Positions 1 to 41,493 of a stretch of 41,493 nucleotides of DNA are shown in pieces. The DNA is from Desulfuromonadaceae bacterium. GTDB taxonomy: Bacteria > Desulfobacterota > Desulfuromonadia > Desulfuromonadales > Desulfuromonadaceae. Below the pieces are notes generated by a model, which had not been told where the DNA came from, did not search any database, and worked only from the letters and a program-made list of their open reading frames with translations. A program made the position numbers and the translations under genes. The stretch spans positions 1 to 41,493 of the forward strand of contig JAMOOS010000192.1 in NCBI GenBank assembly GCA_027065245.1. The letters run 5' to 3'. Each line of letters begins with the position of its first letter. Positions within the stretch are counted from its first letter, which is position 1.

Positions 1-1
1 T

Positions 2-280
2 TTCGGCAAGTCTACGGCGGGCAATCTGGAGGTTATCCGCCGTCTCGGTGAGTTCCGCAGTCTTGGATTGCCGATTTTGCTGGGGGCGTCGCGCAAAAGT
101 ATGATCGGCAATGTTCTCGACCAGCCGGACGCGGCACAGCGGTTGTACGGTTCACTGGCAACTGCGGCTGTTGCCATCGCCAACGGTGCCGCTATTGTCC
201 GGGTACACGACGTGGCTGAAACTAGGCAGGTGGTTGATATGGCGTGGGCGATTGTAAACGGGTGTGAATCAGTGACTTGA
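2..280 (+). CDS. folP: Dihydropteroate synthase, C-terminal part (truncated by window start)
   Basis: Frame open from position 2; FGKSTAGNLEVIRRLGEF...LLGASRKSMIG...RVHDVAETRQ is typical of the DHPS C-terminus. Confidence 0.9.
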   Translation, partial: FGKSTAGNLEVIRRLGEFRSLGLPILLGASRKSMIGNVLDQPDAAQRLYGSLATAAVAIANGAAIVRVHDVAETRQVVDMAWAIVNGCESVT

Positions 281-305
281 AACCAGCAGCAGCCGGGATG
301 CGGGC

Positions 306-1082
306 ATGGATGTATTCAATGAAATGATAAAGAATTTCCGCTGGGCGCTCGATGCTCTCGATATCGCTCTGGTGGCTTTTATCATCTATCGCATAATCCT
401 GCTTATCAAGGGTACGCGGGCGGTGCAGATGCTTCTCGGCCTGGCGGTAATCATGGCGGTGTATGTCGGCTCGCAAGTTACCGAGTTATACACGCTGCAA
501 TGGATTCTCGACAACTTTCTCTCCTCCATCGTACTGGTTATAGTAGTTATCTTTCAGAGTGATATCCGTCGTGCCCTGATGCATGTGGGGCGCAACCCGT
601 TTTTTGCCGACGCTGCTTATCGTGAAGAGACCCGTATCATCGATGAGCTGGTGGCGGCGGCGGTAAATCTGGCCAGTAAACGGGTTGGCGCTCTGATAGT
701 GATCGAGCGCGAGACCGGTCTTAAGTCATTCATGGAAGTTGGGGTGGAGATCGACGCCAAGATTTCCGCCGATCTGATTTCCGCCATCTTTATGCCGGCA
801 TCACCGATTCATGACGGTGCCCTGGTATTGCAGCGTGGCCGCCTGATGAAGGCCGGTTGTTTTCTCCCTCTGACCGAAAATCCCGACATCAGCAAAAATC
901 TCGGTACCCGCCATCGCGCCGCCATAGGTCTTACCGAAGCGGTGGATGCTGTTGCCATAGTGGTTTCGGAAGAGACCGGCAAAATTTCCGTGGTGGTGGG
1001 CGGGCGCATAACCCGCGATCTTGATTCCAAGTCGTTGCGGCGGATTCTTACCCGTTTGCTCGATAGTAGTCATAAGGGATAG
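306..1082 (+). CDS. cdaA: Diadenylate cyclase (c-di-AMP synthase), CdaA type
   Basis: N-terminal TM segments; DAC motifs DGALVLQ and GTRHRAAIGLTE; followed by ybbR and glmM. Confidence 0.93.
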   Translation: MDVFNEMIKNFRWALDALDIALVAFIIYRIILLIKGTRAVQMLLGLAVIMAVYVGSQVTELYTLQWILDNFLSSIVLVIVVIFQSDIRRALMHVGRNPFFADAAYREETRIIDELVAAAVNLASKRVGALIVIERETGLKSFMEVGVEIDAKISADLISAIFMPASPIHDGALVLQRGRLMKAGCFLPLTENPDISKNLGTRHRAAIGLTEAVDAVAIVVSEETGKISVVVGGRITRDLDSKSLRRILTRLLDSSHKG

Positions 1083-1090
1083 GGGGCGCC

Positions 1091-1825
1091 ATGTTGCAGG
1101 TTGTTACCAATAACTGGCATTTGAAGTTGTTGTCGCTGGTGTTTGCCGTATTGCTGTGGATGTTTGTCACTGGCGAGCAGCGCGCCGAGGTTGGCTATAC
1201 AGTGCCGCTGGAGTTGAAAAATCTCCCTGCCGGACTGATTGTTGCCAACGAGGTGCCCAGCCTGGTGGATCTGCGTATCAGCGGGCCGCGTACGGTGTTG
1301 AGCAAGTTGCGTCCGTCGTCGTTGAGTATGTCGGTGGATCTGAAGGGATTGCAGCCGGGGCTGACGACCTTCAAGCGCCTGGATGAACATCTGAACATTC
1401 CTTCGGTATTGCGGGTGTCGCGGTTGTCGCCTTCGTATGTTGAGGTTAAGCTGGAGCGCATACGCCAGAAGACAGTGCCGGTGCGGGTGTTGATTCGTGG
1501 CGAGGTAGCGCCGGGCAGTGAGTTGCGTGCGGTACGGGTCAAACCGCGCCAGGTGGTAATCGAGGGGGCGGAGAGTGAGGTAAAGAATGTCGAGCAGGTG
1601 GAGACCAGCGTAGTCGATTTAAGCGGGGTGAAGAAGAGTTTTGCCTTAACGGTACCCATCAATTATCGTGGCACCTATACGGCGTTGAAAGATCAGAAGA
1701 CCGTAGAGGTGGAGGTGGAAATCTACCGCAAAACACAAACGTCCGATCCGGCGTTGCGTCTTGAAGAGCGGGCGGGATCCGCAGTTAACGGAGCTGTTGA
1801 GGCGGTGGATGTGGGCAATCTGTAA
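1091..1825 (+). CDS. YbbR-domain protein (CdaR-like)
   Basis: Single N-terminal TM, YbbR-like repeats, located between cdaA and glmM. Confidence 0.85.
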   Translation: MLQVVTNNWHLKLLSLVFAVLLWMFVTGEQRAEVGYTVPLELKNLPAGLIVANEVPSLVDLRISGPRTVLSKLRPSSLSMSVDLKGLQPGLTTFKRLDEHLNIPSVLRVSRLSPSYVEVKLERIRQKTVPVRVLIRGEVAPGSELRAVRVKPRQVVIEGAESEVKNVEQVETSVVDLSGVKKSFALTVPINYRGTYTALKDQKTVEVEVEIYRKTQTSDPALRLEERAGSAVNGAVEAVDVGNL

Positions 1826-1882
1826 CGATTTGGAGATATGGCGGTATGATGCCGCCCGATTACACACATAAAAAAGAGGCTT

Positions 1883-3256
1883 ATGGCAAAGAAATTTTTT
1901 GGTACAGACGGAGTGCGCGGAGTCGCCAATATCCACCCCATGACCACCGAGGTGGCCATGCAGTTGGGGCGGGCGGTGGCGTATCTGTTCAAAGGTAGCG
2001 ACAAGCGGCGGCGGATCATCATCGGCAAGGACACCCGTTTGTCGTGTTACATGATTGAAAACGCGCTGGCGGCGGGAATCTGCTCCATGGGGGTAGATGT
2101 GCAACTGGTGGGACCGTTGCCGACCCCCGGCATCGCCTTTATCACCAGTTCCATGCGCGCCGACGCCGGGGTGGTAATTTCAGCCTCGCACAATCCTTAT
2201 CAGGATAACGGCATCAAGTTTTTTTCCAATAACGGCTTTAAGCTGCCTGACGAGATGGAGCTGAAGCTGGAAGAGCTGATGTTTTCCGAAGAGCTGGATC
2301 TGCTGCGACCCACGGCGGACGAGGTGGGGCGGGCGTTTCGCATTGACGACGCCACTGGTCGTTACATCGTTTTTCTGAAAAATTCCTTTCCGCGTGATCT
2401 CGACCTGCGCGGTTTGCGTATTGTTCTCGATTGCAGCAACGGCGCCGCCTACAAAGCGGCTCCGGCGGCATTGGAAGAACTGGGTGCGGAAGTTATCGCA
2501 CTGGGGGTTAGCCCCAACGGTACCAATATCAATGCCGGTTGTGGTTCCCTCTATCCGCAGGTGATGGCGCAGAAAGTACGCGAGTATCGTGCCGATGTCG
2601 GTATCGCCCTCGACGGTGACGCCGACCGCGTTATATTTGTCGACGAACATGGCAGCGCGGTGGACGGTGATCATATCATGGCCATCTGTGCCGCGGATAT
2701 GCTGGAAAAAGGTACGTTGGCGCACAACACCCTGGTGGCCACGGTAATGAGCAATATGGGCCTAGATATCGCTTTGCGTCGCCTTGGTGGTCAGGTGGTT
2801 AAAACTTCCGTTGGTGATCGCTATGTAACCGAGGAGATGCTGCGCGGCAAATATAACCTAGGTGGCGAGCAGTCGGGGCACCTGATATTTTTTGATCACA
2901 ATACCACCGGTGATGGCACCCTGGCGGCGCTGCAACTGCTGGCCATCATGCAGCGCAGCGGCAGACGGTTATCGGAACTGGCCGGGGTGATGACGGCGTT
3001 GCCCCAGGTGCTGTGCAATGTGCGTGTCAAGGAAAAGACCGAGCTGGAGCAGGTGGAGCCGGTGCAGAGTGTTATCGAGCATTGCCGGGCGCAATTGGGC
3101 GACAAGGGGCGGGTGTTTATCCGCTATTCCGGCACCGAGCCGCTGCTGCGTATCATGCTGGAGGGGGAAGATGAACGCGAGATCAAACAGTTGGCCGGTG
3201 AAATCGCCACGGCGGTGGAACAGCATCTTGGCGGCGTTATCGAAGGGGGGTTGTGA
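1883..3256 (+). CDS. glmM: Phosphoglucosamine mutase
   Basis: [14 protein letters not shown] start, active-site [22 protein letters not shown] metal loop, [12 protein letters not shown]. Confidence 0.97.
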
Positions 3257-3972
3257 TGATCCGTCTTGGGATTAACGTCGATCATGTGGCTACGGTACGC
3301 CAGGCGCGTGCTACCACCGCGCCCGATCCGGTGACGGCGGCGGCGTTGGCGGAACTGGGTGGAGCCGATGGCATTACTGTCCATCTGCGCGAAGATCGGC
3401 GCCACATCCAGGATCGCGATGTACACCTGCTGCGCCAGACGGTGCAGAGCCGTTTGAACCTTGAGATGGCCGCCACCTATGAGATGGTGGCCATTGCCTG
3501 TGATGTCGGCCCCGATTGCGTGACGCTGGTGCCGGAGAAACGCCAGGAGCTGACCACCGAAGGCGGTCTGGATGTGGTATCTGCCCGCGATTGGTTGCTG
3601 CCGCGTATAGATACGCTGCGCGCTGCCGGTATTGTTGTCAGCCTGTTTGTCGATCCCGACCCGGCGCAAATTGATGCGGCGGTGCAGGTTAACGCCGATT
3701 GCGTTGAAATCCATACCGGCGCCTATTGCGATGCGCCATCCGCCGGGGCGCAAATGGCGCAGTTGCATAAAATAGAACAGGCCATTGCCACCGCTCAGCG
3801 CGCGGGACTTACCGTGCATGCCGGGCACGGTCTCGATTATTTCAATATCCGCCCGGTGGTGGCCTTGCAGGGGATTGTGGAGTTTAATATCGGCCACAGC
3901 ATTATCGCCCGCGCCATCATGGTGGGGATGCAGCAGGCAGTGGCGGAGATGAAAGCACTGCTGGTGAGGTGA
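3256..3972 (+). CDS. pdxJ: Pyridoxine 5'-phosphate synthase
   Basis: [43 protein letters not shown] at 3256 overlaps the glmM stop. Confidence 0.97.
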
Positions 3973-3976
3973 ACCG

Positions 3977-4360
3977 GTGGCGGTGGCTGGAACAGGAATA
4001 GATATAGTGGCGGTGGAACGCTTCGCCGAGTTTATCCGGCGCGACGATCAGCCATTGCTTGAGCGGCTGTTTACTGCCGCCGAGTTGGAGTATGCCCTGC
4101 CGCGCCGCCGTGCCGCCGAGCATCTAGCCGCCCGTTTTGCCGCCAAGGAGGCGTTTGTCAAGGCGCTGGGCTGTGGTCTGCGCGACGGTTTGAGCTGGAC
4201 CGATATCGAGGTGGTAAACGATGAACTGGGCGCGCCGCGGTTGCGCCTGGGCGGCTGTGCCGCCGCGCTGTTGCGCCAGCGTAATCTGGCGGCGCCTCAT
4301 CTCAGTTGCAGCCATGAACGCGAATGTGCCGTGGCCGTGGTAATTCTGGAGACGTTATGA
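3977..4360 (+). CDS. acpS: Holo-[acyl-carrier-protein] synthase
   Basis: GTGIDIVAVERF and FAAKEAFVKALG motifs. Confidence 0.95.
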   Translation: MAVAGTGIDIVAVERFAEFIRRDDQPLLERLFTAAELEYALPRRRAAEHLAARFAAKEAFVKALGCGLRDGLSWTDIEVVNDELGAPRLRLGGCAAALLRQRNLAAPHLSCSHERECAVAVVILETL

Positions 4361-5913
4361 AATTGCTAAGTGCTCAGCAGATGCAGGATATGGATCGGTG
4401 TGCCATCGGTGAATATGGTATGCCGGGCATTGTTCTAATGGAAAACGCTGGTCGTGGTGCCGCTGCAATAATTGCCGACCGTTATAGCGCTCTGCGGCCT
4501 GGTCCGGTGTTGATTGTCGTTGGTAAAGGCAATAATGGCGGCGATGGTTTTGTCATTGCGCGTCATCTGACTAATCGTGGTTGGAATGTGCGGCTGCTGG
4601 TGTTGGCGCAGCGCGAGCAGATCGGTGGTGATGCCGCAGCTAATCTGTGTATCCTTGAGCACAACGGTGATGATATCGCCTACGCGCCCGACAGTGCCAG
4701 CTTCAAGCATCTGTGGCCCGGGTACAACAATAGCGTTCTGGTTGTCGATGCCATCTTTGGTAACGGGCTCAACAGCGAGATTCGCGGTCATTATCGTGAC
4801 GCGGTGCTGGCGATCAATGCATTGGGGGTGCCGGTGGCAGCGGTGGATATGCCATCGGGTATTGACGCCACCAGCGGCGCCGTGCTGGGCGCCGCAGTCC
4901 AGGCTGATTGCAGTATTTCGTTTGCCTGCGCCAAGGTTGGCCAGGTCAGTTATCCCGCCTGTGATTTTGGTGGTGAGTTGTTTGTGGTTGATATAGGGAT
5001 GCCGGCGCGTTTACAGGCACAAGTTGGTGAACGCTATATGCTGGTGGATGAGGAGCAGGCGCGTGTATTGCTGCCGCCGCGTCCTGCCAGTGGTCACAAA
5101 GGCACCTTCGGTCACACGCTGGTGGTAGCCGGTTCCAGCGGTAAAAGCGGTGCTGCCCGTTTGTGCGCTACGGCAGCGTTGCGCAGTGGTTGCGGTCTGG
5201 TAACGCTGGCGCTGCCGCAATCACAGCAGCAGGTGGCCGCAGTTGGCACGGCAGAGGTGATGACCATTGCCTGCGTCGACGAAAACGGCGCTTTTGGCGC
5301 CGATTGTGTCAACCAGATTGAGCAGGCCTGGCGGGATAAAAACGTCCTTGCCCTGGGACCGGGGCTTGGTCAGGAGAGTGGCGCGCGCCGACTGGTGGAG
5401 TTTGTTGTCGCCGCTTGTCCGGTGCCGCTGGTGCTGGATGCCGATGCTCTCAACTGTATCAGCGCTAACGCCACTATATTGGCCGGGCGCGCCAGTGGCA
5501 CGGTTATCACGCCCCATCCGGGGGAAATGGCGCGCATAACCGGCTTGACAACGGAAGAAATTCAACGCAACCGCGTGGCGGTAGCAGCGCAGTGGGCGGA
5601 AAAACTTAACAGTGTTGTGCTGCTTAAAGGAGCACGCACTGTCATTGCCGCGCCTGATGATCGGGTGTGGATCAACAGCAGTGGCGCCAGCGGTATGGCT
5701 AGTGCCGGGATGGGCGATGTTCTCACCGGTGTTATCGCTGCGTTGGTGGCCCAGGGCATGGAGCCGTTTGCGGCGGCGGCACTGGGCGCTTATCTGCATG
5801 GTCGCGCCGCTGAATTGTGCGCACAAGAGTTCGGCAGCGTCGGCTATCTGGCTGGCGATGTGATGGAACGGCTGGGACAGGCACGGCAGCAGTTGATCGA
5901 TGGTGGTATCTAG
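4357..5913 (+). CDS. nnr: Bifunctional NAD(P)H-hydrate epimerase / ADP-dependent NAD(P)H-hydrate dehydratase
   Basis: YjeF-N domain (GKGNNGGDGFVIARHL) fused to a carbohydrate-kinase-like domain (SGMASAGMGDVLTGVIAAL); start overlaps acpS stop. Confidence 0.93.
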   Translation: MKLLSAQQMQDMDRCAIGEYGMPGIVLMENAGRGAAAIIADRYSALRPGPVLIVVGKGNNGGDGFVIARHLTNRGWNVRLLVLAQREQIGGDAAANLCILEHNGDDIAYAPDSASFKHLWPGYNNSVLVVDAIFGNGLNSEIRGHYRDAVLAINALGVPVAAVDMPSGIDATSGAVLGAAVQADCSISFACAKVGQVSYPACDFGGELFVVDIGMPARLQAQVGERYMLVDEEQARVLLPPRPASGHKGTFGHTLVVAGSSGKSGAARLCATAALRSGCGLVTLALPQSQQQVAAVGTAEVMTIACVDENGAFGADCVNQIEQAWRDKNVLALGPGLGQESGARRLVEFVVAACPVPLVLDADALNCISANATILAGRASGTVITPHPGEMARITGLTTEEIQRNRVAVAAQWAEKLNSVVLLKGARTVIAAPDDRVWINSSGASGMASAGMGDVLTGVIAALVAQGMEPFAAAALGAYLHGRAAELCAQEFGSVGYLAGDVMERLGQARQQLIDGGI

Positions 5914-6396
5914 GTGGCCGGGGTAGTTATCGAAACCGCCACCGTTGCTGCAACCGAGGCGCTGGGGCGGCTGCTGGGCGAAACCGTGTCCGCCGGGGCG
6001 CTGCTGCTGCTGTATGGCGAGCTGGGTGCCGGGAAAACCTGCTTGGTGCGCGGTGTAGCCGCCGGGCTGGGGGTGGATAAAGCCGTGCCGATTACCAGCC
6101 CCACCTATACACTTATGAACAGTTATAGCGGTCGCTTGCCGCTGTATCACTTTGATTTGTACCGTCTTGGCGATGCTGATGAATTGGCGGAACTGGGTTT
6201 TGAGGAGTACTTTTATGGCGATGGTGTGGCCGTGGTGGAGTGGCCGCAGCGTGGTGGAGATTTCGCTGCGGCGGTGCTGGAAGTGCTGATCACCGTTGTC
6301 GATGAAAAGCGGCGGCGCATAGAAATCAGGACGACGGCGTCGGGGTATGCCACTGTCATGGCGGCGCTGCGTCGTTTTGGCGGCGGCGTATCATGA
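5914..6396 (+). CDS. tsaE: tRNA threonylcarbamoyladenosine biosynthesis ATPase TsaE
   Basis: GELGAGKTCLVRG Walker A, SPTYTLMNSY, HFDLYRL, GVAVVEWPQRG. Confidence 0.92.
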   Translation: MAGVVIETATVAATEALGRLLGETVSAGALLLLYGELGAGKTCLVRGVAAGLGVDKAVPITSPTYTLMNSYSGRLPLYHFDLYRLGDADELAELGFEEYFYGDGVAVVEWPQRGGDFAAAVLEVLITVVDEKRRRIEIRTTASGYATVMAALRRFGGGVS

Positions 6397-6608
6397 TTAC
6401 TGCGCTGATGCGGCCTCAGGCTGTGGCGGTAAAAAGCAAGCAGTGGCGGCGAAAAAGTTTTGCTTTTAATGCGTATACACTGTAAAAAACGCTATGCGCT
6501 GTTGCGTGTACTCTGGTGGCGGGATTTTAACGGATATTGGCCGGCCTGTTGCCGGTTGTTGTCGTGTGAGATAAACTGCCGTGTGGCAGATAAAGGAGGA
6601 ACACCCTA

Positions 6609-7829
6609 ATGGCTTTGGTAGTACAAAAATACGGTGGCACTTCTGTAGGAACCATCGAAAAAATTCGCAATGTGGCGCGCCGGGTGGCGCGTACCTACGA
6701 TGAGGGTAACGATGTGGTGGTGATTGTCTCCGCCATGTCGGGCGAAACCAACAAGTTGGTGGCCCTGGCCGAGGAGATGTGTGAATTTCCCAGCGAGCGC
6801 GAGTACGATGTGCTGGTTTCCACCGGCGAGCAGGTTACCATTGCTTTGCTGTCCATGTGTCTGCAGGATATGGGCTACAAGGCCAAGAGTTATCTCGGCC
6901 ACCAGATTCCCATTATTACTGATAGCGCCTCGTCGCGGGCGCGGATCCTTGAAATCGGTGAAGAGAATATCCGCGAAGACCTGAAGAACGGCACCATTGT
7001 GGTGGTGGCCGGTTTCCAGGGCGTGGACGCTCAGGGTAATATCACCACCCTGGGGCGCGGCGGCTCCGATACTTCGGCGGTGGCTGTTGCCGCCGGACTC
7101 AAGGCCGACGTGTGCGAAATCTACACCGATGTGGATGGCATTTACACCACCGATCCGCGGATTGTTCCCAACGCCAGCAAGCTGGAGAAAATCTCCTACG
7201 AGGAGATGCTGGAGATGGCTTCTCTGGGCGCCAAGGTGTTGCAGATCCGTTCGGTGGAATTTGCCGACAAATACAATGTGGTAATTCATGTACGTTCCAG
7301 TTTTAACGATAATCCCGGAACTCTGGTTATGAAGGAGGATGCAGATATGGAGACCGTGCTGGTTTCAGGTGTAACTTGCAACAAGGATGAGGCTAAAATT
7401 TCGGTGCGGGGCATTCCAGACAAGCCGGGTATCGCGGCGGGTATTTTTGTGCCCTTGTCCGAGGCCAATATTACCGTGGATATGATTATCCAGAATGTGT
7501 CTCTCGATGGATTTACCGACATCACCTTTACCGTACCCAAAGGCGATTTGAAAAAAGCGATGAAGATTGTCGAAGGGGTGTTGGAGGATATCGGCGCCAA
7601 AGGGGTGGAATGTGACGACAAGGTGGCCAAAATCTCCATCATCGGTGTCGGTATGCGCTCCCATTCCGGTGTTGCCAGCAAAATGTTCACCACCCTGTCA
7701 CAGGAAGGAATCAATATCCAGATGATCTCCACCAGTGAGATCAAGGTCTCCTGCATTATTGAAGATAAATACACTGAATTGGCGGTGCGGGTGTTGCACG
7801 ATGCATTTGAATTGGGCAGCGACGACTAA
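6609..7829 (+). CDS. lysC: Aspartate kinase
   Basis: [46 protein letters not shown], two C-terminal ACT domains; AGGAGG RBS. Confidence 0.96.
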
Positions 7830-7853
7830 GGGTGCGCTGGAGGAGGAACGGTT

Positions 7854-9422
7854 ATGAGTCAGATACTGTTGTATGATACTACCCTGCGCGATGGGACACA
7901 GGCGGAGGATATTTCGTTTCTGGTGTCCGACAAGGTGCGCATTGCCCAGCGTCTGGACGAGTTGGGTATCCATTATATCGAAGGGGGTTGGCCGGGTTCC
8001 AATCCCAAGGATATCGCCTTTTTTGAGGAGATAAAAAATGTAACCCTGCACCAGGCGAAGATTGCCGCCTTTGGTTCCACCCGCCGCGCCCGGGTAACCC
8101 CGGAGCAGGACAACAATATCCAGACTCTGATCAAGGCTGATCCCGATACAGTAACTATTTTCGGTAAAACCTGGGATTTCCATGTGCGTGAGGCGCTGCG
8201 TATTTCGCTGGAGGAAAACCTGGAGCTGATCAACGACTCTCTCGCCTACCTCAAGCAGCATATCGGTGAGGTGATCTACGATGCCGAGCACTTTTTCGAC
8301 GGCTACAAGGCTAATCCCGATTACGCCATCAAAACCCTCAAGGCGGCCCAGGATGCCGGTGTCGACTGTATCGTTTTGTGCGACACCAACGGTGGCACCC
8401 TGCCCAACGAGTACCCGGAAATCATGGCGGCGGTCAAGGAGGCCGTCTCCACGCCTCTGGGGATTCACGCCCACAACGACGGCGAGTGTGCTGTGGCCAA
8501 CTCGCTGATGGCGGTGGCTCTGGGGGCGGTGCATGTTCAGGGTACGATAAACGGCTTCGGCGAGCGCTGTGGCAACGCTAATCTGTGCTCCATCATTCCG
8601 GCACTCAAATTGAAATTGGGTAAGGAGTGTGTCAGTGATGAGCAGATGAAGACTTTGCGCAGCGTATCGCGTTATGTCTACGAGCTGGCCAATCTTATTC
8701 CCAACAAGCATCAGCCTTATGTGGGTAACTCAGCCTTTGCTCACAAAGGCGGGGTGCACGTTTCCGCCATTCAGCGACATCCGGAAACCTACGAGCACAT
8801 GCGACCGGAAAAGGTCGGCAACACCACGCGGGTGCTGGTTTCCGATTTGTCCGGGCGCGCCAATATCCTTGCCAAGGCCGAGCAGTTCAACATCGACCTC
8901 GACAGCAAGGATCCGGTAACCCTGGAGATTCTGGAAAATATCAAGGAGATGGAGAACAAAGGCTACCAGTTTGAGGGCGCCGAAGCGTCGTTTGAGCTGC
9001 TGATGCGTAAGGCGCTGGGCAATCTGCGCCACTATTTTTCGGTGGTGGGTTTCCGAGTTATCGACACCAAGCAGAGCGAGAACGACAAGCCCATGTCCGA
9101 GGCCACTGTCAAAGTGAAGGTTGGCGGTCGCATTGAGCACACCGCCGCCGAAGGCGACGGGCCGGTAAACGCGCTGGATAACGCATTGCGCAAGGCACTG
9201 GAGCATTTTTATCCGCAACTGGCCGATATGCGCCTGCTCGACTACAAGGTGCGCGTGCTGCCCAGCGGCCAGGGTACCGCCTCGGTAACCCGGGTGCTCA
9301 TCGAATCCGGCGATGCCGATTCGCGCTGGGGTACCGTCGGTGTCAGTGACAACATCATCGACGCCTCCTACCATGCGTTGATCGATGCGTTGCAGTACAA
9401 ACTGGTGAAGGATGCCGGTTAG
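7854..9422 (+). CDS. cimA: (R)-citramalate synthase
   Basis: [43 protein letters not shown]; citramalate-type HMGL-like protein with C-terminal LeuA regulatory domain. Confidence 0.9.
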
Positions 9423-9463
9423 GGCGATGATGCCATTTTAGTGTAGCAGCTGCTTGCAATTTC

Positions 9464-9497
9464 AAAGGGAGAATCCGCGAACGGTTCTCCCTTTTTT
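9464..9497 (+). terminator. Rho-independent terminator after cimA
   Basis: AAAGGGAGAA-tccgcgaacg-GTTCTCCCTTTTTT: stem plus T-tract. Confidence 0.9.
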
Positions 9498-9612
9498 GTC
9501 TGGCCGCTTGAATAAAGGTAAAGAAAATTTTAACTGCTGGTGTAACACGGGTGAATTTGCTACTATTGCCGTCGGTTTACTGTGATGTCTGTGCTTTATG
9601 TGAGGGTGCCTG

Positions 9613-10818
9613 ATGGCGGATGTTTTTATTGGCCGACAACCAATTTTTGATCGCAAGATGCGCGTGTACGCCTACGAGCTGCTCTATCGCCATGGCTATG
9701 TTAATCACGCCGAAATCACCGATATCAATGCGGCCAGCAGCGAGGTAGTGGTCGATTCCCTGGTGGAATTGGGGTTGCACCGTCTGGTTGGTGATTGCAA
9801 GGCATTTTGTAATTTTACCCGCGATTTTCTCCTTGCCGGGGCCAATATTCCCTTTAATACCAGTCAGCTGGTTGTGGAGGTTCTGGAAACGGTAACGCCG
9901 GAAGTGAAAGTTCTGGAGGCGATTCGCAGTCTGTCCAGCCGCGGGCATCTAATCGCTCTGGACGATTTTGTCTTTACTGATGATTTGCTGCCGCTGGTGG
10001 AGCTGGCCGATATTGTCAAGATCGATGTGCTGGCCTTGACTCGCGCCCAGGTGGCTATGCAGGTGCGCAAACTGCGCCGGGTGAAAAAACTGCAGTTGCT
10101 GGCGGAAAAGGTGGAGAATAACGACGACTACGCTTTTTGCAAGGCGTTGGGTTTTGACCTGTTTCAGGGTTATTTTTTCAGCAAACCGCAGGTGGTGTCG
10201 GGACGTAAAATTTCTCCCAGCCGAATGGCGGTTTTACGCCTGATGGCAGAATTGCAGCGACCCGATATCGACCTGGCCAAGCTGGAGGAGATTATCCAGA
10301 CCGATGTCAACCTCAGTGTCAAGCTGCTGCGTCAGATCAATTCCAGTTTTTACAGCCTGCTTTCCGAGGTAAAATCGATCCGTCAGGCGATAATTTATCT
10401 TGGCCTGCAGCATATCCGCAGTTGGGCATGTATTGTCGCCATGGGTGCGGTGAGTGAAAAACCGCAGGAAGTGATGGCCATGGCGCTGGCGCGCGCCAAG
10501 ATGTGTGAGATAATGTCCAGAAGTGACGATAATGAAGTGAAGGGGATCTACTTTACCGTAGGTTTGTTTTCGTTGCTGGACGGCATTCTTGATTCGCCCA
10601 TGGAGGAGATTCTTGCAAGTTTGCCACTTTCCGATGAAGTGAATGCCGCTTTGCTGGAACGCAAGGGGGAGTTGGGGCGTACTCTGATGTGCGTGGAGGC
10701 CTACGAGCTGGCCAACTGGGACGATGTGGTTGCCTGTGGTTTTGAACAGAATCTGGTACGCGATGCCTATTTGCAGGCCATTGAGTGGTCGTCGCAAGCA
10801 TTGGAAAGCCTGCTGTGA
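9613..10818 (+). CDS. EAL-HDOD (YuxH-like) signalling protein with divergent EAL domain
   Basis: FIGRQPIFDRKMRVYAYELLYR, LDDFVF..., GFDLFQGYFFSKP, then a HDOD segment (LLRQINSSFYSL...SIRQAIIYLGLQHIRSW). Confidence 0.88.
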   Translation: MADVFIGRQPIFDRKMRVYAYELLYRHGYVNHAEITDINAASSEVVVDSLVELGLHRLVGDCKAFCNFTRDFLLAGANIPFNTSQLVVEVLETVTPEVKVLEAIRSLSSRGHLIALDDFVFTDDLLPLVELADIVKIDVLALTRAQVAMQVRKLRRVKKLQLLAEKVENNDDYAFCKALGFDLFQGYFFSKPQVVSGRKISPSRMAVLRLMAELQRPDIDLAKLEEIIQTDVNLSVKLLRQINSSFYSLLSEVKSIRQAIIYLGLQHIRSWACIVAMGAVSEKPQEVMAMALARAKMCEIMSRSDDNEVKGIYFTVGLFSLLDGILDSPMEEILASLPLSDEVNAALLERKGELGRTLMCVEAYELANWDDVVACGFEQNLVRDAYLQAIEWSSQALESLL

Positions 10819-11666
10819 TAGCGCAGCGTGTATTTGCTCCGGCCAAGGTTAATTTGTGTCTGCATGTATTGGCGCGGCGCGGCGATGGTTATCATCGGGT
10901 GCAGATGCTGATGCAGCAGGTGGCTCTGTATGACGAAATTGACATTGCGGTAACTGACAGCGGTCGCGTTGATCTGATGTGTAGTTGTGCCGAGGCCGGG
11001 GCTGGTGCTGACAACCTCGTTGCCCGCGCTGCCCAAGTTGTGCTGAATCGAGATAGCGCAGGCCGCGGCCTGGCCATCACTCTTAACAAGAATATCCCCG
11101 TCGCTGCCGGCCTGGGCGGTGGCTCTTCTGATGCCGCTGTGACGTTGCAGGCGGTTAACAACTTGCTGCAGTTGGGCCTGGAGTATGAAGATTTGCATGC
11201 CGAGGCGGTGCGCCTGGGAGCAGATGTGCCGTTTTTTCTCCAGCGCTGCGCGGCGTGGGCGTGTGGTATCGGTGAGAAACTCAGCCCGGTGGTTATCAGG
11301 CCTGAATTTTACCTGTTGCTGGTTAATCCAGGTCAGGCCGTGTCTACCGCCGCAGTGTACGGGGCATTGCAGCCGTCCATGTATTCTGAGCGTGTCGAGT
11401 TGCCAGGGTGTATTGATAGCCGTGATATGTTGCTGGAGTTGTTGCATAACGATCTCGAAGCTCCCGCATTGGCGCTATGTCCGGTTATCGCCGATATAAA
11501 AAACCTGCTGCGTAGTTCTGGTGCCGATGGTGTGCTGATGTCGGGCAGTGGTGCCACAGTGTTCGGGCTGTTTTTTTCACGCAGTGCTGCGCAAAATGCT
11601 CTGACAACGATAAGCGAAAGTGGTGTTCACTGGGTGCGATTGGTGAAGCCGCTGCGGGGCAGTTAA
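10815..11666 (+). CDS. ispE: 4-diphosphocytidyl-2-C-methyl-D-erythritol kinase
   Basis: FAPAKVNLCLHVLARRGDGYH, PVAAGLGGGSSDAA, MSGSGATVFGLF; GTG at 10815 overlaps previous stop. Confidence 0.95.
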   Translation: MIAQRVFAPAKVNLCLHVLARRGDGYHRVQMLMQQVALYDEIDIAVTDSGRVDLMCSCAEAGAGADNLVARAAQVVLNRDSAGRGLAITLNKNIPVAAGLGGGSSDAAVTLQAVNNLLQLGLEYEDLHAEAVRLGADVPFFLQRCAAWACGIGEKLSPVVIRPEFYLLLVNPGQAVSTAAVYGALQPSMYSERVELPGCIDSRDMLLELLHNDLEAPALALCPVIADIKNLLRSSGADGVLMSGSGATVFGLFFSRSAAQNALTTISESGVHWVRLVKPLRGS

Positions 11667-11820
11667 AATTGATGCGAAAACCGGGACGCGGCAAATTTTT
11701 TTATTTACACGTACAGGCGATTGTTGTATAACCCCTGCACGAAACGGATGACTGTCGCCGTTATGGTACATTCCGGCAGGAAAACCTGAGAACGGTTCAG
11801 GTGATTCGTAAGTTCTACGA

Positions 11821-11895
11821 TGGGGCGTCGCCAAGCGGTAAGGCACCGGATTTTGATTCCGGCATTCCCAGGTTCGATCCCTGGCGCCCCAGCCA
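11821..11895 (+). tRNA. tRNA-Gln (anticodon UUG, bases 11853-11855), CCA encoded
   Basis: TGGGGCGTCGCCAAGCGGTAAGGCACCGGATTTTGATTCCGGCATTCCCAGGTTCGATCCCTGGCGCCCCAGCCA folds as a cloverleaf; anticodon loop TTTTGAT. Confidence 0.97.
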
Positions 11896-11906
11896 CTTTA
11901 TCTCAT

Positions 11907-11964
11907 AAACCTCTTGCGATGGCAGTTTGATCGGGAATCGGTCATGCGTTGAGAGGTTTTTTTT
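11907..11964 (+). terminator. Putative terminator after tRNA-Gln
   Basis: AAACCTCT ... AGAGGTTT followed by TTTTT. Confidence 0.65.
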
Positions 11965-11989
11965 GTTTGTGCCCTAGTCAGGATACGTT

Positions 11990-12928
11990 GTGAATAAAAT
12001 CAAACTCTTTGCTGGCAATGCCAACCCGTTGCTGGCGCGGCAGATTTGTGAACATCTCGCCGTGCCGCTGGGCAGTGCCAAAGTCAAAACCTTCTCCGAC
12101 GGTGAAATAATGGTAGAGGTGGGAGAGAACGTACGCGGCTGTGATGTGTATGTTATCCAGTCTACCAGTGCGCCCACCAACAACAATCTGATGGAATTGC
12201 TGATAATGGTTGATGCCCTTAAACGGGCCTCGGCGCACAGCATAACAGCGGTAATGCCGTATTTCGGTTATGCTCGTCAGGATCGCAAGGTGGCACCGCG
12301 CACGCCGATTACCAGTAAGCTGGTGGCAGATCTTATCGCTGTATCAGGTGTTGATCGCCTTCTCACCATGGATTTGCACGCCGGTCAGATTCAGGGATTT
12401 TTCGATATTCCTGTCGATCACCTCTATGCGGCGCCGGTGCTGCTCGAAGATATCCAGAAGCAATTTGACAAGCGGATAGTGATCGTTTCCCCTGACGCTG
12501 GCGGCACTGAACGGGCGCGGGCGTTTGCCAAGCGTCTTGATGCCGGGCTGGCCATTATCGACAAGCGGCGCAGCGGTCCCAACGTATCTGAGGTGATGCA
12601 CATTATCGGCGATGTGAAGGATCAGCTGTGTGTGATCGTCGACGATATGATCGATACCGCCGGTACCCTGTGTCATGCTGCCACTGCATTGCAGGATGAG
12701 GGCGCCAGTGCGGTGTTTGCTTACGCTACTCATGCCGTGCTGTCTGGCGCAGCGCTGGAGCGGATTGATAACAGCTGCCTGGATGAAGTGGTGGTCTCCG
12801 ATACCATTGTTTGTTCGCACAAAGCCGAACAATGTGGAAAATTGCGGATTCTGCCGGTGGCCGGCCTGCTGGCGGAGGCTATCAAGCGGATTCATGCCAA
12901 CGAATCGGTAAGCTCACTGTTTGTATGA
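11990..12928 (+). CDS. prs: Ribose-phosphate pyrophosphokinase
   Basis: [43 protein letters not shown]-binding motif. Confidence 0.97.
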
Positions 12929-12991
12929 TAAAAAACCAAGTAGGCGGTATCAGGTGGTATCGTCGTTGCTTTATCTGGAGGTAATAAAACC

Positions 12992-13615
12992 ATGGCACAA
13001 GCTGAATTGAATGTAGCCCTGCGCAAGCGGGTTGGTAAAGGTGGCGCCCGCAGCGCGCGGCGTGCCGGGCTGGTTCCCGGAGTGGTATACGGTCCCAAGA
13101 TTGAGTCCTGCGCGGTTAGCGTTGAACCTAAGGCGCTTAAGGATGCCATTGCCGGTGAAGCTGGCTGGAACACCATGCTTACCCTGGTTGGTGACGGCCC
13201 GTTCAACGGCGTGCTGGCGGTGGTGAAAGATATGCAGGTAGATGCCATCACGCGTGTGCCTACCCACGTTGATTTCCATGCCATCAATGCCGACGAAGCG
13301 GCATCGTTCATGGTGCCGGTAAACCCGGTGGGGAAATCGAAGGGCGAGAAGGAAGGTGGCAACCTGCAGGTGATCCGCAAAGAGCTGGAAGTTGTCTGCC
13401 TGCCCAATGCTGTTCCCGCTGCCATTGATATTAATGTTGAAGAACTTGCCATCGGCGATGTTGTTCACGTTGCAGATATCGAAGCGCCTGCCGGGGTTGA
13501 AATCCCCCATGATGTAAACTTCACTGTAATCACAGTTGTTGGCTTCAAGGCCAGTGAGGATGAGGAAGGTGAAGAAAGTGAAGACGTTGCAGAGGAAACT
13601 GTAGAGGAAGAGTAG
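12992..13615 (+). CDS. rplY: 50S ribosomal protein L25/CTC
   Basis: L25 N-terminal domain plus TL5/CTC C-terminal domain, acidic tail. Confidence 0.94.
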   Translation: MAQAELNVALRKRVGKGGARSARRAGLVPGVVYGPKIESCAVSVEPKALKDAIAGEAGWNTMLTLVGDGPFNGVLAVVKDMQVDAITRVPTHVDFHAINADEAASFMVPVNPVGKSKGEKEGGNLQVIRKELEVVCLPNAVPAAIDINVEELAIGDVVHVADIEAPAGVEIPHDVNFTVITVVGFKASEDEEGEESEDVAEETVEEE

Positions 13616-13619
13616 AACG

Positions 13620-14201
13620 GTGCGCCTGATTGCTGGTCTCGGTAATCCCGGCGAGCGCTATGCCTTTACCCGTCACAATATCGGGTTCATGGCGGTGGAT
13701 GCTCTGGCGCGGCGCTGCGGCGTTGCCGTCAGCAAAAAAGGGCATCAGGCGCTATACGGTATGGGGCGTTGCGCTGGTGAGCAGGTGATGCTGCTGTGTC
13801 CGCAGACTTTTATGAACCTCAGCGGTGCCAGTGTGGCATCGGCGTACAAATCCCTCGGTATAGCGCCGGGGGATTTGATCGTGATACACGATGAAATAGA
13901 TCTTCCCTATGGTGAAGTGCGTATCAAGTCCGGTGGCGGTCACGGCGGCCATAACGGTTTGCGCCATATTCATCAGGTATTGGGGGATGACGGGTATGTT
14001 CGGGTGCGTATCGGTGTCGGTCGTCCCACAGGTGGCGATGTAGCTGATTATGTTCTCAGGCGGTTTGGTGCCAGTGAAAAAAAGGATTTGGCTAAGGTGC
14101 TCGATTATGTTGCCGACATGGTTGAGGTGCTGTTGACCGATGGGGTGCAGCAGGCCATGTGTGCATGTAACGGGCGCAATATTTTACATTCATCGGATTG
14201 A
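13620..14201 (+). CDS. pth: Peptidyl-tRNA hydrolase
   Basis: LIAGLGNPGERYAFTRHNIGFMAVD, KPQTFMN-like region, HDEIDLPYG, GGHGGHNGLRHI. Confidence 0.97.
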   Translation: MRLIAGLGNPGERYAFTRHNIGFMAVDALARRCGVAVSKKGHQALYGMGRCAGEQVMLLCPQTFMNLSGASVASAYKSLGIAPGDLIVIHDEIDLPYGEVRIKSGGGHGGHNGLRHIHQVLGDDGYVRVRIGVGRPTGGDVADYVLRRFGASEKKDLAKVLDYVADMVEVLLTDGVQQAMCACNGRNILHSSD

Positions 14202-14222
14202 ACAACAGGAGGAACGTAGACG

Positions 14223-16232
14223 ATGGCATATTTTGCCGTAATTCTCGGGATAGTCGGTTTTGCTGCCGCTATCATGCTGTACAAAAAGGTTAAGGAACAG
14301 CCGGTAGGTAACGAATTGATGGCTGAAATTGCTGATGCCATTCACAACGGTGCCATGGCGTTTTTGCGCCGCGAGTATCAGGTGTTGGCGATCTTTGTCG
14401 GCGTGGTGTTTGTGTTGATTATGACGGGGATGGGGATTCAGACCGCCCTGGCATTTCTCGGCGGTGCTGCCTGCTCCATGACCTGCGGTTTTATCGGTAT
14501 GCAGGCGGCGACTCACGCCAACGTGCGTACTACTGAGGCCGCGCGCCTCAAAGGTCAGGCCAGCGCGCTGGAAGTTTCCTACAACGGCGGTGCCGTTATG
14601 GGGCTGTCGGTTGCTTCCCTCGGTCTGGTCGGTGTTGGTATTGCTTATATCTTCTTTGGCGGCGATCATGAAACTGCCCGCTACATCAACGGCTTTGCCA
14701 TGGGTGCATCTTCCATCGCTCTGTTTGCCCGTGTCGGCGGCGGCATTTACACCAAGGCCGCTGATGTCGGTGCCGACCTGGTCGGTAAGGTTGAAGCCGG
14801 TATTCCTGAGGATGATCCGCGTAACCCCGGCGTAATTGCCGACAATGTTGGCGACTGTGTTGGCGATACCGCCGGAATGGGTGCTGATATCTTTGAATCC
14901 TATGTCGGTTCCATTATTGCTACCATAGCTATTGCCGCTGCGGCCTCTCCAGAGCTGTTGGCCAAACTTGGTTCTGGTGAAGGAGTGCAGGCTGCTGCCA
15001 TGGCGCTGCCGCTGCTTCTGGCTACTTTTGGACTGGTGTTCTCCGCTGCCGGTATCTACTCCATGAAGCGTTTTCAGGATAAGGATCCCGCTTCAGCTCT
15101 GCGTCTGACCACCTTTGTCGCCGCTGGCGGCTTTCTGGTGGCATCCATGTTCATTGTTCTGATTATGGGGCTGAAATTCGGCATCTTTCTGGCGCTGGTA
15201 GGCGGTACCTTTGCTGGTATCGCCATCGGTCTGGTTACTGAATATTACACTGCGGCGGCGCCGGTACAACGGATCGCCCAAGCGAGTAAAACCGGCCCGG
15301 CCACCAATATCATCAGCGGTCTCGCTGTCGGCCTGGAAAGTACCGCTGCGCCGATTCTGATTATCTGCGTCGGTATTCTGGTAGCTAACTACTTTGCCGG
15401 TCTGTACGGTATCGGCATTGCTGCTGTGGGTATGCTGGCCACTGTTGGTGTTACCATGACCGTTGACGCTTATGGTCCCATTGCCGACAACGCTGGCGGT
15501 ATCTCCGAAATGGCCGGTCTCGGTCCCGAAGTGCGGGAGATTACCGACGGCCTGGACGCCATCGGTAACACCACTGCTGCCGTCGGTAAAGGTTTTGCCA
15601 TCGGCAGTGCCGCTCTTACCGCCCTGGCGCTGTTCTCTGCTTACGCTACCACCGTTGGCCTGAAAGCCATCGACCTCGTTGAGCCGCGTGTTGTTGTAGG
15701 TTTATTCATTGGCGGTGTGTTGCCGTTCTTTATCGGTGCTCTCACCATGACCAGCGTCGGCAAAGCTGCCGGTGAAATGGTTGATGAGATTCGTCGTCAG
15801 TTCCGCGAAATTCCCGGCCTGCTTGAAGGTAAGGAAGGAGTCAAGCCGGAGCCGGAGAAGTGCATCGACATTGCCGCCAAATCGGCCCTTAAAGAGATGC
15901 TGCTGCCCGGTATTGTCGCTGTTGTGGCACCGGTGCTTGTTGGCTTTGTCCTCGGCAAAGAGTCTCTGGGCGGCATGCTCGCCGGTGCCACCCTCACCGG
16001 CGTACTGCTGGCGTTGATGATGTCCAACGGCGGCGGTGCCTGGGACAATGCTAAAAAATTCATCGAGACCGGCAAGGTTGAAGGTGAGAAGAAGGGTACC
16101 GAAGCTCACAGTGCCGCTGTTATCGGCGATACTGTAGGCGACCCGTTCAAGGATACCTCCGGCCCGGCCATGAACATCCTCATCAAACTGATGAGTGTTG
16201 TATCTCTGGTAATTGCGCCGCTGTTGGTCTAA
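14223..16232 (+). CDS. hppA: Membrane-bound ion-translocating pyrophosphatase
   Basis: Many TM segments; [77 protein letters not shown]. Confidence 0.97.
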
Positions 16233-16265
16233 ACCCGGCAGATGCCGGATATCTGTTGCTGAACG

Positions 16266-16296
16266 CGATAGCCGGGACTGTGAGTCCCGGCTATCG
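16266..16296. other. Perfect 14-bp hairpin CGATAGCCGGGACT-GTG-AGTCCCGGCTATCG between hppA and ychF
   Basis: Direct reading of the inverted repeat; no T-tract follows. Confidence 0.85.
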
Positions 16297-16318
16297 TCGT
16301 ATGGAGAAAGTGACGTTT

Positions 16319-17413
16319 ATGGGTTTCAAGTGTGGCATTGTCGGTCTGCCCAACGTGGGCAAGTCGACCATATTTAATGCGATAACTTCCGCAGGTGCAG
16401 AGTCGGCCAATTACCCTTTTTGTACCATCGAACCGAATGTCGGCATCGTATCGGTACCGGATGAGCGCCTTGATGTGCTGGCAGAGATCGCCTCCTCGGA
16501 AAAAGTGATGCCGACGGTGATGGAGTTTGTCGATATTGCCGGTTTGGTGCAGGGAGCCAGCAAGGGTGAAGGGCTCGGCAACCAGTTTCTTGGTCATATC
16601 CGCCAGGTGGACGCCATTGCCAATGTGGTGCGCTGCTTTGACGATGAAAACGTGGTGCATGTCGATGGCAGTGTCGACCCGCTGCGTGATATCGACGTAA
16701 TCCAGACCGAACTGAATCTGGCTGATCTGGAGGTGGTGGAGCGGCGTATGACGCGCATCGCCAAGCAGGCCAAAAGCGGTGATAAAGCGGTGCAGGCGGA
16801 GCTAGAGGTGCTGGAAAAAATTGCTGCGGTTCTCAACCAGGGGCTGCCAGCGCGCCGGGTAGAACTGAGCGACGACGAGCGCTACCTTGTGCGCGAGACA
16901 CAGCTTATCACTATCAAGCCGGTACTGTATGTGGCTAATGTGGCTGAAGATGATCTGGCCGGAGAACACGATTACGTGACTGTAGTGCGTGAGTATGCCG
17001 CTGAACACGGGGCGGAGGTGGTGACTATCTGCGGCAAGATAGAAGCGGAACTGGCACAGCTGGACGCTGAAGACAAGCAGGAGTTTCTCGCTGAACTCGG
17101 TCTGGAACAGGCCGGTCTGGACAGGATGATCCACGCTGGCTACAGCTTGTTGGATCTGATCACCTTTTTTACCGCCGGGCCTAAGGAGTCACGCGCCTGG
17201 ACCGTGCCTAACGGCGCTCTGGCACCGCAGGCGGCTGGAGTGATCCACAGCGATTTTGAAAAAGGCTTTATCCGCGCCGAGGTGATTAGTTACGCCGACT
17301 ATGTGGCGGCACGCGGTGAGGCTGGAGCGCGTGAGCAGGGTACTCTGCGCGTCGAGGGCAAGGATTATCAGGTTCAGGATGGTGATGTGATGCATTTCCG
17401 TTTTAATGTTTAG
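16319..17413 (+). CDS. ychF: Redox-regulated ATPase YchF (OLA1-like)
   Basis: MGFKCGIVGLPNVGKSTIFNAIT, FVDIAGLVQGASKGEGLGNQFL, C-terminal TGS domain; start moved to the ATG at 16319 preceded by GGAG. Confidence 0.95.
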   Translation: MGFKCGIVGLPNVGKSTIFNAITSAGAESANYPFCTIEPNVGIVSVPDERLDVLAEIASSEKVMPTVMEFVDIAGLVQGASKGEGLGNQFLGHIRQVDAIANVVRCFDDENVVHVDGSVDPLRDIDVIQTELNLADLEVVERRMTRIAKQAKSGDKAVQAELEVLEKIAAVLNQGLPARRVELSDDERYLVRETQLITIKPVLYVANVAEDDLAGEHDYVTVVREYAAEHGAEVVTICGKIEAELAQLDAEDKQEFLAELGLEQAGLDRMIHAGYSLLDLITFFTAGPKESRAWTVPNGALAPQAAGVIHSDFEKGFIRAEVISYADYVAARGEAGAREQGTLRVEGKDYQVQDGDVMHFRFNV

Positions 17414-17563
17414 CCTGAATCCGGGGTCATCTTCAGGTTTAACATAGACAATGTTGCGCTAATATGCTAATTAGCTCAATTCTGCAAGTCGGGTGTCAAC
17501 GGGTGGCACTCGCTCCTTGTTCCGGGGAAGACCGGGGCTTATTATCCATGAGGAGGTTTACGC

Positions 17564-17983
17564 ATGCGTACCTATGAAACAATTTTTATTGTTAATCCTC
17601 AGATTGTTGGCGATGAATACACCGCTGTGATCGAAAAGTTCAAAGGTGTATTGAGCAACCAGCAAGCTGAAATTCTCAAGTTGGACGAGTGGGGCACCAA
17701 ACGCCTGGCTTATCCGGTGAAGAAGCACGAGCAGGGCACCTATGTGCTGGTAAATTATTCCGCTGGTAACACGGTGGTAAAGGAGTTTGAACGGCGGATG
17801 CGTCTTGACGATGCCATCATCAAGTTCCAGACAGTTCTGCTCGATGGTCCGGTTGAAGTGGCTGAAGAAGTTGCCGCCGAGTCCGACGTTCCTGCTGAGG
17901 AACCGGCTGCTGACGGTGAAGAGGTGGATGCCGACAAGCCTGCTGAAGATAATTCAGACAGTGCTGAAGATGACGCTGAATAA
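17564..17983 (+). CDS. rpsF: 30S ribosomal protein S6 with long acidic C-terminal extension
   Basis: MRTYETIFIVNPQI..., WGTKRLAYPVKKHEQGTYVLVNY; Asp/Glu/Ala-rich tail. Confidence 0.95.
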   Translation: MRTYETIFIVNPQIVGDEYTAVIEKFKGVLSNQQAEILKLDEWGTKRLAYPVKKHEQGTYVLVNYSAGNTVVKEFERRMRLDDAIIKFQTVLLDGPVEVAEEVAAESDVPAEEPAADGEEVDADKPAEDNSDSAEDDAE

Positions 17984-18014
17984 CCAAACCACAATCTGGA
18001 AGGATTAAAACAAT

Positions 18015-18272
18015 ATGGCTTTCGTAAAAAAGGGTAACGCTCGCCGTCGTTTCAGTCGGCGTAAGGGATGTCGTTTTTGTGCCGATAACACCTTGAAAAT
18101 TGATTATAAAGAGGTGCGCACACTGCGTTATTTTATTTCTGAGCGTGGCAAGATTGTGCCGCGGCGTATTTCGGGTAACTGTGCCATCCATCAGCGTAAG
18201 GTGACCGAGGCGATCAAGCGGGCGCGCAATATTGCGCTGCTGTCGTTTACCTCCAACAAGATGGTTGACTGA
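18015..18272 (+). CDS. rpsR: 30S ribosomal protein S18
   Basis: [60 protein letters not shown]. Confidence 0.97.
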
Positions 18273-19238
18273 TTGGCAGCACCTGTTGCCATGGGAAGTG
18301 GAGCCGAGGTGAAAACCAGGATTGTGCTGGTATCGGTGGCAGTGCTGGTGACCATGGGGCTGCTGCTGGTTGCACAGTACTTGGGACCGGCGGGCTCGTT
18401 TGTTAACTTGTTGCTGGCGGTACCGGTGGCGTATGTGGCCATGCGTGCTGGCATGTTGGCAGCATTGCTTGGCTTGGGTATTTGCGCTGTCCTGCAGTAT
18501 TTTGATGGTCAGCCGTGGTCGGCGTTGATCTATGTGTTGCAGTATACAATTCCGTCGCTAGTGTTGCCGCTGCTGCTGAAGCGAGGTTACTCATTGCTGC
18601 GCAGCTGGTTTATCTGTCTGCTGCTGGCTAGCAGCGGTGCGATGGCAAGTGCGCTTCTGTTTGCTACCCGTTCCGGTAGTTCGCTGTCACAACTTGTGGC
18701 CAGTTATGTTACTGCTGAGGTAGCCAAAGCTCGCCAGGTGTACGAACAGGCCGATGTCAGCAAGGAACAGCTGCAACAGTTGTACGAAGTGCTGGATAAA
18801 ACGGCGCTGTTTCTGCAACAGGCCTATGTTGGTCTGGCGGTGTTGTCTTTTGCCGCGATAATTGCCGTTACCATAGTCTTTTTGCGTTTGCTGGCATCAG
18901 AGCGGTACTATGTGCCGGCCATCTATTTTCACGAGCTGCGCGTACCCGATATGGTGATATGGCTGTTGATTGCAGCCGGGTTTGGCATGCTGGTCGACAG
19001 TCCGGCGCCGGTGCAGACGGTGTCGTTGAATGTGCTTACAGTGCTGCTGCCGCTGTATTTTTTGCAGGGAGTGGCGATTTTAACATTCTTTTTTCGTAAA
19101 AAGGGGTTCCCGGTTGTTACCCGGGTGCTCGGTTATATCCTTATACTGATTATCAATCCGCTGCCTCTACTGGTTACCGCAGTGGGGGTGTTCGATTTGT
19201 GGTTTGATTTCCGCAAACCGCGGGTGAAAACAACGTAG
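18273..19238 (+). CDS. DUF2232 (YybS-like) membrane protein; start codon uncertain
   Basis: Multiple TM segments; position between rpsR and rplI. Confidence 0.75.
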   Translation: MAAPVAMGSGAEVKTRIVLVSVAVLVTMGLLLVAQYLGPAGSFVNLLLAVPVAYVAMRAGMLAALLGLGICAVLQYFDGQPWSALIYVLQYTIPSLVLPLLLKRGYSLLRSWFICLLLASSGAMASALLFATRSGSSLSQLVASYVTAEVAKARQVYEQADVSKEQLQQLYEVLDKTALFLQQAYVGLAVLSFAAIIAVTIVFLRLLASERYYVPAIYFHELRVPDMVIWLLIAAGFGMLVDSPAPVQTVSLNVLTVLLPLYFLQGVAILTFFFRKKGFPVVTRVLGYILILIINPLPLLVTAVGVFDLWFDFRKPRVKTT

Positions 19239-19258
19239 ATCCTTTGTGGAGGAGAACG

Positions 19259-19705
19259 ATGGAAATTATTTTGACAGAGAGTGTGGATGGTCTCGGTGAA
19301 ATCGGCGAGATCGTGAATGTAAAGCCGGGCTATGCACGCAATTATCTGCTGCCTAAGAAGCTGGCCGTACGGGCTGATAAAAGTAATGTGAAGCAGCTTG
19401 AACATCAGAAGCGCCAACTGGAGCGCAAGGCACTCAAAGTGGCCAAAACTGCCGAGGCGCTTAAAACCAGACTTGAGGCGCTGAAGTGTCAGTTTGAGCT
19501 GCGTGCCGGTGAGGAAGGCAAACTGTTCGGTTCGGTTACCAGTGCCGATATTTTTGCCAAAATAAGTGAAGCGGAAATCGAGATTGATCGTAAAAAGATT
19601 CAGCTTGATGAGCCGATCAAAACCTTGGGCGAGCACAAGGTCAGCATTAAGCTGCCAGCGTCCGTGGTTGCTGAGCTTAGTGTCGAAGTTGTCGCCGCTG
19701 AATAG
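19259..19705 (+). CDS. rplI: 50S ribosomal protein L9
   Basis: MEIILTESVDGLGEIGEIVNVKPGYARNYLLPKKLA. Confidence 0.97.
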   Translation: MEIILTESVDGLGEIGEIVNVKPGYARNYLLPKKLAVRADKSNVKQLEHQKRQLERKALKVAKTAEALKTRLEALKCQFELRAGEEGKLFGSVTSADIFAKISEAEIEIDRKKIQLDEPIKTLGEHKVSIKLPASVVAELSVEVVAAE

Positions 19706-19715
19706 ATTAGCGTTG

Positions 19716-19761
19716 TGCGGTTCCGTGCTGACTGCCGTCACGGCGGTGGTGCGGAACCGCA
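19716..19761. other. Extended hairpin between rplI and dnaB
   Basis: TGCGGTTCCG (19716-19725) pairs with CGGAACCGCA (19752-19761); inner ACTGCCG-TCA-CGGCGGT stem-loop. Confidence 0.8.
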
Positions 19762-19775
19762 TGCTCAACTACTCA

Positions 19776-21151
19776 TGACCGAACAATCATCCCACCGTCT
19801 GCCACCGCAGAATATTGAGGCTGAGATGTCGGTTCTCGGCGGTATTCTGCTGGAGAACGATGCCCTCAACAAGGCGCTGGAAATTCTTGCGCCCGCCGAT
19901 TTCTATCGCGAAAGCCACCGGCAGATATTCACTGCCCTTATCGCCCTGTCTCAGCGCAATGAACCAGCCGATCTGGTTACCCTTACCGCCCAACTCAAAC
20001 AGCAGGATCAGCTTGATGCCGTTGGTGGCAGCAATTATCTGGCTACCCTGGTGGATTATGTGCCTACGGCGGCTAACATTGTCTACTACGCCCGTCTGGT
20101 AAAGGAAAAAGCGGTGGCGCGCCATATGATAAGTGTGGCAACTGAGATTGCCGCGCGTGGTTACGCTGGGCACGAGATGGAACAGACCCTGGATTGGGCC
20201 GAGAAGTCGATCTTCGAAATCAGCAACATGAAGATTCGCCCGTCCTATTTTTCTACCAGGGATATTTTGCAGGATACCTTTCGCGCCATTGAGCAGCTGT
20301 ATGAGCGCAAGGAATTGATTACCGGTGTCGCCAGCGGATATGATGACCTGGACAAGATGACCGCCGGTTTCCAACGTGGCGATCTGATTATCATTGCTGG
20401 GCGGCCATCTATGGGTAAAACCGCCTTCAGTCTCAACATTGTTGAACATGCGGCCATGCACGCTGACAAACCGGTGTCGGCACTGATATTTTCCCTGGAG
20501 ATGAGCAAGGAGCAATTGGTACAGCGGATGCTGTGTTCGGTGTCGCGGGTGGACGCCAGTCGCTTGCGTACCGGGCATCTGGGTGATTCCGACTGGCCCA
20601 AACTGACCAATGGTGCCGGATTGCTTTCGGACGCCAATATTTTTATCGATGATACACCGGCGATATCGGTGCTGGAACTGCGTGCCAAGGCGCGGCGGTT
20701 GAAGGCGGAACACGATCTTGGTTTGATTGTGGTCGATTACCTGCAACTGATGCAGGGCAATAATCCTGAGAGCCGCCAGCAGGAGATTTCCGAGATATCC
20801 CGTTCGCTCAAGGCGCTGGCCAAAGAGCTGAACGTGCCGGTGGTGGCGTTGTCGCAGCTCAATCGTTCACTGGAAAGCCGCACCGACAAGCGCCCCATGA
20901 TGGCCGATTTGCGTGAATCGGGCGCCATTGAGCAGGATGCCGATGTGATAATCTTCGTTTACCGTGAGGCGGTGTACTGCGAAGCCTGCCGTCGGCGTGA
21001 TAACAGTTGCGACCGCGGCCATGAGAACGATGCCGAAATCATCATCGGCAAACAGCGTAACGGCCCTATCGGAACCGTTCATCTAACCTTTCTGGGCAAA
21101 TTCACCCGTTTCGAAAATCAGGCCCAGCGCAGCGACGACTATACGCCGTAG
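19776..21151 (+). CDS. dnaB: Replicative DNA helicase DnaB
   Basis: MTEQSSHRLPPQNIEAEMSVLGGILLEN; IIAGRPSMGKTAFSLNIVEHAA; VVDYLQLMQG; DLRESGAIEQDADVIIFVYR. ORF track starts at a GTG at 19715; ATG at 19776 fits the family N-terminus better. Confidence 0.95.
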
Positions 21152-21170
21152 TCAGGAATGTGTGGCGCGC

Positions 21171-22601
21171 TCAGTTGCTGCCACGGCTGATTTTGATGCC
21201 GAGGACGGCGATCTTTTTTCTCAGGGTGTTGCGGTTGATGCCGAGTATGGCGGCAGCTTTTACCTGGTTGCCGCGGGTTCTTTCCAGGATAATGCGGATC
21301 AGTGGTCGTTCCATCTGATGCAGCACCATCTCGTACAGATCATTTACTTCGATAATATCTTTTTGCGCCAGGGATTTACGCAGCTTGTTTTCTATAAGTG
21401 TTTCGAGGGAATCATCATCCCCGGTCTGGTTGTTGTCTTGCTGTAACTGGGGGAAATCGTCCGGTTGCAGCATCTGCCCCTGGCTGAGCAGGCAGGCGCG
21501 CAGAATGGTGTTTTCCAGCTCGCGGATGTTGCCGGGCCAGTGATGGTGCTGTAACAGGCGCATGGCATCGTTGCTGCAATGGGTTATTCGCGACGAAAAC
21601 TCGCTGTTGGCACGACCGATAAAATATTCCACCAGTGGCGGGATGTCGTCGCGCCGTTCGCGCAGGGGCGGCAGCGCCAGCGGCAGGACGTTGAGGCGGT
21701 AGTACAAATCTTCGCGAAAGGTGTTGTCGGCAACGCATTGCTCCAGATTGCGGTTGGTAGCGGCGATAATGCGTACATCGACGGGGATTGACTGATTGCC
21801 GCCGGTGCGGGTGATCTCTTTTTCCTGCAATACCCGTAAAATCTTGGTCTGCAGATCTAGTGACATATCGCCGATCTCGTCGAGAAAAATGGTGCCATGG
21901 TCGGCTTGTTCAAATTTGCCGGTTTTACGTTCTGTCGCGCCGGTGAAGGCACCCTTTTCAAAGCCGAACAGCTCGCTTTCGAGCAGATCGCGGGGGATGG
22001 CGGCGCAGTTGAAGGCCACAAACGGTTGTTGCGCCCGCTTGCTGTTGTTGTGAATGGCGCGGGCGATAAGCTCCTTGCCGGTGCCGGATTCGCCGGTGAT
22101 CAGGACCGTAATATCCGATGTGGCCACCCGACCCAGCAGCTTGTACACCCGTTGCATGGGCGGGCTGTTGCCGATGATAGCTTTATCGCGGATGGGCTTG
22201 TTGTCGTCTGGAAGCTGCTGTTGTGCTACTTTCTTGTTGCTGAGCTCAATCTTGTCGACAATGTCGTTGAGTGCTTCTATGTCGAAGGGCTTGGTGATGT
22301 AGTCGAAAGCGCCACGTTTCATCGCTTCCACGGCATTTTCCATGGATGATTCAGCGGTCATCATGATAACCGGCAATTCTGGGTGCTCGCTGCGTATTTC
22401 GTCCAGCAGATCCAGTCCGCAGATATCGTCCATCTTTATGTCCACTATGGCCAGATCGTAATGATGGCGTTTCAACATGACGCGGGCGCTGCCGCCGTCG
22501 GCGGCTAGATCGCTTTTGATGCTCCGGCGTTTGAAGGCCCTGGATAGTACCCAGCGGATACTTTCTTCATCGTCTACAATTAGCGCGCGTTTTATTTTCA
22601 T
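21171..22601 (-). CDS. Sigma-54-dependent response regulator, NtrC family
   Basis: Receiver domain (VDDEESIRWVL, VDIKMDD, MMTAESS), AAA+ with GAFTGA, C-terminal Fis-type HTH. Confidence 0.93.
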   Translation of the reverse strand: MKIKRALIVDDEESIRWVLSRAFKRRSIKSDLAADGGSARVMLKRHHYDLAIVDIKMDDICGLDLLDEIRSEHPELPVIMMTAESSMENAVEAMKRGAFDYITKPFDIEALNDIVDKIELSNKKVAQQQLPDDNKPIRDKAIIGNSPPMQRVYKLLGRVATSDITVLITGESGTGKELIARAIHNNSKRAQQPFVAFNCAAIPRDLLESELFGFEKGAFTGATERKTGKFEQADHGTIFLDEIGDMSLDLQTKILRVLQEKEITRTGGNQSIPVDVRIIAATNRNLEQCVADNTFREDLYYRLNVLPLALPPLRERRDDIPPLVEYFIGRANSEFSSRITHCSNDAMRLLQHHHWPGNIRELENTILRACLLSQGQMLQPDDFPQLQQDNNQTGDDDSLETLIENKLRKSLAQKDIIEVNDLYEMVLHQMERPLIRIILERTRGNQVKAAAILGINRNTLRKKIAVLGIKISRGSN

Positions 22602-22641
22602 GTGGTTTGTCCTTTTTTGCTCCAGCTGGGGCGGATGTGAT

Positions 22642-23754
22642 TCAGCGTTTCAGGGGCAGGTAGATGTAGCAACTGGTACCGGCGCCTGGTGTACTCTCGA
22701 TGTTTAACAAGCCGTCGTGCTGATTGACGATCTTCTGGCAGATGGCCATCCCCAGGCCGCTGCCGCCGGACTTGGTGGTGAAAAACGGGGTAAATATTTT
22801 TTTCATGGTATCGGCATCGATTCCGCTGCCGCTATCATTGACGCTGATTACCACAAACGGCACCGGCTGGCGTCCGGGGATGCTCAAATGGTGTTCGGTG
22901 TTGATGCGGGTGGTGATGGTAACGCTGCCAGCGTCGGTGATGGCCTCGGCGGCATTTTTGATTATGTTGAGCAGCAGGCGGGTGATCAGTACCTCGTCGG
23001 CACTGATGGGGGGGATGCTGGGGTCGAGGTGCAGATGGAACGCGATGCGCCTGAACTGGGGTACCTGCTGCTGCAGCAGGACGATGTCCTGAATTATGCG
23101 GCTGATATTTACCTTGTCGAAGGTTCGTGGGCGCTCTCTGGTCAGATCCATCAATTCGTTGATAATGCCGTTGATGCGGTCGGTTTCCCGCACTATCACC
23201 TGGGTATATTCGGCCAGATCCGGGCGTTCTTCCATCTCTAGTGATAACAGTTGCGCCGCGCCACGGATGCCGCCGAGCGGATTTTTAATCTCATGCGCCA
23301 GACCGGCAGCAAGGGTGCCGAGCATGGCCAGGCGGTCGACCCGCTGGAGATCCTGTTGCAATTGATGCAGGTTGGCGGCGTTGTGCATGGTGAGAATAAT
23401 GCCGCTCTGGTTACCGGCGTCGTTGTACAGCGGCGAAGCACTGGCACTGATCGGCAGCGGGGCGGAGTAAGCGCGGTGCAGAACGATGGTTTCATGGTCG
23501 GAGATGGAACGCGCCTCTTCCATAGCCACCCGGGCGAGGTAGAGAAGCTTATCCTCAGCGGCAAACAGTTGTGACAACGGCTGGTGCAGTGCCATGCGTG
23601 CTGAAAGGCCGGTGAGGTTTTGCGCTGCCGGGTTGATGAAAATAACGCTGTAGGTGTGGTCGGTAGCAATTATGGCTTCCGTAACACTGTTGAGAATGTT
23701 CAGCTCCAGTTGGTTGACCTGGCTGGGAGCCGGGGGGGGTACGGCAGTGCTCAT
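22642..23754 (-). CDS. PAS-domain sensor histidine kinase, NtrB-like
   Basis: PAS domain, LAAGLAHEIKNPLGGIRGAAQLL H-box, N/G boxes (NIIKNAAEAI, GSGLGMAICQKIV); ATG at 23754 overlaps the dus stop. Confidence 0.92.
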   Translation of the reverse strand: MSTAVPPPAPSQVNQLELNILNSVTEAIIATDHTYSVIFINPAAQNLTGLSARMALHQPLSQLFAAEDKLLYLARVAMEEARSISDHETIVLHRAYSAPLPISASASPLYNDAGNQSGIILTMHNAANLHQLQQDLQRVDRLAMLGTLAAGLAHEIKNPLGGIRGAAQLLSLEMEERPDLAEYTQVIVRETDRINGIINELMDLTRERPRTFDKVNISRIIQDIVLLQQQVPQFRRIAFHLHLDPSIPPISADEVLITRLLLNIIKNAAEAITDAGSVTITTRINTEHHLSIPGRQPVPFVVISVNDSGSGIDADTMKKIFTPFFTTKSGGSGLGMAICQKIVNQHDGLLNIESTPGAGTSCYIYLPLKR

Positions 23755-24773
23755 GCTGGTTCCTCGTCGGCAGAGGGCGAAGTAGGCTGGGCGGTGGCCG
23801 GGCGGGCAGTCATAAAAAAAGTGCGTGCCAGTTCCGTGAGCTGGTGCGTGGTGGTGCAGCGGTTGACCCGGGCGCGAAATTCGCTGGCTCCACCGAGTCC
23901 GCGAGCGTACCAGCATAGATGTTTTCTCATTTCCAGCACGGTTTTTTTCTCACCGGCAGCGGCGCGATGTAGCTCAAGATGGCGCAGGGCTGTTTTTAGC
24001 CGTTGCTGCGGCGTTACCGCTGGTGGCGAGTGTCCCTGTTGGCGCAGCAGGATATCGCGGATAAGCCACGGGTTGCCGTAGCCACCGCGGCCAATCATGA
24101 CGGCGTCGCAGCCGGTTTGTTGCAGCATGGCAATGGCGTCGGCCGCGCAGAAGATGTCGCCGCTGCCGATAACCGGAATGCTGATGCGTTGCTTCAAGGC
24201 GGCAATGTGTTGCCAGTTGGCGTGACCGGCAAAGCCCTGGCTGCGCGGTCGGGGGTGTAAAATGACTGCGTCGACCCCTTCATCGGCTGCCATGGCACCG
24301 ATGGCGAGGAAGTTTTCGCTGTCATGATCCCAGCCGGAGCGGATTTTGACGGTAAATGGCCGGTCGGTGGCACGGCGGATAGCCCGGATGGCGTTTCTGG
24401 CTGTGGTTATATCCTGCAGCAAGGCGCTGCCGGCACCGCTGCGTACCACCTTTTTTACCGGGCAGCCCATATTGAGATCGATCATCTCGCCATAATCAGA
24501 GGCGATGCGCGCCGCTGTTGCCAGCACCTCTGCCTCAGCACCGAACAGCTGCACTGCAAATGGTTTTTCCACTGTGGAGCGTTCGAGCAGTTGCCGGGTG
24601 CGGGCGCCAGCGCGGATGAGACCATTGGCGCTGACCATTTCTGAGTAAACCAGCGCTGCGCCGGCGGCAATATTGATCTGGCGGTAGGCCGAATTGCTGA
24701 TTCCCGCCATGGGGGCGAGAATAACATTGTTTTTCAGGAGTAATTTGCCGATGTAAAGATTGTCTCTGCTCAT
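23751..24773 (-). CDS. tRNA-dihydrouridine synthase (DusB/NifR3-like)
   Basis: LAPMAGISNSAYRQI, IDLNMGCPVKKVVRSGAGSALL, VIGSGDIFCAADAIAML, MIGRGGYGNPWL. Confidence 0.93.
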   Translation of the reverse strand: MSRDNLYIGKLLLKNNVILAPMAGISNSAYRQINIAAGAALVYSEMVSANGLIRAGARTRQLLERSTVEKPFAVQLFGAEAEVLATAARIASDYGEMIDLNMGCPVKKVVRSGAGSALLQDITTARNAIRAIRRATDRPFTVKIRSGWDHDSENFLAIGAMAADEGVDAVILHPRPRSQGFAGHANWQHIAALKQRISIPVIGSGDIFCAADAIAMLQQTGCDAVMIGRGGYGNPWLIRDILLRQQGHSPPAVTPQQRLKTALRHLELHRAAAGEKKTVLEMRKHLCWYARGLGGASEFRARVNRCTTTHQLTELARTFFMTARPATAQPTSPSADEEPA

Positions 24774-24883
24774 AATTTGGGCACTCTAGCATGTGGCGGC
24801 GGAAGTTGTGAACGCAAAATTGCCGCTATCGGCAAGGTTTCCCGTCCTGTTACCGCAATAATTATACTGTATACAAAAATAGC

Positions 24884-24912
24884 TTGACGCTACTGGTTGA
24901 GTTTGCTAAAAC
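24884..24912 (+). promoter_or_regulatory. Candidate sigma-70 promoter upstream of gltA
   Basis: TTGACG - 17 nt - TAAAAC, preceded by TGC at -10; palindromic TGTATACA at 24868-24875. Confidence 0.45.
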
Positions 24913-25067
24913 TTCGTGTGGAAAAAGTGTTGGAATAAACACTGTTTCATCGCAGGTTCCGCTTTGCTTGGGGCTCGTCTAGGGGGATAAGCCGCAAGTG
25001 AGGTATTTATGTAGTTGGCTGGCAGCGTGAGTTGCCCGGTTTTCATTCCATTTAGAAGGAGAGAAAA

Positions 25068-26381
25068 ATGTCCACATTGAAGGAAGTGTTGAGAAAGAAG
25101 ATTGAAGAGCATCGTCCCCGGACTATCAAACTGGTAAAAGAGTTTGGTGATGTTTCTCTGGGTGAGGTTACCATCGCTCAGGCTATCGGTGGTGCTCGTG
25201 GCATCAAGTGCCTGGTTACCGATATCTCCTACCTCGACCCCATGGAAGGCATCCGTTTCCGTGGCATGACCATTCCTGAGACTTTTGCGGCGCTGCCCAA
25301 GGTTCCCGGCAGTGACTATCCTTATGTTGAGGGTTTCTGGTATCTGCTGCTCACCGGCGATGTTCCTACCATGGAGCAGACTCTGGAAGTTGTTGAAGAC
25401 TGGAAGAGCAAGTCTCAGCTGCCTCAGTATGTAATCGATGTAGTTCGCGCCCTGCCGCGTGATTCTCATCCCATGGTAATGTTCTCCGCCGGTATCCTCG
25501 CCATGCAGCGCGATTCCATCTTTGCCAAAAACTACGCTGCCGGCAAGTTCAACAAGATGACCTGCTGGGAAGATATGTATGAAGATTGTAACAACCTGAT
25601 GGCCAAACTGGGTCCTCTGGCTGCTTACATCTATCGCATGAAGTACAAGGCAGATACCCACATTCCTGCTGATCCTAACCTGGATATGGGTGGTAACTTC
25701 GCTCACATGATCGGCCAGTGTGAAGAGTACAAGGATGTTGCCCGTATGTACTTCATCCTCCACTCCGACCACGAGTCCGGCAACGTTTCTGCGCATACCA
25801 CTCACCTGGTTGCTTCCGCTCTGTCCGACTGCTACTATGCATACTCTGCTGGTATCAACGGTCTGGCCGGCCCGCTGCACGGCTTGGCAAATCAGGAAGT
25901 TCTCGGTTGGACTCAGAACTTCATGCAGAAACTCGGTGGCGAAGTACCTACCAAAGAGCAACTCGAAGAAGCTCTGTGGGACACCCTCAACAGCGGTCAG
26001 GTTATCCCCGGTTACGGCCACGCCGTACTGCGCAAGACCGACCCGCGTTACACCTCGCAGCGTGAGTTCTGCCTCAACACCCCGGGCCTCAAAGATTATC
26101 CGCTGTTCCAACTGGTCAGCATGATCTACGAAGTAGCTCCCAAGGTACTTGAGAAGCACGGTAAAGCCAAGAACCCCTGGCCGAACGTTGACGCTCAGTC
26201 CGGTGTTATCCAGTGGTACTATGGCCTGACCGAGTATGACTTCTACACTGTACTGTTCGGTGTGGGTCGTGCGCTGGGTTGCCTGGCCAACATCACCTGG
26301 GACCGCGCTCTCGGTTACGCTATCGAGCGTCCCAAGTCTGTTACCACAGCAATGCTCGAAGAAGCCGCTGGTATCAAGTAA
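25068..26381 (+). CDS. gltA: Citrate synthase, eukaryote-like type
   Basis: AGPLHGLANQEVL, GYGHAVLRKTDPRYTSQREF; about 437 aa, resembles mitochondrial-type citrate synthases. Confidence 0.95.
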   Translation: MSTLKEVLRKKIEEHRPRTIKLVKEFGDVSLGEVTIAQAIGGARGIKCLVTDISYLDPMEGIRFRGMTIPETFAALPKVPGSDYPYVEGFWYLLLTGDVPTMEQTLEVVEDWKSKSQLPQYVIDVVRALPRDSHPMVMFSAGILAMQRDSIFAKNYAAGKFNKMTCWEDMYEDCNNLMAKLGPLAAYIYRMKYKADTHIPADPNLDMGGNFAHMIGQCEEYKDVARMYFILHSDHESGNVSAHTTHLVASALSDCYYAYSAGINGLAGPLHGLANQEVLGWTQNFMQKLGGEVPTKEQLEEALWDTLNSGQVIPGYGHAVLRKTDPRYTSQREFCLNTPGLKDYPLFQLVSMIYEVAPKVLEKHGKAKNPWPNVDAQSGVIQWYYGLTEYDFYTVLFGVGRALGCLANITWDRALGYAIERPKSVTTAMLEEAAGIK

Positions 26382-26409
26382 AACAAGCGCTTTTTATATG
26401 TTCAGTATC

Positions 26410-26439
26410 AGAAGGGGTGTCCGTACGGGCACCCCTTCT
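26410..26439 (+). terminator. Strong stem-loop after gltA (terminator-like)
   Basis: AGAAGGGGTGTCC-GTAC-GGGCACCCCTTCT, only a weak T-rich tail. Confidence 0.7.
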
Positions 26440-26540
26440 GTTGTTTGTGCGCCATGGCAAGTGGACCTGTTGACACGCGCACATGCGACGTATAGTATCT
26501 TGCCAATTTTATAAAACGTTGCCGGGGCAAATTAAATAAC

Positions 26541-27629
26541 ATGAAAAAAATAGTTATCTCACTGTCATTACTGCTGGCGCTGCTGTGTTGTGTCGGCGTG
26601 GCTGGTGCAAATGTGGAGCTGGCGCTCAAAGGTAAAAAAGCCCAGCTGATCAGTGAGGTTTATCAATATGATGGCGTGGTCTATCTGGCGATTGACGATG
26701 TGTTGCCAGCTCTGGGCTTGCGTGGTTACTGGGATAGCGTTGCCCATTGCTATAAAATCCGAACGCCCATGGGGCGGGCCACCTTTTTCCCGGGAGGCCG
26801 TTATTTACGCATTGGTGACCGGTTTTTGCCCATACGTCATCCGTGCCGTTTTATTGATGGAAAGCTGCGGGTGTCGCAGGATTTTGTCGAAGAAACGCTG
26901 TCACGCCTGGTTGTCGGCAGCATCTATTTTCGTAATCTTGATCCGGCGCGAGCCATAGCGGTAGCAAACGATAACAGCGATGATATATATGGCGCATACT
27001 CATTTCTGGTGCGCAGTGATCGTGAGCGCCGCAGTACCCGTTTGCGCGCGGTAGCCATAGATCCGGCTCATGGTGGTGATGACAGCGGAACGGTGGGGAT
27101 TGACAATCTCAAGGAAAAAACTGTGGTGCTGGCGGTGGCGCGTAAGCTGGAAAAGCGGCTGAAAATGCGGCTGGGCATTCCGGTTTATTTAAGTCGTAAC
27201 GACGATTATTCTCTCGATCTGCGTCAGCATCTGGCTTGCGCTGATCATGACGATGTTGATGCTCTGGTGCAGTTGCACGCCCAGGCTTCGCTGAGCGGTG
27301 ATGTTCACGGTGTGCATCTGTACGTAAGGTCGAGTTCCGGCACTCTTTCTGGCCGGGGTCGAACCGATCCCAGCCTTATTCTGGCTCTCAGTGTGAGTGA
27401 GGCGTTGCGCGACGCCGGTTTTGACGTGGTGGAAGTCGCCCCCGCGCATCTTGTTACCACCGGCAAAGGAAATCTCCCCACTGTCGTTATAGAGATGGGC
27501 TATCTCACCAACAGTGACGATGCGGCGGTTTTGGGGAGCGATAATGGTCAGCAACGTATGGCAAACGCCATCTTCAGTGGTCTTGAGGCGTTTGCCAAGG
27601 CCAGCAGAAAAACAGGAGAAACTAATTGA
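26541..27629 (+). CDS. N-acetylmuramoyl-L-alanine amidase (Amidase_3)
   Basis: Signal peptide; [46 protein letters not shown]. Confidence 0.88.
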
Positions 27630-28354
27630 CTGTAACAACACGTAGTTATAACCGTAGCGCCGACCAGTTACGCCCGTTGTCCATGGAGCGAGGTTTTACC
27701 CGTTACGCCGAAGGTTCGGTATTGATCAGTTGCGGCGATACCAAAGTGCTGTGTAATGCCAGCGTCGAAGATGGAGTACCGCCATTTATGCGCGGCCAGG
27801 GGCGTGGCTGGGTAACAGCTGAATATTCCATGCTGCCGCGTGCCACCGTTAGCCGCAACAGTCGCGAATCCACCAGGGGTAAGGTAGCTGGGCGCACCCA
27901 CGAAATTCAACGTCTTATCGGGCGTTCCCTGCGCGCGGTGGTCGATTTTGAGCTGCTCGGCGAGCGTACCATCCGCATTGATTGCGATGTGCTCCAGGCT
28001 GACGGCGGAACGCGTACTGCCTCTATTACCGGCGCCTATATAGCCCTGGCCGATGCGGTAAATACGTTGCTGGCATCTGGCAGCATAGCCGACAATCCTC
28101 TTGCCGATAGTGTATGTGCCATCAGTGTCGGTATGGTTAACGGCCAGCCGTTACTTGATTTGGACTACAGTGAAGATAGCAGTGCTGATGTGGATATGAA
28201 TATCGTTATGACCGGTTCCGGCAAGTTCGTCGAAATACAGGGAACGGCTGAGGCGGTTCCTTTCAGCTGCGATCAGTTTGACCAGATGCGCAAACTGGCC
28301 ATGAACGGCTGCCGTGAAATTACCAGTTTGCAGCGGCAGATAATGGCGGGGTAG
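27626..28354 (+). CDS. rph: Ribonuclease PH
   Basis: [75 protein letters not shown]. Confidence 0.96.
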
Positions 28355-28358
28355 AGAG

Positions 28359-28958
28359 ATGGTAAAACTGATACTTGCCACCCGGAATGAAGGGAAATTA
28401 CGGGAGATGCGCCAGATGCTGGCCGATTGTCCAATTGAGGTCGTTGGACTGGATGCCTATCCCGATGTTGTCCCCGCCGAAGAAGATGGCACAACTTTTG
28501 CTGAAAATGCCAGAAAAAAAGCCCTTGCCGTAGCATCTCAAACCGGCGAGTTGGCTTTGGCGGATGATTCCGGCCTATGCGTTGCCGCACTGAATGATCG
28601 GCCAGGCGTTTATTCAGCTCGTTATGCCGGTGAAAATGCCAGCGATGCCGCTAATAACGCTCTGCTGCTGCGTGAAATGGCTGCCGTGGCGGATGGACAG
28701 CGCCAAGCTGCCTATTTTTGCGTCATGGCGTTGTGCACACCGCAGGGAGAGTGCCAGCTGTTTGAAGGTCGCTTAGACGGCGAGATTCTGCGCCATGAAG
28801 TTGGCAGTGGCGGTTTTGGCTACGATCCGTTGTTTCGCGTCTGTGGTGATGAACGCAGCGTGGCCCAGATCAGTTTGGAGGAAAAAAACCGTTTCAGCCA
28901 CCGAGCCAGGGCGTTGCGGCAAGTTATTGAGGTTCTCAAAGGTAAATTTGTGGCGTAA
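28359..28958 (+). CDS. rdgB: XTP/dITP pyrophosphatase (RdgB/HAM1 family)
   Basis: LATRNEGKLREM, TFAENARKKALAVA, LADDSGLCVAALN, GGFGYDPLF, KNRFSHRARA. Confidence 0.95.
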   Translation: MVKLILATRNEGKLREMRQMLADCPIEVVGLDAYPDVVPAEEDGTTFAENARKKALAVASQTGELALADDSGLCVAALNDRPGVYSARYAGENASDAANNALLLREMAAVADGQRQAAYFCVMALCTPQGECQLFEGRLDGEILRHEVGSGGFGYDPLFRVCGDERSVAQISLEEKNRFSHRARALRQVIEVLKGKFVA

Positions 28959-29076
28959 GTCGTTGTTATGTGCTAAAAGAAAGACTTCATGAACGGTATG
29001 GGTGTTTATTAGCCGTGCCATTAATGTGGAGTGCGCGTTCAAGGCAGTTTTATAAATTGTGTTTCAGGGGTAATTA

Positions 29077-29976
29077 ATGATTCTGAATTCAGATTGCTAC
29101 AAGCAGATGTTGGATAACCTGTCGGAGGCGGTGTACTGCACCGATACCGAGCGGCGGATTATGTATTGGAATAAAGCCGCCGAACAACTAACCGGCTACA
29201 GTGCCGAAGATGTGATTGGCAAAATGTGTGAGGATGGTCCCCTCAAACACGTGGATATGGAAAACGAGCCACTGTGCGAGGAATATTGCCCCCTGGCACA
29301 ATGTATAAAAACCGGTCAGTCCCAGGAAAAGATGGTCTTTTTCGCCCACAAAGACGGCCGTCGCGTTCCGGTGATAGTTAAAACCAGCGCCGTCTACGAC
29401 GAGAATGACACCATCGTCGGCTCGGTGGAGATGTTTTCCGACGCTTCGGAGTTGTTGGAAATAAAAGAAATGAATACCGAGCTGCGCCGCCAGACTCATC
29501 TCGACCGTCTCACCGGCGTACCTAACCGCCAGGCATTTCTCGACGCTCTCGACCGCGAATGGTACCGCTTCAAACGCTATCAGACGCCGTTTTCCATCGT
29601 TGCCCTCGATATCGATTACTTCAAACAGTTCAACGAGGCCTATGGCCGTTCCAAGGGCGACAAGGTGCTGCAGTGGCTGGTTACCCGCCTTAAATCATCC
29701 CTGCGTCGCGCCGATATCCTGGGCCGCATCGACGGTGATAAATTTATGGTGTTGCTGTCGTTCTCCAACCGCAAATCGACCATGAAAGTTGCCAACATGA
29801 TTCTCGATATCGTGCGCAACGAGCAGTGTCTCGATCTGCCCATCGCCATGACCGTCAGTATTGGAGCGGTGACTATTGAGGAGAACGAATCCCTCGACAG
29901 TGTATTATCGCGGGTGGAAAAGGCGCTGGCCCGCTCCAAGGAGATGGGGCGCAACCAGGTTACCTTCTGGGGCTGA
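29077..29976 (+). CDS. PAS-GGDEF domain protein with degenerate GGDEF (DGDKF)
   Basis: PAS domain with LCEEYCPLAQC; GGDEF fold LDRLTGVPNRQAFLDAL, FKQFNEAYG, LRRADILGRIDGDKF. Confidence 0.9.
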   Translation: MILNSDCYKQMLDNLSEAVYCTDTERRIMYWNKAAEQLTGYSAEDVIGKMCEDGPLKHVDMENEPLCEEYCPLAQCIKTGQSQEKMVFFAHKDGRRVPVIVKTSAVYDENDTIVGSVEMFSDASELLEIKEMNTELRRQTHLDRLTGVPNRQAFLDALDREWYRFKRYQTPFSIVALDIDYFKQFNEAYGRSKGDKVLQWLVTRLKSSLRRADILGRIDGDKFMVLLSFSNRKSTMKVANMILDIVRNEQCLDLPIAMTVSIGAVTIEENESLDSVLSRVEKALARSKEMGRNQVTFWG

Positions 29977-29989
29977 GCGGCGGATTTGC

Positions 29990-30018
29990 TTGACATTTTT
30001 TCGTGCCAGTGTTAGAAG
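29990..30018 (+). promoter_or_regulatory. Candidate promoter for ndk
   Basis: TTGACA at 29990-29995, TTAGAA/TAGAAG 16-17 nt downstream. Confidence 0.45.
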
Positions 30019-30095
30019 CCGTCGATTGCTTTTAACGCCAACGCCAGCCCGTGCGCCATGTGGGTGCGGGCGCTATTGTGGAGGAACAACACACC

Positions 30096-30509
30096 ATGGA
30101 GAGAACATTCGCCATCATCAAGCCCGATGCCTTTGCCGCCGGCAACGCCGGTGAGATCATCGCCCGTATTTACGCCGAAGGTTTCAAAATTGTCGGCCTT
30201 AAAAAACTGTATCTGAGCAAGGTGGAAGCCGAAGGTTTTTACTATGTGCACAAAGAACGGCCCTTTTTCGGCGAATTGACCGACTTCATGAGCAGTGGCC
30301 CGTGTGTGGTAATGGTGCTCGAAGCGGAAGATGCCATCCGCAAGTGGCGTGACCTCATGGGCGCCACCAACCCCGCCGAGGCGGCGGAAGGTACCCTGCG
30401 CCGTCAATTTGGCAGCAACATTGGTGAGAACGCCACCCACGGTTCCGACGCCCCGGAAACCGCCGCGTTTGAGATCTCCTACTTCTTCTCCGGTTTGGAG
30501 CTGCTGTAG
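30096..30509 (+). CDS. ndk: Nucleoside diphosphate kinase
   Basis: [25 protein letters not shown]..., [34 protein letters not shown]. Confidence 0.97.
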
Positions 30510-30544
30510 GCTGATTAAGGTTAATGCCTGCTTGAGAAAACGAG

Positions 30545-30576
30545 GCCCTTCGGATACAATCCGAAGGGCTTTTTTT
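30545..30576 (+). terminator. Rho-independent terminator after ndk
   Basis: GCCCTTCGGAT-ACA-ATCCGAAGGGC followed by TTTTTTT. Confidence 0.92.
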
Positions 30577-30613
30577 AATGGTGGATAACAACATGAACAG
30601 GTGGCGGGAGCAG

Positions 30614-31669
30614 ATGAACGCGCAGCAGGAAAAACAGGATCTTAAAGAGTTCACCCCGGATGAGCTGCTGGCGTTTCTCGCTGGTATGGGCAAGGAGCGT
30701 TTTCGCTGCGAGCAGCTGCTGCGCTGGATCTACAAGCGTGACGTCACCGATCTCGATGCCATGAGCGATCTATCCAAGGTGTTGCGTGCCGAGCTGCGCC
30801 AGCGGGTATACATCTCCGACTGGCACGCCGCCGCAGTAGAGACCAGCCGCGACGGCACGCGCAAATATCTCTACCGCCTCGCCGACGGCGCCAGTGTCGA
30901 AAGTGTGCGCATCCCCATGGATAACGAGCGCTGGACGCTGTGCATCTCCACCCAGGTGGGCTGCGCCATGGGGTGCGCCTTCTGCATGACCGGCAGCTTC
31001 GGGTTGACACGCAATCTCAGCGCCGCCGAAATTGTCAACCAGGTGTGCGCGGCGCGAAAGGACGGCCCGGTACACAACATTGTACTCATGGGCATGGGCG
31101 AGCCGCTGCACAATCTCGATAACGTGGTTCGCGCCCTGCAGATACTCTACGCCCCCGCCGGTCTCGACTACGGTACCCGCAAGGTCACCCTGTCCACCTG
31201 CGGGCTGGTGCCGCAGATGGCGGAACTGGGGCGGCGCATAACTGTCAACTTGGCCGTGTCCCTCAACGCCACCACCGACGCGGTGCGCGACCAGCTGATG
31301 CCGGTGAACCGCCGCTATCCCCTTAACGAACTGATGGCCGCCTGTCGCAGCTATCCGTTGCCATCGCACCGGCGTATTACCTTTGAATACATTATGCTCA
31401 AAGGAATTAACGCCTCTTTGGCCGATGCCAGACGGCTGGTAAAATTACTGCACGGCATTCGCGCCAAGGTAAATCTCATCCCCTTCAACGAACACGAGGC
31501 CAGCAGCTACCGCTGCCCGGACGAAGATGATATGATCGCCTTCCAGACTTATCTGCTCGATCACGGCGTGGTCGCCATCCGCCGCGCCAGCAAAGGGCAG
31601 GATATCGCCGCCGCTTGCGGCCAGTTGAAAGGAAAACTGGCGACCGCTTCTGCGGAGCAGCCGCCATGA
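30614..31669 (+). CDS. rlmN: 23S rRNA (adenine2503-C2)-methyltransferase RlmN
   Basis: Radical [42 protein letters not shown] track start 30578 abuts the terminator, ATG at 30614 has GGGAG upstream. Confidence 0.95.
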
Positions 31670-31672
31670 TTC

Positions 31673-32112
31673 GTTGGGTTTCGCTACGCTCTACCCAACC
31701 TACGGTGCTGCGCATAACCACGATATTAAGGTAGGTTGGGTAGAATGCAATGAAACCCAACAGGTTTGTAATCGGCAGCGCCATCACCCGTTGGGTTTCG
31801 CTACGCTCTACCCAACCTACAGTGCTGCGCATAACCACGGCATTAAGGTAGGTTGGGTAGAATGAAATGAAACCCAACAGGTTCGTAATCGGCAGCGCCA
31901 TCACCCGTTGGGTTTCGCTACGCTCTACCCAACCTACGGTGCTGCGCATAACCACGATATTAAGGTAGGTTGGGTAGAATGAAATGAAACCCAACAGGTT
32001 CGTAACCAGCAGCGCCATGATTCGTTGGGTTTCGCTACGCTCTACCCAACCTACGGTGCTACGCATTGTTACGGCATTAGGGTAGGTTGGGTAGAATGAA
32101 ATGAAACCCAAC
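31673..32112. repeat. Upstream REP/BIME array: four A-B units with exact 117-nt period (unit starts 31673, 31790, 31907, 32024)
   Basis: A = GTTGGGTTTCGCTACGCTCTACCCAACCTAC; 27-nt inner spacer; B = GTAGGTTGGGTAGAATGAAATGAAACCCAAC; 28-nt outer spacer. Confidence 0.96.
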
Positions 32113-32149
32113 AGGTTCGTAACCGACGGTTGCTAATTGGGGGGGAGGA

Positions 32150-32686
32150 ATGCGATATCGGCGTTCGCGGTTGGCTGGTGGGTGTTTCTTTTTTACTTTG
32201 GTAACCTACCACCGGCGGCCGATTTTTGCTGATCATGCGCATGTTGATTTGTTGCGTTTGGCGATACGGAATGTGATGTTGCGTCATCCGTTTATAATTG
32301 ATGCCATTGTTGTATTGCCCGATCATTTGCATTGTGTCTGGACGTTGCCGGATGGCGATGCCGATTTTTCCACCCGGTGGCGGTTGATCAAAGGTAATTT
32401 TTCGCGTGGCTGTCAGGTGGGTAAAAACGATAGCATTAACGCCAGCCGTGTTGCCAAAAAGGAACGGACAATTTGGCAACGCAGGTTTTGGGAACATGAG
32501 ATTCGTGATGAGCGGGATTTTCGACACCATGTTGATTACATCCATTTTAATCCGGTAAAGCATGGTTTGGTATCTGCGGTGCAAGATTGGCAATATTCGA
32601 GTTTTAATTATTATTGTCAGCGTGGTATTTATCCGCAAAACTGGTGTGCCACTGGGATGGAACAACCGCCGGGTTGGGTAGAATGA
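32150..32686 (+). mobile_element. REP-associated tyrosine transposase (RAYT, TnpA_REP, Y1 HUH family), intact 178-aa ORF
   Basis: MRYRRSRLAGGCFFFTLVTYHRRPIF N-terminus; VVLPDHLHCVW (HUH: His59, His61); RFWEHEIRDERDFRHHVDYIHFNPVKHGLV (Tyr130); flanked by REP arrays. Confidence 0.95.
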
Positions 32687-33020
32687 AATGAAACCCAACA
32701 GGTTTGTAATCGGCAGCGCCATGATTCGTTGGGTTTCGCTACGCTCTACCCAACCTACGGTGCTACGCATAGCCACGATATTAGGGTAGGTTGGGTAGAA
32801 TGAAATGAAACCCAACAGGTTTGTAATCGGCAGCGCCATGATTCGTTGGGTTTCGCTGCGCTCTACCCAACCTACGGTGCTACGCATTGCCACGGCATTA
32901 GGGTAGGTTGGGTAGAATGAAATGAAACCCAACAGGTTCGTAAGCGGCAGCGCCATGATTTGTTGGGTTTCGCTACGCTCTACCCAACCTACGGTGCTAC
33001 GCGTTGCCACGGCATTAAGG
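32669..33020. repeat. Downstream REP/BIME array: one B half lacking GTAG (32669-32699), two complete units (32728, 32845), one terminal A half with inner spacer (32962-33019)
   Basis: Same A/B sequences and 117-nt period as the upstream array. Confidence 0.95.
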
Positions 33021-33124
33021 TCCGCGCTGTTGTCGAGACTCGTCTCGATGATTTTCGCTCCTTTGGCGCTGCGGTGCTATGTGGCGGGAACCAGTGCGAA
33101 CACAACAGAGAGGATCATTAAATT

Positions 33125-33985
33125 ATGGCTCAAACAGTTATCGGAGTAATCGGCGGCAGTGGTCTGTATGCCATGGAGGAGTTGCGCGATGTGGAGCAGG
33201 TGCGTTTGCAGACGCCGTTTGGCGAGCCGTCGGATGCTTATGTTGTCGGTTATCTGGGTGATGTGAAGATGGTTTTTCTGCCGCGCCACGGGCGCGGTCA
33301 CAGATTGTTGCCGTCGGAGGTGCCCTATCGTGCTAACATCTACGGCATGAAGATGCTCGGCGTGGAGCGGATTATCTCTGTTTCCGCCGTGGGCAGCATG
33401 AAGGAGGAGATCGCTCCCGGCGATATCGTCATCCCACACCAGTTTTTCGATCGTACCAGCGGCAAACGCGCCGGTACCTTTTTTGGCAACGGCATTTGCG
33501 CTCATGTGCAGTTTGCCGATCCGGTGTGCCTAGATATGGCGCGGATTATCGCTGACGCTGCTCGCAGTGCCGGTGCCAATGTGCACGAAGGCGGCACCTA
33601 TATCTGCATCGAGGGGCCGATGTTTTCCACTCGCGCTGAATCGCGGATATTCCGCAGCTGGGGGGTGGATGTGATCGGCATGACCAACCTGCCCGAGGCG
33701 CGTCTGGCGCGCGAGGCGCAGTTGTGCTACACCACTGTGGCTCTGGCCACCGATTACGACTGCTGGTACGAGGAGCACGGTGATGTGTCGGTGGAGGCGG
33801 TGCTGGAAGTGGTGCGCAAAAATGTCGCTATGGCGCAGAAGATTATCGCCACTGCGGCGGCGCAGCTGGTGGGTGAGCGCCGCTGTGATTGTCCAAAGGC
33901 GCTGCGCTACGCGGTAATGACGGATGACAGCTGTATCCCCGCCGCTAGCAGAGAAAGTCTGGCGCTGCTGATCGGGGATGCCTGA
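33125..33985 (+). CDS. mtnP: S-methyl-5'-thioadenosine phosphorylase (MTAP/PNP family)
   Basis: IGVIGGSGLYAMEEL, LPRHGRGHRLLPSEVPYRANIYGMKMLGVERIISVSAVGSMKEEIAPGD, TNLPEARLAREAQLCYTTVALATDYDCW. Confidence 0.93.
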   Translation: MAQTVIGVIGGSGLYAMEELRDVEQVRLQTPFGEPSDAYVVGYLGDVKMVFLPRHGRGHRLLPSEVPYRANIYGMKMLGVERIISVSAVGSMKEEIAPGDIVIPHQFFDRTSGKRAGTFFGNGICAHVQFADPVCLDMARIIADAARSAGANVHEGGTYICIEGPMFSTRAESRIFRSWGVDVIGMTNLPEARLAREAQLCYTTVALATDYDCWYEEHGDVSVEAVLEVVRKNVAMAQKIIATAAAQLVGERRCDCPKALRYAVMTDDSCIPAASRESLALLIGDA

Positions 33986-34146
33986 TGGCGACGCAAAAAG
34001 TCCGCCCACCTGTGTTGCAGGCGGGTGTTTAAGACTTTGACATACACCATGTATGCCATCACCCTTGAACAGCCACTTTTGCCTTGTTTGCTTAGCCATC
34101 GTGTTGGTTTTGGAGACCATCATGCTTTACGGGAGAAATTGAGTTT

Positions 34147-35061
34147 ATGAGTATTCTGGTAGTTGGTTCAGTGGCGTTTGACAGTGTGTCGACCCCCTTT
34201 GGTACCGCTGAGGAGGTTCTCGGCGGCAGCGGCACCTATTTTTCCACTTCGGCCAGTTTTTTTACCGCAGTCAACCTGGTGGCGGTGGTGGGGGAGGATT
34301 TTCCCGCCGGGCACCTGGAGTTTCTGCGCCAGCGCAATATCAATCTTGATGGCGTTAGCACCATGGCTGGACGCACTTTTCGCTGGCGCGGCGAGTACGG
34401 CTACGATCTTAACGAGGCCAAAACCCTCGATACCCAGTTGAATGTCTTTGCCCAGTTCAAGCCGCAGTTGCCAGAGCATTATCGCGACGCCGAATATGTG
34501 TTTCTCGGCAATATCGATCCTGAATTGCAACTGGAGGTGCTCAAGCAGGTGGTGCGCCCAAAACTGGTGGCCTGTGATACCATGAATTTCTGGATCGACG
34601 GCAAGCGTGACGCATTGCTGAAAACCCTGAAGCATGTGGATATCCTTCTTATCAACGATGCCGAGGTGCGGCAACTGGCGCAGGAGGCGAATATTGTCAA
34701 GGCGGCCAAGGCGGTGCTGGCCATGGGGCCGAAGACGCTGGTGGTCAAACGCGGTGAGTATGGTGCCTTGCTGTTCAGCGCCCACGGTGTGTTTGCCGCG
34801 CCGGCGTATCCGCTCGATGAGGTCTATGATCCCACCGGCGCTGGTGATACCTTTGCCGGTGGTTTTATCGGTTATCTCGCCAGTGTGCGCGATGACAGTG
34901 ACGCCGCCATGCGCCGGGCCATCATCTTCGGCAGTGTCATGGCGTCGTTCAATGTGGAAGCGTTCAGTCTGGAGCGGTTGCGCACTCTGGAGTTTGATGA
35001 AATCAGTGCGCGTTATCGTAAATTTCAGCTGTTAACTCAGTTTGACGGTCTCGAAGGGTAA
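34147..35061 (+). CDS. PfkB-family carbohydrate kinase
   Basis: LVVGSVAFDSV...GGSGTYFS; DPTGAGDTFAGGFIGYL. Confidence 0.88.
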   Translation: MSILVVGSVAFDSVSTPFGTAEEVLGGSGTYFSTSASFFTAVNLVAVVGEDFPAGHLEFLRQRNINLDGVSTMAGRTFRWRGEYGYDLNEAKTLDTQLNVFAQFKPQLPEHYRDAEYVFLGNIDPELQLEVLKQVVRPKLVACDTMNFWIDGKRDALLKTLKHVDILLINDAEVRQLAQEANIVKAAKAVLAMGPKTLVVKRGEYGALLFSAHGVFAAPAYPLDEVYDPTGAGDTFAGGFIGYLASVRDDSDAAMRRAIIFGSVMASFNVEAFSLERLRTLEFDEISARYRKFQLLTQFDGLEG

Positions 35062-35082
35062 ACACTGGCTGGAGGGAGAACC

Positions 35083-35838
35083 ATGCACAAATATCTGTTA
35101 AGGCTGGCCGTGGTTACCGTGGTTTTCGGTTTGTTACTTGGTGGCTGTGGCCCCACCAAACGGCCTGTCGACATGGGGGAATCCCATTACAAGATGGCTC
35201 AGGCTTCCATATCTACCAAGGATTACACTACCGCTCTTAAGCATATGCTGGAGGCGGTGCGCCTTAAACCCAACAATCCCGATTACCACCGGACGCTGGG
35301 CGAAGTGTATATGTACAAAAAAGCGTGGGAACAGGCGGAGCAGCACTTGCAAAAAGCGTTGGAATTGCGCCCTGGCGATCCTGAAGTGCAGCATACCCTG
35401 GGCGCACTGTATTTTTCCATGCAGCGCTGGGATGAGTCTGCCGCCATGTTTCGCAAAGCTGCCGACAACCTGCTCTTCCACTATCCGGTGTTATCGTTGC
35501 TGGGAATGGGCAAGGCCTATGTAAAAGGGGGGCACAACACCAAGGCGGTGCTGGCTTTTCAGGAGGCGCTGGAGCGCGACCCCGGCAACCTGCGCGCCCT
35601 GTGGGATTTGGGCGATTTGTACTACATCATGCATAAATATGCGCTGGCGGAAAAATGTCTGAGCAAGTTTTTGCAGATTGCCCCGGAAAACTGTAATGTG
35701 CGCCTGCGGCTGGGCGAAACCTATATGCACCTGGAACAGAACGATAAGGCGGCCAGGGAGTTTCGTGAGGTTGCCAATAAAGAGGATCAGAGCGATCTGG
35801 GTCTTAAGGCGCGGGCTTATCTCGACCTGCTGCAATAG
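35083..35838 (+). CDS. TPR-repeat lipoprotein
   Basis: Lipobox LLGGC in an N-terminal signal peptide; multiple TPR motifs. Confidence 0.88.
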   Translation: MHKYLLRLAVVTVVFGLLLGGCGPTKRPVDMGESHYKMAQASISTKDYTTALKHMLEAVRLKPNNPDYHRTLGEVYMYKKAWEQAEQHLQKALELRPGDPEVQHTLGALYFSMQRWDESAAMFRKAADNLLFHYPVLSLLGMGKAYVKGGHNTKAVLAFQEALERDPGNLRALWDLGDLYYIMHKYALAEKCLSKFLQIAPENCNVRLRLGETYMHLEQNDKAAREFREVANKEDQSDLGLKARAYLDLLQ

Positions 35839-35882
35839 CCCGTGCTTGCCGATGCTATCATTTAACAGGAACGGAGGCGGCG

Positions 35883-36353
35883 ATGCATGATTTCAAAAAA
35901 GTGCTGTTGGCAACCGATTTCTCCCGCTGTGCTGAGATTGCCTTTGAATACGCGTATGCCATGGCTAAACGCTGCCAGGCGGAGTTGATCTTGGTGCATG
36001 TAATGTGCGAGCCGGTGGATCTGCGCGGCTTTTATGTGCCGCATATCTCCTTTGATGTGCTGGAAAGCGAGATCGAGGCGGGGGCGCGCGCCATGATGAC
36101 TGAATTTTGCCGGGGGCGCTTAAGCGATGACGATAACTACTCAACGGTGATCGCCAGCGGTGTGCCCAACGAGGCGATTCTGGAGCAGGCCCGCCAGCTC
36201 GGTGCCGATGTAATTGTTGTAGGAACCCATGGCCGCAGCGGTTTTGATCATCTGCTCTTTGGCAGCACCGCCGAGAGGGTGGTGCGCAAGTCGCCGATTC
36301 CGGTGCTCACGGTTCGGTGTGCCGAACAAACGGAACAGGATTGCGCTGAATGA
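35883..36353 (+). CDS. Universal stress protein (UspA family)
   Basis: KKVLLATDFSRCAEIAFEYA; VVGTHGRSGFDHLLFGSTAERVVRKSPIPVLTVR. Confidence 0.95.
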   Translation: MHDFKKVLLATDFSRCAEIAFEYAYAMAKRCQAELILVHVMCEPVDLRGFYVPHISFDVLESEIEAGARAMMTEFCRGRLSDDDNYSTVIASGVPNEAILEQARQLGADVIVVGTHGRSGFDHLLFGSTAERVVRKSPIPVLTVRCAEQTEQDCAE

Positions 36354-37966
36354 GCCGTGCCCGGCGCTGGTGGCGCCTGAGTGAAATAACCCTGAGGCCG
36401 CAGGACGATGAAGCACTGCTGCCGCAGCGGATTGCCACAGCGCTGGGGTGTTCGCGCCGGGCCATTTGTGAATGGCGGGTGGTGCGCAAAGGGTTGGATG
36501 CCCGGCGCAAGGGGCGGCCGCTGTGGGTGTATAGTGTCGATGTTGCCGTAGCCGCTGACAACGAGGTGGTTGCTGCGCCGCCACGGTTGCGTGAAGTCGC
36601 CGCCCCGCCGCAGCGCCTGGAGTTGCCCGCCGCGTGGCGAGCTGGTCGGGCTGCGGCAAAGACGCGGCTGCCGGTGGTAGTGATCGGCATGGGCCCGGCC
36701 GGGTTGTTTGCCGCCCTGTGGCTGGCGCGCGCCGGTGCCCGGGTGGTGATGCTGGAGCGCGGGCGGGCGGTGGCGCAGCGCCAGCGCGATATTGCTGATT
36801 TCTGGGCGGGCGGCCCGTTGCTGGCTAACAGCAATGTGCAGTTTGGCGAGGGCGGTGCCGGAACGTTTTCTGACGGCAAGTTGACGGCACGCCGCAGACA
36901 TCCGCTTAGTGCTTATGTGTTGCAGACGTTGGCCGACTTCGGCGCGCCGAACTCTATAACTACGGCGGCCAAGCCGCATATCGGCAGCGATCGTTTACGC
37001 GTGGTGGTGGCGGGCTTTCGCCGCGAGTTGCAGCGGATGGGGGTGGATATCCGCTTTGACAGTACCCTTACGGCTCTAAACTGGCAGGGGCAGCGCCTGG
37101 GCGCGGTGGTGGTAAACGACAGTGATGAGATCGCCTGCAGCGCCGCCGTTCTGGCCATCGGTCACAGTGCCCGCGATACCTACGCCATGCTGGAGCGCAG
37201 CGCCTTTGTTCTGCAGCCCAAGCCCTTTGCCGTGGGGGTGCGTATTGAACATCCGGCGGCGCTGATCGACCGTATTCAGTATGGTGAGGGCAGTTATGAC
37301 GGGTTGCCTGCCGCCGATTACCGCCTGGCCTGGAATGATGATAGCAGCGGACGCGGGGTGTACTCGTTCTGCATGTGTCCTGGCGGGGTGGTGGTTAACA
37401 GCAGCAGCGAGGCTGGCGGCCTGTGTGTCAACGGCATGAGCGATTACGCCCGCGCTGGCGAGTTGTCTAACAGCGCCCTGGTGGTGAGTGTGCGACCCGA
37501 TGATTTTTCCGCTGCCACGCCGCTGGCCGGGGTGCACTGGCAGCGGCACTGGGAGCGGCGCGCTTTTGCCGCTGGTGGCGGCGATTACACTGCTCCGGCC
37601 CAGAACGTGCTGGCTTTTTTGCATGGTAAAGGGGAGGCGCTGCGCGGCAGTTGCCGCCCCGGTATCAGGGCGGCGGAGCTGGACGAAGTGCTGCCCCCTT
37701 TTGTGGCGCAGGGGTTGCGCCAGGCGTTGCCCTGCTTTGACCGCAAGATGCGCGGCTTTATCAGTGCCGAGGCGACGTTGACCGCCATTGAGGCGCGTAC
37801 TTCTGCGCCATTGCGGATTGTACGCGATGAGCACGGCATGGCCGTGGGCAAGGCCGGAGTGTTTCCGGCCGGTGAGGGCGCCGGTTACGCCGGTGGAATA
37901 ATGAGTTCAGCCATTGATGGCATAACTGCGGCACGGGCCTTGTGGCGCACGCTTACTGGAGAGTAG
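36350..37966 (+). CDS. FAD-dependent dehydrogenase/oxidoreductase (COG2509-like)
   Basis: VVVIGMGPAGLFAALWLARAGARVVMLERG; FSDGKLTARRRHP; GVFPAGEGAGYAGGIMSSAIDGI. Confidence 0.88.
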   Translation: MSRARRWWRLSEITLRPQDDEALLPQRIATALGCSRRAICEWRVVRKGLDARRKGRPLWVYSVDVAVAADNEVVAAPPRLREVAAPPQRLELPAAWRAGRAAAKTRLPVVVIGMGPAGLFAALWLARAGARVVMLERGRAVAQRQRDIADFWAGGPLLANSNVQFGEGGAGTFSDGKLTARRRHPLSAYVLQTLADFGAPNSITTAAKPHIGSDRLRVVVAGFRRELQRMGVDIRFDSTLTALNWQGQRLGAVVVNDSDEIACSAAVLAIGHSARDTYAMLERSAFVLQPKPFAVGVRIEHPAALIDRIQYGEGSYDGLPAADYRLAWNDDSSGRGVYSFCMCPGGVVVNSSSEAGGLCVNGMSDYARAGELSNSALVVSVRPDDFSAATPLAGVHWQRHWERRAFAAGGGDYTAPAQNVLAFLHGKGEALRGSCRPGIRAAELDEVLPPFVAQGLRQALPCFDRKMRGFISAEATLTAIEARTSAPLRIVRDEHGMAVGKAGVFPAGEGAGYAGGIMSSAIDGITAARALWRTLTGE

Positions 37967-37967
37967 T

Positions 37968-39116
37968 TTGAAAAAGATTTTTGTGGCGGATATAAAAGAG
38001 CGCGATGTGGTGGACAGTCTATTTCTGGTGCGCGATAAAGTGATGGCCATGGCCAAAAACGGCAAGCCCTACATGACGCTGAAATTGATGGATCGCAGCG
38101 GAGAAGTAGAAGGGCGGGTGTGGGACCGGGTGGACGAGTTTGATCGCCTGTTTGCCAAAGACGACTTTATCCGCGTGCGCGCCAAGGCCAGCGTCTACAT
38201 GGGCAAGATGCAGCTGGTGGTGCAGAATATCGAGCGCATCGACGAAAACAGCGTTGACCTGGGCGATTTTCTCCCTGTCAGCGCCAACGATAGCGGCCAG
38301 ATGCTGGCCGAGGTGCGCCAACTGGTGGCTGCCATGGGTGATGAACACTACCGTGCCCTGATGGAAGCGTTTCTCGCCGACGAGGAGTTTGTCGCCGCCT
38401 ACAGCAAGGCCCCGGCGGCCAAGTCCATGCACCATGTCTACCTGGGCGGCCTGCTGGAGCATTCCCTGTCTATCGCCCGTCTAGTGGGTGATGTATGCAA
38501 GCGCTATCCGCGCCTCGACGCCGATCTGCTGCTGTGCGGTGCCCTGTTGCACGATATCGGCAAGGTGGCTGAGCTTAGCTACGCACGCAGCTTCGGCTAT
38601 ACCGACGCTGGCAAGCTGCTGGGACATATCGTTATCGGCGTGGAGATGATTGCACAGAAGATTACGGCGCTGCCCGCTTTTCCGGTACACAAGGCGCTTC
38701 TCATCAAGCATCTTATTCTTTCCCACCACGGCCAGTATGACTACGGCTCGCCCAAACGCCCCAAAACCCTGGAAGCGGTGGTACTCAACTTTCTTGACGA
38801 TATGGACTCCAAAATCAACGGGGTTCAGGCGCATATCGACAAGGAGGTTCACGGCGACAGTGCCTGGACCAGTTATCATCGCCTGTACGATCGTTATTTT
38901 TTCATGGGCGAGTCCACTGCGGCAGCGGCGCCTGCTGGCGAGGAGTCGCCCGCTGCCGCCCCGGCGTCAGCAGTGGCTAGCGCCACTGGCAAGGAGACGG
39001 TGTCCAGAGCGGTGCAACGTGGTGGCGGCAATCACAAAAAAAAGCTGGCCACCAATCTGGGTGAGCAGATGGCTGGCCTCAGTCTGGATCTGTTCGATAA
39101 TCAGGAGGAGCAATGA
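37968..39116 (+). CDS. OB-fold + HD-domain protein (YhaM-like 3'-5' exoribonuclease)
   Basis: N-terminal OB-like region (GKPYMTLKLMDRSGEVEGRVWD); HHVYLGGLLEHSLSIA, LLHDIGKVAELSY, HHGQYDYGSPKRPKTLEA. Confidence 0.87.
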   Translation: MKKIFVADIKERDVVDSLFLVRDKVMAMAKNGKPYMTLKLMDRSGEVEGRVWDRVDEFDRLFAKDDFIRVRAKASVYMGKMQLVVQNIERIDENSVDLGDFLPVSANDSGQMLAEVRQLVAAMGDEHYRALMEAFLADEEFVAAYSKAPAAKSMHHVYLGGLLEHSLSIARLVGDVCKRYPRLDADLLLCGALLHDIGKVAELSYARSFGYTDAGKLLGHIVIGVEMIAQKITALPAFPVHKALLIKHLILSHHGQYDYGSPKRPKTLEAVVLNFLDDMDSKINGVQAHIDKEVHGDSAWTSYHRLYDRYFFMGESTAAAAPAGEESPAAAPASAVASATGKETVSRAVQRGGGNHKKKLATNLGEQMAGLSLDLFDNQEEQ

Positions 39117-39751
39117 CAATGATGGATATCTGCACCTTAAGTGTCGGCCCGTTGCAGGTTAACTGTTACATAGCGGCTTGCCGTGCCAGCAACAAGGCGA
39201 TGGTTATCGATCCCGGTGACGAAGGCGAGCGGATTCTGGCAGCGGTGGAGCAGCGCGGCTGGCAGGTGGAACTGATTGTAAACACCCACGGCCACTTTGA
39301 TCATGTGGGGGCCAATGATTATCTGGTGCAGCATACGCAGGCGCAATTGTGTATGCACCGCGACGATCTGCCCCTGCTGCAGGTGGCGGCCAAATACGCC
39401 GAGAGTTACGGTTTGCCGGCGGTGGAATCGCCGCCGCCGCAAAAGTTGCTGGTCGATGGCGATACTCTGGAAGTGGGTGAGCTGACGTTTAAGGTTATTC
39501 ACACTCCCGGCCATTCGCCTGGCGGTATCTGCCTGTACTGTGGCGGCCACCTGTTTTCCGGCGACACCCTGTTTGCCGCCTCCATCGGGCGCACCGATCT
39601 GCCCGGCGGCAACCTGCAGCAGCTGTTGAGCAGTATCCGCGCGCAACTGATGGTGCTGCCGGATGCCACCGTTGTTCATCCCGGTCATGGCCCGGAATCG
39701 ACCATCGGCAGTGAGAAACACGGCAATCCCTTTATCAATGGTGATTTTTAG
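39113..39751 (+). CDS. MBL-fold metallo-hydrolase (glyoxalase II-like); start could be 39113, 39119 or 39122
   Basis: NTHGHFDHVGAND, HTPGHSPGGICLY, LFSGDTLFAASIGRTDLPGG, HPGHGPESTIGSE. Confidence 0.92.
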   Translation: MTMMDICTLSVGPLQVNCYIAACRASNKAMVIDPGDEGERILAAVEQRGWQVELIVNTHGHFDHVGANDYLVQHTQAQLCMHRDDLPLLQVAAKYAESYGLPAVESPPPQKLLVDGDTLEVGELTFKVIHTPGHSPGGICLYCGGHLFSGDTLFAASIGRTDLPGGNLQQLLSSIRAQLMVLPDATVVHPGHGPESTIGSEKHGNPFINGDF

Positions 39752-39779
39752 CTGAGAGTGCAGAAAACAAGAGTCTTAA

Positions 39780-40140
39780 TGGCCAAACTAAAAAGAGTGT
39801 CTAATGTTTTCCTGAAAAATTTTGTTTCTATCTCATCGCTGAAGAAAAAGATGAACTGGTCGCAAATTGCGACTTGAATTCAGGCAGAGATCTAAAATGA
39901 GCCAAGAAATTAGCATTATCGAGAGTAATATTATTCAAAGCAGAATTTTCACCATCCGTGGTTTACAGGTGATGCTGGATAGAGACTTGGCTGAATTTTA
40001 TGGCGTGAAACCCATTCGCTTAAGAGAGCAAGTTAAAAGAAATATCGGGCGATTTCCTGATGATTTTATGTTTTAGCTTACGCCTGAAGAGGTAGATTTT
40101 ATGGTATCGCAAAATGCGATACCTTCAAAACAACATCTAG
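39780..40140 (+). pseudogene. Decayed ORF6N-domain (phage/mobile-element associated) sequences, at least two fragments
   Basis: Fragment 1 encodes CFPEKFCFYLIAEEKDELVANCDL in a broken frame. Fragment 2 (39897-40140) encodes MSQEISIIESNIIQSRIFTIRGLQVMLDRDLAEFYGVKPIRLREQVKRNIGRFPDDFMF-amber-LTPEEVDFMVSQNAIPSKQHLG. Confidence 0.8.
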
Positions 40141-40230
40141 GAGTTTGTCGGACTTGTCGAAAAGGAGCGGTAATATGCACCGGCCAGACGGTTTTGCAGC
40201 CGATGCATGGAAAGCCCGACAGTCTCCTAG
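40137..40230. repeat. Short inverted-repeat element (MITE-like or solo IS ends), 20-nt arms with 16/20 identity
   Basis: CTAGGAGTTTGTCGGACTTG (40137-40156) vs reverse complement of 40211-40230, CTAGGAGACTGTCGGGCTTT. Confidence 0.6.
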
Positions 40231-40371
40231 GCGTATCTGCTTGGACGGGGAGCGCGACGTTATTGATGCTGCAGGTCGTACAGCAAAACTATTTGGGGAA
40301 ACGCCTTTGTAAATGTCCCTGCAAACGCCCATGTAAACAGTAAACGTGATAATTCAGCAGAAAGTAAATAG

Positions 40372-41493
40372 ATGCTCAACAACAAAAAAATCGTTCTCGG
40401 TGTGTGCGGCGGTATCGCAGTTTACAAGGCGGTGGAGTTGCTGCGCCTGCTGGTGAAGGCCGGTGCCGACGTTACCGTGGTAATGACGCGCAATGCCCAG
40501 GAGTTTGTTGCGCCGCTTACGTTTCAAAGTTTATCGGGCAATCCGGTACACAGTGAGCTGTTTAACCTGTATCAGGAAAAAACCATCGGTCATATCTCTC
40601 TTGCCGACGGCGCCGATTTGTTCATTGTTGCACCGGCCACGGCCAACATCATCGGCAAGGTCAATGCCGGTATCGCCGACGATTTGCTTACTACCGCCAT
40701 TATGGCCACCACGGCGCCGGTGTTGTTTGCTCCGGCCATGAACGTCAATATGTATCAGAACCCGGTTTATCAGCGTAACGAGGCGGCGTTGGCGCAACTG
40801 GGTTATCACTTTGTCGCTCCAGCCGAGGGAGAGCTGGCCTGCGGTTACAGCGGCAAAGGCAAACTGGCGGCGGTGGAGGATATTGTCGCCGCTGCCAGGG
40901 CCGCGTTGTCGCCGCAGGATCTGGCCGGTAAAACGGTGTTGGTAAGCGCCGGGCCAACGCGGGAAAACATCGATCCGGTGCGCTATGTCAGCAACTATTC
41001 TTCCGGCAAGATGGGCTATGCCGCGGCGGCGGCGGCGCGACGGCGCGGCGCCCGGGTGGTACTGGTGTCGGGCCCGGTGGCGCTGAGGGCGCCGTGGGAT
41101 GTGGAACTGGTGCCGGTTGTCAGTGCCGCCCAGATGTACGACGCGGTGATGCAGGCGCTGCCGCAGGCTGATGTGGTGATCAAGGCTGCCGCTGTGGCCG
41201 ACTACCGCCCGGCGCAGGCGGCAGAACAGAAGATTAAAAAGAACAGCGACCAGATGAGCCTGGAACTGGAGCGCAACGCTGACATTCTGGCTGCGGTGGG
41301 TCAGAACAAAGGGGAGCGTGTGGTGGTGGGGTTTGCCGCCGAGAGCGAAAAACTGCTTGAGCACGCCGCCGACAAGTTGCGGCGCAAAAACCTGGATATG
41401 ATTGTCGCCAACGATATCACCGCCAGCGGCGCCGGTTTTGATGTCGATACCAACATTGTCAATTTTATCTACGCCGACGGGCGGGTGGAAAAA
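40372..41493 (+). CDS. coaBC: Bifunctional phosphopantothenoylcysteine decarboxylase/synthase (truncated by window end)
   Basis: MLNNKKIVLGVCGGIAVYKAVELLRLL; PAMNVNMY; SAGPTRENIDPVRYVSNYSSGKMGYA; KAAAVADYRP. Confidence 0.96.
   Translation, partial: MLNNKKIVLGVCGGIAVYKAVELLRLLVKAGADVTVVMTRNAQEFVAPLTFQSLSGNPVHSELFNLYQEKTIGHISLADGADLFIVAPATANIIGKVNAGIADDLLTTAIMATTAPVLFAPAMNVNMYQNPVYQRNEAALAQLGYHFVAPAEGELACGYSGKGKLAAVEDIVAAARAALSPQDLAGKTVLVSAGPTRENIDPVRYVSNYSSGKMGYAAAAAARRRGARVVLVSGPVALRAPWDVELVPVVSAAQMYDAVMQALPQADVVIKAAAVADYRPAQAAEQKIKKNSDQMSLELERNADILAAVGQNKGERVVVGFAAESEKLLEHAADKLRRKNLDMIVANDITASGAGFDVDTNIVNFIYADGRVEK

Follow-up and report, generated by a model that had tools for sequence, protein, structure and literature searches.

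RAYT–REP systems described so far and the present locus

The closest described system is the REPtron of Escherichia coli, in which TnpA-REP (YafM; PDB 4er8), an enzyme with HUH and Tyr catalytic residues, is associated with the Y and Z2 REPs, that is, bulged hairpins tagged with GTAG and containing an internal mismatch region; these two REP types alternate in BIME-2 arrays on both sides of the gene (PMC2817692). The locus described here was found in the window, the whole stretch of 41,493 nucleotides analyzed from the draft genome of a Desulfuromonadaceae bacterium. It is similar to the E. coli system in the protein family, the catalytic and GTAG-contact residues, the GTAG-tagged hairpin with its internal mismatches, and the alternation of two REP types on both sides of the gene. 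It is different from the E. coli REPtron with respect to the GTTGGGT stem, the position of the internal loop, which adjoins a triloop-capped apical stem of 2 bp, the number of genomic REPs (28 found), and the C-terminal tail, the place of which is taken by REP sequence.

The RAYT/REP of Coxiella burnetii Dugway (GTAGGTTGGGCTGAGCTTGCGAAGCCCAAC; PMC2817692, Table 1) shares the GTAGGTTGGG start and, as read from the printed sequence, a GA/GA internal region under an apical GC/GC, but its RAYT gene is not marked as directly BIME-associated in that table (PMC2817692). Large tandem GTAG-REP clusters are also alike in that, as the text of the report describes them, complementary loop termini lie below a short inner loop (PMC3733652); the present REP family was not identified among the clusters in that text. 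The association of RAYT genes with arrays is already published, and the present locus is a good REPtron of the ordinary kind, its arrays being BIME-2-like, and provides a clean example of a RAYT with a two-type tandem BIME outside enterobacteria and pseudomonads, at a site that is empty in same-genus relatives. The new details are a REP-encoded tail with a GTAG-less REP copy, and constrained hairpins as opposed to drifting spacers.

The RAYT gene and its product

The RAYT (TnpA-REP) gene, which codes for a domesticated transposase, is located on the plus strand at positions 32150–32686. As the earlier note had read from the letters, it is an uninterrupted open reading frame of 178 residues with the HUH motif H59-L60-H61 and the candidate catalytic Y130. 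The product matched the NCBIfam model NF047646 (REP_Tyr_transpos) with E=5.1e-63 and 211.3 bits against a cut-off of 80, and its sole PDB match was E. coli TnpA-REP 4er8 (E=8.6e-44, residues 2-167); the match to Pfam Y1_Tnp fell below its cut-off. H59, H61, and Y130 align with those of E. coli TnpA-REP, a Y1 HUH fold with a single catalytic Tyr. In the alignment with 4er8, W109, Q110, R119, Y130, and N134 correspond to E. coli W94, Q95, R104, Y115, and N119, among which W94, Q95, and R104 are described as the GTAG-recognition residues (PMC6006769; PMC8266576). In 52 of the 53 homologues aligned, H59, H61, W109, Q110, Y130, and N134 are conserved, the remaining row being frame-disrupted, and the position of R119 was occupied by R in 44 and by K in five of these 53. 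On sequence grounds, the protein is assigned to group 2 (E. coli-type), with catalytic and GTAG-contact residues intact. The profile match, the PDB match, and the homologous loci (see below) together support its identity as a RAYT with GTAG-tagged cognate REPs in a REPtron arrangement, as had been proposed.

Only one full RAYT was detected in the draft genome. A second candidate at C12:199-396 covered 73 model positions with 32.6 bits, below the cut-off, and was not accepted as another REP-RAYT.

Organization of the REP arrays

The RAYT gene is bordered by a left REP array at positions 31673–32112, composed of four A copies (minus strand) and four B copies (plus strand) in 117-bp units, and a right array at 32669–33020, composed of three B (plus) and three A (minus) copies, the last A being followed by an incomplete unit. 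The A copies start at 31673, 31790, 31907, 32024, 32728, 32845, and 32962, and the B copies at 31731, 31848, 31965, 32082, 32669, 32786, and 32903. All 14 REP half-units (seven A and seven B) counted in the earlier note are present, as hairpins with GTTGGGT/ACCCAAC arms spanning positions 31673–32992, but the GTAG ascribed to each of them is carried by 13 only, the B copy at 32669–32699 having CCGG. The tandem units amount to 4.0 copies on the left and 3.0 copies on the right of RAYT (TRF scores 776 and 630, respectively), and the spacers are constant in length, those between A and the next B measuring 27 nt and those between B and the next A 28 nt. REPs in alternating orientation with two constant spacers in tandem constitute a BIME-2-like array. 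The gene itself lies between inverted REPs, B (plus) upstream and A (minus) downstream, with the extra GTAG-less B copy, hereafter B-prime, in between. Very probably, the locus is a REPtron, in which a single-copy group-2 RAYT and its REPs were inserted between rlmN and mtnP and the REP pair on its flanks has expanded into a tandem, BIME-like array of inverted A/B pairs.

Two minus-strand open reading frames, 31485–32111 (208 aa) and 32069–33010 (313 aa), consist mostly of translated REP units (VGWVERSETQ...) and would be spurious gene calls.

Structure of the REP hairpin

A representative A copy (31673–31703, minus strand) reads GTAG + GTTGGGT / AGA / GC / GTA / GC / GAA / ACCCAAC, with a DNA folding energy of -6.2 kcal/mol (z -3.9). 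When it is folded as single-stranded DNA, GTAG precedes a stem of 7 bp, above which lie a purine-rich 3x3 internal loop (AGA/GAA), a second stem of 2 bp (GC/GC), and, at the tip, the triloop GTA. A representative B copy (31848–31878, plus strand) reads GTAG + GTTGGGT / AGA / AT / GAA / AT / GAA / ACCCAAC, and folds with -5.6 kcal/mol (z -3.4) through the lower stem only. Its apical AT/AT replaces the GC/GC of copy A, both sides being changed, and is left unpaired by the energy model alone. The 13-nt segment that had been taken for an open loop is structured instead, with the 2-bp apical stem and 3-nt loop seen in the DNA fold of A, and this apical stem covaries among homologous REPs. The division into two loop sequences, A and B, is not strict, since one B and one A copy have a GCA triloop.

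A complementary 2-bp apical stem was present in 31 of 38 distinct 31-nt GTAG hairpins collected from RAYT and REP loci, against 23 in the best of 2000 shuffles, a count that is not a probability because these hairpins are related. The apical pairings were of five kinds (GC, AC, AT, CC, and GT), and a GNA triloop was found in 29 of the 38. Covariation among the 16 REPs that start with GTAGGTTGGGT scored 0.157, compared with 0.081 +- 0.016 after shuffling (0/500 shuffles reached the score) and at most 0.044 in slid-partner controls. Complementary GC loop ends have already been reported for GTAG families, according to the text of PMC3733652. Since E. coli TnpA-REP needs an unpaired interruption of the stem and loop sequence is not selected (PMC8266576), a structured REP with an internal loop fits the requirement for stem interruption in the E. 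coli enzyme.

The REP-encoded C terminus

The B-prime REP (32669–32699, plus strand) has the sequence CCGCCGGGTTGGGTAGAATGA, which also forms the end of the RAYT reading frame. As the stop codon of RAYT lies within this REP, the last four residues, GWVE, are encoded by the REP. The tail here is PPGWVE, and close homologues mostly end in a short acidic tail, GxE or GE(R). In the tail of E. coli TnpA-REP, G160 and E161 contact GTAG, and deletion of the last 13 residues raises the activity (PMC8266576). Among 61 RAYT loci for which the REP was identified, the stop codon was located inside a REP hairpin in two, the present locus and one from Methylomonas (L112). Growth of a BIME into the end of the gene has a precedent in the four cases described by Nunvar et al., in which rayt 3' ends were captured inside BIMEs (PMC2817692).

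A REP of the array has thus overwritten the 3' terminus of the RAYT gene and taken the place of the tail by which the E. coli enzyme touches GTAG and is held in check. It is conceivable, albeit improbable, that the element has in this way re-tuned its own enzyme, and that the GTAG-less copy escapes cleavage and at the same time ends the gene. The loss of the native tail could alter the activity of RAYT. The E. coli tail is reported to have a regulatory part in its enzyme, and the REP-encoded C terminus is a specific change in it that can be put to the test.

Distribution of REPs in the genome

The draft genome consists of 2.31 Mb in 353 contigs, and copies lying between contigs may be missed. 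The stem pattern gave 27 matches against none for the reversed control pattern, by which chance hairpins are ruled out. A total of 28 full REPs were recognized, 14 at the present locus, eight at the start of contig C16 (L132, positions 1-491), and six near the end of contig C63 (L133), which carries one further REP cut by the contig end. Both additional arrays are built of the same A/B units and are cut by contig ends; with the same orientation pattern, they may represent the two flanks of a single array, and this array probably caused the contig break. GTAG is kept in 27 of the 28 REPs.

Neither singlets nor pairs were detected in the draft genome by a relaxed pattern and a search with the 117-bp DNA. 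A relaxed GTAG hairpin search of the genome for other REP families gave one unrelated match, similar in number to the controls. Typical REP populations exceed 100 copies (PMC2817692). The proposal that this is the source locus for the REPs of the genome is weakly supported and does not stand as worded, since the 14 further REPs are confined to two contig-end arrays. With 28 REPs found, all of them within three arrays and none standing alone, mobilization throughout the genome by RAYT is not evidenced.

Conservation of hairpins, drift of spacers, and array growth

Within the five complete units in the window, variable columns numbered 2 of 62 in the REPs versus 14 of 55 in the spacers (Fisher p=0.0007). 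When all three arrays were compared, the 14 A and 13 B copies varied only at triloop positions 17-18, the exceptions among all copies being a B copy that borders the C16 array and B-prime, and variable spacer columns were 10 of 27 and 9 of 28 (19 of 55 in total). The hairpins are thus held constant, by selection or by REP-specific conversion, while the spacers drift. The earlier note had regarded the copies as nearly identical, pointing to recent or homogenized amplification; the hairpins are indeed nearly identical, but recency is weakened by the divergence of the spacers, since hairpins constrained during aging of the spacers are by themselves no sign of recent amplification. In their contrast, frozen stems, free triloops, and drifting spacers amount to a mutational scan, performed by nature, of the requirements of the enzyme.

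By analogy to E. coli, the REPtron would most likely operate as follows. The protein would bind single-stranded REPs via GTAG on the 5' side and via the hairpin with its internal loop, Tyr130 would cleave nearby DNA, which would then be rejoined, and REP/BIME units would be copied or shuffled on single-stranded DNA such as the lagging strand. Lengthening of the array would be by duplication of units including spacers, as suggested by the constant period of 117 bp. The same repetition of whole units with their spacers at a fixed period would be expected if slippage in replication or unequal recombination of the 117-bp unit had by itself lengthened the array, without RAYT. Such growth is possible but doubtful as the whole explanation, because it accounts neither for the presence of the same units on C16 and C63 nor for the constancy of hairpins against diverging spacers.

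The conserved stems among drifting spacers could also be understood if the arrays were kept for a role in the host, such as termination, mRNA 3'-end protection, or gyrase/IHF binding, as for E. coli BIMEs, with RAYT as a passenger or inactive. The intergenic location directly after rlmN and the altered tail of RAYT agree with such a role, but none of the catalytic or GTAG-contact residues of RAYT has been lost, GTAG is maintained in almost every copy although a terminator does not need it, and the terminator scan was no better than chance; for either a terminator or a promoter role, no signal beyond shuffles was detected. A host role as the reason for the arrays is accordingly considered unlikely, and the REPtron reading is retained.

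Insertion site and origin

The left neighbor of the locus is an rlmN-like gene (30578–31669, plus strand), 75-77% identical to the same-genus gene beside mtnP, and the right neighbor is an mtnP-like gene for MTA phosphorylase (33125–33985, plus strand). mtnP was found in the nine same-genus genomes searched, with rlmN just upstream in all but one locus set, which lies on a short contig. At every readable same-genus rlmN-mtnP junction, the intergenic gap was tens to about 130 bp and included neither RAYT nor REP. The RAYT gene has a GC content of 47% and a GC3 of 45%, against a GC3 of 65-77% in five neighboring genes, and its best relatives in the genome collection, with about 63% identity, are in a cyanobacterium. 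Horizontal acquisition has been described for the RAYT family (PMC6006769), and these observations fit a lineage-specific acquisition of this kind. Movement of the whole as an intact IS200-like transposable element instead of a REPtron is very improbable, for although it would give palindromes on both sides and a lineage-specific insertion of foreign composition, the element is single-copy in the genome and its protein is a REP-associated equivalog that falls short of the Pfam Y1_Tnp cut-off.

A RAYT is present in another genome of the same genus (G009) as well, where it occupies a different site and goes with a different REP (GTAGGTCGGG).

Homologous RAYT loci and REP specificity

Across many phyla, the genes of RAYT homologues have GTAG hairpins immediately outside them. 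Of 89 RAYT loci scanned, 53 had a GTAG hairpin in two or more copies, one of them close to the gene, and 23 of these 53 share the GTAGGTTGGG start. The possibility raised in the earlier note that homologues might be flanked by unrelated repeats was therefore not borne out. Between REP stem and RAYT distances, no significant correlation was observed in a Mantel test in which all homologues are about equally distant (r=0.18; 128/2000 permutations as high, about p=0.06).

Methylomonas sp. LW13 has three RAYT genes (L088, L092, and L112) on one chromosome, each with a REP type of its own (GTAGGATGGG, GTAGGGTGGA, and GTAGGTTGGGG), and this trio provides a natural set for specificity tests. A distant relative, G057:C61 (L135), is accompanied by a very dense REP cluster, with 63 hairpins in the genome, and its two REP types differ by a swapped apical pair, G-C/C-G.
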